In this document: positions 1 through 64,000 of the stretch, one piece after another | Layout of the letters: the number at the start of each line of letters is the position of its first letter | Position numbering within the stretch: position 1 is the stretch's first letter | Assembly: GCF_001983935.1 (NCBI RefSeq) | Contig: NZ_CP017641.1 | Location: forward strand, 6,419,001-6,483,000 | Direction: 5' to 3' | DNA: 64,000 nucleotides | DNA from: Fuerstiella marisgermanici | Lineage (GTDB): Bacteria; Planctomycetota; Planctomycetia; Planctomycetales; Planctomycetaceae | Translations under genes and position numbers: made by a program | Notes under the pieces: generated by a model | What the model was told of the DNA's origin: nothing | Seen by the model: the letters and a program-made list of their open reading frames with translations, nothing else | Database searches by the model: none

Positions 1-2
1 AT

Positions 3-746
3 CCGAACGGCCAACTGTACGCGACCTTTCAACCGCGTCGTCTGGAAGCGGAAGAACTGCGGGATGCGATGCTGGCGGTTTCGGGCGAGTTGAATTTGAC
101 ACTTGGCGGCATCCCGATTCGGCCCGACATGAACATGGAAGCCGCTTTGCAGCCGCGCATGATCATGGGCACGTTCGCTCCCAGTTACATCCCAAATCCG
201 AAGCCGGAAGACCGCAACCGGCGGTCCATTTACGCTTTAAAACTGCGAGGCCACCGCGACCCGATGATGGAAACTTTCAACCAGCCGGGCCCGGACAAGT
301 CGTGCGAAATGCGAGACACTTCAACCATTTCGCCGCAGGCGTTGACGTTACTCAACAGCGACGAAACCAACGACCGAGCCCTCGCATTCGCCGCCGATAT
401 TCTTAAGAAGTCCGACAGTGACGAAGCAGCAATTGAAGCTGTCTTTCGCCGGGCGTACGGTAGAGTGCCCAACAAGGATGAGTTAGCGGCCAGCCTGGCA
501 CATTGGCGCGAAATGGAAACGGTGCAGACGAAGATCAGCTTCTCACCGCGCGAATACCCGACGGAAGTGGTCCGTCGCGCGAGCGAAGAGAACACCGGCG
601 AACCGTTCACGTTTACTGAAAAGCTGTTCGTGTACGAAGATTACGTCCACGATCTACAGCCACACGAAGTGGACGCCAAAACGCGAGCCCTCGCGGACAT
701 CTGCCTTGCGATTCTGAACAGTAATGAGTTTGCGTTTGTGTATTGA
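3..746 (+). CDS. DUF1553 family protein, C-terminal part (5' end outside window)
   Basis: The reading frame is open from base 3, so the start lies upstream of the window. The segment shows the planctomycete DUF1553 hallmarks: RRLEAEELRDAML near the beginning, NQPGPDKSCEMRDTSTISPQ in the middle, and the typical ending LADICLAILNSNEFAFVY. Family members are large secreted proteins that usually carry a cytochrome-c-like domain (PSD1) and DUF1549 before this region. They are very common in planctomycetes and often sit next to DUF1501 genes; their biochemical role is unresolved. The gene converges on aroB with an 8-base gap. Confidence 0.9.
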   Translation, partial: PNGQLYATFQPRRLEAEELRDAMLAVSGELNLTLGGIPIRPDMNMEAALQPRMIMGTFAPSYIPNPKPEDRNRRSIYALKLRGHRDPMMETFNQPGPDKSCEMRDTSTISPQALTLLNSDETNDRALAFAADILKKSDSDEAAIEAVFRRAYGRVPNKDELAASLAHWREMETVQTKISFSPREYPTEVVRRASEENTGEPFTFTEKLFVYEDYVHDLQPHEVDAKTRALADICLAILNSNEFAFVY

Positions 747-754
747 CCGGTTTG

Positions 755-1867
755 CTAAGACAAACAGGCAACAACCTGTTCCGCCACGATATTGCCGATC
801 GTTTCCACATGTCCGATACGATCCGGCAGGACGAATTTCAAATCCCCGGCCACCGTCTTCTTGTCCAGCAGCATGCAGTTCAGAATTTCGTCCGGCTTCT
901 GCTGCATGGCGTCTGGTACCTCCACCGGCAAATTCACAGCCTTCAGTAAGTCCACCTGCCGCTGGATTTCCGTGTCCCCGATGCGCCCCAACGACTTAGC
1001 GAGTTTACTGCCACAGATCATCCCGATCGCAACCGCTTCGCCGTGCAGCAGTTTTCCGTAGCCGGATAGAGCTTCAAACGCATGAGCGTATGTATGCCCG
1101 TAATTCAGGATGGCTCGCAGACCGGACGTTTCGTATTCGTCTTCCTTCACGACGTATGCCTTGAGCTCACAACTGCGAGCAACCACATGCCGCAGGACTT
1201 CCGGGTCGCGGTTGTTCAGACCATCGATGTTGGCTTCCAGCCAAGCAAAGAAGTCCGCGTCCAGAATGACGCCGTACTTAATGACTTCGGCCAGGCCCGA
1301 TCGGTATTCTCGGTCGGGCAGGGTGCTAAGCGTTTCTGTATCGACCAACACGCCCTGAGGCTGATGAAACGCGCCAATCAGGTTTTTGCCCTGGGGATGG
1401 TTGATGCCCGTCTTGCCGCCGACTGAACTATCGACCATCGCGAGCAACGTCGTCGGCACCTGCACAAACGGTAGACCTCGCGCGTAGGTGGCGGCGACAA
1501 ATCCGGCGAGGTCGCCGACCACTCCGCCACCCACAGCGATGACAGCCGTCTTCCGATCAGCCTTAAAATCCACCAGTTCATCGTACAGTTCGAACGTTTC
1601 TTTCTGGCACTTCGATGCCTCACCGGCGTTCACGCAGACGACTCGCACATCCGCGCCGGCTTCTGTCAACGCCGCCTTGACCGTGTTGGCGTGCGGCTGC
1701 AGGACGTTGGTGTCTGTGACCACGAAACACTTCAGCGACTGCCCCGTTGGCCGCTGAAGCCAGTCGCGGGTGAGGTTGCCGATTGTCGGCAGGTGGCCGG
1801 CATCGATGGAGATGTCGTAGCTGCGGGAACCGAGGTCGACTCGGACATTTTGACCGGAAGGATTCAT
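755..1867 (-). CDS. aroB: 3-dehydroquinate synthase
   Basis: Second step of the shikimate pathway: converts DAHP to 3-dehydroquinate in the cytoplasm using NAD+ and a divalent metal. The 370-residue length is normal. The NAD-binding stretch GGGVVGDLAGF lies at about 113-123 and the DSSVGGKTGIN motif at 146-156. The three expected metal ligands are visible: E194 in GLAEVIKYG, H258 in NYGHTYAHAFE and H275 in LLHGEA. The gene diverges from hisF across about 150 bases that should hold both promoters. The start at 1867 leaves a normal N-terminus. Confidence 0.97.
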   Translation of the reverse strand: MNPSGQNVRVDLGSRSYDISIDAGHLPTIGNLTRDWLQRPTGQSLKCFVVTDTNVLQPHANTVKAALTEAGADVRVVCVNAGEASKCQKETFELYDELVDFKADRKTAVIAVGGGVVGDLAGFVAATYARGLPFVQVPTTLLAMVDSSVGGKTGINHPQGKNLIGAFHQPQGVLVDTETLSTLPDREYRSGLAEVIKYGVILDADFFAWLEANIDGLNNRDPEVLRHVVARSCELKAYVVKEDEYETSGLRAILNYGHTYAHAFEALSGYGKLLHGEAVAIGMICGSKLAKSLGRIGDTEIQRQVDLLKAVNLPVEVPDAMQQKPDEILNCMLLDKKTVAGDLKFVLPDRIGHVETIGNIVAEQVVACLS

Positions 1868-2017
1868 GGGGAAAAAAGGTCTTCGACAGAAAAGCGGTGA
1901 AAAAGCGAGGAGTTGGGAATACTGGTTGACCGGACTTTAGATCGACGTTTTGATAGCATCCCGCGTCGTGGGATCTCGCTTCGACTAAGTCAATTCACCG
2001 TTTGGAACCGATTATTC

Positions 2018-2785
2018 ATGCTGGCAAAGCGTATCATCCCCTGCCTTGACGTTCACGCGGGGCGCGTCGTGAAGGGCGTGAATTTCGTCAATCTGCAGGA
2101 CGCCGGCGATCCCGTTGAGATCGCTCAGAAGTACGAACAGCAGGGTGCCGACGAATTAGTCTTTTTAGACATCACCGCCAGCCACGAAGAACGCGACATC
2201 ATTCTGGACGTGGTTGAACGCACGTCTGAGGTGGTTTTTATGCCGCTGACGGTTGGCGGCGGCATTCGCACGGTCGACGACATTCGCCGGTTGTTGAAGG
2301 CGGGCTGCGATAAAGTTTCGATCAATTCTGCAGCGGTGACTTCGCCGGAATTCGTCAGCGAAGCAGCTCTGAAGTTTGGCAGCCAGTGCATTGTCGTCAA
2401 CATCGATCCCAAGCGAGTTCAAAAAGATGGCCGGGAATTCTGGGACGTCCACATCAATGGTGGTCGGCTGCCGACCGGACTGGAAGCCGTCGCGTGGGCT
2501 CAGGAAGTGGAACGCTTAGGCGCCGGTGAAATTGTCTTAACGTGCATGGATGCAGACGGAACCAAAGACGGCTACGATCTGGAGATCACTCGAGCCGTGG
2601 CGGATGCGGTGTCGATACCTGTGGTGGCCAGCGGCGGAGCAGGTTCGCCCGCTCACCTGTGCGACGCCGTCACCAAAGGTGGTGCCAGCGCGGCATTAGC
2701 GGCCAGTATTTTTCACTACGGCGAATACACGATCGAGCAAACAAAGCGATACATGGCAGACAAGGGCGTGCCGGTGCGGTTGTAG
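2018..2785 (+). CDS. hisF: Imidazole glycerol phosphate synthase, cyclase subunit
   Basis: Cyclase half of the HisFH synthase: uses ammonia delivered by HisH to turn PRFAR into imidazole glycerol phosphate and AICAR (histidine and purine link). A longer frame opens at 1913, but the family N-terminus [12 protein letters not shown] begins at 2018, which gives 255 residues, the usual size. Both catalytic aspartates are present, D11 (PCLDV) and D130 (VVNIDPK), as are the phosphate-binding TVGGGIRT and ASGGAG loops. hisH is not adjacent, so the his genes are scattered here. Confidence 0.96.
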
Positions 2786-2825
2786 CACCGGGCTGAAAAC
2801 TGAAACTGAAACTGAAAACTAATCA

Positions 2826-3971
2826 ATGGTACAGGCACGAGACTGGGTTAAATCCACCTTCGACGCGAATGCGGATATCGAGATAAATAAGATCTTTCGC
2901 ATGGCCGTTAAGATGAACTGCTCAGACATTCATCTGCAGGCCGGTCGCCCGCCCATCTTTCGTATTCGAGGGCACCTGACGCCGCTGGACATGGCGCCGC
3001 TTAGTGAAAGCGCGTTGATCAAGTTGTGCTTTCCGATGATGGACCAGCGTAACCTCGACATCTTTCATCACGATGGCGGTGCTGACTTTTCGAAGGTCGT
3101 GGAATATCAGGATGAGCCGTGGCGGTTTCGAGTCAACCTCCTCACGCAGCTCGGCAAAGTCGGCATGGTGGCTCGAAAAATTGAACGCTCGATTCCGCCC
3201 TTCGAGGGGCTGTATCTGCCGGCACAAATGGAAGAACTCTGCAAGTTCGACCAGGGCATGGTGCTGCTGGCTGGTGTGACGGGTTCCGGAAAAAGTACGA
3301 CCATTGCGTCGATGCTGGACTGGATCAATCACAACATGAACAAGCACATTCTGACCATCGAAGACCCGATCGAATTTGTTTATACGTCTGACCAGTGCCT
3401 GATCAATCAGCGCGAAATCGGCCAGGACGTGATCGACTTCCATGTGGCTATGAAGCACGCGGTTCGAGAAGACCCGGACATCATGCTGGTGGGCGAAATG
3501 CGTGACAAAGAAACTTTCGAAACCGCGATTCATGCGGCCGAAACCGGGCACCTTGTGTTCGGAACGATTCACGCTTCCAGCGCACCCGGCACGGTTCCTC
3601 GTATCATCGACCTGTTCCCGGCCGACATGCACGCTGCGATTCGAGCCGCCATTGGCATGAGCATGAAAGCGATCGTTGGTCAGAAGCTGCTGAAAACGAT
3701 CGTGGACACGCCGGGACGAGTCCCCATCATTGAAATCATGCTGTTCAACCCAACAGTGACCAAGCTGGTGATGGAAAACGAAGACGAAAAACTGCCGGGT
3801 GCCATCCGCATTGGTCGCGATGAAGGCATGCAATTGTTTAACGACAGCCTCTACGACTTTGTGACTCGCGAATTCATCAGCCGCGAAGCCGCGTTCGAAA
3901 TTTCACCGAACGTTGAAGAACTCAAAATGCGACTGAAGGGCATCGAGGTCAAAGGGCCATCGATTCTGTAG
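2826..3971 (+). CDS. pilT: PilT-type type IV pilus retraction ATPase
   Basis: Hexameric motor ATPase of the PilT/GspE secretion superfamily that depolymerises type IV pili at the inner membrane. The 381 residues show an N-terminal PAS-like domain (SDIHLQAGRPP at 33-43), Walker A GVTGSGKST at 150-158, the Asp box HILTIEDPIEFVY, Walker B-type DPDIMLVGEMRD and the His box ETGHLVFGTIHA. The length and the absence of a long GspE-like N-domain favour PilT over PilB. No other pilus gene is adjacent. Only 40 bases separate it from hisF, and these contain a (ctgaaa)-type repeat, so co-transcription is possible but functionally unrelated. Confidence 0.88.
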   Translation: MVQARDWVKSTFDANADIEINKIFRMAVKMNCSDIHLQAGRPPIFRIRGHLTPLDMAPLSESALIKLCFPMMDQRNLDIFHHDGGADFSKVVEYQDEPWRFRVNLLTQLGKVGMVARKIERSIPPFEGLYLPAQMEELCKFDQGMVLLAGVTGSGKSTTIASMLDWINHNMNKHILTIEDPIEFVYTSDQCLINQREIGQDVIDFHVAMKHAVREDPDIMLVGEMRDKETFETAIHAAETGHLVFGTIHASSAPGTVPRIIDLFPADMHAAIRAAIGMSMKAIVGQKLLKTIVDTPGRVPIIEIMLFNPTVTKLVMENEDEKLPGAIRIGRDEGMQLFNDSLYDFVTREFISREAAFEISPNVEELKMRLKGIEVKGPSIL

Positions 3972-4077
3972 GACCAGTACCATTTTCGGGCCAAAGGATT
4001 ATTCACCGGGAAGAAACATTCGGTTCGCATGGGGCCGAGCCTGCACAAAGTTGAGGACGGCGATGACTACCATTCTT

Positions 4078-4312
4078 TCAGATAGCATCGATCCATTTCC
4101 TGAAGTTGCCCCACGTCGATTCCACGACAGAATCTGAAGCGATTAATGGGGCCAGGGCCTGCGCCGGTACCAGATTGGTGTCAGGTGCGAAGAACAAATC
4201 TCTGTTCCGAACCTCGGTATCTACAGAATTTGGGACACTCGACAAGGCAAGTCTGGCGGACGAACCACCAGATGCCGCCCCACCTCCCAATGCGTTGACA
4301 TTTGAACTAAGT
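4078..4312 (-). pseudogene. Surface protein remnant, segment 5 (C-terminus)
   Basis: This is the last part of the disrupted surface protein whose other pieces lie up to 14135. Read on the minus strand through the 8-bp target duplication of the ISL3 element, the frame from the upstream segment (ending AAQQIS) continues as SNVNALGGGAASGGSS and runs to a stop at 4078, ending FRKWIDAI. The sequence after the dockerin-like region is low complexity. It lacks its own start and promoter and is presumably untranslated. It converges on pilT. Confidence 0.82.
4305..4312. repeat. Target-site duplication of the ISL3 element (left copy)
   Basis: The octamer aactaagt at 4305-4312 is matched by aactaatt at 5608-5615 on the other side of the element (7 of 8 identical). 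ISL3-family elements are known to make 8-bp duplications. One copy has evidently mutated since insertion. Confidence 0.75.
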
Positions 4313-5607
4313 GGTCCATCCGGGATTATTGTGGGTAGAGGTCGAGTCCTCCGCAGTAGAAGAGGATGGCGGTTTTGAAGTTGTCGCGGTTTCGGTATCC
4401 GCCGACTCTTCGTTTGATGGCCATGATTTTGCTGTTCATTCCTTCGGCGACGGCGTTTGTGATTCCGTGAGTGCAGTAGCTCACCACATTGGCTAAGCGT
4501 TCTTTGATCGTGCGAGCGACTTTCTTCATTGGCTCCAGCTTTGTGTGGATGACTCGCTTGTACCAGTCATTGAAGAACGTCGTGGCCTCTGCCGGAGTGT
4601 CATGAACCCAGAGGTCTCGCAGCATTTCCTTGTAGGCCCACGCTTTGCCCGTGAGCAACTCCGCCTTCCACACGGCATCGAAGCGTTCCTGCTGTTTCTC
4701 GCTGAGATTCTCCTGGCCCGAAAGCCACAGATAACGAGTTCCCGTCAATCGATCATCGCCTTCGGCGCGAAGCTTCTTCTGCTCCGACCGACGGACCTTG
4801 TCGACGGCTTCGGTTGCCAGCTTCATGATGTGAAAGCGGTCGTGCACAATCTTCTGTTCGGCCAATGCAATGTTGCCTTTGGTGCTCTTGACGTATGCGG
4901 CACTCATGTCCATCGCAACCGCCTCCACAGACTGCTTTTCACTGTCGGAAAGCTGATCGAAACAGGCATCAGCGGCTGCCGTGTCATGACCATCGGAAAT
5001 CGCTTCGACAGTGCTCTTGTCCAAGTCATAGATCAGCGTGACGTAGTTGTGTCGTTTTCGAAAGGCTTTCTCGTCGATGCCGATTCGAGGGAGGTTCTTC
5101 GATTGTTTGCGATCCTTCCCGCGAGCCACCGCCTTCTGCAGAATGTGCCACGATTCATCCCATGAGATCCCCAGAATGCTGCACGCCCCTTTCACGGTTT
5201 GTGTGGCCAGAAGAACGTCGATGGCGAAGCGTTCAAAGAACAATGAGAAGCGGCTGTTCTTTTCCGCCCAGGGAAGCCTGATCTGTTTGACGCCATGATC
5301 CGGGCACTTCACGCGAGGCGTGCGGGCATGAAGGATGGTCGCAAATTGCATCGTGTCCAGATGCCGCCATTTGCGAGACTTCGTGTGGTCATAGCACGGC
5401 AGCTGCCTGTCGCAATCCGGACAGCAAAAAGTTTCGCCCTCGCCATGTTCGACGAAAACGTCGACCTGTTGAGCTTCCATATCCAGCTGAACGTCCGCCA
5501 CAAACCACGGCCCCGTCAGTCCCAAAATCTGTTCGTAAAAGTCTGTTCCCTGCATCCCACGAAAACTAACGAATTAACGCCTCACCCAAAAAGAACCCGG
5601 ATGGACC
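4313..5607 (-). mobile_element. ISL3-family insertion sequence
   Basis: About 1.3 kb, with imperfect inverted ends: ggtccatccggg at 4313 and its complement at 5596-5607. It carries a single transposase gene filling most of its length. It is flanked by near-identical 8-bp direct repeats. It sits inside the 3' part of the surface-protein gene and supplies an artificial ending (stop at 5582) to the upstream segment. One mismatch in the duplication suggests that it is not the youngest insertion here. Confidence 0.88.
4326..5555 (-). CDS. ISL3-family transposase
   Basis: 409-residue DDE transposase. The N-terminus has a cysteine zinc-finger region (FCCPDCDRQLPCYDH, then VKCPDHGV) used to bind the ends. 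The catalytic triad is readable as D in RIGIDEKAF, D in AVAMDMSAAY and E in NAVAEGMNSKIMAIKRR, all typical of ISL3. The frame is intact, so the element may still be active. The start at 5555 leaves about 50 bases to the element end. Confidence 0.93.
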   Translation of the reverse strand: MQGTDFYEQILGLTGPWFVADVQLDMEAQQVDVFVEHGEGETFCCPDCDRQLPCYDHTKSRKWRHLDTMQFATILHARTPRVKCPDHGVKQIRLPWAEKNSRFSLFFERFAIDVLLATQTVKGACSILGISWDESWHILQKAVARGKDRKQSKNLPRIGIDEKAFRKRHNYVTLIYDLDKSTVEAISDGHDTAAADACFDQLSDSEKQSVEAVAMDMSAAYVKSTKGNIALAEQKIVHDRFHIMKLATEAVDKVRRSEQKKLRAEGDDRLTGTRYLWLSGQENLSEKQQERFDAVWKAELLTGKAWAYKEMLRDLWVHDTPAEATTFFNDWYKRVIHTKLEPMKKVARTIKERLANVVSYCTHGITNAVAEGMNSKIMAIKRRVGGYRNRDNFKTAILFYCGGLDLYPQ

Positions 5608-8321
5608 AACTAATTTGCTGTGCTGCAAGAACGCTTGCTCCCTTCGACTGTTCGATTTGGGCGTGCGTGCCCGACAATTTGATCAGAAGGATCAGGAAAG
5701 AATCATTCCCATCGAAGTCTTCGTCGCCATCGACGTCTGCGATCGTGTTCAAGTTGGCAATGTAGGAACGAATGTCAGCAGCGGCACGCGGACTGTTGCC
5801 ACGGACCTGATCGATTTGAGTGTCTGTTCCGGATAATTTCACCAGATGCATTAGAAAAGAATCGTTGGCGTCAAAGTCTCCATCGCCGTCCACGTCACCA
5901 GAGATGTCTGGCGGCGGATCGACGTTTGTTACCTGAATGGTGTCAGATCCCATGGTGTACCCGTCCGCACTGGCGGTAATTGTCACGGTCTGAGTCTCGT
6001 CGAAGACATAGTCCAGCACACCGGTTAGCACTGCGAGAGCTGACGTGTTTCCAGCGCGAATCGTCACGGTCCCGGGTACAGTGGCTTCGCCAGGGTCGCT
6101 GCTTGAGAGCGACACAACAAGATCAGTGGTCGTGTCGAAGTTGCGAACCACGGTCAGGTGGGTCCCCACGAAGTTCTCAGTAACCGATTCGGCGGCAATT
6201 TCCACAAAAAGTGCGGGCACGTCCGTGTTGACAACATCGACCGTGTCACTCTGTTGCTCGTGGGCTTCGGCCATTGCTGTAATGGTAACCGTTTCCGTGC
6301 CATCGACGATCGAGTCAGCAACTCCGGAAATGGTGAACTCCGTTGTAGCTTGTCCAGCCGGAATTGTGATTGTCGCCGTAGTGATCGCTTCGCCCGGATC
6401 GCTGCTCGTCAACGTAACGACAAGCTGAGCAGCCGTCGAAGTATTGCGAGAAATCGTCGCTATAGTCGATCCGGAATCTTCTGTGATCGAATCCTGGTCG
6501 ATGATGAGAGTCAACGCAGGGATGTCCACATCCACGACACTAAGCGAACCTTGTCCGGAAGCGTGAGCCTCTGCAGTGGCCGTGATGGTGATCACCTGCG
6601 TCGAATCGACAAGCGAATCCTTCACTCCGGTAATAGTTGCCACCGCAGAATTTTGCCCTGCTGGAATAGTCACAGTTGCCGGAAGTGTGGCTTCACCGTA
6701 ATCGCTGCTGAAGAGTGTCACGGTAAGTTCGTCTGTCGCTTCTGAGTTGCGAAAGATCGTGACGGTTGTCGTGCCGGAGTCTTCTCGAATCGAACTATCG
6801 CCGATTGCTACCGACAAGAAGGCTGCGTCGACGTTGGAAACATCCACTGTGTCGATACCTGTTGCATAGCCGAGGGCGGTGGCGGTTATCGTGACAGTCT
6901 GGGTCGAATCAGCGAGGTCGTCGGGCACCCCCGTCAACGTAGCTGTTGCTGACGACTGCCCGGCAGGTATAACAACGGTTTCTGGTACCGTTGCCTCCCC
7001 GGTATCACTGCTGGACAAAGTCATCACGATTTGACCCGCGGTATCTGAACTGCGAGTCACCGTCACAGTTGAGGTGCCCGAGTCCTCGCTAATGGTATCT
7101 TCGGCGATGGCAACAATGAATCTGGCAGGCTCAAATTCGAAAGCACCGATATCAACAACTGGTGTACCACCCGGTTCTTCCGCCAAGACTCGGCCAAAGC
7201 CGGCACCTCGCTGATCTGTTGTTAAGGGATTGCCGTTTGAGTCCACAGCCTTTGCGTCGCTACCGGCATCAATAGCCGGGCCACCAGCCAGCACAGCAAT
7301 TGTTCTCGTAAGACCACCATTGTCTCGTAGAAGTGGAACCACACCGTTGTTGACCAACACGGTTTTCCAATCAACACCGACGATGTTGCCGTTCAAGCCA
7401 TCGCTTAAACCCCCCGATGTGGTCGAGTCGCCGATAAGATTAAACGATGACAGGCTGCCCACAGAATTACCGATGTCGTCCGCAATGCTGCCTCTTCGAT
7501 TGCCGGCAACAATCGTGTTCGTCAGTGTGGCTTGTCCCGATCCTTCATTGTGGATCCCTCCACCGCTGCCAACGGTTTCATTCGCTGCAATCGTGCTGTT
7601 GGTCAGCAACAATACGTCGGAGTTGTAAATACCGGCCCCGTGCTCGGATGCCGAGTTCGCAAACACAGTGCTGTTTGTGAAAGTCGCTAATCCAGCATTT
7701 GCAACACCTCCACCAAGTGTCGTCGCGGTGTTGCCAAATATGGTGCTGCCTGCAATTACCGCAGTGCCCTAGTTGTACACTGCGCCGCCTTCGCCGGTCG
7801 CTATGCTGTCAAAGATTGTACTATCGACGAGAGTGAGAGACTCACGAGACCAAATTGCCCCGCCATTATCGGCAACAGTCTCAGCAGCGAATCCGTCGTC
7901 CGCAGTTCCTCCGACGAGGTATAGTCCCGACAGGGCGATGTCCGCCTCAACGTCGTTATCACTATCGTCAATCCTGAAAATCCGAGACTCGTGGTTTGCC
8001 TCAGCACGAAGGGCTGATTCACCAAGGCTCGCGATCGAAACGGCATCCGTAATTTCCAATTCACCCAGCAACAGTGAAACCGTCCGCGAACCGCTGCATG
8101 ATATGTTTGCCGCAATCTCTATTGCATCTGCACCGATGCTGCCATTGGCAGAATTGATCGCCTCGCGCAAACTGACTTTCGGAGTGCCTCCGTCATTGTT
8201 TGTGTAATCAAATTCGTCAGAAAACGTTGTGACGTTAAAATAGCCGGAAGCCGGAGACAGAACCTGCCGTTCGTATGCCCCGATATCAGCAGTGGCATGC
8301 TCCCCTTGAACAGGTCCATCA
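5608..8321 (-). pseudogene. Surface protein remnant, segment 4 (beta-helix end, Calx-beta-like repeats, dockerin-like region)
   Basis: On the minus strand this begins ADIGAYERQ, a common end of CSLREA-type repeats, then a second SLREAINSANG motif and beta-helix-like turns. The frame meets a TAG at 7769-7771 and then continues without a shift (GTAVIAGSTIFGNT). About four repeats of some 95 residues follow, each starting like ISEDSGTSTVTVTR and containing SSDxGEATxPxTVxIPAG, which resemble Calx-beta or cadherin-like adhesin modules. Two DVDGDGDFDANDSF-type calcium-binding (dockerin-like) motifs come last. The final ten translated codons before 5582 come from the ISL3 element. This was an extracellular protein in life; it is now cut off from its N-terminus. 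Confidence 0.85.
7769..7771 (-). other. In-frame TAG within segment 4 of the surface protein
   Basis: The frame reads GGAVYN, then TAG, then GTAVIAGSTIFGNT. The protein-like pattern of Asn-rich beta-helix turns continues on both sides in the same frame. A single substitution (for example TAC to TAG) explains it. This mutation is independent of the IS insertions. Confidence 0.85.
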
Positions 8322-8363
8322 TTATGAGAGTCTACTGACGAATTTATTCTCAGGAGACTCAGG

Positions 8364-8648
8364 ATGTCGAAGAAACGTAAACGTCACACTCCGGAACAGA
8401 TTGTTCGGAAGCTTCGTGATGCGGATGCGATGCTGACGAGCGGCAAGTCGCTCGGTGAGGTTGTTCAATCGCTGGCTGTCAGTGAAGCGACGTATCATCG
8501 CTGGCGTCAGCAGTACGGCGGGATGAAGGCCGAGGAAGCAAAGCGTCTGAAGGAACTGGAAGTTGAGAACGCTCGGCTTAAGAAGCTGCTTGCGGAAGCG
8601 GAACTCGACAAGGCAATGCTGAAGGAGATCGCGGAGGGAAACTTCTGA
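8364..8648 (+). CDS. IS3 transposase OrfA (helix-turn-helix)
   Basis: 94 residues. The basic start MSKKRKRHTPEQIVRKLRDA is followed by a helix-turn-helix (LAVSEATYHRWRQQY) and a leucine-zipper-like helix (LKELEVENARLKKLLAEAEL), the standard OrfA layout. The gene ends at 8648. The heptamer GGGAAAC at 8636-8642 sits in the X_XXY_YYZ phase just before the stop, so a -1 frameshift would join it to orfB and make the OrfAB transposase. Confidence 0.93.
   Translation: MSKKRKRHTPEQIVRKLRDADAMLTSGKSLGEVVQSLAVSEATYHRWRQQYGGMKAEEAKRLKELEVENARLKKLLAEAELDKAMLKEIAEGNF
8636..8642 (+). promoter_or_regulatory. Programmed -1 frameshift heptamer GGGAAAC
   Basis: In the orfA frame the codons are GAG GGA AAC, so the heptamer is G_GGA_AAC, the classical X_XXY_YYZ arrangement. 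It lies two codons before the orfA stop, and the -1 frame after it is orfB. This is the expected control point for transposase synthesis in IS3 elements. Confidence 0.82.
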
Positions 8649-9532
8649 CGGTCTCCCGGAAACGCGAGGCCGTCAAACATGTGCAGGAGAAGTTCGACGT
8701 TTCGGAACGTCACGCGTGCCGAACGGTTGGTCAGCATCGTTCGGTTCATCGTCGTGAACCCGTTGTTCGCGATGATGAGGCGGCGTTGGTGAAGCGAATG
8801 CTGGAGCTGGTTCGTGAGCATCCGCGATTTGGTTATCGGCGTATCTGTCGTCTTCTTCGTCGCGAAGAATTCGTGGTGAACAGGAAGCGAATGTATCGCC
8901 TTTGGCGTCGTGAAGGCCTGAAGGTCTGTCGACGAACGAAGAAGCGGCGTGGCACTGGCGGCAGTAAAAACGCTTGTCATGTTCACCGATCGCGGGGAAA
9001 AAACGACGTATGGGCGTGGGATTTTGTGTTTGACTACACAACGAATGGAACTCAGTTGAAGTGGCTGACCGTTGTTGACGAATTCACTCGGGAGTGCGTT
9101 GCGTTGAAAGTTTCTCGCAGTATCAAAGCCGACGACGTAATCGACACGTTGTGTGAATTGATCGCTGCTCGCGGTGTGCCGAACCACATTCGCAGCGACA
9201 ACGGCCCAGAGTTTATCGCGAAGGCGATTGGCAAGTGGCTGAAACAAACAGGCGTCTCGGCGCTGTACGTCGAGCCGGGATCGCCGTGGCAGAACGGGTA
9301 TTCCGAGAGTTTCAATTCGAAGCTTCGCGATGAATTTCTGAACGTGGAAGAGTTTGAAAGTGTTCGCGATGCCGTACAGATGACGAAGGAATTTCAACGT
9401 CAGTACAACGAAGTTCGTCCGCACAGCGCGTTGGACTACCAGACACCGAATGAGTTCGCGGCGATGCAGCCTTCGGTTCGAGCTCGACAGACGGGAGCCG
9501 CCCCGACCACCTTCGCCATCACCTCGACCTGA
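8642..9532 (+). CDS. IS3 transposase OrfB (rve integrase core), expressed by -1 frameshift
   Basis: The frame is open from the frameshift site at 8642 (an internal ATG lies at 8681) to 9532. It has the HTH_21-like region RFGYRRICRLLRRE and the retroviral-type integrase core. The DDE residues are visible as D in VWAWDFVFDY, D in IRSDNGPEF and E in GYSESFNSKLRDE. The protein ends close to the element's right end. It is intact, and probably made only as the OrfAB fusion. Confidence 0.92.
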   Translation, partial: LLTVSRKREAVKHVQEKFDVSERHACRTVGQHRSVHRREPVVRDDEAALVKRMLELVREHPRFGYRRICRLLRREEFVVNRKRMYRLWRREGLKVCRRTKKRRGTGGSKNACHVHRSRGKNDVWAWDFVFDYTTNGTQLKWLTVVDEFTRECVALKVSRSIKADDVIDTLCELIAARGVPNHIRSDNGPEFIAKAIGKWLKQTGVSALYVEPGSPWQNGYSESFNSKLRDEFLNVEEFESVRDAVQMTKEFQRQYNEVRPHSALDYQTPNEFAAMQPSVRARQTGAAPTTFAITST

Positions 9533-9670
9533 GCTCCGCGTTGAAGGCCGAGGCGACAGCGAAGGCGGACGGGGCTCAGCACAACTTGTTTGGAAGATTA
9601 TTCAATACCAATGTCAGCCCACAACTCTCATAACAACCGGACCTAATCTCGGGGGCAGCCCAGCAGCATC

Positions 9671-10205
9671 TCAGAATGTTCGCTCAAACGGTGCGCCGCG
9701 CTGGTCGGTGGCAGTGCCCATATAGTCGACAGCAGAAAATCCTATGTTGTTGAAGTCCACTTCGTTATTGGAACCACTCAACACGACATTGACAAAACGA
9801 ACAGGACCCGGCAGCGACACGGCGAAATCCTGAGCATAGATCGGGTTGAAATGGCCACTGGGGTTCCCGCCGAGCTCCGGCTCCAGATCAGACATCACCC
9901 CAACCAAACGATGAGCTGCATCAAAGAAGCGAAGGTCCACATCGTCGACATCGAAATATTCCGTCAGGTAATTCAAGAAATGGAAGGTCTTAACTTCCAT
10001 CTCTTTGCCGAAATCAAAATCCAGCTCCACGCTTCCTCCGCTCACCCAAATATGAGTCGACTGTCGATGGTCTTCGGGCTGGTCAGCCGTTGACGCGTCG
10101 ATAACACTTGCCAACGAGTCAGCGGTGCTGCGATTCACAAAGGGCTCCGCAGCCATGTTGGCTCCAAGCGCGACCGTCATGTTCTCGTGATTCAGATACT
10201 GCAAC
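9671..10205 (-). pseudogene. Surface protein remnant, segment 3 (discoidin-like region)
   Basis: Read on the minus strand, the segment enters from the IS66 duplication as LQYLNHENMTVALGANMAAE and runs about 175 codons. The region around HIWVSGGSVELDFDFGKEMEV to LPGPVRFVNVVLSG looks like a galactose-binding/F5-8-type beta sandwich, though I could not test this. It ends ATDQRGAPFERTF followed by TGA at 9671-9673. The natural continuation, DGPVQGEHATADIGAYE, lies beyond the IS3 element in segment 4, so the TGA marks a disturbed junction rather than the true end of the gene. Confidence 0.8.
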
Positions 10206-11776
10206 GTAGCTGTCCATTTCCGCGTGGTGCGCAGCGTGAGGTGTGGTGTTCAGTTGGCGGGGACGAGTTTGGACAGTCGCGACTGACCGGGCGGCGCGGA
10301 GGTCAGGCCGACTTCAAGTTTCAGTCGATCAAACAGACTGAATCCATCCTGCTGCCACGTCATGACCTCGGCCACCACGGAACTGAGCGTTGGTGTTTTC
10401 AGATGGAGATTCAGCGATTCCAGGACGCTTGTAAGAATGCTGCGGCGACGGGCTCCCTTCGATGTTTTGCTCGTTCGACCTGTGCGACGGTCCATGGCCG
10501 CGCCGCGAAGACTGCGTTCCGCTTCGTTGTTCGTTGCTGGCGCGGCCGGGCTTGTCACAAAACAAAACAACTCCTCTTCCGTCATCAGCCGAATCAGTTC
10601 TGAGACCAGGTTGTCAAAATCCTTGCCGAAGTCGGCCGCCCGAACATCGGAATCCTCGGCGCAGTAACGCACCAGCAGAGCCGCCAGCGTGTTATCAAGT
10701 TCATCGACCTTCGCCGCACGACCGGCATCGCCAAGACGACCATCGGCGGCGTGGCGTTTGGCCGCGTAGAAAATTTCCAGCAGGCCGTCGAGCAGTCGCT
10801 GGTACTCTTCGTTGTCCGGCTTCAGCAGCGTCAGACGGATGGCCTTCCGCAGCAGGTGAGCCCAGCATTTCTGTGCGTGACTGAAACCTCGGTACACGGC
10901 CGCATCGTCCGAAACAAGCACGCCTCCAAACAATTCTTTCGACAGGATCTGAGCCAGTGTGTCGCCGTCTTTGCGGCATCCGAAGATCAGCACGCGCGCC
11001 TTCTCCGACAAAAAAGCCCACACGCTGTTGATACTCCAACTGGTTTCGTCTGCATGCACAATCGCACTGAACGCCATCAGGTCACACAGAGATTCGAATT
11101 CCTGTTCCCAACGCCGTGCCAGTTGATTCAACAGAGCGTCCGCCTGGGATTTGCCGAGCGGCAGATTCCAGAAGAATTCAATCAATGCACACGTCTTGTC
11201 GATCGACAGTCCCGTGATGGTCACAATGCGAGCCAGCGCGATATGAACTTCAATGCCGAATTCGGACCGCGGCCACACGCCCGGAATTTCGGATTTCTCG
11301 CCGTTGGGGCCGTGATAGATTTCATAGACGACCTGCACGGCTTGGCCGTTGATCACTCTCCAGACGAAACGTTCCCGAACGAAACGGCACTCTGCGACGT
11401 TGTAACCTTCCGGCAGAATGAGTTCGCGTCGTTCGGCGTTGTCCGCTTTCTGCTCGGTTGTGCGACGACCGCGACGCGCCGAGGATTGTTTTTTGCGACC
11501 TTTTCGGCGGCCCGTTTCAGCGCGGCGTCTCTCTTCCGCCGTCACCGAAAACGCCTCGTCGAGTCGCTCTGTGGGGTTCTTACCTTCGAGCTCTTCAATC
11601 CGATCACGCAGCCGCCGGTTCTCGTCCCGCAGCTCCGCAACCTCACGCTGCAGGCTAAGCACAAGCTGCTTCACTTCCACAGCGATGATCTGACTGACAT
11701 CCGTGTCCATCCACCTGTCGTATCAAAATCTAACCGACAGAAAAAGACCAGTCTCCAAGCTGAAATGGACAGCTAC
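10206..11776 (-). mobile_element. IS66-family insertion sequence, copy 1
   Basis: 1571 bp bounded by the perfect 15-bp inverted ends gtagctgtccatttc / gaaatggacagctac. It is flanked by the perfect 9-bp direct repeat tactgcaac (10197-10205 and 11777-11785); the duplication may be 8 bp if the element starts one base earlier. It encodes only the large transposase and no TnpA/TnpB accessory genes, as in the simpler branch of the family. Its sister copy is at 42783-44353 in the opposite orientation. Removing it and one repeat joins segments 2 and 3 in frame (NDELQ-YLNHEN). Confidence 0.95.
10250..11710 (-). CDS. IS66-family transposase
   Basis: 486 residues. The N-terminus is a coiled coil (VLSLQREVAELRDENRRLRD at about 17-36), followed by a basic linker. 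The DDE residues appear in IVHADETSWSI, VLVSDDAAVYRGF and TNNEAERSLRGA. The frame is intact and identical in protein sequence to the copy at 42849-44309. I noticed one synonymous difference (GAA here at 10934-10936, GAG in the other copy). The element therefore moved recently. Confidence 0.95.
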   Translation of the reverse strand: MDTDVSQIIAVEVKQLVLSLQREVAELRDENRRLRDRIEELEGKNPTERLDEAFSVTAEERRRAETGRRKGRKKQSSARRGRRTTEQKADNAERRELILPEGYNVAECRFVRERFVWRVINGQAVQVVYEIYHGPNGEKSEIPGVWPRSEFGIEVHIALARIVTITGLSIDKTCALIEFFWNLPLGKSQADALLNQLARRWEQEFESLCDLMAFSAIVHADETSWSINSVWAFLSEKARVLIFGCRKDGDTLAQILSKELFGGVLVSDDAAVYRGFSHAQKCWAHLLRKAIRLTLLKPDNEEYQRLLDGLLEIFYAAKRHAADGRLGDAGRAAKVDELDNTLAALLVRYCAEDSDVRAADFGKDFDNLVSELIRLMTEEELFCFVTSPAAPATNNEAERSLRGAAMDRRTGRTSKTSKGARRRSILTSVLESLNLHLKTPTLSSVVAEVMTWQQDGFSLFDRLKLEVGLTSAPPGQSRLSKLVPAN

Positions 11777-12205
11777 TACTGCAACTCGTCATTGGTGCTA
11801 CTGACACTCCCACCGTCAACAGCGTCACGCGCTGGAGTACTGCTGACCAACACTGCAATCGTTTCAGTCGGCCCGCCGTTGTTTTTCAAGACAGGATTTA
11901 TTCCGTCGTTCTCCAGAACTGTTTTCCAATCCACACCAACTATATTTCCACCGACGCCATCAACAAAGCCGCCGTCACCCTCTGTCCCTATCAGGTTGGT
12001 CGCAGATTCCGCTGCGGCGTTACCTACGAGGTCGCTTCCTTCGCCTTCGAGTGCGACGTTCCCCGCCGCGATTGTGTTATGAAGGACGAGTGCGGCTGTT
12101 GTTGTGGCGCCAACCAGCCCGCCTCCGCCTACTGCGGTGTTCCCGGAAATCGTCCCATGGGTAATCCGCAAAGAACCGTTGGCATAGACACCACCGCCTT
12201 CACCG
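11777..12205 (-). pseudogene. Surface protein remnant, segment 2 (beta-helix region)
   Basis: The minus-strand frame enters from the ISAs1 duplication as GEGGGVYANGSLRITHGTIS and continues with NTAVGGGGLVG and NTIAAGNVALEGEGSDLVGN, the turn pattern of parallel beta-helix (pectate-lyase-like or polymorphic outer membrane) repeats. It leaves in frame into the IS66 duplication as NDELQ. It is about 140 codons long and has neither start nor stop of its own. Confidence 0.85.
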
Positions 12206-13496
12206 CAGGGCCAGCGAGCACTTTGGGCAATTTAGGCTGGCGCGACAAGTGAGTATTGGTTAGTCTTTTCGTGTCGTAACATCGGACTTCACGAGGAGAG
12301 GACAAGAGATGTCGACAGTTGAACTGGCGGTCACCCAGGAGCTGACAGGAAACATTGTTCATTACTTTGATCAATTGAAAGACCCGCGTTCCAACATCAA
12401 TCGTCTGCATCTGCTTGGTGATGTGATTGTGATCGCCATTTGCGGAGTGCTGGCCAACGCCGACGGCCCCAGTGCGATTGCGGAATGGGCGCGACTGAAT
12501 GCCGATGGCCTGCAGAAACACCTGGCACTTCCGCATGGCATTCCGAAAAAAGATACGTACCGGCGCGTCCTTTCTCTCCTGAAGCCGAACGACTTTCAAG
12601 CGTGCTTCGTGCAATGGATTGAATCGCTGGAAGGACTTTCCGACGAACAGAAAGAAGGCTACAGAAAACAGATTGCGATTGATGGCAAAGCACTCCGTCG
12701 ATCACATGACAAAAAGAATGGGCTGGGTGCGTTGTTCATCGTGAGTGCGTGGGCTTCTGATCAGGGGATTTCTCTGGGACAGGTGGCGACGGAAGAGAAG
12801 TCGAACGAGATCACCGCGATCCCGAAATTACTGAACGAAATCAATATCGATGAGGCGATCATTACGATTGACGCAGCGGGTTGTCAAAAAAACATTGCGC
12901 AGCAGATCGTGTCTGGCAATGCAGACTATGTGTTAGCCCTGAAAGGCAACCAACCGAAACTCTATGAGGTCGTGCAGAAGTTTTTTCTCGATCACCTGGA
13001 GGATGACTTCGCTCGCTGTCCCGTCAGTCGCTATGAAGAAACAGAGAAGGGACACGGTCGGCAGGAACAGAGAATCTACTATCAGGCGACCGTGCCTGTC
13101 GATTTTGACGTGGGCCACAAATGGGCCGGACTCAAGACCATCGGAACGGCGATCCGAATGTACGAGCAGGACGGCATTCATCATTCTGACGTTCGCTACT
13201 ACATCAGCAGTCTGCGTCGCAAAGGCGAGCTGTTCGCAACAACGGTTCGTGGTCACTGGGCCATAGAAAACACGCTGCACTGGAGTCTCGACATGACCTA
13301 CCGCGAGGATGAGAGTCGAGTCCGAAACCGAATCTTCGCGAACAATTTGTCATGGCTCAGACGACTCACACTCAGCCTCATCAAGAAACATCCTGGCAAA
13401 CAAAGCAACGTCATGAAAAGAAGAATGGCCGGATGGAACATTGACTATTTGATGCAAATCCTTACCGGCAAAACAACTTAGTATGCGCTGGCCCTG
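12206..13496 (+). mobile_element. ISAs1-family insertion sequence
   Basis: 1291 bp bounded by the inverted ends cagggccagcg (12206-12216 and, complemented, 13486-13496). It is flanked by a perfect 10-bp direct repeat gccttcaccg (12196-12205 and 13497-13506), a size known for this family. It carries one intact transposase gene. Collapsing the repeat joins segments 1 and 2 of the surface protein in frame (NSAAGEG-GGVYANG). Confidence 0.94.
12309..13481 (+). CDS. ISAs1-family transposase
   Basis: 390 residues with the N-terminal H-repeat-associated domain (HYFDQLKDPRSNINRLHLLG) and a DDE core: D in QIAIDGKALRRS, D in AIITIDAAGCQ and E in GHWAIENTLHWSLDMTYRED. The frame is intact. A purine-rich ribosome-binding stretch (gaggagaggacaagag) precedes the ATG. 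Older annotations may call the family H-repeat or IS1647-like. Confidence 0.94.
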   Translation: MSTVELAVTQELTGNIVHYFDQLKDPRSNINRLHLLGDVIVIAICGVLANADGPSAIAEWARLNADGLQKHLALPHGIPKKDTYRRVLSLLKPNDFQACFVQWIESLEGLSDEQKEGYRKQIAIDGKALRRSHDKKNGLGALFIVSAWASDQGISLGQVATEEKSNEITAIPKLLNEINIDEAIITIDAAGCQKNIAQQIVSGNADYVLALKGNQPKLYEVVQKFFLDHLEDDFARCPVSRYEETEKGHGRQEQRIYYQATVPVDFDVGHKWAGLKTIGTAIRMYEQDGIHHSDVRYYISSLRRKGELFATTVRGHWAIENTLHWSLDMTYREDESRVRNRIFANNLSWLRRLTLSLIKKHPGKQSNVMKRRMAGWNIDYLMQILTGKTT

Positions 13497-14135
13497 GCCT
13501 TCACCGGCCGCCGAATTCATAGCGATCGTACTGTTCACTATGGCGACATCGCCGCTAGCGGCGTAAATCCCCCCTCCGTGGCCATCGACTCCCTGCGTCG
13601 TGTTTCCGGCCACTGTTACATTGCTGATTGTAAGAGGGCCGGTCCCTTCAAACCGCACTCCGCCTCCCGCATCGTCTACGCCTGTTGTCAGACCATTGGT
13701 AATGTTGAGAGTATCAAGCGTCACATTAGCCGCACTGGATGTCACCAGCAGCACTCGAGAAATTTTCTGTGCATCGATGACCAGCGCTGCCGAAGGTGAA
13801 CCGGTGATGGTGATGTCGTCAGAAATCGGTAGTGCTCCATGCACCAGGTGAATTGTCCCATGCAATTCTGGTGCGAAAGCAATTTCGTCATGGCCAACGG
13901 TGCCATTCGCTACTGCAATCGCTTCCCGCAGGCTGGTTTGCCCGTCGTCGGCATCGACGGTATCTTCAAGTGTGGTCACAGTAAACAGCGTCAGCAGAGT
14001 GCGGTCCTCCAGCGCGTCCACACACGAAGCCACATGGGAAGTTTGGGGTCGACGCCATTGATGCGCCCGGGAACGTAGTCGCCGATTCACGATGCGAGCG
14101 GGCGATTTGTCTGTTAACCACTTGAGGATTCGCAT
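13497..14135 (-). pseudogene. Surface protein remnant, segment 1 (N-terminus with LEDRTLL signature)
   Basis: Start of the disrupted gene. I place the start at 14135 (MRILKWLTDKS); an in-frame Met also exists at 14213. A basic leader runs into CVDALEDRTLLTLFTVTTLE, the planctomycete extracellular N-terminal signature, then a CSLREA-like TSLREAIAVANGT motif and beta-helix repeats (GPLTISNVTVAGNTTQG). The intact part ends at the ISAs1 duplication (NSAAGEG). The promoter probably lies just upstream, so a truncated product of about 210 residues could still be made, with a short tail read from the insertion sequence. Confidence 0.85.
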
Positions 14136-14338
14136 GAGTCTGAGTCCATGGTCTGGCGGGTTCGAGCGGGTCGATCTCTGCAAAGACAGAAGCATCCGGC
14201 GCACCACAAGCATATACTAGGGCAAATCCAGTCGCACGCCTAATTCAGGTCGAATCACCACGGTGACAAACAGTGTGGTCGCTCTGAAATTGCGATCAAG
14301 TTCAATCGTGACTCATCTCAGCTGATGCCATCCGCGAC

Positions 14339-15736
14339 CTACCCTATCAGCTTGTCTATCACCTTGCCGCCGAACTGGCTTAACTGCTTGAAGCGGCCGG
14401 CGTGGTAGTAGCTTAGCTTGTTGTCGTCCAGACCAAGCAGCCGCAGCAGTGTGACGTGAAAGTCGCGAACGTGGTGCACGTCGGCGACGGCTTTCGCACC
14501 GATCTCATCAGTCGCACCGATGGTGTGACCAGCATTGCAACCGCCGCCCGCCATCCAGATGGACATGGCATCCGGGTTGTGGTCGCGACCGTAAGCCACG
14601 CCGCCGCCTCGCACGCCATTGTCCGGCGTGCGACCGAATTCGCCCATCCAGACAATCAACGTTTCATCCAGCATCCCGCGTGCCTTCAGGTCTTTGATTA
14701 ACGCGGCGATCGGCTTGTCGACGGTTGGGATCAGGCTGCCATGAGCCTTCTCAATATAGTCGTGTGAATCCCACGTGCTGGCGTAAAGCTGCACGAAGCG
14801 AACCCCTTTCTCCACCAGCTTGCGAGCCAGCAAGCAGCGACGGCCGAAATTATCGGTTGGTTCCTCGTCGACCCCGTACATGTCGAGCGTCTGCTTCGAT
14901 TCGCCACTGATATTCACGATCTCCGGGACCTGTGTCTGCATCCGGAAGGCCAGTTCATAACTCTGCATCCGCGCGGCCAGCGCGTCGTGCTGCGGATGAC
15001 GTGTCGCGTGCTGCTTGTTCAGATGCCCCATGAAGTCGAGCGTCTTGCGTTGGTGTTCTCGCGTGATTTCTTTGCGAGGATGAATATCCAGAATGGGCGA
15101 ACCTTTGGGCCTTAACGGAGTCCCCTGCAGCGCGGTGGGTAGAAAGCCGTTCGACCAGTTAGCCGCGCCGCCCTGTGGATGAGCCAGTTCGGGCAGCACG
15201 ATAAAACCGGGCAGGTCTTTATTTTCCGTGCCCAAGCCGTAGTTGACCCACGAACCAATCGCCGGATCTCCGCCGAAGCGGTTGCCCGTGTTGACCTGAT
15301 AATTGGCGGTCGGGTGATTGACCGATTCCACCTGACAGCCACGGTAAAAACACAGATCGTCCGCCACCGTAGAAAGATGTTTCCACAGTTCGCACATATC
15401 CGCGCCGGAATCGCCGTGCTTTACAAAGTCGAACGGCGATTTGACGTAGTAGCGTTTTCCGCTGGACATCGCCGATTGCTCTTCGCCGCTGCGATTGAAT
15501 TCCTTCAGATGCAGCTTGTCCAGCATCGGCTTCGGGTCGAAGGTATCGATGTGCGACGGACCGCCTTCCATGTACAGAAAGATACAGTGCTTCGCTTTGG
15601 CGTTCGGAAAATGGGCGGAACGTGCTTCCCTCGCCGCTGCTGCGGATTCCGCCAACAACGAAGTAAACGCAACGCTGCCAAGCCCCGCACCCAATCCATA
15701 AAGGTGCTCGCGACGATTCAGAGAATGCAATGACAT
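14339..15736 (-). CDS. DUF1501 family protein
   Basis: A secreted planctomycete family related to alkaline-phosphatase/sulfatase folds, usually exported by the Tat route. I start it at 15736 (MSLHSLNRREHLYGLGAGLG); the frame opens 12 codons earlier. Typical motifs are CIFLYMEGGPSHIDTFDPKP near the N-terminus, VNHPTANYQVNTGNR, GVRFVQLYASTWDSHDYIEK, and IVWMGEFGRTPDNGVRGGG toward the C-terminus. The 465-residue length is normal. DUF1501 genes often follow a DUF1549/DUF1553 partner, but none is adjacent here. Confidence 0.93.
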   Translation of the reverse strand: MSLHSLNRREHLYGLGAGLGSVAFTSLLAESAAAAREARSAHFPNAKAKHCIFLYMEGGPSHIDTFDPKPMLDKLHLKEFNRSGEEQSAMSSGKRYYVKSPFDFVKHGDSGADMCELWKHLSTVADDLCFYRGCQVESVNHPTANYQVNTGNRFGGDPAIGSWVNYGLGTENKDLPGFIVLPELAHPQGGAANWSNGFLPTALQGTPLRPKGSPILDIHPRKEITREHQRKTLDFMGHLNKQHATRHPQHDALAARMQSYELAFRMQTQVPEIVNISGESKQTLDMYGVDEEPTDNFGRRCLLARKLVEKGVRFVQLYASTWDSHDYIEKAHGSLIPTVDKPIAALIKDLKARGMLDETLIVWMGEFGRTPDNGVRGGGVAYGRDHNPDAMSIWMAGGGCNAGHTIGATDEIGAKAVADVHHVRDFHVTLLRLLGLDDNKLSYYHAGRFKQLSQFGGKVIDKLIG

Positions 15737-15900
15737 GACAACAAGCCAACTAAGAACGAAGCGCGAAACCAACGCCTCATTCTACTGGCGGTGAGCTGCG
15801 AAAACCAGAGGCGGGAAGCGATGTGAATCGGTACAGAAACAGCCTTGAGGATCTGTAACCGCGTGAAGCCGGGCAATTCCGAGTTGGGCGAAGAAAAGCG

Positions 15901-17418
15901 TCAGTGAAGTCGTTCTAAAATCTCCCCCATCGAACTCGGTCGCCGCTCCACATCGCGCTGCAGGCAATCCATACACAGTTTCGTAAGAGACGGCGGCACA
16001 TTCGCACGCCATTCAGAAACAGGTACGAGGCCGCGGCCGGATACCACGTTGGTTAACCTGTCAGCAATTGTCCGACCGGCAAACGGAGGTTGGCCGGACA
16101 ACAATGTGTACAGCAACGCTCCGAATCCGTACAGGTCTGTTCGCACACAGATTGGCCCAAAGTAATCGTCGATTTGTTCCGGAGCCATCCATGCGGCCGT
16201 GCCTGCCATTATCGGCGCGACGAGGTTTGTTCTGCTCAACGATTGAGCCAGTCCGAAGTCGGTGACGGTCGCCGAACCGGATTCGTCGACGATGACGTTC
16301 GCCGGCTTCAAATCACAATGCACGATGCTTCGTGAGTGCGCGTGCTGCAACGCTTCCGCCACCTGAATCATCCATTGCTGAATGCGATCCACAGGCAACT
16401 CACCAGCGGCGATCAGTGTCGCCAGATTCTGACCGTCAACGAAATCCATCACCAGAAAATGGACACCGCCCGACGTACAACCGACACCGTGCAATGGCAC
16501 GATATGCGGATGATACAGTTCGCCGATCATCCGAGCTTCCTGCAGGAATCGCTTTATAGATGCCGGATCATGCTGCAGTGATTTCCGCAGAAACTTCACC
16601 GCAACCGGCACCTCATGGCCCACTTGCTTAGCCAGATAGACCTTCCCCATGCCGCCTGCACCGACCATGCGAGTCAGCAACAGATCTTGAAAGTCATGCG
16701 TGAAGTCCGTATTGCCAGCGGAAGGAACTTTCGCCGCAGTCAAAGCTTTCTCGGATTCATTTGGTTCTCGACGCTGCAGCACATCTGAGGGCCTGGAAAT
16801 AATAAATTCCGTCGGCACGTCCGAGTCGCTCATCAGTTGTTCGCGCACGCGCTGCAGCGCTCGCCGCGCTGTGCGTTCGGCCACGCCGACTTCCGCAGCG
16901 ACTTCTTCCAGCGAAAAGCCCTGCAGACGCAATTCCAGCATGCGGCGATGCACAGGAGTCTGACTCGCCAGCAGGCGTTCCAGTTCATCCGAAAGAGCGA
17001 CCGCTTCCTCCGGCGTCGGCTGATCAGAGCGGAACCATTGGCCATCGGGCTGGCCTTCGGGAACAATTTGTTCGCGATCCACGGAACGCTTTTCAGCCTG
17101 ATGATGGGCGACCGTGCGATACAGTTTTCTCATCGCAATCGTGGTCAGCAATGCCCACAGATCGCCCGCTTTGTCAATGCGAAAACGATCGGCCGCCGCG
17201 CCGACGAAAAAGCTACGGTAGGCGGACATCACAATGTCCTCGGGATCAGTCCGAGCGTTCAGTTGCGGTGCCAGTCGTGTCCGTGCCAGCCGAGTCAGTC
17301 GCTGCAGATAGCGGTGAAAGATGTCATCGGCGGCGCTTGACTCACCGTCGACAAGACTCGCGAACAGCCGAGCCGACGACGGAGCTTCCGGCGGGCGTGA
17401 TTTCGATCGCGAGGCCAC
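15901..17418 (-). CDS. ECF sigma factor fused to a Ser/Thr protein kinase
   Basis: One uninterrupted 505-residue frame with two domains. Residues ~15-200 are an ECF-type sigma factor: a sigma-2-like region ([14 protein letters not shown]) and a sigma-4-like helix-turn-helix ([20 protein letters not shown]). Residues ~243-505 are a Hanks-type kinase: glycine loop [12 protein letters not shown], lysine K275 in [14 protein letters not shown] at 367-374 (HCD replaces the usual HRD), DFG at 387-389 and APE at 412-414. It is cytoplasmic, with no transmembrane segment. Kinase-linked ECF groups are known in planctomycetes; the direct fusion suggests that phosphorylation or ligand sensing controls the sigma domain in cis. 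It diverges from the ferredoxin gene. Confidence 0.93.
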
Positions 17419-17528
17419 GACTTCGTTCCATTCCGATCTTTTTGAAAAATCCGTGTCCGGTATCAGCCGCGGATCTGCATCAACGGTCAGACACGTTTGT
17501 CTTTCGACCAGGTACCGGAGAATTTCTG

Positions 17529-17801
17529 ATGACTCACGTTGTGACCGAACCCTGTTTCAACTGCAAGTATACCGACTGCGTAGTGGTTTGCCCTGTCGAC
17601 TGCTTTTACGAGGGCGAGCAGATTCTGTTTATCCATCCCGATGAATGCCTGGACTGCGGAGCCTGCGTCCCTGAGTGTCCGACAGAAGCCATTTTCTACA
17701 TAGACAGCGTGCCCGAAAAATGGCACGACTACATTGCGCTTAACGCCGAAATGAGCCCAAAATGCCCGAACATTTGTGAGAAAAAGGACCGGAGAAAGTA
17801 G
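17529..17801 (+). CDS. fdxA: 7Fe ferredoxin ([3Fe-4S][4Fe-4S])
   Basis: 90 residues beginning [18 protein letters not shown]. The cluster motifs [18 protein letters not shown] and [16 protein letters not shown] match FdxA-type ferredoxins. The ATG at 17529 follows a ggag ribosome-binding site and gives the standard N-terminus; the longer open frame upstream overlaps the divergent sigma-kinase gene and is not coding. It is a cytoplasmic electron carrier; no obvious partner gene is adjacent. Confidence 0.96.
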
Positions 17802-17961
17802 TTCGGTCACTCACTGTCGAAGACCCGCAGAGCTGTGACCTGCGTAGCATTGCTCAAGAACGAATTTCTAATCCGCCGTTTGCGCCTGCCATCGAACCTT
17901 CAGCCCTCTTTTTGGCGAGGCCTTCACGGGCGTCCGTCGACTTATTTCTCGGCAACTGAAG

Positions 17962-18702
17962 TCATCGCAACGCTTCGAACAGCGAACGCAGTTCGGCTTC
18001 AACGTCGTCTGGCGTCGCTGTCGTATGAGCGATCTCATCGCGGAGCAGATGGCGGTATCGTTTTCGCAATCGGTGAGCGGCCACTCGAACGGCTTCTTCG
18101 CTTTGCTGTAGAGTTTCTGCAGCCGCTGAATAATCGATCTGCGCGCGGTCTATTGCCAGACAGCCGCTGAGGACTTCGAATGCGGCCTGCTTTCGTGGCG
18201 AAGACTGTTCGGCTTTCAGTCGTTCCAGTACTCGATCGAGTAGCGCCAACGCCCACTCTCGTTCGAACAATCGTTCGGCCGTGATGTCGTGGCACAACTG
18301 GCCACTCACTCGTTCTTCGCCGCGTTGCCAGTCGAGTGACTGAATTATGACACCTCCGCCCCGTTTTAAAGCTTTTTCTCGGTCCCGTTGGTTCGACAGA
18401 AAGTGCTTGATCGCTGCCAGCAGGAATGAACGAAACAGGCCTCGATCCGGCTGGACGTCATTCAGGTACTTCTTCGACAGCAACTGAGAAAAAAACGCCT
18501 GAGTCAGATCCTGAGCTTCATGAATGTCTCGCGTGTGACGCCGGACAAACGCATACAGCGGCAACCAATACGATTCGCAAAGTTCGGCCAACGCCAGTCG
18601 CGCCGTCGGCGAAGATCCGCTGCCTCGAGCCTGCAGCACAAGGCTCCAGCGAGTCGTCGCGAATCGCCGTTCGGCGGGTCGGTTTGAGGGCGAATTGATC
18701 AC
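17962..18702 (-). CDS. ECF RNA polymerase sigma factor, planctomycete type
   Basis: Shows the planctomycete ECF signature RRFATTRWSLVLQA close to the N-terminus, a sigma-2 region (CESYWLPLYAFVRRHTRD... AQDLTQAFFSQLL) and a C-terminal sigma-4 region (AAETLQQSEEAVRVAAHRLRKRYRHLL). The GTG at 18702 is my preferred start because family members begin shortly before FATTRW. A TTG at 18807 would add 35 residues and nearly touch the divergent kinase gene. The divergent pairing with a membrane kinase at 18844 suggests that the two form one signalling unit. Confidence 0.9.
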   Translation of the reverse strand: MINSPSNRPAERRFATTRWSLVLQARGSGSSPTARLALAELCESYWLPLYAFVRRHTRDIHEAQDLTQAFFSQLLSKKYLNDVQPDRGLFRSFLLAAIKHFLSNQRDREKALKRGGGVIIQSLDWQRGEERVSGQLCHDITAERLFEREWALALLDRVLERLKAEQSSPRKQAAFEVLSGCLAIDRAQIDYSAAAETLQQSEEAVRVAAHRLRKRYRHLLRDEIAHTTATPDDVEAELRSLFEALR

Positions 18703-18843
18703 CGGCGTTGCCAATCGAAGCCCCCGTACAGAATTCTGAAAGATTTTCGGTAACGAATACCGCCCGTTGCTTCTGTTGATAGTAGAGACGGCAACAACCC
18801 GCGCCAACTGCTATTCTGTATGTCACTGCTCCGGGAGAAGTTC

Positions 18844-21675
18844 ATGACCGAATCAACTGCGACCAGCCTTTGCCCCACCTGCAATGGCGAGATGCTGTCA
18901 AAAGACGGTCAGGAATTCTGCCCGGCCTGCCTGCTGCAACAAGGGATGCAGGACTCCACATTCGGTGGTAATCCGGCTTTGCAAAACTGGACACCACCGC
19001 CCATTGATCAACTGGTCAGCCGGTTTCCGAACCTCGACATCGAATCGCTGCTGGGGCAGGGCGGGATGGGAGCCGTCTACAAGGTTCGCCAGAAGGAACT
19101 CGACCGACCAGCCGCGTTAAAAATTCTTCCGGAAGCTGTCGCCAGCGATCCGAGTTTCACCGAACGATTCCTGCGAGAAGCTCGGCTGCTGGCTTCGTTG
19201 TCGCATCCGCACATCGTCACCGTCTATGAATTCGGTGAACGTGACGGGCTGTACTTCATCCTGATGGAGTACGTCGACGGAGTCACGCTGCGGCAGGCAT
19301 CGCTGGCCGACCCGATCAAGCGACTGGCTCCGGCCGAAGCGTTGGAAGTCGTCGGACAACTTTGCGACGCGCTGCAGTTCGCTCACGACGAAGGCGTCGT
19401 GCATCGCGACATCAAGCCGGAAAACATCCTTATCGACAAGCGTGGTCGAGTTAAAATTGCGGACTTCGGACTGGCTCGACTGCTGGGCAAACCGGCCGAC
19501 CTTCCGACACTCACCAGAACTCATCAACTGATGGGCACGCCGACATACATGGCTCCGGAACAGATCGAAGGCCAGCCGGTCATCGATCATCGAGCGGACA
19601 TCTATTCGCTGGGCGTCGTGTTTTACGAACTGCTGACCGGCGAACTTCCACTGGGAAGGTTTCAGGCACCGTCGGAAAAAGTTCAACTGGATGCGCGGCT
19701 GGACGAGGTCGTGTTTCGCACGTTAGAAAAAGAACCGAGTCGCCGCTATCAGCACGCCAGCGACGTTCGCACCGATATGAATGCGATCAACGCAGCTCGT
19801 GCGACTGCGGCCGCAGACGCCAGCCGTTTCAACGGTTCGAATCTCGCATCGCGCAGCGTGCGTTTGCTGATTGTGTGTTGGGCATTTGTGGGTACGACAC
19901 TCGCATTGTATGTGATGGGCATTGGCGAGACGGATCAGCAGTTGGCCATCGGGGTAGCCGTCGCGGCGCTCACCGGTGCGCTACTACAGGTTCATCGCGC
20001 AGCGCCCGGACGTTGGAAGCGGCTTAATTTTGCGGCGGGGTTCGTTCTGGGGGCAGTGCTACCCGCATTGTTGCTGTGGGCCACGTTCAACAATTTGCGG
20101 AGACTGCAGGACTACGAAAAACAGATGGCTGATGTGCGAGCCCAACGACTTGAAGCACGCGCCCTCGATCTTGACAGGCAACTGAGGGATGCAAAGCGGC
20201 AACTGAGTGAGGGCGGTGGCATCGGAATGGGCGAAACGGGAATGGGCGGACTTGGTGGCATGGAAGGCATGATGGGCGGCGGCATGGGTGATTATGCCCC
20301 AGGAATGGGCGGCGGCATGATGGCAGGCGGACCGGGCGGGATGGCCGCAGATAGCTATGACAGCGGTAGCTATGATATGGGCATGGGAATGGATTATGGT
20401 GGTTTTGGCATGGGAATGGGTGGCCCACCCCGTCCCGCCATCCTCATCGAAGGCACGGAAGCCTGGCTGTCCCCCATGGTGCAAGGATTCACCAACGAGC
20501 AGCGCATCATGGTCAGCGAGATCCTCACCGACACCCATCAGAAATATTTGCAGCTCGAATCCGACTACTCCAAAATCACCGTCGGCAAGGATGATTCGGT
20601 TACCACCACAATCTATCTCTTCTACAACGAATGGGAGCGGCTGGAAAACGAACTCTGGACGCGGCTGGACGAAGCCGTCGACGTGAAACAGCAACGCATC
20701 CTCCGGCAAAAGCTAAAGCCCGAGTACTGGCGAGATGCAGAGCACTCACTACCCGGCCTGCTCGGCTGGCGACCATCCATTTCTGAGACCGCACCACTGG
20801 GAGAATTCGCCGTCGATGCCACGGTACGGCTGCGCCGAGTCGGAAAATGGGTCGAAGCAGAGATCGCGGGCAATCCGGGCAAGAAAGAGGCTCGCGTGAT
20901 CCCAAGTTCCCCGGAACTGTCGGAGGAACTGCTTCGTTTTAACCATGAAAACACACCATACCTTGCCATCAAAAACGCGCGGTCCGCGCTTGCTCGGGAA
21001 GACTGGAAAACGCTGATCGAACAGTTCACGCCACTCGCTCGGTTCGATGTGTGGACCGGTTTCGCAAAAACACTTGAAGGGGAAGGCCGGAAGTATGAGC
21101 AAGCCACTGCTCAACAGGCGTTCGAATTGGTCGCCAAGCATCCGTCGTTTACTGTGATCCAGCCCGACTTTTACACTCGCATTCTGGAAATGGGGAATGG
21201 CGTCACGACTGTTGGGGACCGCCTTCGCGAACAGGCTTATCAGTCAGCAGGGGCCGTAGCAGACAATATCCCACGCTTTCCCGGCTATTCCGACAGAGCG
21301 GCGGCTGTCCGCCCGCAGTTGCACACGTTCGAAGACGGAGCAACCGAATATCTGCTGCTGACGGTCATGCTGATGAATCAGGCACTCGGAAAGCCGGGCC
21401 TGCCGATCTTTGAGACCGACAACTTCGAATCGACCGTGGATGAGCAGGACGGAATCTCTGCGAAGGGAACAATCCAACTGGCGGACAAATCTCCGATACC
21501 GCTGGTGTTCCGCCGGGTCGACAACAACTGGAAGATCGACGGCATTCTCACGCCCGAAACGTCCGTACTCATGCTCGACCCTGAACCCGAGTCCACCGGT
21601 GACGCCGAACAGACGAACGGCGACGAGGCGTCAGCCGCTGACTCCGCCAACGAACCCGAATCGAATCAACCATAG
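18844..21675 (+). CDS. Membrane-anchored Ser/Thr protein kinase with Gly/Met-rich linker
   Basis: About 943 residues from the ATG at 18844, which follows gggagaag; an upstream in-frame ATG exists at 18820. Order of parts: a zinc ribbon (CPTC ... CPAC at 10-29), a Hanks kinase (GQGGMGAVYKV, HRDIKPEN, IADFGLA, APEQ at roughly 70-330), three hydrophobic segments at about 340-420, a short coiled coil, then a stretch of some 80 residues made almost only of Gly, Met, Asp and Tyr, and a C-terminal domain of about 400 residues that I do not recognise. All kinase catalytic motifs are canonical. Divergent from the ECF factor at 17962-18702. Confidence 0.92.
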   Translation: MTESTATSLCPTCNGEMLSKDGQEFCPACLLQQGMQDSTFGGNPALQNWTPPPIDQLVSRFPNLDIESLLGQGGMGAVYKVRQKELDRPAALKILPEAVASDPSFTERFLREARLLASLSHPHIVTVYEFGERDGLYFILMEYVDGVTLRQASLADPIKRLAPAEALEVVGQLCDALQFAHDEGVVHRDIKPENILIDKRGRVKIADFGLARLLGKPADLPTLTRTHQLMGTPTYMAPEQIEGQPVIDHRADIYSLGVVFYELLTGELPLGRFQAPSEKVQLDARLDEVVFRTLEKEPSRRYQHASDVRTDMNAINAARATAAADASRFNGSNLASRSVRLLIVCWAFVGTTLALYVMGIGETDQQLAIGVAVAALTGALLQVHRAAPGRWKRLNFAAGFVLGAVLPALLLWATFNNLRRLQDYEKQMADVRAQRLEARALDLDRQLRDAKRQLSEGGGIGMGETGMGGLGGMEGMMGGGMGDYAPGMGGGMMAGGPGGMAADSYDSGSYDMGMGMDYGGFGMGMGGPPRPAILIEGTEAWLSPMVQGFTNEQRIMVSEILTDTHQKYLQLESDYSKITVGKDDSVTTTIYLFYNEWERLENELWTRLDEAVDVKQQRILRQKLKPEYWRDAEHSLPGLLGWRPSISETAPLGEFAVDATVRLRRVGKWVEAEIAGNPGKKEARVIPSSPELSEELLRFNHENTPYLAIKNARSALAREDWKTLIEQFTPLARFDVWTGFAKTLEGEGRKYEQATAQQAFELVAKHPSFTVIQPDFYTRILEMGNGVTTVGDRLREQAYQSAGAVADNIPRFPGYSDRAAAVRPQLHTFEDGATEYLLLTVMLMNQALGKPGLPIFETDNFESTVDEQDGISAKGTIQLADKSPIPLVFRRVDNNWKIDGILTPETSVLMLDPEPESTGDAEQTNGDEASAADSANEPESNQP

Positions 21676-22438
21676 TCGCAGCAAAGTACGGCGACAAATG
21701 CGTCAATCGCGATTGCCGAATCCGTTGCCCGCACAGCGATGAGAGACTCAAATCATCGCCGCTTCCGCAAGGAAACAGGCACGGTTCACAACAGGCTGTG
21801 CTGGCCTGATGCACAAGGCGGAATTTGGGCGGTTTGATATCCCGGGATGTCAAACATTTGCCGCGCCGCTGTGCGACCATCCTGCGATTCGCCCAGAGGG
21901 CGGTAGCACTTAGCCGTCGGTGTCAGCCGACGGAAGGTGGCCCCGATCGCCGACTCACAGCCCCGAACGGGGCGACAGCAGTTTCTACACGGACTGCGCG
22001 ATCCCGACCCGCTATCGCCCCATTCGGGGCTCTGTCATCGTGCATGCGGGCGTTCCTCGGGCTGACGCCCGAGGCTATGTGCTTTGCCCCATCCGGGGCA
22101 GCTTCAGCGCAACAAGTCTCAATCTGTAGTTGCAAACTGTGCATCAGGCCAGCTTGTGTAGCCTCCCGCGCTGATGACGTTTAGGACATGCTACGACGGC
22201 GGGAACTTCCCGGGAATCGCCAGTTCTCGGCAAATAGAAATAATGGCGGTGCGGTTCATCACAAACCACCGGCTCGTTCAATGACATCACGAACAAGCGG
22301 TGTTGGAATGTGCCCGCTCATTTCCGGCCGCGTTCGGCGACTTCAGCACGTAGCTTCATGAGCGAAAGCATGTCAGATAACTCGGTTAGTACCTGCGCTT
22401 CCTCGCGTTCCGAATCGTCTGCCCAATTCACAGGTCGG
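21676..22438. other. Intergenic stretch with palindromic repeat element
   Basis: No convincing gene. Its middle holds the repeat element described at 21905-22105. The 3' part (22110-22438) has a possible small minus-strand frame ending at 22318 that overlaps the amidohydrolase end; I could not support it. Confidence 0.6.
21905..22105. repeat. Palindromic intergenic repeat, family A, copy 1
   Basis: Modules in order: gcacttagccgtcggtgt with its hairpin partner cagccgacgg, ccccgaacggggcgacag, cgctatcgccccattcgggg, then ctcgggctgacgcccgag and gccccatccggggc. The same modules in the same order occur at 56120-56317. Each module is a small palindrome. It is non-coding and probably a dispersed element. 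Confidence 0.7.
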
Positions 22439-24031
22439 CTATTCCGTGTCCGCCGTTGACGGCGTTGGTTCTTCAAAACGTAGCGCTTTGCCCGCCAAAG
22501 CTCCTGTGAAACTGCCGGCGCTGATGGCGGGAACTCCGTTGACGAAGACATAGCGGATGCCGCTGCTGTAACGGTGCGGATCGTCGAACGTGGCTTCGTC
22601 CTTCAATCGTTTTGGGTCGAAGACGGTGATGTCCGCCATCAGGTCTTCTTTGATCAGTCCTCGGTCTCGCATTCGCAGGATTTCGGCGGGCAGGCCGGTC
22701 ATGCTGCGGACAGCGACTTCCAGCGAAAGCACTTCTTCCTGTAGAGCATAGTGTCCCAGCTTGCGAGGGAACGTGCCGTAGTTGCGCGGGTGAGGGCGGT
22801 CAGCTCCTGGCAGGTACGCTCGACCATCAGATGCCGTGGCGACCCAGTCGATTGCCATGATATGTCGCACGTCGTCTTCATTCATGCTGAAGTTAACGAT
22901 AGACGCGTCTCCACCCCTAAAGATCTCCAGCGCGATATCGACGGCAGGCCTGTCTTCAGCCTTTGCGATGTCGGCGAGACTCTTTCCAACCCACGACGGG
23001 TTCGGTTTGTAGCGAGCAATCCGTACGGCCGCTCCGTCGTCTCGCTTCGTAATCGCTTTGCGAATGGTTTCCTTGAGCCGGGGTCCGGTTTCGGTATCGT
23101 CCAGCCGTTTGATCAATTGTTTGTTGCCGCCCGCGCGAGCGGAACTGGGCAGCAGGGTGGCTCCCAGCGACGTGCTGGACGCAACATACGGGTACTGGTC
23201 GGCGGTCACATTTCGACCAGCTTCGCGTTCTTTTGCAATCATTCGAGCGGCTTCGCGCACCAACCCCCATGCATCTCGACCACTTGATTTGAAGTGCGAA
23301 ATATGGACCGGCAGGGCAGCGTCCCGGCCAATTTGCAGAGCTTCATCCACCGACTTCAACACACCCGTGCCTTCGCCGCGAATGTGGCTGGCGTAGATGC
23401 CGCCGTGCTTCGCTACGACTTTCGCGATGGCCGTAATTTCTTCTGTGGAAGCGTACGAGCTGGGCACGTAGATCAGTCCCGTCGACATGCCCCACGCTCC
23501 GTCCTGCATGGCCTTTTCCGCCAGGTCCAGCATCTCCTGAAGCTGGCTGTCGTCCGGCTGAATGTTGTCTGATCCGAGCACTCGCCTGCGAAGCGATCCC
23601 TGAGGTATCAGGTGAGCGATATTCGGGCCGGCTCCGTGGTCGTCGATCTTCTTGTAGTAGCTGCCCGTGACGACGGGACCGCTGCCGCAATTTCCGGTGA
23701 CCAGCGTGGTGCAACCCTGAGTCAGATAGTTGACCGCCGCTCGCGTTTCCGGCTTTGTGATCGGCGTGTCAGAATGATTATGCAGATCAATAAAGCCGGG
23801 GCAGACAATCAGGCCCGTGCAGTCAATCACCCAGGGAGCCGTAGCATTCAGATCAGGACCGACGGCTACAATTTTGTCGTCAGAAATCGCAACGTCCGCC
23901 AGCCTTCGTTCAGCGCCGGAACCATCAATGACGGTGCCACCTTTCAACACGATATCAGCTTCGATCGGTTGAGCGTGCGACGAAGACAGTGCCAGAAAAA
24001 GCACATAACAAAACGTAACAATACGCGACAT
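22439..24031 (-). CDS. D-aminoacylase-like amidohydrolase (N-acyl-D-amino-acid deacylase family), secreted
   Basis: Start at 24031 (MSRIVTFCYVLFLALSSSHA), a clear signal peptide; the upstream open frame belongs to a repeat. The body begins DIVLKGGTVIDGSG and has metal-site motifs FIDLHNHSD, TGNCGSG, YASHIRGEG and HISHFKSSG, with the closing pattern ADITVFDPKRL...YVFVNG, all typical of the amidohydrolase D-acylase branch. About 530 residues. Likely substrate: N-acylated D-amino acids, perhaps from cell-wall peptides; the exact substrate cannot be read from sequence. A single gene, not in an operon. Confidence 0.88.
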   Translation of the reverse strand: MSRIVTFCYVLFLALSSSHAQPIEADIVLKGGTVIDGSGAERRLADVAISDDKIVAVGPDLNATAPWVIDCTGLIVCPGFIDLHNHSDTPITKPETRAAVNYLTQGCTTLVTGNCGSGPVVTGSYYKKIDDHGAGPNIAHLIPQGSLRRRVLGSDNIQPDDSQLQEMLDLAEKAMQDGAWGMSTGLIYVPSSYASTEEITAIAKVVAKHGGIYASHIRGEGTGVLKSVDEALQIGRDAALPVHISHFKSSGRDAWGLVREAARMIAKEREAGRNVTADQYPYVASSTSLGATLLPSSARAGGNKQLIKRLDDTETGPRLKETIRKAITKRDDGAAVRIARYKPNPSWVGKSLADIAKAEDRPAVDIALEIFRGGDASIVNFSMNEDDVRHIMAIDWVATASDGRAYLPGADRPHPRNYGTFPRKLGHYALQEEVLSLEVAVRSMTGLPAEILRMRDRGLIKEDLMADITVFDPKRLKDEATFDDPHRYSSGIRYVFVNGVPAISAGSFTGALAGKALRFEEPTPSTADTE

Positions 24032-24075
24032 GAATAACTCCGGCTGATAAGTGACGAGTGGTGGCAGTCTAATCC

Positions 24076-24206
24076 GACTGTCCCAGGTTGACAAAACTCC
24101 TGTGCTTGTGAGCGGCAAGGCGCTAGCCGCCGGCATCGGTTCGCCAATGTTTCCATTGCCAAGACCCGCGGCTAGCGCCTTGCGGCTCATATAACCTGGG
24201 ACGGTC
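24076..24206. mobile_element. 131-bp MITE-like palindromic element
   Basis: Outer inverted arms gactgtcccaggtt (24076-24089) and aacctgggacggtc (24193-24206) match at 13 of 14 positions. Inner arms gagcggcaaggcgctagccg (24110-24129) and cggctagcgccttgcggctc (24169-24188) match at 19 of 20. There is no coding capacity. The nested layout suggests a non-autonomous element or a structured RNA. It lies between two genes transcribed on the minus strand. Confidence 0.65.
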
Positions 24207-24232
24207 GAACGAAGGTCAGACCACCGCGATCA

Positions 24233-24913
24233 TTATTCCGACAACGCCTCTAAACGCCAATCGATTGGCAACATGTCGTGTTCTTCCAACCACGAATTGA
24301 TTTTCGAAAACGGCCGACTGCCAAAGAAACCTCGCCGCGCAGAAAGCGGTGAAGGGTGAGGCGACTGGATGACCAAATGACGGCTATCAATGAGGTCCGC
24401 CTTTTTCTGAGCTGGTTTGCCCCACAGCACAAACGCGACGGCCGGAAGTTCGTTGACGCACGCAATGATGCGGTCCGTGAATTCTTCCCAACCCTGTTTC
24501 CGATGTGAGTTTGCTTCGTGGGCTCGCACGGTCAGCACCGTGTTCAACAACAGCACTCCCTGCTTCGCCCAGGCTTCCAGGCAACCGTGTTCAGCTGGCG
24601 GGATTTCAAGATCGGCCTGCAGTTCTTTGAACATGTTACGCAGCGACGGCGGAATCTTGATGCCGCGTTGCACAGAAAAGCTTAAGCCATGAGCCTGGCC
24701 ATCATCGTGATACGGATCCTGCCCCAAAATCAGGACGCGAACGTCATTCAGCGGAGTCAGCCGCAGCGCATTGAACACATCATCTTCGCGCGGGAACACG
24801 TCGTGGGATTGACGTTCCCGCGACACGAATTGCTGCAACTGCTGAAACCGTGATTGAGAGAATTCATCAGCTAGCGACGTTCGCCAACAGTCGGGGAGGT
24901 TATCGACATTCAT
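24233..24913 (-). CDS. ung: Uracil-DNA glycosylase, family 1
   Basis: Removes uracil from DNA to start base-excision repair. 226 residues. Catalytic water-activating loop GQDPYHDDGQAHGLSF, the LLLNTVLTV uracil pocket, and the HPSPLSARRGFFGSRPFS leucine/His loop are all present. It is the last gene of a tight minus-strand cluster with the alkyltransferase-like gene (21-base gap) and the exonuclease gene, pointing to a DNA-maintenance operon. Confidence 0.97.
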   Translation of the reverse strand: MNVDNLPDCWRTSLADEFSQSRFQQLQQFVSRERQSHDVFPREDDVFNALRLTPLNDVRVLILGQDPYHDDGQAHGLSFSVQRGIKIPPSLRNMFKELQADLEIPPAEHGCLEAWAKQGVLLLNTVLTVRAHEANSHRKQGWEEFTDRIIACVNELPAVAFVLWGKPAQKKADLIDSRHLVIQSPHPSPLSARRGFFGSRPFSKINSWLEEHDMLPIDWRLEALSE

Positions 24914-24934
24914 TTCGGCAGCTTATCGAAACGG

Positions 24935-25261
24935 TCAACTCTTTGCGCGGCGCTTTGGTTGCCATCGGTATTCGTTGAGATCAATGCGATCCGTTTCGCT
25001 GAAGACAACGCCTTCGCCTTCCAACAGAAAACGCTGCAGGCCTTCGAACGTCGACGAATCCCGTTCGCTGATCCGCCCCAGAGAATTCACGACTCGCTGC
25101 CACGGGACGCCGGAATCGTCCGGCAGCGACTTCAGCACGGTACCGACCTGTCGCGCGTTCTTTGGCAAACCTGCCAGTGAGGCGACCTGACCGTAAGTCG
25201 CGACTTTGCCTGGCGGAATGCGTCGAACGACGGCCGTAATCTTCGCAGCAGCGGTAGACAT
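24935..25261 (-). CDS. Alkyltransferase-like protein (ATL), MGMT family without the active cysteine
   Basis: 108 residues from 25261 (MSTAAAKITAVVRRIPPGKV). Helix-turn-helix and binding-channel motifs of O6-methylguanine methyltransferase are present (PPGKVATYGQVASLAG, NARQVG, RVVNSLGRIS), but the catalytic PCHRV is PWQRV here, so it cannot take up an alkyl group. Such ATL proteins bind O6-alkylguanine and pass it to nucleotide-excision repair. An upstream Met at 25324 would overlap the end of the exonuclease gene. Confidence 0.9.
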   Translation of the reverse strand: MSTAAAKITAVVRRIPPGKVATYGQVASLAGLPKNARQVGTVLKSLPDDSGVPWQRVVNSLGRISERDSSTFEGLQRFLLEGEGVVFSETDRIDLNEYRWQPKRRAKS

Positions 25262-25307
25262 ACACTGTCTCACACGTGACGTTGGCGGACCGGCTTTCGC
25301 CAGCGCC

Positions 25308-26213
25308 TCACTCCGTACTTTCATCCACAGGTGCGAGCGTTTCAGCGTCTTCTGTCACTTCATTTTGATGCGTGGCGTCTGCTTCTGCCGACGCCGCCTT
25401 CGCCGCTGCTTCCTGTTCCATGCGGCGGTCCCAGTATTCAAGGTAGTGTTCATAAGCCGGATGGTCGTCCGCCTGCGACTTCAGCATTTCGCGAGTGTCA
25501 TCCACCAGAATCTGTTCATCCTCAAGCGACAGGCGACCAATTAGAACTCGACTTCGCAGAAACACGAAGTAGGTGTCCAGCACGTCGCAGCGACAGTAGT
25601 CGTTAATCTTGTCGGCCTGGCCATCGAAGTACAGTCCCTGCACCTGAGACCCATCAATGCCCGATTTGCCTGGCTTGTAAATCAGATTCGATATCAGATT
25701 CAGCCCGCCGTTCACACGCATCGCGCTGAAGTTGGAGAACAGGTCCTGCAGATCCAGATGCCGATCGATGTTGTACCGGTTTCGCGCCTGCTCGAATGAA
25801 CGCGATTCGACGTTGAACCAGGCGGGCAGACTGATACCGTGCCGAAACGCGCCCAGTTCCATCACGGGCAGGTCGTAACCGCGGCCGTTGAAAGTCACGA
25901 AGGTTGGCTTGCCGTAGTGTTCCCAGCCCTGCCAAAAACGACGGATGATTTGCTCAGGACGAAAATGCGGCGGGTCCAGCACCGTCAAATCCAGCATCCG
26001 AAAATCGGCCGCCACTTTGGCGACGGCGACAGAAATCGGGTTCACAAAGGTGGGCGGAATCACGTCGCGGCCCGTTTGTTCCAGAAGATCGGCCTGGTAC
26101 CGTTCAATCGCCTCGCGCGGCGTCAGTTCTTCGTCCGGATAACGAACTCGCTGAATCAAGTCGCCGTCGCCCACAGCTTCCACGTCAAAGATGAGGTACC
26201 GTACGTCGCTCAT
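25308..26213 (-). CDS. Predicted 3'-5' exonuclease, PolB-like DEDD family
   Basis: Start at 26213 ([19 protein letters not shown]), preceded by aaaggtaag; the frame is open further upstream but that stretch is repeat-like. DEDD exonuclease motifs: D and E in IFDVEAVGD, the second motif in [17 protein letters not shown], and the third in [20 protein letters not shown]. This resembles the stand-alone PolB proofreading-domain family of unknown cellular role. An acidic, Ala-rich tail ends the protein. It is the first gene of the repair cluster and is divergent from moxR. Confidence 0.86.
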
Positions 26214-26401
26214 TTTCTTACCTTTCATCTTTCTGTCATAATCCGGAGGCTGGTGCCTCAGACCATTCGAGCTGACGCTCGGAAGCGCCCCCGCTGGTCG
26301 CTCTGCAATCAAAAAACTCAACGTAAACAATGGGTCGCCTGAAAGCGAACCCGCTGGCCCGCCACCACAGTTCTTCCAGACCAACGTCATCCGGAACCCG
26401 C

Positions 26402-27475
26402 ATGTCAGATCGTCCCGCAAAGCGTACCAACACCAGTGAAGATGTTGCACCAGAACGACTGGAAGAACAGGCAATTCGCGGATTGACCGCCGCCTACCAG
26501 CGAATGCGCCAGGAAATTGGCAAAGTCATTATCGGTCAGGACGAAGTGGTCGACGAACTGCTGATCGCCATGTTCTGCCGCGGTCATTGCCTGCTGGTGG
26601 GTGTCCCGGGGCTCGCGAAGACACTCTTGTGCAGCACTATCGCGTCCATTCTGCAGCTCGCGTTTCGCCGCATTCAGTTTACGCCCGACCTGATGCCGTC
26701 AGACATCACCGGTACAGACGTTTTACAGGACGACGCAGAAACTGGTCGCAAGACGTTTCAGTTTATTCAGGGCCCGCTGTTTACCAACGTGTTGCTCGCG
26801 GACGAAATTAACCGCACGCCCCCGAAGACTCAGGCCGCACTGCTGGAAGCCATGCAGGAACGACACGTGACAGTCGGGTCCAGCACCTACCGCCTGCCGG
26901 ATCCCTTCTTCACACTCGCCACGCAAAACCCAATCGAACAGGAAGGCACGTATCCTCTGCCAGAAGCACAGCTCGACCGCTTCATGTTCAACGTGTTGGT
27001 ACGGTACCCGACAGCGGCCGAAGAGCTTCGCATTCTGAAACAAACGACGGGCAACGAAAAACCGGAACTCACCCCAGTACTGACCGGCAAACAAATTCAG
27101 GCGCTGCAGGAAGTGGTTCGTCGAGTCCCCTGTGCCGAATACAATTTCATCTACGCTCGCGATTTGGTGCGCGCCACTCGACCCAAAGAAGAAGAATCAC
27201 CCCCCTTTATCAAAGAACTCGTAAGCTGGGGCGCCGGTCCGCGAGCAGGCCAGTATCTGATTCTGGGAGCTCGCGCGCGAGCGCTGCTGGAAGGCCGCTT
27301 TCACGTAACGACAGACGATATCAAGTACGTCGCCAAGCCGGTCCTGCGACACCGAATCATGACCACGTTTCAAGCCGACAGCCAGGGAATCACTCCCGAC
27401 GACGTGATCGAGCGGCTTCTGAAATTCGTCCCCGTCGAACTGCACGAACAAGCGCGCAAGCGCACGGGCAAGTAG
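26402..27475 (+). CDS. MoxR-family AAA+ ATPase
   Basis: 357 residues from 26402; the frame opens earlier at 26330. Walker A GVPGLAKT, Walker [21 protein letters not shown], sensor 1 [21 protein letters not shown] and the C-terminal lid are all canonical for the MoxR branch. Family members act as chaperones that assemble or activate metalloenzymes or VWA-domain complexes. The usual downstream DUF58/VWA partners are not present; the gene is followed by repeats. Divergent from the exonuclease gene. Confidence 0.94.
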
Positions 27476-27484
27476 CCGGGATGC

Positions 27485-27741
27485 CCCGGCGGGCGGTTGG
27501 CGTGATGGCAGCGGAAGCGCCGGCGGTGCTCCCGTTGGTCGCGGAGGGGGGCTGATTTACGGAGTTCAGCTATGCAGGATGGTCGTTCCGTTATTCTGCT
27601 TTCAGTCAATCCACGGAGTATGCAGCTGACTCACTTCGCCACGTCGCATCTCCCGCGACCAACGGGAGCCCCGCCGGCGCTTCAGCCCACACACCGTCAC
27701 CCGGCCACCACGCCAACCGCCCGCCGGTGCTCACCGGCCTA
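27485..27741. repeat. GC-rich imperfect inverted repeat, family B, copy 1
   Basis: The left arm (27485-27545, containing gggcggttggcgtg, gaagcgccggcgg and ctcccgttggtcgcgg) is repeated in complement at 27651-27738. The right arm also resembles 55801-55855 (caccgtcac..caccacgccaa.cgcccgccggtg). No gene lies in the space. The arms flank the convergent ends of moxR and the DUF1501 gene. Confidence 0.65.
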
Positions 27742-28968
27742 AGTAGGGGGAAGGGCGTTGAGGGGATTGAATTTTCCGCGCAGGATGGCTTTAGAATCGC
27801 ACTTGAGCCACCGCTCCAGCACGGTGGCGTAGACCTGTCGAAAATCGGTGTGGTGCTTGAGGTCACCGTCCTGCAAATCGCGGAGGCTTGGGTGTTGGCC
27901 GATAAGACCTGCTTTCACGTGAGTTCCCGTGAGGAACACCGGGCCGGCCGTGCCATGGTCGGTGCCTTTGCTGGCATTCTCGGCCACGCGCCGGCCGAAT
28001 TCACTGAAGCACAGGCACAGAATGCGGTCGCCGTGTCCGTGAGCCATCATGTCTTTCAGAAATGTGCTGACGCCATCACTCACCTGCCGGAGCAGTGATT
28101 GGTGAGCTCCGTCCTGCTGAGCGTGCGTGTCGAAACCGTCGATGCGGACGTAGTAGACGGGTGTGGTGAGGCCGGAATTGATCAGCTTTGCGACGGTCTG
28201 CAGTTTGTTGGCCAGAGCGGTGGACGGATATTCGCCGGACGGTTTGTAGTTCATCCCGGCCACTTCGATGCGTTCGCTGGCGGTGATGGCCGAACTGGTG
28301 CTCGATTGCACAAAGCTCAATAGATCGTTCCCGCCGTCGCGGCGAGCGTCCGCGAGTTCTCGAACGGCTTTGCGGAACGCTGCGGTTTCGTTGCCATTCA
28401 GTCGAAATTGATCGAGCGACCGAATCGAAGGAACTCGCGCATCGCGCGACATCAATGCGAAGGGTTGCTTGTCTTCGCCAAGGTGCAAACCGGCCGGATC
28501 AGACGAAGTCGCTTGACCGGCTTCCTGCAGGTAGCGGCCCAGCCAACCGTCAATGCGATTTTCGTCTTTGCGCTGGCAGGTGTGCCAAATGTCCATGGAT
28601 TCGAAATGAGACCGATTCGGGTTGTCGTAGCCGACACCTTGAATGATCGACAGGTGCCCCGCTTCCAGCAAATCGGCGAAGCCCGTCATCACGGGATGCA
28701 GGCCCAGATTGTCGTTAATCTTCAGTACGTCCGACTTGCCGATCGCCAGTTCGGGCCGAGCCTTCCGGTACTCATCGTCGGTGTATGGCACGACGGTATT
28801 CAGCCCATCGTTGCCGCCCGCCATTTCGACAACAACCAGTATCCGTCCGTCCGACTGGCTGTCCGCCGCCGCCTGCTGCAGGAAGGCGGGTGCACGGCGG
28901 CCAAACGTCAATACAGACGTCGCCGCTGCGCTTGTGGTCAGAAACTGTCGACGCGAAGAATGTGACAT
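27739..28968 (-). CDS. DUF1501 family protein (Tat-exported)
   Basis: 409 residues. The Tat-type start SSRRQFLTTSAAATSVLTFG is followed by VVVEMAGGNDGLNTVVPY, IIQGVGYDNPNRSHFESMDI, YVRIDGFDTHAQQDGAH and LCFSEFGRRVAENASKGTDH, all characteristic. It is the final gene of a three-gene minus-strand operon with the DUF1800 gene (9-base gap). DUF1800/DUF1501 pairs occur widely in planctomycetes and some proteobacteria; their joint role, probably in processing extracellular polymers, is not settled. Confidence 0.95.
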   Translation of the reverse strand: MSHSSRRQFLTTSAAATSVLTFGRRAPAFLQQAAADSQSDGRILVVVEMAGGNDGLNTVVPYTDDEYRKARPELAIGKSDVLKINDNLGLHPVMTGFADLLEAGHLSIIQGVGYDNPNRSHFESMDIWHTCQRKDENRIDGWLGRYLQEAGQATSSDPAGLHLGEDKQPFALMSRDARVPSIRSLDQFRLNGNETAAFRKAVRELADARRDGGNDLLSFVQSSTSSAITASERIEVAGMNYKPSGEYPSTALANKLQTVAKLINSGLTTPVYYVRIDGFDTHAQQDGAHQSLLRQVSDGVSTFLKDMMAHGHGDRILCLCFSEFGRRVAENASKGTDHGTAGPVFLTGTHVKAGLIGQHPSLRDLQDGDLKHHTDFRQVYATVLERWLKCDSKAILRGKFNPLNALPPT

Positions 28969-28977
28969 AACAGCACC

Positions 28978-30333
28978 TTAACCCAATTGAAACTCGGGCA
29001 ACGTACACAACGCGTGCACGGCGTCCTTAAGCTTGTCTTCGCCGCCGCTATTGCCCGCCAGTTGACGAACGCGGTCTCGCGCAGCAGATGGTATTTTCAC
29101 GGCGAACAAAGTCTCTTCGAACAAATCGATCACATCGTCGAACTTCTGCGCGCCCTGGCTGCGCAGATAGTCTGCCAGCGATTCGCGGCCGAACCGAGTC
29201 TTGTCGCTGTCCAGCAGATGTCTAATCAGATTCGACCGACCGAGCAGCGTCGAGGAATTAATCCACGTACGACCGCCATCCCACCCCTTCACGCTGGGTG
29301 GATACAACAGGCCCTGACCAAGCGTCTTCAGGTTCTCCGCCAGCTCATAGGAATTGGTGGAACCTTCCAGCGATCGCAGGAAACCGATCGCAAATTCCAC
29401 CGGCGATCGCACCTTCCGACCAATCGCCATGTTCGAGCAGAACAGATTACTGGACAGAATTCTGCGTACGACAGGAGCGATCTGCATGTCGTTGTCGCGC
29501 AGTTCCTGAGCCAGTGGAGCGATCAAGTCTTCGGTTGGCTGAGGTTCTTCCATCACAAAAAACGTCACCAGCTTTGTCGCGATAAACAGCGGCGCGGCGT
29601 CCTGAGCGGCGACGATTTCCACTCCCTTTTCGCCACCAAATTTTCCCGATTCACCCAGCACATTCTTCGGCCCGGTATCGTGCTGATAGCGATTGAACCG
29701 AAACTTCTCTCGCTTGATTTCCCAGCCGGTAAAGCATCGAGCCAGCTCGCGGATGTCCTGTTCGGTGTAATTGCCTTCGCCCAGGCAGAACAGTTCCATA
29801 ATTTCGCGAGCGTAGTTTTCGTTGGGGTGAGCCTTCCGGTTCGACGCCGAATCCAGGTACACCAACATGGCCGGGTCACGCGAAATTTCGAGCAACAGCG
29901 CAGAAAAGTCACCCAATGCCTGTTCGCGCAACAGGTTGTTTTGAGCGAACATCAGTTGCGCGTCGTCCACCTTGGCCGCGCTGGTTGCGAAGTGGCCGTG
30001 CCAGAACAGAGTCATCTTTTCCAGCAACTGTGCCGGAGTGGCCAGCATGCGGTACGCCCACCAGGCAGACAGTTTCTGAACGTCGCCCGTGGCTAAAGTC
30101 GCCGTGGCAAGAGCGTCCACTTCCTTCAAAAATTCAGAGGGCTCTGTCGTCGACTGCATAATAGAATCGACGGTTGCCGCTGAGCCGGCTTCAACAGCGG
30201 CGTGTAATTCCGCCCGCGTGGCTCCAAAGCCCGCTCGACGAAACAGATGAGCCGCTCGACGCACGTCCCACGGCTCGTGCGCCGTCGGCTGGTATTCGGC
30301 CCATGCCCAAACGGGATCGATGGTTTCGTTCAT
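28978..30333 (-). CDS. DUF1800 family protein
   Basis: 451 residues. Family motifs: AAHLFRRAGFGATRAELHAA near the start, LTLFWHGHFATS-like MTLFWHGHFATSAAKV, NENYARELMELF-like NENYAREIMELFCLGEGNYT, and GQGLLYPPSVKGWDGGRTWI. No clear signal peptide. Separated from the downstream DUF1501 gene by 9 bases and from the upstream gene by 4 bases, so the three are surely one transcript. Confidence 0.95.
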   Translation of the reverse strand: MNETIDPVWAWAEYQPTAHEPWDVRRAAHLFRRAGFGATRAELHAAVEAGSAATVDSIMQSTTEPSEFLKEVDALATATLATGDVQKLSAWWAYRMLATPAQLLEKMTLFWHGHFATSAAKVDDAQLMFAQNNLLREQALGDFSALLLEISRDPAMLVYLDSASNRKAHPNENYAREIMELFCLGEGNYTEQDIRELARCFTGWEIKREKFRFNRYQHDTGPKNVLGESGKFGGEKGVEIVAAQDAAPLFIATKLVTFFVMEEPQPTEDLIAPLAQELRDNDMQIAPVVRRILSSNLFCSNMAIGRKVRSPVEFAIGFLRSLEGSTNSYELAENLKTLGQGLLYPPSVKGWDGGRTWINSSTLLGRSNLIRHLLDSDKTRFGRESLADYLRSQGAQKFDDVIDLFEETLFAVKIPSAARDRVRQLAGNSGGEDKLKDAVHALCTLPEFQLG

Positions 30334-30337
30334 GGGA

Positions 30338-32068
30338 TCAGTCCTTCACACGTACTTCCATCTTCAGGCCCAGTTCGTCGTCGGCCACGTTCAGCTTCAT
30401 CGACGCATCCTGAAAGTAGCCCACCAGTTCCAGCATCAGGTTGATGGCGACCTCCGCTTCTTCTCGCGTGTGCCCGTCTTCCAGCATGTTCTGCGAAATC
30501 AGCTGCTCTCGATTGTCCGTCAGGACCGTCTTCAGAACATCCGCCTTCAACAGCGAGTCTGTGTTGACGGTATCGTTCGCTCGTCGCGGCGCCTTGGCCT
30601 GCACCAGCTCGCGTGCCAACCGGTTGGTGCTCGACACCACAAACCGTTCCTTCGCGAAACCGACCGACGGTGAGAAGTTGAACAAAATGTTTGCCTGTTT
30701 CGATTCCGCTTCGTCGTCTTCCGGGATGTAGACCGACGTGATTAACTCCGCTCCGTCGGCCAGCTTGTCCATCCCCAGTTCCAGTTGAGGATTGCCTTCC
30801 ATCGCACCGACCACGTTGAAGAAACCGATCATGCTTTGGAACGTCCGCCGTAGTTCACGAGTCATCGATTCCGGCTCCTTCAATTCCAGCACCAGTGCGA
30901 ATTGAGGCAGTTTGATGGCGGGAATCGGAAGAACGTCGCTGAAGTCCTGGCGAGTCGCGATGAAGCTGATTTCCGGTGTGAGCGAGCCCAGAATGTCTTC
31001 GCCGAAATCGCGACCGGCGAAGAGCGTCGTTAAATTGGCATCCGCTTCGGCAAAACCGTCGTTGATGCGTTCGTTGAACAAGTCGCCCGCTCGCAGCCAC
31101 ATTTCCGAGATATCGCGGTACGTGCTGAGCGTAAACAGCGTGTCTTTAGCTTCCGGCACGGCGGGCGCTCGACCGGTCCCGCCAGGCCCGAAGTAGAAAT
31201 TACGTTCTTCCGGAACCCAGTCGGTCTGGTGCGGCATGGCAAATTCCAAACCCAAACCTGCCTGCGAAGCGCGTAAGCTGGCCGTTGCGAAAGGTGACTG
31301 CTGTAGCGAACTGAAAATGCCTCCGACCAGCAGTTCCACGGCTGGGTTTTCGGTCTCACCGGCGAACAGCTTCTTGGCGACACCCGCGTCTCGCAACGTT
31401 TTCAAATCGGCAAAGGCCCAGCCGGTCGCGTCTGCCGGTCGCTTGCTGAGGGCTGACTGAAATCTTTCGGCATCGGCAAGACAATCGCCTTCGCCATCAA
31501 TCAGCCGGTCCAGTACTTCCTGGCCGGTCTCCGATTTGTTGGTGATCAGCAACCAGTCATCGACCACGGCAAACTTGGTTTTGTCCGCTTCGTACGCCGG
31601 GATGCCTCGGTATTCACCCTGCTTAATCTGGTCCGGGTTCTTGCCGAGCTTGGTTAATTCCAGCAGCTTGGCCTTGAACAGATCAAGCGAATCAGCGTCC
31701 TTCGCGTGAATCAGAATCGCCAGGCCTTCGGTTTCCGCGTCTACCCCGGCATAGATTCCGTTGGCCGTCAGAGTTTCAAGAGCTTCTCGCCATTCCATCC
31801 CCAGCTGAATTTCGACGAATTTTCGTCCGGTCAGAAAGCGCCGATAGCTGTCCGTGCGAATCGCCTGCTTGTACGGTTCCAGAGCTTCAATCTTCTGCCT
31901 CAGCGGATGATCAAACACCGCGGCCAGCAGCGATGGCGGATTCGCAATTTCAGCATACAGCACGGTGGACTTCGGAAAGAGTTTCGTGGCCACTCGCTCC
32001 GCCGCCGAAACCACGCCGCTGCCGACCACCAAACAAACCCATCCGAAAACCATTGAGCGTCGCATCAT
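30338..32068 (-). CDS. Secreted protein of unknown function (DUF3352-like)
   Basis: 576 residues from 32068, where two Met codons follow an aggaaaa ribosome-binding site. The signal peptide MMRRSMVFGWVCLVVGSGVV ends near VSAAERV. The body starts LFPKSTVLYAEIANPPSLLA, a pattern seen in planctomycete DUF3352-type proteins; this match is from memory and not certain. No catalytic motif is recognisable. First gene of the operon with DUF1800 and DUF1501. Confidence 0.75.
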   Translation of the reverse strand: MMRRSMVFGWVCLVVGSGVVSAAERVATKLFPKSTVLYAEIANPPSLLAAVFDHPLRQKIEALEPYKQAIRTDSYRRFLTGRKFVEIQLGMEWREALETLTANGIYAGVDAETEGLAILIHAKDADSLDLFKAKLLELTKLGKNPDQIKQGEYRGIPAYEADKTKFAVVDDWLLITNKSETGQEVLDRLIDGEGDCLADAERFQSALSKRPADATGWAFADLKTLRDAGVAKKLFAGETENPAVELLVGGIFSSLQQSPFATASLRASQAGLGLEFAMPHQTDWVPEERNFYFGPGGTGRAPAVPEAKDTLFTLSTYRDISEMWLRAGDLFNERINDGFAEADANLTTLFAGRDFGEDILGSLTPEISFIATRQDFSDVLPIPAIKLPQFALVLELKEPESMTRELRRTFQSMIGFFNVVGAMEGNPQLELGMDKLADGAELITSVYIPEDDEAESKQANILFNFSPSVGFAKERFVVSSTNRLARELVQAKAPRRANDTVNTDSLLKADVLKTVLTDNREQLISQNMLEDGHTREEAEVAINLMLELVGYFQDASMKLNVADDELGLKMEVRVKD

Positions 32069-32712
32069 GAAGTTTTCCTGTCGTGTTGGCGGCGAGCCAT
32101 GTGACTTACGGTCCAATGCAGCAATCCCGCAGAGAAATCAGCCGTTTGCGCACCGGCCCCGATTGATCAGCGTGGCCAGAACGAAGTCACGCGTCGTCTG
32201 TAAAACTGGAGCAGGGCGGTCCGCTATGGGTTGGGTTTCGCCGGATAACCGCTGTTCCTGGCGAATTTTCCGAGAATACGCAAGTTCCACCAGATTTGCC
32301 ACGTAATTCGCAACCGGGAAGGTCTCTTTGCGAGCCCCTGCGTTGCCGCCGGCCTTGCGGTACGGCCGCTGGAATCGAGATCAAGGGATTTAAGACAAGT
32401 CGCCAAGCGCTGTCGGGGGAATGAATGCGCCGCAGAATGGCCGCTGCTGACGCAACCCTCCGGGACGCTTGCGGATGCGTCTCGGGCAGCGGCATTCGTC
32501 ACTGACGACGACTTTTTTTGTCGGCGGCGACTCTTCTCGTTGTCGAAAACGCAGTCCCAAACGTCGCGGCTTATCCAGGTTCTGTGATGCGTTCCAGGTC
32601 TTTTTCGAACCTCGCGGTTGTTTGTGTTGTCTGCTGAGAGTAGCATTCGCACCGCTCGATCGCCGCTGGCTGTTGAGTGCCAGAAGTTGTTGAAAAACGA
32701 CTTCACCACCGA
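32069..32712. other. Intergenic region upstream of tRNA-Leu
   Basis: About 640 bases. Several overlapping open frames exist in it but none has a recognisable product, and the longest runs into the tRNA. It should contain the tRNA promoter and the promoter of the minus-strand operon. I see no gene. Confidence 0.5.
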
Positions 32713-32797
32713 GCCCCGGTGGCGGAATTGGCAGACGCGCATGATTCAGGTTCATGTGTCCGTAATGGACGTGGAGGTTCGACTCCTCTCCGGGGCA
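32713..32797 (+). tRNA. tRNA-Leu (anticodon CAG)
   Basis: 85 nt, class II with a long variable arm. Acceptor GCCCCGG (32713-32719) pairs with CCGGGGC (32790-32796), followed by discriminator A. The anticodon stem CATGA/TCATG closes the loop TTCAGGT, giving CAG, which reads the codon CUG. The TPsiC arm GGAGG-TTCGACT-CCTCT is normal. The CCA end is not encoded. Confidence 0.96.
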
Positions 32798-32802
32798 AAA
32801 AA

Positions 32803-32838
32803 GCCGCTTGAGTGATAGTATCCCTCAGGCGGCTTTTT
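32803..32838 (+). terminator. Rho-independent terminator of tRNA-Leu
   Basis: The stem gccgcttgag / ctcaggcggc (one G-T pair) with an 11-base loop is followed at once by ttttt. It starts six bases after the tRNA end and fits as the terminator of this single-gene unit. Confidence 0.9.
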
Positions 32839-33386
32839 CTATGCGCGCCTCGCGATGATGGCGAACAGCGGGGGTGGCACTGATTACGAAACTCAATGCG
32901 TAGCTTCTGTCGCCAACACTTCAGAGCGGAACCAAATCCGGTCATTGGTTCCTGACACGAAGTTAATCCGTCCCCGAAATCACGACATTCACTGACTATA
33001 GAAATCGCATTTCGCAGACGCCGACAACGTGGCGGTGCAGCGGTCTGCGGATGTTGCCACCGACGGGTCAGCGGATGTCGGATTGGCGTCCGAGTTGACA
33101 CTGCGTGATCGCATCCGGCTGACCGCAACTCATTCCAGTGATCGAGAACCGGACCCGATCTTCGGTCACGGAAGTGCGGCGACACATCGCGATTGATAAA
33201 GATACAAAGTGCTGAAGACAGCCCAGGCGTTTTTCGATTCGCTCCATTTGCGAGCTGATCGAAAACAGCCGTTCGCGACTGGCAGTGACTCTGCCAATAA
33301 TCGCGCGGTGTACGGTTCCGGACGTTGGGCAATCGTCGGCAGGCATAGTCACGGAAACTCACGAAGCGACAGGTCCGGAGTTCAAG
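32839..33386. other. Intergenic region between tRNA-Leu terminator and the kinase-like gene
   Basis: About 550 bases. Open frames on both strands show no recognisable protein features. The 3' end carries a ggag ribosome-binding site for the gene starting at 33387. Nothing else can be supported. Confidence 0.5.
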
Positions 33387-34595
33387 ATGGTACAGGAGAA
33401 AGCATTGGAGATCCCGCCCGAGTCCACGGAACATCTTGAGGTCAAAGATGCTCAGGTGATTTTTACGACCGTGTGGAACGAACTGGCAGCGGAGTTCGGG
33501 CAGGAGAACCTTCGGTTTTCCAAGGAACTGATTCTGCTCGGTGGGGCGCCGGGTTCCGGCAAAGGCACCAACACCGGGTTCATCATGAAGGCTCGTGACC
33601 TGACCTGCGAACCGATCGTCGTTAGTTCACTGCTGAACACTCCGCAGGCGCATCGCATCAAGGAAGCGGGCGGCATGGTGGGCGACCGCGAAGTCGTAGG
33701 GCTCGTGTTCCGCAAGCTGCTGGAGGAAGAATATCGTGACGGCTGTGTGCTCGATGGCTTTCCTCGGACGCGAGTTCAGGTGGAATGCCTGAAGTTGTTG
33801 GTCCTGAAAATGAACGAGCTCTACCGCGAGTACCACCAAACACCTTTGGCCAAAAATTTTCGCAAGCCAACCATTCATGTGATGGTTCTGTTCGTTGACG
33901 AAAAGACCAGCGTCGAGCGACAGCTGCATCGCGGGCGGGAGATCGCCGAATGGAATGCCCGAGCCGCGGCCGAAGGCGTCGAACTCCGCGAAGTGCGGGC
34001 CACCGACCTGGACCCGGAAGCCGCCAAACGCCGCTACCAGGTGTTCAAGGAGCAAACATGGGAAGCACTTCAGTCGCTTAAGGAAGTGTATCACTACCAC
34101 TTCGTCAACGCTCAGGGAACGATTGAAAGCGTTGAGCGAAATATTCGGAACGAACTGGACTACCAGTCATCACTGGAACTCGATCCGGCGACTCACGATG
34201 CCGTCAGGCGTTTGCCACTCGCCAGCGAACTGGTCACACACGCACGCCAGGAACTCGTCAAGCGGATGGACAGTTATCAACTGGAACACCGCGAACTGTT
34301 TCACAAAGTGCTGCGGCTGTTGCAGGAGCGTTTCATTCCCATCGTCAGTTGCCATGCCATTCCAGGGTTGGCGGTTGTGAATTCCGAGGACGAAGTGTTC
34401 GACGACCCGCTGACCCTGGCGATGGTGGTCGACATATTCGCGGAACGCGGCTACCGAGCCGTCGCCAACGTGAATCGCGCTGAAATCCCGGAAAGCGTCG
34501 ATCTGAAGACAGGGCGAATCACGTGTTCAACAAAGAAGATTTACCGCTTCCAAATCCGATTCTCCGGCTGCGAAATCCGTCGCGGGGGCGCATAA
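33387..34595 (+). CDS. Adenylate-kinase-like nucleoside monophosphate kinase with C-terminal extension
   Basis: 402 residues from 33387 (MVQEKALEIPPESTEHLEV), after ggag. Residues ~45-240 follow the adenylate kinase fold: P-loop LLGGAPGSGKGTNTGF, AGGMVGDREVVGLVFRKLL and the NMP-binding CVLDGFPRTRVQVE, then VERQLHRGREIAEWN near the lid. The last 150 residues (DPATHDAVRRLP onward) match no family I know. It is nearly twice the normal adenylate kinase length (about 215), so it is unlikely to be the main housekeeping enzyme. Confidence 0.82.
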   Translation: MVQEKALEIPPESTEHLEVKDAQVIFTTVWNELAAEFGQENLRFSKELILLGGAPGSGKGTNTGFIMKARDLTCEPIVVSSLLNTPQAHRIKEAGGMVGDREVVGLVFRKLLEEEYRDGCVLDGFPRTRVQVECLKLLVLKMNELYREYHQTPLAKNFRKPTIHVMVLFVDEKTSVERQLHRGREIAEWNARAAAEGVELREVRATDLDPEAAKRRYQVFKEQTWEALQSLKEVYHYHFVNAQGTIESVERNIRNELDYQSSLELDPATHDAVRRLPLASELVTHARQELVKRMDSYQLEHRELFHKVLRLLQERFIPIVSCHAIPGLAVVNSEDEVFDDPLTLAMVVDIFAERGYRAVANVNRAEIPESVDLKTGRITCSTKKIYRFQIRFSGCEIRRGGA

Positions 34596-35143
34596 CGTCG
34601 TCCGTCCAGAACGAATCGATGCGCGTGTGCCACGGGCTTTGAAAGTGTTGCGTCTTGACGCCGATCCGTGGATGGACCGGCAGGGCAGCGGCACTCAATA
34701 GTTCCGCTTCGTTCCCAGGGGGGGGGGGGGGGGGGCGATAGTGCCGCCCCGCCGTGTGCACATAATCTTCTCATGTTGTAGCCGGTTTACACTGTAGGTG
34801 TTTTCGCCCGTGCCTATGGCTCAGAACCGTCGTGGGGCGTGTGTAGCTAACCCGAACAACCAGCCCCAAAACGCCGATTCTGTGTGTTCAAGCTCTCTTC
34901 AAAGGACTATAATAAAGACCCAGAGGGCCGACGCATGCATACGTCACCGTGCTCACAACACGGTGCGGTCATCATCCGGATGACAACCGCCGTCTCCCCC
35001 TGAGTCTCGCTCGGATGGGCCAACTCTCCCCACGGTCGCAGCCAATGATGCTGCTCGCGGGGCCGAATCACCGCCGATGGTGCGGGCCGGTACGGGTTGG
35101 CTCCATCCTGCTTCACTTTGCGAACTCTGTACCTGGCCGCAAA
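34596..35143. other. Intergenic stretch with an 18-G homopolymer and a promoter-like site
   Basis: No gene supported. Positions 34718-34735 are a run of 18 G. A perfect TATAAT lies at 34908-34913, followed about 32 bases later by the hairpin caccgtg/cacggtg (34945-34965). The -35 region is poor. Could express a small RNA; weak evidence. Confidence 0.4.
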
Positions 35144-35518
35144 TCAATTGGTCGTCGCATCGGTGATCAACTCCTTAAGCCGGTCCAAATCGAACCAGAC
35201 GGCGTCTTCTGGGCCCATCGTCTTCACCCAGCCGATCTGCTTAAGTCGCGTCACGCCCTTCCGAAATTCTTCGACCGGCATCCCAGCCATAAACGCCAAA
35301 TGTTCATAGCTCGCCGGATGCGTCAAGTCCGGACGCGAATAATCGACAACTGCAAGTACCACCTGCAGTAGGCTTACGTCTCCAAAGAACTGCGGCAGAA
35401 CGCGGAGCAGCCTTTTGGGAAAGGGGATGTACCCCTCGTCCATTATGTCTTTGGACCATTTGTGCTGCAGCACTGCTGACACTTTGGAAGAGTCCAATTT
35501 TCGGCGTTCAAACGTCAT
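35144..35518 (-). CDS. Small protein of unknown function (possible winged-helix DNA-binding protein)
   Basis: 124 residues, MTFERRKLDSSKVSAVLQHK to ITDATTN. The helical pattern HLAFMAGMPVEEFRKGVTRL followed by IGWVKTMGPEDAVWFDLD looks like a helix-turn-helix with a beta wing, as in replication-initiation or PadR-like domains; this is inference only. It is preceded by a double palindrome (35539-35571) that would suit an autoregulated repressor. The surroundings (G-tract, AT-rich operator, no housekeeping neighbours) suggest an acquired segment. Confidence 0.6.
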   Translation of the reverse strand: MTFERRKLDSSKVSAVLQHKWSKDIMDEGYIPFPKRLLRVLPQFFGDVSLLQVVLAVVDYSRPDLTHPASYEHLAFMAGMPVEEFRKGVTRLKQIGWVKTMGPEDAVWFDLDRLKELITDATTN

Positions 35519-35538
35519 TTTTTTTGTGCCCGACCCGC

Positions 35539-35571
35539 TGCTAATTAGTAACTAACTAAATGCTAATTAGT
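35539..35571. promoter_or_regulatory. Tandem palindromic operator candidate
   Basis: tgctaattagt occurs at 35539-35549 and again at 35561-35571, a 22-bp period (two helical turns). The core ctaattag is a perfect palindrome. It lies 20-50 bases upstream of the start of the minus-strand 124-residue gene, in a markedly AT-rich patch. Confidence 0.6.
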
Positions 35572-35653
35572 GATTCTAATGAACCAAATTTATCAACGGC
35601 GGAGGGCTGTTGCAATAGCCGATCCCCAGATTGCCAAAATTCTTCCCTTTTCT

Positions 35654-35680
35654 AGCGGCGACCTGACTCGCCGCTTTTTC
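35654..35680 (+). terminator. Rho-independent terminator-like hairpin
   Basis: agcggcga (35654-35661) and tcgccgct (35668-35675) form a perfect 8-bp stem with a 6-base loop, followed by ttttc. On the plus strand there is no recognised gene for it to end, so it could close a small RNA or be a relic. Confidence 0.55.
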
Positions 35681-36057
35681 TGAAATCTAGGGTGACAGTG
35701 TCTTAGCGCCGATCGCGGTACCGCTGCGCTAGGCACATACGCGCAATGGTTTACCCCTATCAAACCCTCGGTGCCATGGTGGGGCGCGTGTACAAAACCT
35801 GGTAATACACCGGCCCGTGGTAGGTGGGTCTGGTAGGTACAGCGACAATGGGAGCACGGGAGCGTAGGTTTCGCCTGCCGGGGCGGGATTGGTAGAACGA
35901 AATCTCCCATCTGTCAGCCCTTTTTTTAACGTTGGGGGATGTTTGGGAGGACGGGACGATGACTGCCAAGGAGGGGAAATGACAACGTAAGCGAGTTCCT
36001 GTATTCGAGGACTCGTGGATACCCCGGGCAAACCCTGCCCTCAGCGAACCGTTAGAT

Positions 36058-36156
36058 TCAGCACAAGTGTCGCTCTCCTTTGCTGAGAGCCGCGTTTGCG
36101 TCGCTGAAACTCCGTTTGTGGAATTGAGTCGGCGATCTGAAAGCTAAGTTCTGCAT
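36058..36156 (-). CDS. Possible 32-residue peptide with strong ribosome-binding site
   Basis: ATG at 36156 preceded by ggaggtgaac at a good distance, one of the strongest Shine-Dalgarno matches in the window. The peptide is MQNLAFRSPTQFHKRSFSDA and twelve more residues, ending in Cys. No relatives recognised; it may be a leader peptide or chance. Divergent from the FHA-EAL gene. Confidence 0.3.
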   Translation of the reverse strand: MQNLAFRSPTQFHKRSFSDANAALSKGERHLC

Positions 36157-36236
36157 AGTTTGTTCACCTCCAGAGTTTCTTGCTGCGCAGATGATCGCAG
36201 TGCGGAAGCAAGCATCGAAATTCGAAACACGCTCTG

Positions 36237-37466
36237 ATGTCTCATGGCCTGTCCACCGTAAAGCAGTCACTACTTGACTTCAGTCAACTGAAGGGCAGGG
36301 ACGACGCTACCAGTGAGCGCTGCGGAATCTGGTTTCTTGTGCGCTCATCCGAAAACGGAGGCGACCAACATCGGACTCGTATCGCTGGCGACAGGTTTAG
36401 TGTTGGCAGGCGACTGGATTGTGATCTGTGTGTCGCAGACCCGACAGTCTCGGGAAATCATGCCGCATTCGAATTCCAGGGAGACCGGCTGTTTTTGAGC
36501 GATTCCGGCAGCACAAACGGGACGCTGGTCAATGGTGCCTGCGTAAATGGCTCAACCGAAGTCTTCAGTGGTGATGTCATCCACTTTGGCCAAATGGTGT
36601 ACTCGCTTGACCAGAAACGGTCGCCGCAAAAACCATCCGGCAACCCTGCGACAAAAACACAGTTTGCCACCGCGCCTGAAAACGCAATTCTGTTTCGAGG
36701 CTTCGACCAACTACTCAATCGCCCGGACATTGAGCCCTATTTTCAACCGGTTGTGGCGTTCGCAAATGGGGCCACCGTCGGCTACGAAGTTTTGGTTCGC
36801 AGCAAACTCAAGGGGCTGGAGTTTCCCGACCGAATCTTCCGCATCGCAAATCTTCGACATGCCGAAGTAAAGCTCAGCGAAGTCTGTCGCTCGGAAGGAT
36901 TGCTCTCCGGAATTCAACTGGACCCGCTTGGCTGCTATTTCCTGAATACTCACGCTGTTGAGGTTGGTACGCCGCGGTTGTTCGAATCGCTGCGTGAACT
37001 ACGCGACGACTACCCGGAGACGTCGATCGTCATTGAGATTCACGAAGCTGCAATTACATCAGTGGCCTACCTAACGGAGCTGCAGGCGGTGCTTCGCGAT
37101 CTGAATATTGATCTGGCCTACGATGATTTCGGTGCTGGCCAGGCTCGCCTGATTGAGCTGTTTGAAGTCCCGCCAAAATACCTGAAGTTCGACTTGTCCT
37201 TCGTCCGCGGCCTGGAGAATGCATCGAAGCCGCATCGAGCCAGTGTTCGTTCGTTGCTGAATATGGTTCACGATCTGGACGTGATCGCATTGGCAGAAGG
37301 CGTCGAAACACAGGTACAGTCTGAGATCTGCGAAGAGCTGGGATTTGATCTCGTTCAGGGTTACCTCTTCGGCCGACCGCAGCCTCGCGAATTCTGGCAG
37401 GAAAAGATGAGCTCCATGGCGACGATGGAAGTCGAAGCAATGGCTGGTGCCAATCGAAAAGTCTGA
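36237..37466 (+). CDS. FHA-EAL domain protein (candidate c-di-GMP phosphodiesterase)
   Basis: 409 residues. Residues ~45-125 are an FHA domain: FSVGRRLDCDL, VSGNHAAFEFQGD and DSGSTNGTLVNG are the phosphothreonine-binding loops. Residues ~155-395 are an EAL domain; the signature is EVL rather than EAL (GYEVLVRS), but the other active-site positions can be matched: N in YFLNTH, E in VIEIHE, DD in AYDDFGAG, K in YLKFDLSF, E in LAEGVET and Q in VQGYLFGRP. Hence hydrolysis of c-di-GMP is plausible. The FHA domain could link its activity to the Ser/Thr kinases abundant in this genome. Confidence 0.9.
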   Translation: MSHGLSTVKQSLLDFSQLKGRDDATSERCGIWFLVRSSENGGDQHRTRIAGDRFSVGRRLDCDLCVADPTVSGNHAAFEFQGDRLFLSDSGSTNGTLVNGACVNGSTEVFSGDVIHFGQMVYSLDQKRSPQKPSGNPATKTQFATAPENAILFRGFDQLLNRPDIEPYFQPVVAFANGATVGYEVLVRSKLKGLEFPDRIFRIANLRHAEVKLSEVCRSEGLLSGIQLDPLGCYFLNTHAVEVGTPRLFESLRELRDDYPETSIVIEIHEAAITSVAYLTELQAVLRDLNIDLAYDDFGAGQARLIELFEVPPKYLKFDLSFVRGLENASKPHRASVRSLLNMVHDLDVIALAEGVETQVQSEICEELGFDLVQGYLFGRPQPREFWQEKMSSMATMEVEAMAGANRKV

Positions 37467-37573
37467 GTTGACATCCTGACCTGCGAATGAAGATAGACCG
37501 GGCGTTTCAGGGGCCGCAAAAGTCACTCTGCAGCGCCGGAGAATCAAACCGTTTCGGCGATACTGACATCTCG

Positions 37574-39274
37574 TCAGTACCCAGCCGCATGCCCGTCCTT
37601 ACGAGATTCCGACGCGCCAAAGTAGACGTCTCGATCGGCGTCGTAGCGGATGGCCTGATAGCCACCGAAACTCCCCGGGGCGGGCTTCAGCTTGTGGCCT
37701 CGCGCTTTCAGCGCTTCTCTTGGTTTTTTGCCAAACCCGCTCTCCAGAGCCACCGTGCCTCCATCCGTCATCTGGTCGCCAGTCGGCTGAGATGAGCCTT
37801 GGTGAAGGATTCTGGGAGCGTCGCCGGCTTCCTGAGTGTTCATCCCGAAATCGATCATGTTGACGATGATCTGAACATGAGCCTGTGGCTGAGTCGCTCC
37901 GCCCATTACGCCGAAACTCATGAACGGCTTACCATCCTTTGTGACAAACGCTGGAATGATCGTGTGGAACGGGCGTTTCCCCGGTGCGTAAGTGTTGAAG
38001 CGTCCTTCGGCCAAATCAAACAACTGACCGCGGTCCTGAAGGCAGAAGCCCAGCCCGTCCGGACACATGCCACTTCCAAATCCTCGATAGTTGCTCTGAA
38101 TCAGGGAGACCATGTTGTGGTCCTTGTCCGCCACGGTCAGGTAAATGGTGTCACCTTCCTCAAGTGCGTGAGGAAGACCGACGGAGTACTCCGCCGCAGC
38201 CTTATTCGAATTAATCAGCTTGCGACGTTCGTTGGCGTATTCCTTTGAGATCAACTTCTGCACCGGGACTTTGGCGAAGTCCATGTCTGCGTATAGGCGA
38301 GCTCGGTCTTCAAACGCCAGCTTCTTGGCTTCCACAAACCAGTGGAGGTGGTCGGCGCTGCCGAATCCGGCCGTCTTCAGGTCATAGCCTTCCAGCACAT
38401 TCAAAATCTGCAGCGCGGCAATGCCCTGGCCGTTGGGCGGTAACTCCCAGACGTCGTAGCCGCGATAATTGGCTGACACCGGTTCGACCCATTCCGAGCG
38501 ATGACTGGCAAGATCTTCGTAACTCAGAAAACCACCGTGCTTCTGCATGAAGTCGGCAATCGTGTGAGCGATCTCACCTTTGTAAAATGCGTCGCGGCCT
38601 CCAACGGCGATTTGCTTTAATGTGGCGGCGAGCATCGGGTTGCGAAAAATGTCGCCGGTGGCCGGGCCCTTGCCATTCGGAAAGTACGTCTCAAGAAAGC
38701 CCGGATATTTGCTGAGAGTATTCCTGCTGCCTCGCCATCCAGCTGCGATCACTTCAGAAACCGGAAAGCCCTCTTCGCAATAGCGAATCGCCGGAGCCAG
38801 CACATCCTTCATTGGAAGCTTTCCGAACTTACCATGCAGTGCAAACCAGCCGTCCACGCAACCTGGCACGGTGACCGGCAGCGGACCAAACGGTGGAATG
38901 GACTCCAGGTCTCGTTTTCGAAATTCTTCCAGCGTGAGACTTGCGGGCGACCTGCCGCTGGCGTTCAGTCCGTGCAGTTTCTGGGTTTTCGAGTCCCACA
39001 CGATGGCAAACAGATCTCCGCCGATTCCGTTGCCGGTCGGTTCCATCAGCCCCAGAGTTGCGTTGGCAGCGATAGCGGCATCGACAGCCGATCCACCCTG
39101 CTTCAGAATGTCGAGCGCAACTTGAGTCGCCAGCGGTTGGCTGGTGGCGGCCATCCCGTGACGAGCGATCACTTCCGAACGAGTGGCAAATTTTCGACCT
39201 GTCGGACGGTCACCGGCGTGGCAGGAATGAACAAGAAGCGACACCGCAGCGAGTAGATGGAGTAGTTGTTTCAT
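37574..39274 (-). CDS. ggt: Gamma-glutamyltransferase, periplasmic
   Basis: 566 residues with signal peptide MKQLLHLLAAVSLLVHSCHA. GGT motifs: GGSAVDAAIAANATLGLMEP, TGNGIGGDLFAIVW, and the autoprocessing site EEGDTIYLTVADKDHN, in which the Thr would become the N-terminal nucleophile of the small subunit. SNYRGFGSGMCPDGLGF and GVMGGATQPQAHVQ belong to the small subunit. It cleaves or transfers the gamma-glutamyl group of glutathione-like compounds. Stand-alone gene. Confidence 0.93.
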   Translation of the reverse strand: MKQLLHLLAAVSLLVHSCHAGDRPTGRKFATRSEVIARHGMAATSQPLATQVALDILKQGGSAVDAAIAANATLGLMEPTGNGIGGDLFAIVWDSKTQKLHGLNASGRSPASLTLEEFRKRDLESIPPFGPLPVTVPGCVDGWFALHGKFGKLPMKDVLAPAIRYCEEGFPVSEVIAAGWRGSRNTLSKYPGFLETYFPNGKGPATGDIFRNPMLAATLKQIAVGGRDAFYKGEIAHTIADFMQKHGGFLSYEDLASHRSEWVEPVSANYRGYDVWELPPNGQGIAALQILNVLEGYDLKTAGFGSADHLHWFVEAKKLAFEDRARLYADMDFAKVPVQKLISKEYANERRKLINSNKAAAEYSVGLPHALEEGDTIYLTVADKDHNMVSLIQSNYRGFGSGMCPDGLGFCLQDRGQLFDLAEGRFNTYAPGKRPFHTIIPAFVTKDGKPFMSFGVMGGATQPQAHVQIIVNMIDFGMNTQEAGDAPRILHQGSSQPTGDQMTDGGTVALESGFGKKPREALKARGHKLKPAPGSFGGYQAIRYDADRDVYFGASESRKDGHAAGY

Positions 39275-39508
39275 TGGTGGAACCAGATGCCAGATGGTGA
39301 ATGAGTCGGCAGGGTGGCACTGTCTATTCTATAGAACGGAGCGAGGTTGACGTGTGCCACTGGGCAGAGTCAGTGGCACGTAGGGTTTCCGATCCGCTCA
39401 TTCCCGCCGACAGCGTCTCCCGCCGTAATGTGTGCATTCCAGCTACGACTCGCTCACCGTTTCTTCAACTCTGATCCTTACCCAAATGGCTTCCACCAAC
39501 AACCAAGC

Positions 39509-39994
39509 TTATCCGTCCGTGAGAACAACTTTTCGACGTGTTAAGAACTCGACAGGCAAATAAGCCAATCCCGACAAGATAACCAAGAGGTCAACTCCGA
39601 AATTGGCGATACCTCGAAATGAATCTTCGTAGGTGTCGGGAAAATCGGGTGGAAACGCAACTAAGAACAGCACTAGGTACAGAACGACAATCACATGCAC
39701 CAAGCCTGTAAGCATCCAAATCGCATAGGCTTCTTGCTTCGGCATACTCGGTTTAAACTGACTCGCGGATGTATCTTGATCGATTGAAAACCAAAAACTC
39801 CCGAACGCAGCGAGGACGGGCAAGTGAATGAAGATCGTTCTAACTGCTACATCACTGGCCTCTTGGCGGTTTACGCCCAAGCTCGGAACAGCTCCAACCA
39901 CAAAGAAGAAACTGACATAAACAACCATCATCGCACACCAAGCTGCGAAAATCCAAAAGCGAATGCCCTTCGTGTTATAGGATCGGCGAGCCAT
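39509..39994 (-). CDS. Four-helix membrane protein of unknown function
   Basis: 161 residues with hydrophobic segments at about 11-37 (FWIFAAWCAMMVVYVSFFFV), 52-69, 90-114 and 131-150. No family recognised. The ATG at 39994 directly follows the TAG (39995-39997) of the upstream secreted-protein gene, so the two were translationally coupled. That gene is now split by IS3, so expression of this one may be lost or altered. Confidence 0.7.
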   Translation of the reverse strand: MARRSYNTKGIRFWIFAAWCAMMVVYVSFFFVVGAVPSLGVNRQEASDVAVRTIFIHLPVLAAFGSFWFSIDQDTSASQFKPSMPKQEAYAIWMLTGLVHVIVVLYLVLFLVAFPPDFPDTYEDSFRGIANFGVDLLVILSGLAYLPVEFLTRRKVVLTDG

Positions 39995-41079
39995 CTAGTC
40001 TCCTAATAGTGCGGTTCGTAGTAGCTTGAACAATACGATTTCAAAATTGTCAAACCGCTCTGCGACGGAGCGGCCACCACCCGCAACGAGCACACGACTG
40101 CCGGTGTCGCCACCATTCAATCCGACTTGATACGGTACATTCACGCGATATGAATCGACACAAAGGCCGTCACGCAACTGTCCAGAATGAACTGTTCGAT
40201 GTTTCCAGACTATTTGCTCAATGGTCTGAGATCGGCTTCGGGTACCGAAACTTGTTTCGACAGAGACGTCAAGCTCCTTAACGCCCGTTGGTTTCGCCGT
40301 AATTTGGGCCTGCCAGTAATAGCGAAACGCGTTTGCTGAGTAGAATTGGATTGGTTGTGTCGTGACGACTACAGTGCGCTCGTCGGACTGTGTCCGACGG
40401 ACCTCTACGAACGACCGTTGTGGCAGAGACACTGATTTGATTGCGGTAGACAGTTCATCAGTGGGGGAGTTCAGGGAATCAGAGAACAACACTCCCACAT
40501 TCTGCAGATCAAATGAACCGTCATGCCAGTATTCGTCGGCGAATCCTCCTCGGAATGTTATCTGTCGAGCTTCAGTCTGCCAACCAATGTATCCATTCAG
40601 AAGCGAATCATCGGGAAGTCCGAGTTCATGGGCTAGCGACGCATTAAATGGCGTATTCGGGAGGCCAAACCGAAGTTGATTTTCTTCCCGATACCACACC
40701 AAGTCAATTACGTCACGTTCGCCGGCCAGTTCCCTAAGGTCCGGAGCAATGCTGTTCCATTCAAGTTCTACAGCGAATGCTTCATCGTCACTAGAAACTG
40801 TGCCGGCACTAATTAAATTCAAGTTTACTGACTTTGCCTTCACCAAAGTTTGCAATCTCGCTGAGTTGGTCAGTTTGAGTCGACGACTGCCATTCGGTAC
40901 GAGCCACTCCTTAAACGGTTCGTTCTTGTCTTCGTGGTAAGAGAAAAAGATCCTGAAATTCCCTGACTTCATAGACGGTTTTTTTTCAAAAGCCAGCCAC
41001 CACTCATCCCCTTCTAAATCGACGCCGCGGTAGAGGTAGCAATCCACATTGATTCCCTCAGGCAATGTAAACGAATGCG
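39995..41079 (-). pseudogene. Secreted protein of unknown function, C-terminal part (split by IS3)
   Basis: Beyond the IS, the frame continues as HSFTLPEGINVDCYLYRGVD and runs about 360 codons to TAG at 39995. The body is rich in beta-prone segments (DVIDLVWYREENQLRFGLPN, YWQAQITAKPTGVKELDVSV). No known family. It contains a start-like codon at 41065 but no ribosome-binding site that I can see. Together with 42358-42565 it forms a gene of about 430 codons, tightly coupled to the membrane protein at 39509-39994. Confidence 0.8.
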
Positions 41080-41114
41080 TGAGGTGGTACAGGTTTCAGG
41101 GACAGGTCATTCTC

Positions 41115-41939
41115 TTATTTTGGGAGATTGATGATCTGTTCGAACTGAGCTGGCGACCTGTAATCGAGGCTGGAGTGTCTGCGTTCGTGAACGTAGTAGC
41201 GGACGTATTTTGACATCTCTCTTCTTGCCTCTGCCTTGCTTTGGTAATCGGTCATTTCGAGTTCGTTCTTGATCGTTCCGAAGCAGCTTTCCATGGATGC
41301 GTTGTCATAACAGTTGTCAGCACGGCTCATGCTTTGTGTGATTGCTGCCCGACGAAGAATTGATCGGTATTCATTGCCAGCGTACTGGCCGCCTCGATCC
41401 GTGTGGTGAATCAATCCAACGTCAGGCTGTCGTTCTTTGATGCTCGAACGCAGTGCTTTGAGGACCAGCTGTTCCGTCATGTTGTTATCCAGATGCCAAC
41501 CAACGATCCGCCGGGAAAACAGATCCATCAGCATCGCCATGTAGCAAAACGTCCCGTCAGTCAGCGGGATGTAGGTAATGTCTCCAACCCAAATTTGATT
41601 GATCGTTGTTGGGGCGTCCGCATCGAGCAACAGGTTCGGCGAATAGCCCAGTCGATGACGGCTGTCTGTCGTTTTTGGAACGAACGACTTCGGCTGAATT
41701 GCCTTTAATTTAAGGGCTTTCATGACATTCGAGACCTTCCTGCGATCACAGGGAAGTCCCATTTCCTTGAGGTCTTCGGCAATGCGACGAGCCCCGTAGC
41801 GGCGGCGGTGACACTTAAAGATGACTCTTATCAACGGAGCCAGTTGAGCATCCTGTTCTTCAAAGATCGTGGGCTCAGCAGTCTGCCAGGCATAAAACGA
41901 AGTTCGGTTCACACCGAGATGACGACAGACTTCGGCCAC
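41115..41939 (-). CDS. IS3 transposase OrfB
   Basis: The frame is open from the frameshift site near 42020, with an internal GTG at 41939. HTH_21-like RRRYGARRIAEDLKEMGLP and integrase core; DDE residues in QIWVGDITYIPL, IHHTDRGGQYAGNEY and SMESCFGTIKNELE. Close to the IS2/IS150-like branch by its motif HSSLDYRSPAQFEQ. Intact. Confidence 0.94.
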   Translation of the reverse strand: MAEVCRHLGVNRTSFYAWQTAEPTIFEEQDAQLAPLIRVIFKCHRRRYGARRIAEDLKEMGLPCDRRKVSNVMKALKLKAIQPKSFVPKTTDSRHRLGYSPNLLLDADAPTTINQIWVGDITYIPLTDGTFCYMAMLMDLFSRRIVGWHLDNNMTEQLVLKALRSSIKERQPDVGLIHHTDRGGQYAGNEYRSILRRAAITQSMSRADNCYDNASMESCFGTIKNELEMTDYQSKAEARREMSKYVRYYVHERRHSSLDYRSPAQFEQIINLPK

Positions 41940-41989
41940 GTTTCCATGACCTTCCTGAACAATCGCTTCAACGGCCGCATAGACGTCAG

Positions 41990-42292
41990 CTATTCGTTGC
42001 GGCCGAAAATAGCCAACGCTTTTTTTAGTATGTCCCTCTCACGTTCGACACGCCGCAGATCGGCTTCGAGGTCCTTGACCTTAGCCTCCAAAGAGCTTGC
42101 CACTGGACCACTTTGTTCCAGCTGCTCCTGTTTCCAGCGATACAAAACGTTGACGTTTGAAATGCCCAACCGGTCCACAACCTGAGGAGCCGTGTACCCA
42201 TCCAGAAGCAGCTGCACGGCTTCTTCTTTGAACTCATCCGTGTACTGACGGCGAGACGATTTCTTGACTGATGTTTTTTTCTTCCGAGACAT
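41990..42292 (-). CDS. IS3 transposase OrfA
   Basis: 100 residues: a basic start (SRKKKTSVKKSSRRQYTDEF), helix-turn-helix (YTAPQVVDRLGISNVNVLYR) and a zipper helix (LEAKVKDLEADLRRVERERD). Near its end the minus strand reads A7 (42026-42020) in the codons CTA AAA AAA GCG; a -1 slip gives KKSVGYFRPQRIADVYAA and joins OrfB, the usual way of making OrfAB. Confidence 0.94.
   Translation of the reverse strand: MSRKKKTSVKKSSRRQYTDEFKEEAVQLLLDGYTAPQVVDRLGISNVNVLYRWKQEQLEQSGPVASSLEAKVKDLEADLRRVERERDILKKALAIFGRNE
42020..42026 (-). promoter_or_regulatory. Programmed -1 frameshift site (A7)
   Basis: Seven consecutive A on the minus strand within the 3' end of orfA. The -1 frame is open from here through orfB. 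This type of slippery run is the standard control of IS3 transposase synthesis. Confidence 0.8.
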
Positions 42293-42357
42293 CCTGAGGT
42301 CCTTTCTACGGACTCAGAATAAGAGATTCACGTGTCCCTGAAACCTGTACCACCTCA

Positions 42358-42565
42358 GCGAACCTCGATAGTGCAGTAAATCGTCTTGCACTTTGTCCGT
42401 GCCGAACCACTTGTAATGCGCCACGCCAGTAACTGAGCCAGGGCCAATTTCGAAGCGATTATCATACCCGAATTCATTGTTCGAGAAGCAGACAGACGTG
42501 GGAGGGCCCTCCGCTAAACTTGCCGAATTGAGAAGGAGCACAAGAATGATCTGAGCTGGCTTCAT
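42358..42565 (-). pseudogene. Secreted protein of unknown function, N-terminal part (split by IS3)
   Basis: ATG at 42565 with a signal peptide (MKPAQIILVLLLNSASLAEG). The mature start reads PPTSVCFSNNEFGYDNRFEI and ends DDLLHYRGS at the IS3 junction. Translated through the IS end it adds about a dozen foreign residues and stops at 42314. The true continuation is at 41079. Confidence 0.85.
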
Positions 42566-42782
42566 CGCAGTGACGCCTAGGGTAAGTAATTTTTAGTACA
42601 CTTTGGGGTGACCACTGTACTCACATCCACAGTGTTGTTCAACAAACATGCCCATGACCCGTAGATAGTGGCACGTGGGCGTCCTGATCCGCCCCTATAC
42701 GATAGTGTGATTCGCAGCATTGCCAACGCCAGCAGCCTCTGTTGTTTCACATTCACTATTCAACACGTTGGCACTGTTGAGC

Positions 42783-44353
42783 GTAGCTGTCCATTTCAGC
42801 TTGGAGACTGGTCTTTTTCTGTCGGTTAGATTTTGATACGACAGGTGGATGGACACGGATGTCAGTCAGATCATCGCTGTGGAAGTGAAGCAGCTTGTGC
42901 TTAGCCTGCAGCGTGAGGTTGCGGAGCTGCGGGACGAGAACCGGCGGCTGCGTGATCGGATTGAAGAGCTCGAAGGTAAGAACCCCACAGAGCGACTCGA
43001 CGAGGCGTTTTCGGTGACGGCGGAAGAGAGACGCCGCGCTGAAACGGGCCGCCGAAAAGGTCGCAAAAAACAATCCTCGGCGCGTCGCGGTCGTCGCACA
43101 ACCGAGCAGAAAGCGGACAACGCCGAACGACGCGAACTCATTCTGCCGGAAGGTTACAACGTCGCAGAGTGCCGTTTCGTTCGGGAACGTTTCGTCTGGA
43201 GAGTGATCAACGGCCAAGCCGTGCAGGTCGTCTATGAAATCTATCACGGCCCCAACGGCGAGAAATCCGAAATTCCGGGCGTGTGGCCGCGGTCCGAATT
43301 CGGCATTGAAGTTCATATCGCGCTGGCTCGCATTGTGACCATCACGGGACTGTCGATCGACAAGACGTGTGCATTGATTGAATTCTTCTGGAATCTGCCG
43401 CTCGGCAAATCCCAGGCGGACGCTCTGTTGAATCAACTGGCACGGCGTTGGGAACAGGAATTCGAATCTCTGTGTGACCTGATGGCGTTCAGTGCGATTG
43501 TGCATGCAGACGAAACCAGTTGGAGTATCAACAGCGTGTGGGCTTTTTTGTCGGAGAAGGCGCGCGTGCTGATCTTCGGATGCCGCAAAGACGGCGACAC
43601 ACTGGCTCAGATCCTGTCGAAAGAGTTGTTTGGAGGCGTGCTTGTTTCGGACGATGCGGCCGTGTACCGAGGTTTCAGTCACGCACAGAAATGCTGGGCT
43701 CACCTGCTGCGGAAGGCCATCCGTCTGACGCTGCTGAAGCCGGACAACGAAGAGTACCAGCGACTGCTCGACGGCCTGCTGGAAATTTTCTACGCGGCCA
43801 AACGCCACGCCGCCGATGGTCGTCTTGGCGATGCCGGTCGTGCGGCGAAGGTCGATGAACTTGATAACACGCTGGCGGCTCTGCTGGTGCGTTACTGCGC
43901 CGAGGATTCCGATGTTCGGGCGGCCGACTTCGGCAAGGATTTTGACAACCTGGTCTCAGAACTGATTCGGCTGATGACGGAAGAGGAGTTGTTTTGTTTT
44001 GTGACAAGCCCGGCCGCGCCAGCAACGAACAACGAAGCGGAACGCAGTCTTCGCGGCGCGGCCATGGACCGTCGCACAGGTCGAACGAGCAAAACATCGA
44101 AGGGAGCCCGTCGCCGCAGCATTCTTACAAGCGTCCTGGAATCGCTGAATCTCCATCTGAAAACACCAACGCTCAGTTCCGTGGTGGCCGAGGTCATGAC
44201 GTGGCAGCAGGATGGATTCAGTCTGTTTGATCGACTGAAACTTGAAGTCGGCCTGACCTCCGCGCCGCCCGGTCAGTCGCGACTGTCCAAACTCGTCCCC
44301 GCCAACTGAACACCACACCTCACGCTGCGCACCACGCGGAAATGGACAGCTAC
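42783..44353 (+). mobile_element. IS66-family insertion sequence, copy 2
   Basis: 1571 bp, the same length and ends as the copy at 10206-11776 but on the opposite strand. Flanked by the perfect 9-bp repeat ctgttgagc (42774-42782 and 44354-44362). It landed in non-coding DNA between the secreted-protein gene and a PQQ-like gene. Confidence 0.95.
42849..44309 (+). CDS. IS66-family transposase (copy 2)
   Basis: 486 residues, identical in protein sequence to the product of 10250-11710. The only nucleotide difference I noticed is the synonymous GAG at 43623-43625. Intact coiled coil and DDE motifs as in copy 1. Confidence 0.95.
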   Translation: MDTDVSQIIAVEVKQLVLSLQREVAELRDENRRLRDRIEELEGKNPTERLDEAFSVTAEERRRAETGRRKGRKKQSSARRGRRTTEQKADNAERRELILPEGYNVAECRFVRERFVWRVINGQAVQVVYEIYHGPNGEKSEIPGVWPRSEFGIEVHIALARIVTITGLSIDKTCALIEFFWNLPLGKSQADALLNQLARRWEQEFESLCDLMAFSAIVHADETSWSINSVWAFLSEKARVLIFGCRKDGDTLAQILSKELFGGVLVSDDAAVYRGFSHAQKCWAHLLRKAIRLTLLKPDNEEYQRLLDGLLEIFYAAKRHAADGRLGDAGRAAKVDELDNTLAALLVRYCAEDSDVRAADFGKDFDNLVSELIRLMTEEELFCFVTSPAAPATNNEAERSLRGAAMDRRTGRTSKTSKGARRRSILTSVLESLNLHLKTPTLSSVVAEVMTWQQDGFSLFDRLKLEVGLTSAPPGQSRLSKLVPAN

Positions 44354-44549
44354 CTGTTGAGCCCGTCGAACAATAAGACCTTGAAACTTTACGTGTGCCA
44401 CTGGTTTTGAACGTGACCCATATTCACGCCGAGATGTGGCACTGGCAGGGCCGGCGAAGAAGTCAGAACTTCACAGCCAGGTGAAGCCTCACGATGTGTG
44501 ATCAAAGACATGCGTGCCGATCGAGGCGTTTAAGGTCTGTCGTTTTCTA

Positions 44550-45929
44550 TCACGGCAGCGTCGGAAACGCGGGCAGGGGTTCGGGCGTTTTGATGCTGAA
44601 GAGTGCGTCCGTGGTGCGGATCAGCAAACGATCGCCGCTGATCGCGGGCGTGGCCATGACGACTTCGCCCATTTCGTTTCGTGATACTTTGCGGAACTTT
44701 TGGCCGACTTCGATGGTCGTGATTTCGCCTCGTTCGCTGGCGAAGTACACGTGACTGGCCGTTGCCACGGCCGACGCTGAATAGGTGCGGCTGCCCGTGC
44801 CGACTCGCTGACGATAAATGAGACTGCCCGTCGCGGCGTCTCGCACGGCAAGTCGGCCGTTGTCGTTGCAGGTGTAAATCAGTTCGCCGTGTATCAGTGG
44901 CGTCGGCATGTAAGCTCCGTCGGTGGATTCCCACCATGCCAGTCCGTCTTTCTTTGTTCCATTCTTTGACGGTGTGATGTTACCAGTCGCGGATGGCTTG
45001 ATGGCGTAAGACGGTGACTTTCCGTGGCCGTTGGTCAGATGAATCAAGCCGTCGGCGAACAGTGGCATCGGCACGGGGATGTCTCCGCCGCCGTTTAGAT
45101 GCCACAGGCGTTCGCCTGTTTCGTAGTCGTAGCCTGCCATCTGCTTGTAACCGTTGCAGACAATTTGCCGACGTCCATCGTGCAGTATCACCGCTGGAGT
45201 CGACCATGTGGCCACTTCGCCTTCGCGTTCGATACGACGAATTTCTTCACCCGTCTGAACGTCCAGAATTGCTACGAAGGCCGTGTTCAAACAGTCGCAT
45301 TGCACCAAGACATGGCCATCAGACATGATGGGGGAACTGGCGAAGCCCCATTCCAGCTTCTTGTCATCGTATGGCCCGGATCGAAGCACACCGAAACTCT
45401 TCTGCCACTTCAGGTTGCCGTCGACGTCATAACAAAACAGTCCTTCGGAACCGAAAAACGCGACAACATGTTGGCCGTCGGTTGCCGGCGTGCAGTTCGC
45501 ATGAGACGCCTTCATGTGTCGCTTGACGGCGGGTTCGCCGACCAGCGCATCCTTCGTCCACACGATTCGGCCGGTCCTGAGATTCAGGCAGAGGACCTGC
45601 CACGACCATTGGCCTTTGTCTGGAGCCGATTCGCCCGCGCCGCCCAGCCAGCCGGTCTTTAACGATGGCTTTTCGGTTTCTGAATTCACGGCCGTTGTCA
45701 GGAAACTTTTATCGCCCCAGACAATCGGCGATGAATGGCCGAGTCCCGCGATTGGTGTTTTCCATTCGACGTTTGTGCCTTCTGAGACGTCCCATGTCAG
45801 CGGCGGGTTTCCATCGCTCAGGCCAAGCCCGTTGTGACCGCGAAACTGAGGCCAGTTGTCATCAGCGACGACCCCGGTTCGCCAGGTAGCTGACACCAGC
45901 AGCAAGAAGGCCCACATCGAATACTTCAT
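44550..45929 (-). CDS. Secreted PQQ-like beta-propeller protein
   Basis: 459 residues with signal peptide (MKYSMWAFLLLVSATWRTGV), then NWPQFRGHNGLGLSDG, the usual planctomycete opening. Repeated blades carry patterns such as LNLRTGRIVWTKDAL, DVDGNLKWQK and DYETGERLWHLNGGG. No PQQ-binding enzyme motifs are evident, so it is a propeller scaffold or enzyme of unknown substrate. A second paralogue lies at 49193-50467. Confidence 0.9.
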   Translation of the reverse strand: MKYSMWAFLLLVSATWRTGVVADDNWPQFRGHNGLGLSDGNPPLTWDVSEGTNVEWKTPIAGLGHSSPIVWGDKSFLTTAVNSETEKPSLKTGWLGGAGESAPDKGQWSWQVLCLNLRTGRIVWTKDALVGEPAVKRHMKASHANCTPATDGQHVVAFFGSEGLFCYDVDGNLKWQKSFGVLRSGPYDDKKLEWGFASSPIMSDGHVLVQCDCLNTAFVAILDVQTGEEIRRIEREGEVATWSTPAVILHDGRRQIVCNGYKQMAGYDYETGERLWHLNGGGDIPVPMPLFADGLIHLTNGHGKSPSYAIKPSATGNITPSKNGTKKDGLAWWESTDGAYMPTPLIHGELIYTCNDNGRLAVRDAATGSLIYRQRVGTGSRTYSASAVATASHVYFASERGEITTIEVGQKFRKVSRNEMGEVVMATPAISGDRLLIRTTDALFSIKTPEPLPAFPTLP

Positions 45930-46122
45930 TTCGCCTCACCTCCCTGAGTCAACTCATTTGCCCGCACGCCAAAGTTTAACAGCAATGCGTCAACGCTGCC
46001 GATAGGGAATTGAGCCGTGTTTTTGCTGCTCAAAGCGGCCGCATGACATCAGTTCCAGGGTTTCGTAAGCTGAATGGCGTTCTGTTGGACCTTTGTGGCA
46101 CAATGGCTGGGGAGCCAAAATC

Positions 46123-46746
46123 ATGTCTGTCTGCCGACTCGCTTTCACTACTCTGCTGATTTCCGGACTCGCTGCTCTTGCTGACGAGCCGAAAACAGCT
46201 CCGCTTACGGCACCGTCGGACTGGGGTGGTGAAACCATCGCACTGCCGCCAGGGTTCGCGAAGGATATGACGTTTGAGGGTGTCGAACATATTCGCTTTG
46301 CGCCCGGCATGATGAAACCGGATTCCGATACATTTTTCTGCTACGCCTTCGCGTTTGAACTGAAGGCCGAACCGAAGTTGACGCAGGCAACGGTGCAGGC
46401 AGAGTTTCTGAAGTACTATCGAGGCCTCTGCACGGCTGTGCTGAACGGAGCAAAGTCGCCGGTGGACCCGAAGGAATTCACCTGCACGCTGGAAGTGATC
46501 AAGCCCGACAAACCGACCAGCACTGACAACACAGACGCGATTCGGTACAGCGGTACGATCAAGTGGGTGGAACCATTCGCCACTCGAAAGCCGCAGACGT
46601 TGAAGCTCGAAATTCGAACGTGGACACAGAATGATCGCAACTTTCTATTCGCGTGTGTGTCGCCGCAAGACACAGACAAAGCGATCTGGAAGCAGCTTCG
46701 AAAAATTCGCGACGACTACGTGGAACGGCAAGGTGCTGACAAGTAG
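46123..46746 (+). CDS. Small secreted protein of unknown function
   Basis: 207 residues from the ATG at 46123, preceded by ggag; the frame opens at 46093. Signal peptide MSVCRLAFTTLLISGLAALA. The mature protein starts DEPKTAPLTAPSDWGGETIA and has no recognised domain. Ends 40 bases before the convergent dGTPase gene. Confidence 0.75.
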   Translation: MSVCRLAFTTLLISGLAALADEPKTAPLTAPSDWGGETIALPPGFAKDMTFEGVEHIRFAPGMMKPDSDTFFCYAFAFELKAEPKLTQATVQAEFLKYYRGLCTAVLNGAKSPVDPKEFTCTLEVIKPDKPTSTDNTDAIRYSGTIKWVEPFATRKPQTLKLEIRTWTQNDRNFLFACVSPQDTDKAIWKQLRKIRDDYVERQGADK

Positions 46747-46786
46747 TCATTCCCGCAGGATTCGCGAGCGTGGTCGAACTCACTGT

Positions 46787-48070
46787 TCAGCCGATCGCGT
46801 GACCGGACAGCTTGCGAAACAGATCCACACAATAGCGGTCCGTCATGCCACTGACTTTATCCGTGCAGGCCAGCAGCTTTTGATAGACGGACATGTCGTC
46901 GGTAATCGTCAGCCTGGTCAGCTTCAGAATATGTTTGTCCAGGCCGTTGGGTGACGTTGCAAGAGCGGCCGCAACAAGGATTTCCATGAGGCCATGAATG
47001 GCTCGATAACCGGCGGCTTCCAGTTCCAGCACTCGTTCGCTGTTGAACACTCGTTCGTACGCGGTTGTCTTGGCCAGCTTATAAGGTTTCACGACCGGCG
47101 TATGATCGATCAGCGCGCCGGTGAATGAGCCGTCAAGCACTTCGTTCAAGTGAGCTTGAAACACGTCGACCGACTTTTGCACCAGTTCGTTGATCACCAT
47201 CGCTCGACCCATGGACAGCCGATCAGAATCCGGCATATCGCTGCTTCCCGTGCTGTCAGGACGAATGTCCTCAAGAATGTCCAGCGCTTCAGCAACGGAT
47301 ATCAGCCCCGCCTTGCATCCGTCTTCCAAATCGATGATGGCGTAGCAGATGTCGTCTGCCGCTTCGGACAGTAGCGCCAATGGATGCCGGGAGAATTGTC
47401 CGTGCTCGTCCGGTTCTCGCCCGGCGGCTGCGAAGACTTCGCCGAACAATTCGGCATCGTCCTGAAAATAGCCATGCTTCTTGTAGCGAGCCGTGCCCGC
47501 AACGTGACTCGGGCGAGGATACTTCACCAGCGCGCCGAGCGTCGCCGCGGTCAGTCGCATGCCGCCGCGCCGGTTACTCATTTGCAGTCGCGAAAGAACT
47601 CGAAAACTCTGCGCGTTGCCTTCGAACTTCGTGAGGTCGGTTCGTTCCGCGTCGTTCAATCCGTCGAATTCGGAAGCCGCCAGACGCTGTGTCGCCCAGT
47701 CCTGAATCGCCTTTTCGCCGAAGTGTCCGAACGGCGGGTTGCCGATATCATGGGCCAGACACGCGGCAGCCACGATCGCCTCGAAGTCTCCCTGAGACAC
47801 CAACTCACCGATCTCGTCACGCACCATGCCGTAGACGCTGGTCGCCAGCGACCGGCCAACGCATGAAACTTCCAGGCTGTGAGTTAATCGCTGCCGCGTG
47901 TAGTCCGACTGCGGAAACGGCACCACCTGAGTCTTGTCGCTGAGTCGCCGAAACGCGCTGCTGAAAATGATGCGGTCGTAGTCTTTGTGAAACTCAGACC
48001 GCAACCCATCACTGGGCGCAGCGGGGCGGGAACTGCCAATTCGTTTGTTCGATAGAAATGCCTGCCACAT
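46787..48070 (-). CDS. dgt: Deoxyguanosinetriphosphate triphosphohydrolase-like protein
   Basis: 427 residues, HD-superfamily. The N-terminal YDRIIFSSAFRRLSDKTQVV, RQRLTHSLEVSCVGRSLA (first metal His), ACLAHDIGNPPFGHFGE (HD pair) and KFEGNAQSFRVLSRLQ are all diagnostic. It hydrolyses dNTPs to deoxynucleosides and triphosphate, controlling pool size and sometimes phage replication. Stand-alone gene, convergent with the small secreted protein. Confidence 0.93.
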   Translation of the reverse strand: MWQAFLSNKRIGSSRPAAPSDGLRSEFHKDYDRIIFSSAFRRLSDKTQVVPFPQSDYTRQRLTHSLEVSCVGRSLATSVYGMVRDEIGELVSQGDFEAIVAAACLAHDIGNPPFGHFGEKAIQDWATQRLAASEFDGLNDAERTDLTKFEGNAQSFRVLSRLQMSNRRGGMRLTAATLGALVKYPRPSHVAGTARYKKHGYFQDDAELFGEVFAAAGREPDEHGQFSRHPLALLSEAADDICYAIIDLEDGCKAGLISVAEALDILEDIRPDSTGSSDMPDSDRLSMGRAMVINELVQKSVDVFQAHLNEVLDGSFTGALIDHTPVVKPYKLAKTTAYERVFNSERVLELEAAGYRAIHGLMEILVAAALATSPNGLDKHILKLTRLTITDDMSVYQKLLACTDKVSGMTDRYCVDLFRKLSGHAIG

Positions 48071-48309
48071 GCCGTACTAAAATGCCTGCTGTTGTAATTG
48101 CCGACGCGATTCGGTTGCGCTCACTGCGTCGCCTCCGCCGTTGTTCGCTTTCTGCGGCGGGTTGTAGCGAAGTCAGATCCGGATTTGTACGCTCAGGTGA
48201 TGCGGTACGTGATCACACCCGCTATGCTGCCTGTCTTAGAGCAATTTACGTTTTGTTGTGGACGGTGTTGGCTCGTGGGAACCGGCCCAAGTAGGACAAA
48301 AACCGATTT

Positions 48310-48339
48310 CCGCGGCCACAAGTCAGCGTGAAACGCTGT
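48310..48339. repeat. 30-bp dispersed repeat, copy 1
   Basis: ccgcggccacaagtcagcgt followed by a small hairpin closing in acgctgt. The copy at 58425-58454 matches at 28 of 30 positions, with the differences inside the loop. It lies in the spacer before the nucleotidyltransferase module. Confidence 0.6.
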
Positions 48340-48369
48340 AGGGACTCATTTCTCAGGTAAACCGCTTTC

Positions 48370-48621
48370 ATGGCAAGCTCTCCCCAATCGGTCGAAGAAA
48401 TCTATCGTAGCCGGCTCGACGCACTGACACCGGCAGAGCGGGTTGCCAGGTCCGCTGCAATGTTCCAATGGACGAAGCAGCAGATCGCTCGACAGATCCT
48501 CAAACAGGACGATCAGCTTTCTGAAGAACAACTGAAATGGCGAGTCGCCATGCGACTGTACGGAGACGAACCAGTCATGCGAAAAATCATTCAGGCACAG
48601 ATCGACCATGTTTCCTGTTGA
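48370..48621 (+). CDS. Small partner protein of the nucleotidyltransferase module
   Basis: 83 residues, MASSPQSVEEIYRSRLDALT to IIQAQIDHVSC, mostly helical, with no recognised domain. Its 3' end overlaps the next gene by 14 bases, so they are co-translated. The size and position fit an antitoxin or regulatory partner; this is inference from context only. Confidence 0.65.
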   Translation: MASSPQSVEEIYRSRLDALTPAERVARSAAMFQWTKQQIARQILKQDDQLSEEQLKWRVAMRLYGDEPVMRKIIQAQIDHVSC

Positions 48622-49180
48622 AGCCTTCCAGGAAACGATGAACAAACTGGCCGTTATTCTGGACGGCCTGCAGATACGATATCACTTGACGGGTGGTTTG
48701 ACTGGAACCGCCTACGGCGAACCACGCATGACACAGGATATCGATCTTGTCGTGGACCCCCAGCAATTGAGTGAATCGCTTGCAAATTTTTTGGCTACGC
48801 TGGAAGGTTCAGATTTTCTGTTTGACGAAGCAACGATCCGAACAGCAGTCGATCAGGGCGGCCAGTTTCAACTTCTGGACCAACAGGAAACCCTGAAACT
48901 CGATGTCTATGCGCGGGAATTGATTCCTGGCGAACTGGACCGAACTGTGATGCTGGAGGTTTTCCAGGGACAGGAATTGCCGGTTGTATCGCGGGTAGAC
49001 GCCGCCGCCTCAAAGTTGGTTTGGATCAGCAAAGGCAGCCACAAGAGTCGACGTGACCTCCGAGCAATTCATCGCAACGCCTCGGAAGCCGAACAATGCG
49101 AGATCGCAAAAACTGCCGCAATTCTTGGTTTGAGACAACTATTGACGCAGACACTGAACGAGCCGGATGAGTTGCAGTAG
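48608..49180 (+). CDS. Nucleotidyltransferase-fold protein (AbiEii / DUF6036-like)
   Basis: 190 residues. The segment LTGGLTGTAYGEPRMTQDID followed by LVVDP is the GG...DxD pattern of the MNT/AbiEii nucleotidyltransferase fold. A later aspartate in LKLDVYAREL fits the third acidic position. Lys-rich SKLVWISKGSHKSRRDLRA is typical of this branch. Such proteins act as toxins by adding nucleotides to tRNA or proteins, or as neutral enzymes. Overlaps the upstream small gene. Confidence 0.8.
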   Translation: MFPVEAFQETMNKLAVILDGLQIRYHLTGGLTGTAYGEPRMTQDIDLVVDPQQLSESLANFLATLEGSDFLFDEATIRTAVDQGGQFQLLDQQETLKLDVYARELIPGELDRTVMLEVFQGQELPVVSRVDAAASKLVWISKGSHKSRRDLRAIHRNASEAEQCEIAKTAAILGLRQLLTQTLNEPDELQ

Positions 49181-49192
49181 CTGACACCAGCC

Positions 49193-50467
49193 TTACTTCG
49201 CCAGACTCACACGAACCAGCTCTTTGTCATTCCTTGCAAACACGCTTTTCATGGCAAATGCCGGGTGTGACCAAATCGTCATGCGACGCTGGACCTTGCG
49301 AGTCGGTTCCACCAGTTTCGCGCGGCTGATTTCTTTGTAGCCTTCTGCCGTGAGGTCGGCGATGATCAGGTCACCCTGTTCATTGTGCAGGAAGAAGCGG
49401 TCTTCGTGAGGAATGATGAAAGCATTCCACCAGCGTCCGCGGCCGGTGGCGTCGAACGTTTCCCACAGACGTTTGCCAGTGTCGGTGTCGAGGCCTCGTA
49501 GTTGCCCGTAACTGCAGATTCCAAAGATGTTGGCTTCCGTGATCCATGGCGTGGGCATGATGGCATGAATGCCGTCCGTGTTCTGTTCGTCCTTGCCCTG
49601 GCCTTTCCACACGACTTCGGCGTTGTCCGCACTAACTTTTAGCATCAGCGGGCCGTCGTAGAAGGCGGTCAAAAACAATCGGTCGTCGATTTGGCGCGGC
49701 ATTGGGATCGTCAGGCCGAAACGAATCTGCCAAGGGTGTTCCCAGATCACTTCGCCGGTTTCCGGATCCAGAGCCGATACGGCAGCCGGATGCCACATGA
49801 TCAGTTGTCGCCGACCGCCGAATTCGTAAATCACGGGCGGGGCGTACCCGATCGCGGGATCGTCTAACGAACGCCACAGCTCTTTCCCTGTTGCTTTGTC
49901 GAACGCCACAACCAACGCTCCATCCGCGCCGCCGACAAGCGTGATCAGTTTTTCGCCATCTACCAGTGGTGCGGCGGCCATGCCCCAGTTGGGCAGTTTC
50001 GTACCGAAGTCTTTTTGAAACTCCTTCTTCCAAATCACGTCGCCCGTTTTTGCGTCGAAGCAGAACATGTGTCCTTCAGCTCCGATCGTATACACGCGGC
50101 CATCGTTGATGACCGGAGTCGCTCGCGGACCAGCCGGATAGCTGACGGTGTATCGCACCGGGTATTCATGTTTCCAGATTTCCTTACCTGTTTCGGCATC
50201 CACGCATAGCACTCGTTCAGTGCCGTCAGCGTGAATTCGGTCGGTCAGGTAGACTCGCCCATCCGCGACGGCAGGGCCGGAATACCCTTCGCCCACTGGC
50301 ACCGACCAGACTCGCGGCAGCAACCCATCGGTCGGCAGCTTGTCTACAATGCCGTTCTCCCGCCACACAATGTCATGCATCGGACCGCCCCATTGTGGCC
50401 AGTCATCGGCTTTGGCAACGAAAGCGTGGCTGGCGATCAAAGTGGTGAATAGGAGAAGATTTCTCAT
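49193..50467 (-). CDS. Secreted PQQ-like beta-propeller protein
   Basis: 424 residues from the Met at 50467 (MRNLLLFTTLIASHAFVAKA, a signal peptide); an in-frame Met lies at 50494. Opens DDWPQWGGPMHDIVWRENGI. Blade motifs CVDAETGKEIWKHEYPV, CFDAKTGDVIWKKEF, FDKATGKELWRSL and ALDPETGEVIWEHPW. The protein is a second paralogue of the one at 44550-45929 and shares its likely extracytoplasmic location. Convergent with the nucleotidyltransferase. Confidence 0.9.
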   Translation of the reverse strand: MRNLLLFTTLIASHAFVAKADDWPQWGGPMHDIVWRENGIVDKLPTDGLLPRVWSVPVGEGYSGPAVADGRVYLTDRIHADGTERVLCVDAETGKEIWKHEYPVRYTVSYPAGPRATPVINDGRVYTIGAEGHMFCFDAKTGDVIWKKEFQKDFGTKLPNWGMAAAPLVDGEKLITLVGGADGALVVAFDKATGKELWRSLDDPAIGYAPPVIYEFGGRRQLIMWHPAAVSALDPETGEVIWEHPWQIRFGLTIPMPRQIDDRLFLTAFYDGPLMLKVSADNAEVVWKGQGKDEQNTDGIHAIMPTPWITEANIFGICSYGQLRGLDTDTGKRLWETFDATGRGRWWNAFIIPHEDRFFLHNEQGDLIIADLTAEGYKEISRAKLVEPTRKVQRRMTIWSHPAFAMKSVFARNDKELVRVSLAK

Positions 50468-50862
50468 CGTGTATTTTCCGTAAACGCGGGTCATACGTAG
50501 TGAACACTCTTGCTGGCTTCAGTGCTCGGCAGCCTACCAGAACTGCGGCAGAAATACCGTTGTGACGTGTCGTCGCTTTGAAGGCTTTCTGCTAATCCGC
50601 CAGCATGCGATCCGGATAGAATCGCTAGTGAGCCGCAGGCAAGACACGTGTGAAATCAGCGTTTGCCTGACTGCTTAGGCTCAGATCATCAAGAAGACCG
50701 GCGAGGATCTGCGTTTCGGTGACATCAAATCTCCTCGCCTTAATCAGTATTTCGGCGCTGCTTCTTGCTGGACCATTACAACCACCGCAAGCCACAATGA
50801 GCATGCGGTGATTTTCCGGTCCATGCTATTCGCCTCCTCGATCTGCTTCAGCGAGTTCTAAA
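50468..50862. other. Intergenic region
   Basis: About 390 bases between divergent genes. A weak short frame is present but shows nothing recognisable. It should hold the promoters of both neighbours. Confidence 0.4.
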
Positions 50863-51705
50863 ATGCAACCAACTCAACCCCTGCACAATATCGACGAATG
50901 GGACGACGACGTTCGTCAGCGGTATCCTCAAGAAGACGAGGACGGCTTTCGGAATTACAACGATGACACTCGCGATGGGGTGATGGAATTCTATCGCCAG
51001 AATCACGTCTACCAAACGGTGGAATTCAATCAAGCAATTCGGAAGACGTATCTGCCGCCGAAGACGCGGCAAATGGGGATCTGGGAGGCGATGGATTATC
51101 TGAATCAACTGGTCGACGACAGTGATCCGGATATCGAGCTGCCTCAGATCGCTCATGCCATGCAAACGGCGGAAGCGATTCGAGCCGACGGGCATCCGGA
51201 TTGGTTTATCCTGACCGGGCTGATTCACGACATGGGCAAGGTGCTGTGCCTGTTCGACGAACCTCAATGGGCGGTCACGGGCGATACTTTTCCTGTAGGA
51301 TGTGCATGGTCGCAAAAGATTGTGTACCCGGAATTTTTCGCTCACAACCCGGATGCCGATGTTGCGCACTACCAAACGGAATGCGGCATCTATGAACGCG
51401 GTTGCGGTTTGGACAACGTGCTGATGTCGTGGGGGCACGACGAGTATCTGTATCACGTCGTGAAGCCGTATGTTCCGGAAGAGGCTCGATACATGATCCG
51501 CTTTCATTCTTTCTATGCGGCTCATCGCGAAGCCGAATACGACTGGCTGATGAACGACCATGACCGCGACATGTTTCGCTGGGTGCGAAAATTCAACCAG
51601 TACGATCTGTATACGAAAACCGACGTACCGCCGGATGTCGCAGGGCTGACTCCGTACTATCAGGAACTTGTGGCGAAGTTCTTTCCGGATCAAATCTGGT
51701 GGTAG
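50863..51705 (+). CDS. Myo-inositol oxygenase
   Basis: 280 residues, collinear with eukaryotic MIOX. The di-iron ligands can be matched: His in IAHAMQTAEAIR, His-Asp in TGLIHDMGK, His in MSWGHDEYLYH, His in IRFHSFYAAH and Asp in FNQYDLYTK. EPQWAVTGDTFPVGC is a hallmark stretch. It cleaves myo-inositol with O2 to D-glucuronate. MIOX is uncommon in bacteria. No uronate-catabolic gene is adjacent. Confidence 0.93.
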   Translation: MQPTQPLHNIDEWDDDVRQRYPQEDEDGFRNYNDDTRDGVMEFYRQNHVYQTVEFNQAIRKTYLPPKTRQMGIWEAMDYLNQLVDDSDPDIELPQIAHAMQTAEAIRADGHPDWFILTGLIHDMGKVLCLFDEPQWAVTGDTFPVGCAWSQKIVYPEFFAHNPDADVAHYQTECGIYERGCGLDNVLMSWGHDEYLYHVVKPYVPEEARYMIRFHSFYAAHREAEYDWLMNDHDRDMFRWVRKFNQYDLYTKTDVPPDVAGLTPYYQELVAKFFPDQIWW

Positions 51706-51960
51706 AGCAGATTCGCTGTAGTCGGACCAACAGCGATTTGCGTGTAACAGATTTACGTGGCGTACGCTTTGGTGATTACCAGACACCCTCAATCACCGGA
51801 GTCAGCCATGAATACTTCACTGAGCAACAACCAATCGGAAATCTCAGCCACGTCAGTCCGCAGCAATCGCGAGTCCGAACTTGAGCAGTTCGGCAAGCTG
51901 CTGGATGCCTTCTTTGCGAACCTCGCGCTGTAGGATATTCGCCGTGCGGACGGCCTCACG

Positions 51961-52323
51961 TCACGGCGGCGGCGCGTAGTGCTGAAGACTGATAATGGAC
52001 ACCACCGCAAGCAGACACGCCACGCCAAACAGCACTTCCCGGTCTCTCCAGCGAAACTTCGCCCAGCCCAGCCATGTGTAGCGAGCGGCCAGGATGAGAA
52101 CTCCGCAAGCAATCTTGAACATCCATAGCCACAGCGGGATCTGTGCCTCCCGGCTGATTTCAAGCAAGTCGGTGATGCCGAACAGAGCGAAAGCGAAAAC
52201 TCCCAGCAGCACGCCGATTTTCTGATGTCGTTGCGGCCGATCCACCTTCCAGAAAATAAGCGCGGCGACCACGAACCAAAGTCCGCCTTCGATGGCGTTG
52301 AAGGTTTGATACAGAGTCCACAT
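51961..52323 (-). CDS. Small membrane protein of unknown function
   Basis: 120 residues from 52323 (MWTLYQTFNAIEGGLWFVVA); the frame opens at 52440 but the upstream part is not membrane-like. Four hydrophobic helices (FNAIEGGLWFVVAALIFW, IGVLLGVFAFALFGITDL, LWLWMFKIACGVLILAAR, VLFGVACLLAVVSIISLQ). No family recognised. Not clearly part of an operon. Confidence 0.7.
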   Translation of the reverse strand: MWTLYQTFNAIEGGLWFVVAALIFWKVDRPQRHQKIGVLLGVFAFALFGITDLLEISREAQIPLWLWMFKIACGVLILAARYTWLGWAKFRWRDREVLFGVACLLAVVSIISLQHYAPPP

Positions 52324-52558
52324 GATGAGCCCTCGACGGGGTACAGCGTGAATCGGACGACAACAGTTATCCGTTGGACTCTGTAACGCAGAATGGTCGC
52401 GAGCTTCCGTGCCGTTTTCGTCAGAACTCGCAGCGGTCATGTACGCCGGCGAGTTAGCGGGCAGGGACGCCGAAGTCTGCCCACGTAGCAGCGTCTCTCC
52501 GAGACGTTAATTCGAGCCTCGGAGAGACTCGCCTACGTGTTAACGCCAGCCGTGACGG

Positions 52559-53665
52559 CTACGGCGTCACATCCACCAATGGCTCACCAAATAACTCGAA
52601 CCGTGGATGAATGCCCAAGCCTGGTTCTGTCGAAGCCGCCATGCGTCCGTTCTGGCGCTGAGGTGCTCCGGCGGCGTTGCTGACGGTGACGTAGCTGTTG
52701 AAGTCGGTGCTGGTGAACAGAAATTCTGGTGGTGTGCTGTGAGCCAAACCGGCGATTGCGGCGGTCACGATGTCGCCCCCCCAACTGTCTTCTAACGTCA
52801 TCGCAATGCCCAGCGACAAGCACAGGTCGCGTGCCTGTTTGGCTTTGGTGAGACCGCCGAACTTGCTGATCTTGATATTGACGACATCGGCCCCATGATC
52901 GGCATGAGCTTTCATCAGCACGTCGATGCTGTCGATGTGTTCGTCCATCACAAACGGATGATCCGTGCGGCGACGGATCGACAGACATTCGTCGTACGAC
53001 AGACACGGTTGTTCGATGTACACGTCAATGTCGCGGACAGCTCGGACAACTCGAGCCGCTTCGTGCATCAGCCAGCCGGTGTTTGCGTCGGCGATCAACT
53101 TGTCGCCCGGTTCCAGAATCTTCCGAACAGCGCGGATACGTTCGATGTCTTCGTCGGGGTTGCCACCGACCTTTAACTGAAAGCGGCGGTAGCCTTCGTT
53201 GCGATAGCTTTCAACGTTGCGAGCCATCTCTTCCGGCGGCTGTTGCGAGATCGCTCGGTACAGCACAAAGTCGTCGCTGTAACGTCCCCCAAGCAGTTCG
53301 CACACGGGCAGCCCGGCGTGCTGACCAAGAATATCCCAGCAGGCCATGTCGATGCCTGATTTCACATAGGGATGGCCTTTCATGGCCTTATCCATCAGAT
53401 GATTCAACGGACCAAGCTTCATCGGATCCTGACCGATCAGATGCGGAGCCAGTTCTGCAATTCCGGCTCGCACACCAGCAGCATACGCGGGCAGATAGAA
53501 CGGTCCCAGCGGACAGACTTCGCCGTGGCCAGCCAGACCAGAATCGGTTTCGATACGGACAACAGTACTGTCAAACACATCAACAGATTTGCCGCCCGAC
53601 CATTTGTAGCTGCCTTCATGCAGAGGCAGGTCGATCTGGTAAGCGGCGATACGAGTAATTTTCAA
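52559..53665 (-). CDS. Enolase-superfamily dehydratase/racemase (MLE/MR subgroup)
   Basis: 368 residues. N-terminal capping domain ([14 protein letters not shown]), then the barrel: catalytic Lys in FQLKVGGNP, metal ligands in [15 protein letters not shown] and VMDEHID, a second Lys in [10 protein letters not shown], and EDSWGGD near the end. The pattern resembles cis-3-hydroxy-L-proline dehydratase and related enzymes, but the substrate is uncertain. It starts 2 bases after the stop of the sulfatase gene, so they form one operon. Confidence 0.85.
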
Positions 53666-53667
53666 GG

Positions 53668-55503
53668 TCAGTCTTTCTTGTGGCGTAACATCAGCAGGCG
53701 GAAATCCATCACTGTCTTGCCGGGTACTTTCACGGCCTTCAGCGTCAGCGTTCCCTGACCGGCATCGAATGCGATTTTGCCCAGCTTGATACTGGTCCAG
53801 TTTTGTTCGTACGATTCCGCGCGTTCGACTCGGTCTTCGGCGGCTCCGACCAGTTTCGACGGATGAGCTTTCGCCACCGTTCCTCGTAACTTGCTGTCAT
53901 TGAACGATAGTTCAATTTCGCTGCCTTCGTCACCAGCCGGGCACGTGTAGTAGATTTCCACTTCGTAGTTCCCGTCCGCCAGGACTTCTGCGTCCCACGT
54001 GATGCTGTCGTCGGTGTTAGTCCAGTTGGTAAAGAACGAGCTATTAGGAAACCGATTCGAACGTTTGATCCCGCCGTGAGCTTTCCCGTCACGAGCCGGA
54101 ATCTGCGTGACGGGGTAGTCGGGATGAGCGATCACGAAGGGCCGCTGATCATCGTCATAGCCAGCCAGCACGTTGGCTCGATAGTCCTTGATGGCAGTCT
54201 TTAATTGAGCTGCCGTGGTCGGATGTTGTGACGACACATTTTTGGTTTGTCCACCATCGGCATGAATGTCGAACAGCTTTCCATCGGTGTCCATGCGGAA
54301 GCGACCCGACTTGGCACTCACCCGATTTCTCCAATGAGACACGATGATGCGATCGTCGTTGCCTCTATGGTGACCGTAGATGGCCATCGAAAGATCAATT
54401 CCGTCCAACGGCTTTCCGTTGACTCTCTTAAGACCCGCCATGTTGGCCAGCGTCGGATACAGATCTATTGCAGCGCCGTTGATACGGACTCGTTGTCCGC
54501 GAGGAATAATGATCGGCCAGCGAATCAGACACGGCGAACGCACTCCGCCTTCATCCGTCGAACCTTTGCGTCCTTTCATACCACCGTTCCAGCGAACTCC
54601 GTTGGGACCGTTGTCACAGAAATAGACCACGATCGTGTTATCGGCCTTGCCGGTTTCATCCAGTATCTTCAGCAGACGACCGACATTCCAGTCGACGTTC
54701 TCACACATCGCCAACGCAGCTCGAATGTGTGGAACGTCTTCCTTTTTCGGTTCACGGTTGTGCAGCTTCAGTTCCGCATCTTTGAACTTGTTCCACCAGC
54801 GATCCGGAACCTGCATGGGCGAATGAGGCGTGTTGTACGGCAGGTATACGAAGAAAGGTTCTTCGCTGTCGGCCTTCATAAAATCGATCGCGTGGTCTGT
54901 CAGGTCATCAATGATGAAGCCGTTACCCTTGACGATTTCGCCGTTGTGTTCGAGCATCGGATTCCAGTAGTTGCCCCAGTGACCGGAACAGAATCCGTAG
55001 AATTCGTCGAATCCGCGACCATTCGGGTGGTACGGATACTGCATTCCGTTGTGCCATTTTCCAAACGCTGCCGTGCGGTAACCACCCGCTTTGAACGTGT
55101 CACCAATCGTCACTTCGTCCAGATCCAGCCGCTCGCCGCCGGCGGATGTGCTGTAAACGCCACCGCGAGGGTGATACCGGCCGGTTAGAAATTCAGCTCG
55201 CGTAGGCGAACAGACAGGGCACACATAAAACCGCTCAAACGACGCTCCGTCCGCCGCCAGCTGATCAATGTTTGGCGTGCTTAAGTTCGTGTTACCGTTC
55301 AACGATAGATCACCCCAACCCTGATCGTCAGTGAGGATCACAAGCACATTGGGCTTCTGCGCGTTGGCACTCATAGATGCCAACATCAGCCACACAACAA
55401 CAACCAACCCGCGACAGCGCCCAGCGAATTGGCTGCGCCTCGGAAGCTGCAATCTGCCGCTCGTGAACTCGGATGAACGTGCGTAGCTTGAGTTGAGTTT
55501 CAT
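53668..55503 (-). CDS. Sulfatase (formylglycine-dependent), secreted
   Basis: 611 residues. After a signal region ([16 protein letters not shown]) the type I sulfatase core begins [18 protein letters not shown] with metal-binding Asp residues. The formylglycine site is CSPTR in [18 protein letters not shown], so a maturase is needed. GKWHNGMQ and [19 protein letters not shown] are further active-site loops. The C-terminal 130 residues ([20 protein letters not shown]) form a beta-sandwich-like domain. Likely substrate: a sulfated polysaccharide. First gene of an operon with the enolase-superfamily enzyme. Confidence 0.93.
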
Positions 55504-55619
55504 GTTGGCACCTCGGTTTTCTTCCGTTCAAACAGCACGGAAGTTTGGGCCTGGCCAGCTTGCTGTCGGGTCGCCGCAGATGATACTCCGTTGCAAACTT
55601 TTGCAATAGTCGTTCAACG

Positions 55620-55860
55620 GCGGGGCGGGGCGGGGCGGCCCGCCGGCCGATTGGAGCTGACGCTCCGAATAGAAGTCGTCGTTCGCGTTGATCACTGGTT
55701 GCAATTGCTCTACTCTGGTGAGATCGATCGACGGAGAACCTGAGGACTCACGTCCTCGCCTTCGCCTCCAGCGAACAACGTGAGCAACGTCGGCGATTCA
55801 GCTCTCACACCGTCACGCGCGCACCACGCCAATCGCCCGCCGGTGCGTACCGGTCGAGAG
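55620..55860. repeat. GC-rich repeat, family B, copy 2
   Basis: Contains ggcggggcggggcgg, the module gagctgacgctccg (also near 26268) and a 55-bp stretch at 55801-55855 that matches 27684-27738 at roughly 80 percent by eye (caccgtcac, caccacgccaa, cgcccgccggtg). Non-coding. Confidence 0.6.
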
Positions 55861-56119
55861 AAACTCTGCGGCTGAGTCGCGTTGTGCGGATCATTAACCC
55901 GCTGAATCCCGCGATATCGCCACGAACTTCCCTGCTAACCCAGGCACACCTGCGACAGGTGCGCGTTAATAAACCGCAGGTGCGCGGAGCAGACGCCCTG
56001 AGAAGAAGTGAATGCGATGAGCGTGGGTCTCCTGTCTCGGCCGGATGCTGTTCCGGCGTCGTCGACGCATTCACCGTCAAGGTTGGTGACCATCCCCCAA
56101 CGCTCAGGGCTTTGCGATT

Positions 56120-56317
56120 GGCCCCGAACGGGGTTGAAGCACGTAGCCGATGGCGTGAGCCATCGGTTGGATCAGCAAAGTTGCCGAAGCCCCGAACGGG
56201 GCGATAGCAAAATCGTTGATAGAATCTGCTGTCGTCCTTTCCGGGCTTCGTGTCCTGTTTAGCAACTCTTCCTTGGGCTCACGCCCAAGGCTACGTGCTT
56301 CAACCCCGTTCGGGGCC
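56120..56317. repeat. Palindromic intergenic repeat, family A, copy 2
   Basis: A perfect 29-bp inverted repeat forms the ends: ggccccgaacggggttgaag and nine further bases at 56120-56148, complemented at 56289-56317. Just inside each end is a mini-hairpin with the loop gcgtgagc (gatggcgtgagccatc and ttgggctcacgcccaa). A third palindrome, gccccgaacggggc, lies at 56192-56205. Total 198 bp, non-coding. The same module order occurs at 21905-22105. Confidence 0.75.
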
Positions 56318-56600
56318 AGCAGAATTCACAACGACTTCTTCTCGCGACCGAACCGTTCATCAGGCCACCCCAGCAACGCCTGCGCCTCCGGCTGCGGGTT
56401 AAACGATCCTCTCGCTCCGCCTCAGAATAGAATGCCCTTCGAACAGGCAGTTGAGGACACGAGTCGCCGGATTCTCACCCGGGGGCGATGGCCGCTAGCA
56501 TTGCGACCGACGGGTCGTCAAAATTGTGTCAGCCGAGAAACTACTGATCAGAGTTCGGTAGGTGTTGAAAGACTAAGGCATCCGGTCACATGGAGCATCA

Positions 56601-57365
56601 ATGATGATTCTCTCAGACTTTGAGTTTCGAAAAAGCGGTGAAACCGCATCAGAAGAGACCCTTTCCCAATTGGAGAAAGAAGTTGGCGGGTCCGTTGATT
56701 TCGGGTATCGGCAGTTCATCCTCAGTACCAATGGCGGTGTCTGTTGGCCGAGACTCGAGTCATGCGTTCTTGAGTACCCAATATTGGTCTTTTATTCGGT
56801 TGAAGCCGACATGTCGGGCCTCATCCGAGTCTTTCACGACTTCAACGAGTACCGACGCGGCAATGACATACTCCCCATCGCCTCCACGCTCGGTGATGAA
56901 GAAATCTGCCTGAAAATCGGCCAGACGAGTTCACCAGTTCTTCTTGCGAGCCATGGTACGTTGCTTGAGATCGCCCCAAACTGGGAGGCATTCGTTGCTA
57001 CGTTGTCTCAACCTGAGGAAGTCCCCCCAACTCTTGAAGTGGTGGCCCAAGGGAGTTGGGACGAAGTTTGTGCGTTTGTCGATGACGGAGGAGACCTGGA
57101 ACCAGACGGTGAGATCTCATTGCTCGCGCAAACCATTCGGCAAGACAACTTCCCGTTATTCGATCGCCTCGTGACAGAACGGGTGGGCTGGGGGAATCTT
57201 GACGAAGCCGTGCAGACAGCCGTCATCAACAACCGACTGAGTTTCCTAAAACGTCTTTTTGAGGTCGGCGGCTCGGTACAGGTCGCAGCCGAACTCGCTC
57301 ATGGACCGAAGCGTCAGGAGATGCGTGCTTATCTGCAGTCACTCCAACCAAGCGAGTCCGAATGA
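56601..57365 (+). CDS. SUKH (SMI1/KNR4) domain protein with ankyrin-like tail
   Basis: 254 residues. The N-terminal 130 residues follow the SUKH fold: ETLSQLEKEVGGSVDFGYRQ, FILSTNGGVCW, and LPIASTLGDEEICLKIG. The C-terminal part (EVVAQGSWDEVCAFVDDGGD, LAQTIRQDNFPLFDRLVTE, VINNRLSFLKRLFEVGG) has ankyrin-type helix pairs. SUKH proteins in bacteria are mostly immunity proteins against polymorphic toxins; no toxin gene is adjacent, so this could be an orphan. Confidence 0.75.
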   Translation: MMILSDFEFRKSGETASEETLSQLEKEVGGSVDFGYRQFILSTNGGVCWPRLESCVLEYPILVFYSVEADMSGLIRVFHDFNEYRRGNDILPIASTLGDEEICLKIGQTSSPVLLASHGTLLEIAPNWEAFVATLSQPEEVPPTLEVVAQGSWDEVCAFVDDGGDLEPDGEISLLAQTIRQDNFPLFDRLVTERVGWGNLDEAVQTAVINNRLSFLKRLFEVGGSVQVAAELAHGPKRQEMRAYLQSLQPSESE

Positions 57366-57553
57366 GTTCAAGGTCCGTACAGTTTTTGTAGGGCATGCTC
57401 CCGCACGCCTCGTTGAGCTTTGAATGTCGAAACGTTTGTGATAATCAATCTGCGTGATTCGAAGATTAATGCTTCGCGACGCAATCAAAATCGGCAGGCA
57501 GGAGCCTGCCCTACCGTGACTGGACTTTCAGTCTGCGCACACAGGACAATACT

Positions 57554-58354
57554 TTGATCTCCCGTCTCGAAAGAAAGTTTGGGCGATTCGCCGTTCCGAA
57601 TCTCACGTTGATCCTGATCGTGGGGCAGGTTGCCGCGTTTGTGCTCGGTCAGCGTGATCCGCAGATTTGGGAGCGTCTTGTTCTGGTTCCGTCCAAAGTC
57701 CTGGACGGCGAGGTCTATCGGCTGGTTTCGTTTCTGATACTGCCGCCCGGCACCGCTCTGCTTTGGGCATTTTTCTTCTGGTACCTGTTCTACCTGATGG
57801 GCACCGCTTTAGAGCAGTATTGGGGCACGTTTCGGTTCAATGTTTTTCTGCTGATTGGCTACGTGGCAACAGTCGCTGCATCATTCATTTCTCCCGAAGC
57901 GCCGGCGGGGAACGGCTTTCTACAAGGCAGCGTGTTTTTGGCGTTCGCGTATCTGAACCCAAATTTTGAACTGATGCTGGCGTTTATTCTTCCTGTCAAA
58001 ATTAAGTGGTTTGCATTGCTAACGTGGGCGTTCTTTGTGCTGACGATTGTTTTTGGTGACTGGCCTGAACGGCTGAGTGCGATGGCTGGAACGCTGAATT
58101 TCTTCCTGTTCTTTGGCTCAGAGATCTTCGGCCGCGCACGGTCGGGGCAGCGGTTCATGGCATCCCAGGCAAAGCGGTTCGGCCAGAAGCCGCCAGAGTT
58201 CTTTCACAAATGCTACTCCTGTGGCCTCACGGACGCGGACGACCCCAGCATGGATTTCCGTTACTGCAGCAAGTGCAGCGGAGACCTGTGCTATTGCTCT
58301 GAACACCTTCGCAGCCACGAACATGTCCTGGATTCGAATATCGAAGATGCTTAG
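57554..58354 (+). CDS. Rhomboid-like membrane protein with C-terminal zinc-binding domain (predicted inactive)
   Basis: 266 residues from a TTG at 57554. Six or so hydrophobic helices in rhomboid order (LTLILIVGQVAAFVLG, FFFWYLFYLMGTALEQYWG, FNVFLLIGYVATVAASF). The serine-protease GxSG motif is not present (the position reads NGFLQGSVFLAFA) and no partner His is evident, so it is probably a pseudoprotease. The cytoplasmic tail has paired Cys motifs (CYSCG, CSKCSGDLCYCSEH) typical of a small zinc-binding domain. Confidence 0.8.
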   Translation: MISRLERKFGRFAVPNLTLILIVGQVAAFVLGQRDPQIWERLVLVPSKVLDGEVYRLVSFLILPPGTALLWAFFFWYLFYLMGTALEQYWGTFRFNVFLLIGYVATVAASFISPEAPAGNGFLQGSVFLAFAYLNPNFELMLAFILPVKIKWFALLTWAFFVLTIVFGDWPERLSAMAGTLNFFLFFGSEIFGRARSGQRFMASQAKRFGQKPPEFFHKCYSCGLTDADDPSMDFRYCSKCSGDLCYCSEHLRSHEHVLDSNIEDA

Positions 58355-58424
58355 AATAGTTTACCTAAACACGTGGCCGCATTGGGCTCGTCGGGATAGG
58401 CGATTTACTGTCGAAAACGGTTCG

Positions 58425-58454
58425 CCGCGGCCACAAGTCAGCGTAATACGCTGT
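58425..58454. repeat. 30-bp dispersed repeat, copy 2
   Basis: Matches 48310-48339 at 28 of 30 positions; the hairpin cagcgta/tacgctg is kept although loop bases differ. Lies in the 200-base spacer between two convergent genes. Confidence 0.6.
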
Positions 58455-58554
58455 GGTTGAATTGTCAGGCACGTGCGCCGGACCTGACATCAGCGCGGTA
58501 GAGCAGGGCTCCTGTAGATCCCCAGGGACATCGGTTTGCGGAAGAGCGTGTTCG

Positions 58555-60186
58555 CTATGTTTTAGTCGTCGCCTTTTTCAGCACGAACAGCACCGGCGAT
58601 GTGGCCTTTGCGGGAGTGCTGTTGATTGTTTGAAGATCGTGCGTGTCAGCGTATCTCTGCAACAGTTGCTCGACAGCGGCGAATTCTTCCGGACCGCCGG
58701 CGTGGCCTCGATAGGCCAGGACTGTTAATACTCCGGCAGGCTTGAGAAGTTCGACAGCGGCGGTGATAGCCTTGACTGTCGTACGCGGCTGAGTCGTGAT
58801 GGCGTGATCGCTGCGGGGCAGGAAGCCGAGGTTGAACATGATCGCCGTGGGAGGTTGTGCACTGGTGGCTTCGTCGGCAAGTGTTTCGTGGCCTTTGTGC
58901 AACAGCGTGACATTGTGCAGGTCAGCCGCCTGAAGGCGTTTGGCTGTTGCGTTAAGAGCCGACTGCTGGACATCGAAGCCGATGACGAAACCTGTTGGGC
59001 CAACTGTGCGGCTTAGAAAACACGTGTCGAAGCCGTTGCCGACCGTGGCATCCACTGCGGAATCGCCAGGCTGCAGGACGCTCGCCACGGCTTCCTGGGC
59101 TCGTTGAGTTAACGGCCGGGGACGTCGTTCGACTTCGCTTGTCGTTTTCAGACGGTCATAACAAACGGTTGCTCGAATGTTGTCTTCGCCGTCAAGTATG
59201 CTCGACAGTTCTGCCGCCAGCCGAGGAGCCTTTAGTGTGCCCTTCGATCCGAGTCCGTTGAAGACGAACAGTTGTTGGATGTTCGGATGGCGACCCAGCA
59301 CAGCCTCGTAGTCCTTCATGGTCGGTCGTACTCCTGCCGTGTGGTCGACAACTTCCACGTCGCCGTCAACCATGCGTCCCAGTTTGTGCAGCACTTCGTC
59401 TCGACCGGCCGACGATGGTTCTGCCACGGTGCTGTTCCAATCGTAGGTCGCTCCGACACTCTGCGTCCCATCCGAATTCGGCGCGATCCAAACGCTGCGG
59501 TGGGCCACTTCCGGTCGAATGTAGTCCGGGATACGCACCTTCAGTATGTCACCGCGCGCCGGATTATTAGGGACGTTGGGAAAGTAGTCGTTGGCGGTCG
59601 CTCCCTGACAAAGCACGATCCGTTTAGCAATCAGATCAAGTCGTTTCACAGTAACCTGTCGGTCAGTGAATTCGACGTCTCTGGCGAAATTCAATTCTTC
59701 GCAGCGAAGACTGTTGAGAGATTCAAAGTGTGTTCGTGTGGCGGCGAGGTAGGCCGGCACGTTGAGCCGACCTGCGGGCTGCATGACGATCCCCAGCTGT
59801 GGTTGCCCTTCTGCCTGCAGCAGACCGTCCCAACATGCGATGGACTGTACCTGCTGGTTGTCGCTGCGTTGCAGAAATTCGGCTCTCACGTGTTCATTCG
59901 CAAACAACCTCAGCATCGGTGCTTCTGTCCAGAAATGCTGCCCGGTTCGCTGTTCGACCTTCTGGTAAAACGCGGTTGCCGGTGCCCAATCGGCTTCGAA
60001 GTCGGGTGACTGAACCAGCCGTTTTCCCGTGACGGGCGTGACGAGTCCCGCCGCCACTCGCGAAGCCGAGTTTGGTTCGCCACGATCAACGATCATCAGG
60101 CTGTGGCCAGCCGTGGACAAAGTCCACGCCAAAGCTGATCCGGCAAGGCCCTGTCCGACGATAATGGTTTGAACATGAGTCGACAT
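58555..60186 (-). CDS. FAD-dependent oxidoreductase (MnmC(o)-like) fused to YtqB/MnmM-like methyltransferase
   Basis: 543 residues from 60186 (MSTHVQTIIVGQGLAGSALA). Residues 1-350 are a DAO-type FAD oxidoreductase: the Rossmann motif VGQGLAG at 10-16, ASRVAAGLVTPVTG, and FNGLGSKGTLKAPRLAAEL near 309, similar in layout to the C-terminal oxidoreductase half of E. coli MnmC. Residues ~360-543 are a class I SAM methyltransferase of the YtqB (now MnmM) family: DATVGNGFDTCFLSR at 379, MFNLGFLPRSDHAITTQP at 450 and YRGHAGGPEE near 492. If both act on the same substrate, the protein would convert cmnm5(s2)U34 to nm5 and then mnm5(s2)U34 in tRNA. The role is inferred from domains. Confidence 0.85.
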   Translation of the reverse strand: MSTHVQTIIVGQGLAGSALAWTLSTAGHSLMIVDRGEPNSASRVAAGLVTPVTGKRLVQSPDFEADWAPATAFYQKVEQRTGQHFWTEAPMLRLFANEHVRAEFLQRSDNQQVQSIACWDGLLQAEGQPQLGIVMQPAGRLNVPAYLAATRTHFESLNSLRCEELNFARDVEFTDRQVTVKRLDLIAKRIVLCQGATANDYFPNVPNNPARGDILKVRIPDYIRPEVAHRSVWIAPNSDGTQSVGATYDWNSTVAEPSSAGRDEVLHKLGRMVDGDVEVVDHTAGVRPTMKDYEAVLGRHPNIQQLFVFNGLGSKGTLKAPRLAAELSSILDGEDNIRATVCYDRLKTTSEVERRPRPLTQRAQEAVASVLQPGDSAVDATVGNGFDTCFLSRTVGPTGFVIGFDVQQSALNATAKRLQAADLHNVTLLHKGHETLADEATSAQPPTAIMFNLGFLPRSDHAITTQPRTTVKAITAAVELLKPAGVLTVLAYRGHAGGPEEFAAVEQLLQRYADTHDLQTINSTPAKATSPVLFVLKKATTKT

Positions 60187-60422
60187 GTTCGGATTGTGGT
60201 CGCCTTCGTGAAGCGTTGCTGCGTGCAAAGCCCGCCTTTTCAGAAAAGCGAGCCTTCTCTGCCACGCTCCCGCTTTCGACCAATCTTCTCGTTGTTTTTC
60301 TACCCCGGTTTCGCGTATTCTCCAGGTATTACCTGCCTAATTCACCCACCCCGCGTCTGCTCGCAGCTTGAGTCCGATGTCTCTAAGAGTCGCGATCGCC
60401 GCCACCTTACGGAGTTTCTTCC

Positions 60423-61712
60423 ATGACGAACCAAACACGCCGAAGCTTTCTACAGACCTCCACCGCTGCCGCTCTGGCCACTGGCATTTATGCGGGCCAT
60501 GCCACGGCAGCCCCCACTCGCAGCCCTTTGGAAAAGCTAAACATCGCCTGCATCGGTACCGCCAACCGAGCGGCTGCTGACGTTAATGGCGTCATGACAG
60601 AAAATATCGTCGCTCTGTGTGATGTCGACGGTAAATATCTGGAAGCGTCCAAGAAGATGCTGATCGAAAAGAACGGGCTCGAACCTCGCGTCTACGCGGA
60701 CTACCGCGAAATGATCGAAGCGGAAGGCGACAAGATCGATGCCGTCACCGTCGCCACGACCGACCATCATCACGCTCCGGCAACCATGCAGGCCATCAAA
60801 GCGGGCAAGCATGTTTACTGCGAAAAGCCGCTCACGCACACCGTGAAAGAAGCTCGCATGATCGCCGAAGCCGCAGCGGAAGCCGGCGTCGCCACTCAGT
60901 TGGGCACTCAGATTCACGCCGGTGACAACTATCGCCGCGTTGTCGAAATCATTCAAAGCGGTGCCATTGGCGATGTGACGGACGTTCACGTCTGGGTCGG
61001 CAAAGGCTGGGGGATCACCGAACTGACGGGCAAAGAATCAGCACCTCCAGAATGGTTGAGCTGGGACTTGTGGCTCGGCCCGGCTCCAGAACGTCCCTAC
61101 GTCGCTGGCCGCTACCATCCTGCTCAATGGCGTCGCTTCTGGGACTTCGGTCAGGGAACTTTGGGCGACATGGCTTGCCATTTCATGGACCTGCCATTCT
61201 GGGCTCTTGATCTGAAGCACCCGACTCACTGCGAAGCCGAAGGTGCCGAAGTGAACGAAGAAATGTGTCCAACCGGCCTGGTCGTTCGCTACAAGTTCCC
61301 GACCTGCAACCTGACATGGTACGACGGCGACATGATTCCCAAGCAGGTGGCCGGCGAACGAGTGCCAGCCAGCGGCGTTATGTTTGTTGGTACGGAAGGC
61401 AAGATGTTCGCCGACTACGGCAGATATCGTCTGTACCCCAGCGACAAGTTCACCGGCTTTAAGCCCCCTGAGCAGACGATTCCAAAATCGATCGGACATC
61501 ATCAGGAATGGATCAAGGCTTGCAAAGATGGTTCACCAACCACCTGCAACTTCGATTACTCTGGTGCTCTGACGGAAACCGTACTACTGGGCAACGTGGC
61601 TTACCGAACTGGTAAGTCGCTGGAATGGGATGCCAAGAACCTGAAGGCGACCAATTGCCCCGAAGCCGACGCCTACATCACCAAAGAATACCGCTCAGGC
61701 TGGGTGGTGTAA
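60423..61712 (+). CDS. Gfo/Idh/MocA family oxidoreductase (Tat-exported)
   Basis: 429 residues. The twin-arginine signal TRRSFLQTSTAAALATGIYA is followed by an NAD-binding Rossmann fold (LNIACIGTANRAAADVNGVM) and the family motif VYCEKPLTHTVKEARMIAEA. Planctomycetes encode many such secreted members; the substrate is probably a sugar or inositol derivative but cannot be read from sequence. The long spacer downstream contains a direct repeat and hairpins. Confidence 0.92.
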   Translation: MTNQTRRSFLQTSTAAALATGIYAGHATAAPTRSPLEKLNIACIGTANRAAADVNGVMTENIVALCDVDGKYLEASKKMLIEKNGLEPRVYADYREMIEAEGDKIDAVTVATTDHHHAPATMQAIKAGKHVYCEKPLTHTVKEARMIAEAAAEAGVATQLGTQIHAGDNYRRVVEIIQSGAIGDVTDVHVWVGKGWGITELTGKESAPPEWLSWDLWLGPAPERPYVAGRYHPAQWRRFWDFGQGTLGDMACHFMDLPFWALDLKHPTHCEAEGAEVNEEMCPTGLVVRYKFPTCNLTWYDGDMIPKQVAGERVPASGVMFVGTEGKMFADYGRYRLYPSDKFTGFKPPEQTIPKSIGHHQEWIKACKDGSPTTCNFDYSGALTETVLLGNVAYRTGKSLEWDAKNLKATNCPEADAYITKEYRSGWVV

Positions 61713-61717
61713 CCACC

Positions 61718-61848
61718 ACGGGCGATTGCCGTGGCTGGCCGGTTGCGGTAGTAAGCTGAATCGGCGGCGATGTTCGTGTTGGGTCGGGTCGCCCCGACGG
61801 GCGATTGCCGTGGCTGGCCGATTGCGGTGGTAAGCTGAATCGGCGGCG
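61718..61848. repeat. Direct repeat pair (52 bp, period 79)
   Basis: Copies at 61718-61769 and 61797-61848 share acgggcgattgccgtggctg and the rest with two mismatches (50 of 52). The spacer is 27 bases. It lies just after the Gfo/Idh/MocA stop codon and has no coding potential. Confidence 0.8.
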
Positions 61849-61863
61849 GAGTTGTTTTAGATC

Positions 61864-61903
61864 ATTCAACCCTTCTCTGTGACTTAGCAGGGAAGGGTTG
61901 AAT
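61864..61903 (+). terminator. Hairpin downstream of the Gfo/Idh/MocA gene
   Basis: attcaacccttc (61864-61875) and gaagggttgaat (61892-61903) form a perfect 12-bp stem with a 16-base loop. There is no U-run after it, so it may be a weak terminator or a protecting 3' hairpin rather than a classical one. Confidence 0.5.
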
Positions 61904-62294
61904 CGCTTAATGCCGTTGCAAGTCCTCCAGCCGAAGGACTTGATCCTGCTTATTGAAGCGTGCTTTGTCGTTCGATGCTGTGTTTAAACAAATATAGAAA
62001 TAAGAAAGTAGTAGTAATAAGAGAGTGGCCGTAAATTGTTGATAACTTGGCTGTCGGCGATCGTAAGCAGCTTTTGAACAAAGAGTTACGACAAAACGCG
62101 TCTGGTAAGAAGCACCAGAACAAGCTCGGTGAAGTCCAGGAGGTTGCTGTTTATCAAAGCGTTAAACAACAACAGTGGCCAGGTACCGCTGAAAGGCTGA
62201 CCCTGAAAACGGCCCGACTTTGCAGCGGTGGTTAAGAAGGGAAGCAACAAGTTATCAACAGCTTTGTTGATAACTTCGCCGGACCTGACACACT
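61904..62294. other. AT-richer spacer with DnaA-box-like palindrome
   Basis: About 390 bases with a locally AT-rich part (61980-62045) and ttgataac-type words. A frame at 62047-62235 is basic and lacks recognisable features; I do not call it a gene. Confidence 0.4.
62249..62276. repeat. 12-bp perfect inverted repeat containing two TTATCAACA words
   Basis: aagttatcaaca (62249-62260) and tgttgataactt (62265-62276) with a 4-base loop. TTATCAACA differs from the DnaA box TTATCCACA at one position. A third ttgttgataac lies at 62036-62046. No poly-U follows. Confidence 0.6.
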
Positions 62295-63392
62295 CTACTG
62301 ACCTTCGAGATACTTCAGCTGAATGTTGGTGTCAGGCAGTTTGGGTTGCAACTTCGCCACACCTTCTGCCGTGACGGCCGTTCGCGTGACCTTCAGATCT
62401 TTGAGACTTGTGAGGCCTTCGAGCATTGGCAAACCGGCGTCAGAAACAGTCGTAGAACCCAAATGTAGGAAGGTCAGCTTTTTCATGTCCTTCAACGCAG
62501 ATAGCCCAGCGTCCGATAGCTGAGTATTGTCGAGGTTCAGCCATTCCAGATTCGTCAGTGGAGCAAGGTGTTCGACACCCGCGTCGCTGATGGCCAAGCG
62601 CCACAGATTCAGCTTCTTCAGATTCGTCAGGCTTGATAGGTGAGCCATCCCGGCGTCTGTTAGCTGAGAGTTTTCGCTGAGATCCAGATCCGTGAGTTGA
62701 TTCATATCGGAAAGGTGAGCAAGGCCATCGTCAGACACCTGATTGAAGGCCAGCCGCAACTTTTTGAGCTTTGGGTACTGGTGCAGCAACTTCAGTCCGT
62801 CGTCGCTGATCAGCGTGGACTTCATGTAAAGTTCCTCCAGATTCACCAGCTTGTCGAGCGGCTGAAGGCCGTCTTCGCTGACAAACAGGCCGTCCAGTGC
62901 CAGCACTTTCAGGTTGGTCAAATCGGCCAGATGGACCAGGCCACCATCGTCAACAGAAGTCGCTCCACTCACGCCATTCAACCGGACGGCTTTAAGTGTC
63001 TTGAGGTTCTTCAGATGAGCCAGAGCGTCGTTACCAACCGTGCAGTCTCGCAGGTCCAGGTTCGCCAGCGGTGACTTGGTGTCGGCCAGAAAAGCAATTC
63101 CGTCCGCTGCGATCGGCAGCTCGTTCAACAACAGCGACGTGACGTAATTCAGCTGCGCCACGTGCGACAGGGCGTCATTGGTCGCTTCGGTGTCTCGCAG
63201 ATTTACTTCTACGATGTTTCCGGCAGCCGACCGCTTGAATTTCGCACCCACAGCTTCCAGTGCAGTGACGGCATCTGCATCGTCCGGCGTGGTCGCAACG
63301 GCAGGCGTTTTTGTTGAAGAATCGGAGGGGGTGTCGTTCGTCTGTTGACAGCCAAACAGAAGCAAAAAAGGCAGGATTGGCAGCAATTTCAT
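62295..63392 (-). CDS. Leucine-rich-repeat lipoprotein
   Basis: 365 residues. A lipobox LPFLLLFGC gives a predicted lipoprotein, followed by a Thr/Ser/Pro-rich linker. From about residue 60 on there are repeated LRR units of about 24 residues with consensus LTDAGLAHLSxLTNLKxLxL (for example LTDAGMAHLSSLTNLKKLNL and LSDAGLSALKDMKKLTFLHL). Probably a surface-anchored protein-binding scaffold; the partner is unknown. Confidence 0.93.
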   Translation of the reverse strand: MKLLPILPFLLLFGCQQTNDTPSDSSTKTPAVATTPDDADAVTALEAVGAKFKRSAAGNIVEVNLRDTEATNDALSHVAQLNYVTSLLLNELPIAADGIAFLADTKSPLANLDLRDCTVGNDALAHLKNLKTLKAVRLNGVSGATSVDDGGLVHLADLTNLKVLALDGLFVSEDGLQPLDKLVNLEELYMKSTLISDDGLKLLHQYPKLKKLRLAFNQVSDDGLAHLSDMNQLTDLDLSENSQLTDAGMAHLSSLTNLKKLNLWRLAISDAGVEHLAPLTNLEWLNLDNTQLSDAGLSALKDMKKLTFLHLGSTTVSDAGLPMLEGLTSLKDLKVTRTAVTAEGVAKLQPKLPDTNIQLKYLEGQ

Positions 63393-63496
63393 GGGGAGTA
63401 ACCGCAGTAAGGATCGAAGTTTGAGACTTCACTACGGTACAGGAAACGCTGAGTGTCGTGTAGCAAACGTTAGGCTTTTCGCCGGAATGACAACGT

Positions 63497-64000
63497 CTAT
63501 TGCGTCGTCGCCATCGACCGTCGAGCCGTGCGGGAATTCAGCTCTTCGCTCCACGACACAATGGTGTCCTTGATCCGCTGGCGGTCCAGTTTGTCCGGCT
63601 GGCATTCCAGTAAAGCTCGCTGCAGCATGCGAACTGCTTCCCGCTTCTGGCCTACGTCGTAGCGAGTGTACGCCATCTGGATTCGCACTACGGGTAATTG
63701 AGGGACTTCGCTCATAGCGTGAGTCCACAGCGTATCCGGGTTCCGCCAGACGGGTAAATGCTGTCTTGTAGCCGACAGTGCCATCAACACGGCTACCAAG
63801 CCAACCGACAACTTCATGCTTCTGGCAAGGTAGTGCAGGGCAGAATCTGCGTGCACTTCCGCCCCATAAAACAACCGACTAACACCCGACGCCGCCACAG
63901 CAAAAAACAGAATGCACGGCAGGTACAGGTACCGGTCGTTCATCAGTGTGGTGATTTTGAAGAAGTTTAATACCGGCAGCAGCAGCAGCAGATAAGTGAC
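63497..64000 (-). CDS. Membrane protein with TPR-like tail, C-terminal part (5' end outside window)
   Basis: The frame is open to the window edge, so the start lies beyond 64000. The visible part has hydrophobic helices (ILFFAVAASGVSRLFYG, LSVGLVAVLMALSAT), the motif MNDRYLYLPCI typical of TMTC/PMT-like multi-span proteins just before their TPR region, then LPVWRNPDTLWTHAMSEVPQ and one or two TPR-like helix pairs. The likely role is glycan transfer at the membrane; not certain from this fragment. Confidence 0.7.
   Translation of the reverse strand, partial: VTYLLLLLPVLNFFKITTLMNDRYLYLPCILFFAVAASGVSRLFYGAEVHADSALHYLARSMKLSVGLVAVLMALSATRQHLPVWRNPDTLWTHAMSEVPQLPVVRIQMAYTRYDVGQKREAVRMLQRALLECQPDKLDRQRIKDTIVSWSEELNSRTARRSMATTQ

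Follow-up and report, generated by a model that had tools for sequence, protein, structure and literature searches.

Results

One open frame joins an FAD oxidoreductase to a methyltransferase

E. coli MnmC carries a SAM-dependent domain, MnmC(m), followed by an FAD-dependent domain, MnmC(o), in a single protein. In the window, which is the whole 64,000-nucleotide stretch of DNA analysed here, an earlier note had pointed to a frame that seemed to hold two such domains the other way round, and had proposed that this one protein performs both steps on the tRNA wobble uridine. Could this be an enzyme that works like MnmC, built from other parts? The features concerned are as follows.

58555..60186, minus strand: fused gene, FAD oxidoreductase plus MnmM methyltransferase, 543 aa plus stop (one open frame, fused homologues L051-L055, structure model)
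59152..60186, minus strand: FAD oxidoreductase half, residues 1-345, DAO fold (Pfam PF01266, family alignment A1, residue comparison, fold search)
59110..59151, minus strand: inter-domain linker, about residues 346-359 (the model is least confident here, at 349-355)
58573..59109, minus strand: MnmM (YtqB) methyltransferase half, residues 360-538 (NCBIfam NF053511 match; residue counts against B. subtilis MnmM mutants)

The frame runs uninterrupted on the minus strand from an ATG at 60186 to a stop at 58555-58557 and encodes 543 amino acids. An in-frame TTG lies upstream of this ATG, at 60228; the nearest homologue, L051, aligns from the ATG. The Pfam DAO profile PF01266 matched residues 8-327 with 99.6 bits (cut-off 27.9), PF06962 matched residues 401-533 with 122.5 bits (cut-off 22.7), and the NCBIfam MnmM profile NF053511 matched residues 360-538 with 171.4 bits (cut-off 135), over positions 4-182 of its 183. 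These domain matches confirm that both domains lie in one frame of 543 amino acids, and the order is indeed the reverse of that in E. coli MnmC, with FAD at 1-345 and MnmM at 360-538. The motifs that the earlier note had quoted (DATVGNG, FNLGFLPRSD and RGHAGGPEE for the methyltransferase, GLGSKG for the oxidoreductase) are present in the translation. In an AlphaFold2 model built with an 11-row alignment, both domains were confidently predicted and a weak stretch at 349-355 separated them (mean pLDDT 85.9, pTM 0.64).

Perhaps the joint frame was an artefact of frame or assembly? A scan of GTDB genomes returned nine loci related to the fusion. Five of them (L051-L055), all from Planctomycetaceae and two of them titled Fuerstiella, are fused homologues that cover the whole protein at 45-56% identity, which rules out such an artefact. 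L056, from Cycloclasticus, has the FAD gene and mnmM as two separate, overlapping genes, while L057-L059 have MnmM, with no FAD match within the locus DNA searched. A sixth fused frame, of 641 amino acids, was found at locus L031 in G291, a one-contig genome. The fusion is real and not ordinary, and its context ties it well to tRNA modification.

The C-terminal half is a predicted MnmM

The methyltransferase had been assigned to the YtqB/MnmM family, a different one from that in E. coli MnmC. This assignment held: NF053511 matched over its cut-off, and PF05430, the MnmC(m) methyltransferase domain, had no match in the fusion protein. Foldseek placed the C-terminal domain on MnmM-family structures (e.g. 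8h0s, 8h1b and 4poo), with TM by target of 0.88-0.92 among the matches listed.

Seven tRNA-binding or catalytic residues were compared with those of B. subtilis MnmM, and four are kept: Asp387, Asn452, Tyr492 and His495 of the window protein correspond to Asp34, Asn101, Tyr141 and His144. Mutants of these four are reported to be nearly inactive in B. subtilis MnmM (PMC9976899). When we aligned 41 MnmM copies, 17 that had been used for our own profile and 24 from gammaproteobacterial loci, the equivalents of Asp34, Asn101 and Tyr141 were present in 41/41 and that of His144 in 40/41. The other three positions are replaced: Gln364, Phe455 and His461 stand where B. subtilis MnmM has Lys11, Tyr104 and Lys110. 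Lys11 is absent from 40 of the 41 copies, Lys110 from 17 and Tyr104 from 4, and the same substitutions as in the window occur in 10/41 (Gln at Lys11), 11/41 (His at Lys110) and 4/41 (Phe at Tyr104). In B. subtilis MnmM, Y104F is reported to cut activity about three-fold, and K11E and K110E to leave almost none (PMC9976899). Since residues whose mutants are impaired in B. subtilis are replaced here, these contacts may be made differently in the fusion. From the profile and residue comparisons, we file the C-terminal half as an MnmM.

The FAD half forms a clade of its own

The earlier note had likened the oxidoreductase half to MnmC(o). Residue comparison lent this some support. The half carries GQGLAG at 11-16, Arg287, and GLGSKG at 311-316. 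By alignment, Arg287 is the equivalent of E. coli MnmC Arg567 and is kept in 47/47 rows of the FAD family; Ser42 aligns with MnmC Ser304, and Gly245, Gly298 and Gly316 correspond to Gly518, Gly578 and Gly619. A GS[K/R]G loop, present as GSKG at 313-316 in the window, occurs in 6/6 MnmC(o) rows and in 0/9 ThiO-like rows. Within the FAD family the loop is not strict, though most members have it: Gly313 was found in 42/47 rows, Ser314 in 39/47, Lys or Arg at 315 in 46/47 and Gly316 in 47/47. The equivalent of MnmC Tyr504 is a tyrosine in all six MnmC rows and all nine ThiO-like rows; the window has Trp233, and tryptophan stands at this position in 19/19 planctomycetes and 22/28 gammaproteobacteria of the FAD family. 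In glycine oxidase, the tyrosine at this position touches the substrate. The change from tyrosine to tryptophan suggests that the pocket of the FAD half differs from those of MnmC(o) and ThiO.

Scores, tree and fold told against the rest of the likeness. The MnmC(o) profile TIGR03197 gave the FAD half 75 bits, below its cut-off of 174.2, and the ThiO profile TIGR02352 gave a higher score, 104 bits, which is also below cut-off (250.8). TIGR03197 matched 18/18 members of family alignment A1 at E<=1e-10. In a 67-row tree, which was unrooted, included only six MnmC rows and no IdaA, and omitted L118 as a copy of L056, the 47 FAD-family rows formed one clade (100/100) on a long branch, the six MnmC(o) rows formed a separate clade (100/99), and the ThiO-like rows lay elsewhere. 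This tree came with warnings about long branches, including L003, L005, L001, L141 and L107, and about rows of odd composition. As it is unrooted and MnmC(o) is thinly sampled, it speaks to the separateness of the clades and not to which of them is nearest. Foldseek ranked the iminodiacetate oxidase IdaA, glycine oxidase and CmiS2 before MnmC, with IdaA the nearest solved fold. The comparison of predicted structures that had been proposed for the two halves hence gave a divided answer: the C-terminal half fell on MnmM structures, but the FAD half fell nearest IdaA and not MnmC(o). What stands of the proposed likeness is the loop and the equivalent of Arg567; what does not is membership of the MnmC(o) clade.

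A ThiO over cut-off is encoded elsewhere in the host genome (L002, 280.2 bits against 250.8), which rules out that the FAD half is the ThiO of its host. From these comparisons we place the FAD half in a clade of its own, apart from both MnmC(o) and ThiO, and do not file it as MnmC(o).

The host genome has no classical MnmC over cut-off

The host genome consists of one 8.92 Mb contig and is listed as 100% complete. Its one MnmM over cut-off is the fusion itself; a second match to the MnmM profile was dropped at 28.2 bits against the cut-off of 135. PF05430, the MnmC methyltransferase, had no match at E<=0.001 in the whole genome. No protein in it scored over cut-off for MnmC(o) with TIGR03197, the best being the ThiO (95.8 against 174.2 bits), or for the radical-SAM profile TIGR01212 (best 42.5 against 180). 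The search for mnmC or a separate mnmM had been set beforehand as a check, and these profiles rule out either one over cut-off in the host genome.

MnmG matched with 836 bits. An MnmE-like protein, G000:C1:4839806-4841110 (L091), scored 231 bits, below the cut-off of 252.6, and spans positions 8-446 of 446. With MnmG and an MnmE-like protein present, the substrate would be expected to be made in this host. The fused gene is the only candidate that we found in the host genome for finishing the wobble modification.

FAD family and MnmM occur together in planctomycetes

MnmM was found over cut-off in 19 of 294 planctomycete genomes, and the FAD family, at E<=1e-40, in 14 of the 294; all 14 are among the 19 with MnmM. 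The FAD gene directly precedes mnmM in ten of these 14, the two are fused in two (the host and G291), and they lie far apart in two (G024 and G283). Within the window's family (f1, 17 genomes), 14 have both genes and 3 have neither (Fisher p 0.0015); like all our co-occurrence counts, this is uncorrected for kinship.

What might supply MnmM where the FAD gene is missing? TIGR01212 matched, at E<=1e-30, none of the 14 planctomycete FAD genomes and three of the five MnmM genomes without an FAD gene (G017, G058 and G259; Fisher p 0.010, uncorrected for kinship). The profile is not specific to MnmL, since it also has matches in E. coli and in 96/294 planctomycete genomes, mostly without MnmM. In the remaining two, G071 and G107 (loci L028 and L023), MnmM is over cut-off and neither an FAD-family nor a TIGR01212 match was found. 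A Pfam scan of eight frames beside mnmM, at five of the seven loci where no FAD gene adjoins it (L022, L023, L028, L036 and L038, leaving out L030 and L039), yielded no candidate partner in those frames. In the nine FAD-bearing genomes searched for MnmC(o) (the host, G024, G283 and G294-G299), no match exceeded the cut-off, and the host, G024 and G283, which were searched for both, had neither MnmC(o) nor TIGR01212 over cut-off.

Searching plasmids with the fusion returned 13 records; in none of them was 80% of the query matched at a single place. On a Piscirickettsia salmonis plasmid (L148, 2750-4155), an FAD-only MnmC gene follows a 132-base gene annotated as MnmC family methyltransferase, an arrangement in which MnmC looks split or decayed. 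In Neisseria gonorrhoeae (L152), a short MnmM-like frame of 129 amino acids and a frame that matches the MnmC(o) half of E. coli MnmC lie about 3 kb apart (2183-2569 and 5755-7422).

Most relatives carry two overlapping genes

The Cycloclasticus genome of L056 (G299) belongs to the Gammaproteobacteria and had no MnmC(o) over cut-off. The record titles of L051-L056 are the basis on which the sampled genomes are assigned to planctomycetes and gammaproteobacteria. In the class of G299 (369 genomes), 32 genomes matched the FAD profile at E<=1e-18, and 28 of these had a strong full-length match (E<=1e-55). The mnmM gene, found there with our own profile from 17 MnmM rows, lies directly downstream of the FAD gene in 25 of these 28; at L123, L124 and L141 none was seen beside the FAD gene, the search covering the neighbourhood of that gene only.

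In 35/35 adjacent pairs (10 from planctomycetes, 25 from the class of G299), mnmM has a candidate start that overlaps the stop of the FAD gene; since the start chosen for each pair was the one closest to that stop, with ATG preferred, the count leans to short distances. The overlap is ATGA in 8 of the pairs and one shared base in 4. Overlapping starts of this kind are typical of translational coupling. We regard the separate, overlapping genes of most relatives as the stronger evidence for the pairing of the FAD family with MnmM. At L142 (G366, 478-2517), the FAD family domain occupies residues 342-669 of a 680-residue frame whose first 341 residues have no Pfam match (E<=1e-5).

The fusion may have arisen twice

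The sequences suggest that the fusion descends from such a two-gene operon, with an mnmM start overlapping the end of the FAD gene. In a 25-row tree, the six fused Fuerstiella-type rows formed one clade (100/98), and the fused row of G291 fell in another group. The seven fused rows came together in 0/200 bootstrap trees, with an AU test p of 0.040; this group had been defined once a tree was already in view, and the starred branches by themselves require no more than a single change. The fusion may have arisen twice. The frame that lies divergently upstream in L051, L052 and L055 starts, by eye, much like window frame 60423-61712, which suggests that the locus was inherited in place.

The proposal that the fusion was invented independently of MnmC was borne out. 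At L039 (G259, 1-2094), MnmM occupies residues 501-654 of a 698-residue frame whose first 497 residues have no Pfam match (E<=1e-5); this may be another fusion or no more than an open frame.

A proposed function and its rivals

With the fusion, the operon, the co-occurrence and the conserved residues in hand, and no MnmC or second MnmM over cut-off in the host genome, we consider it probable that the fusion protein is a tRNA wobble-uridine enzyme with two activities, working as MnmC does but assembled from other components. That one protein performs both tRNA steps we infer from genome context and knowledge of the families. MnmE and MnmG would first make cmnm5(s2)U34, which would bind the flavin domain with its carboxylate held by the invariant Arg287. 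The N-terminal flavin domain would oxidise the glycine-like side chain next to the carboxylate to an imine, whose hydrolysis would give glyoxylate and nm5(s2)U34. The C-terminal MnmM domain would then use SAM to methylate the freed amine, yielding mnm5(s2)U34. Domain order would here be reaction order, opposite to E. coli MnmC. We infer the substrate, the chemistry and the order of steps for the fusion, the chemistry by analogy with MnmC(o) (PMC3648344). IdaA, of the same fold as the FAD half, is reported to take carboxymethyl groups off iminodiacetate and EDDA, releasing glyoxylate (PMC7312458).

We also think it rather likely that the FAD family is a third family that decarboxymethylates cmnm5(s2)U34. 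It would be a flavin oxidase, neither MnmC(o) nor the radical-SAM MnmL, recruited from the glycine-oxidase fold and encoded in an MnmM-coupled operon in planctomycetes and gammaproteobacteria, and perhaps fused twice into a reversed-order MnmC analogue with tryptophan in place of the tyrosine of MnmC(o) and ThiO.

Might the FAD half instead be a very divergent MnmC(o) orthologue, and the system an MnmC whose methyltransferase was replaced by MnmM? The shared GS[K/R]G loop would fit, as would position 248, which is Tyr, Phe or Trp in at least 41/47 FAD-family rows and Tyr or Phe in 6/6 MnmC(o). However, the two families form separate, well-supported clades (in an unrooted tree with six MnmC rows), and both the cysteine after the arginine and the insert before the C-terminal motif of E. 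coli MnmC are absent from the FAD half. We consider such orthology unlikely. It seems quite improbable, too, that the FAD half oxidises small-molecule amines, much as glycine oxidase does, and that its pairing with a true MnmM half serves metabolism and not tRNA. By score and by fold it resembles glycine oxidase and IdaA more closely than MnmC(o), and 3/28 gammaproteobacterial loci have no mnmM beside the FAD gene; but the host has its separate ThiO over cut-off, 14/14 planctomycete genomes with the FAD family (of 294) also have an MnmM over cut-off, candidate starts overlap in all 35 adjacent pairs, the genes may have fused twice, and the loop is found in every MnmC(o) row and in none of the ThiO-like rows.

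The FAD half could also work on tRNA U34 at another step or on another intermediate. Trp233 points to a pocket unlike that of MnmC(o) or ThiO, no partner of either kind was found for the MnmM of G071 and G107, and MnmEG with ammonium is reported to make nm5U directly in E. coli (PMC3936742). Against this, gene and domain order and the invariant arginine fit an MnmC(o)-like step, no MnmC(o) was over cut-off in the nine FAD-bearing genomes, and the 14 planctomycete FAD genomes had no TIGR01212 match at E<=1e-30. We judge a role at another step very improbable and retain the two-step, MnmC-like enzyme as the preferred reading.

Discussion

By analogy, we describe the whole protein as a putative MnmC analogue. 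It resembles E. coli MnmC in having an FAD-dependent and a SAM-dependent domain in one protein, in the two U34 steps expected of it, and in the equivalents of Arg567, Ser304, Gly518, Gly578 and Gly619 that its FAD half keeps. Unlike E. coli MnmC, it has the reversed domain order and a methyltransferase of another family, and its FAD half lies in another clade, below the MnmC(o) cut-off. Its C-terminal half is like MnmM (YtqB) of B. subtilis and S. aureus, of which family it is a member by profile cut-off, with four of the seven residues compared; it differs in being fused behind a flavin enzyme and in having Phe, His and Gln for Tyr104, Lys110 and Lys11.

The logic would be that of the Gram-positive pathway of MnmL and MnmM, in which MnmM needs nm5(s2)U to be supplied. 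There the partner is MnmL, which we take to be YtqA, a radical-SAM protein of TIGR01212; here it is a flavin enzyme, and TIGR01212 has no match over cut-off in the host or at E<=1e-30 in the 13 other planctomycete FAD genomes. ThiO and IdaA share the fold of the FAD half, and IdaA offers the removal of carboxymethyl groups as glyoxylate. In the tree, where IdaA is not among the rows, the FAD half nevertheless stands apart from ThiO; it has Trp233 where ThiO-like rows have tyrosine, and has MnmM alongside in 14/14 planctomycete genomes.

The abstract of Jaroch et al. 2024 reportedly mentions fusion proteins in the wobble-uridine (MnmM) pathway, so the fusion may already be in print. Our literature search of titles and abstracts, with most subscription papers outside its coverage, returned nothing on an FAD-MnmM fusion or operon. 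PMC9976899 describes a genome comparison in which a fused oxidoreductase-methyltransferase, or an operon, was expected and did not turn up, and states that the MnmC(o)-like partner enzyme of MnmM organisms was unknown; in its main text, neither 'fusion' nor 'planctomycet' occurs. MnmL was listed later, named beside MnmC for the step that supplies nm5(s2)U (PMC12548931).

For genomes such as the host, G024 and G283, in which neither MnmC(o) nor TIGR01212 exceeded its cut-off, the operon and the fusion point to a specific flavin enzyme. If our reading is true, the same two-step fusion has been made from different parent families. It suggests a testable route by which these bacteria may finish the modification of the tRNA wobble base without a classical MnmC.
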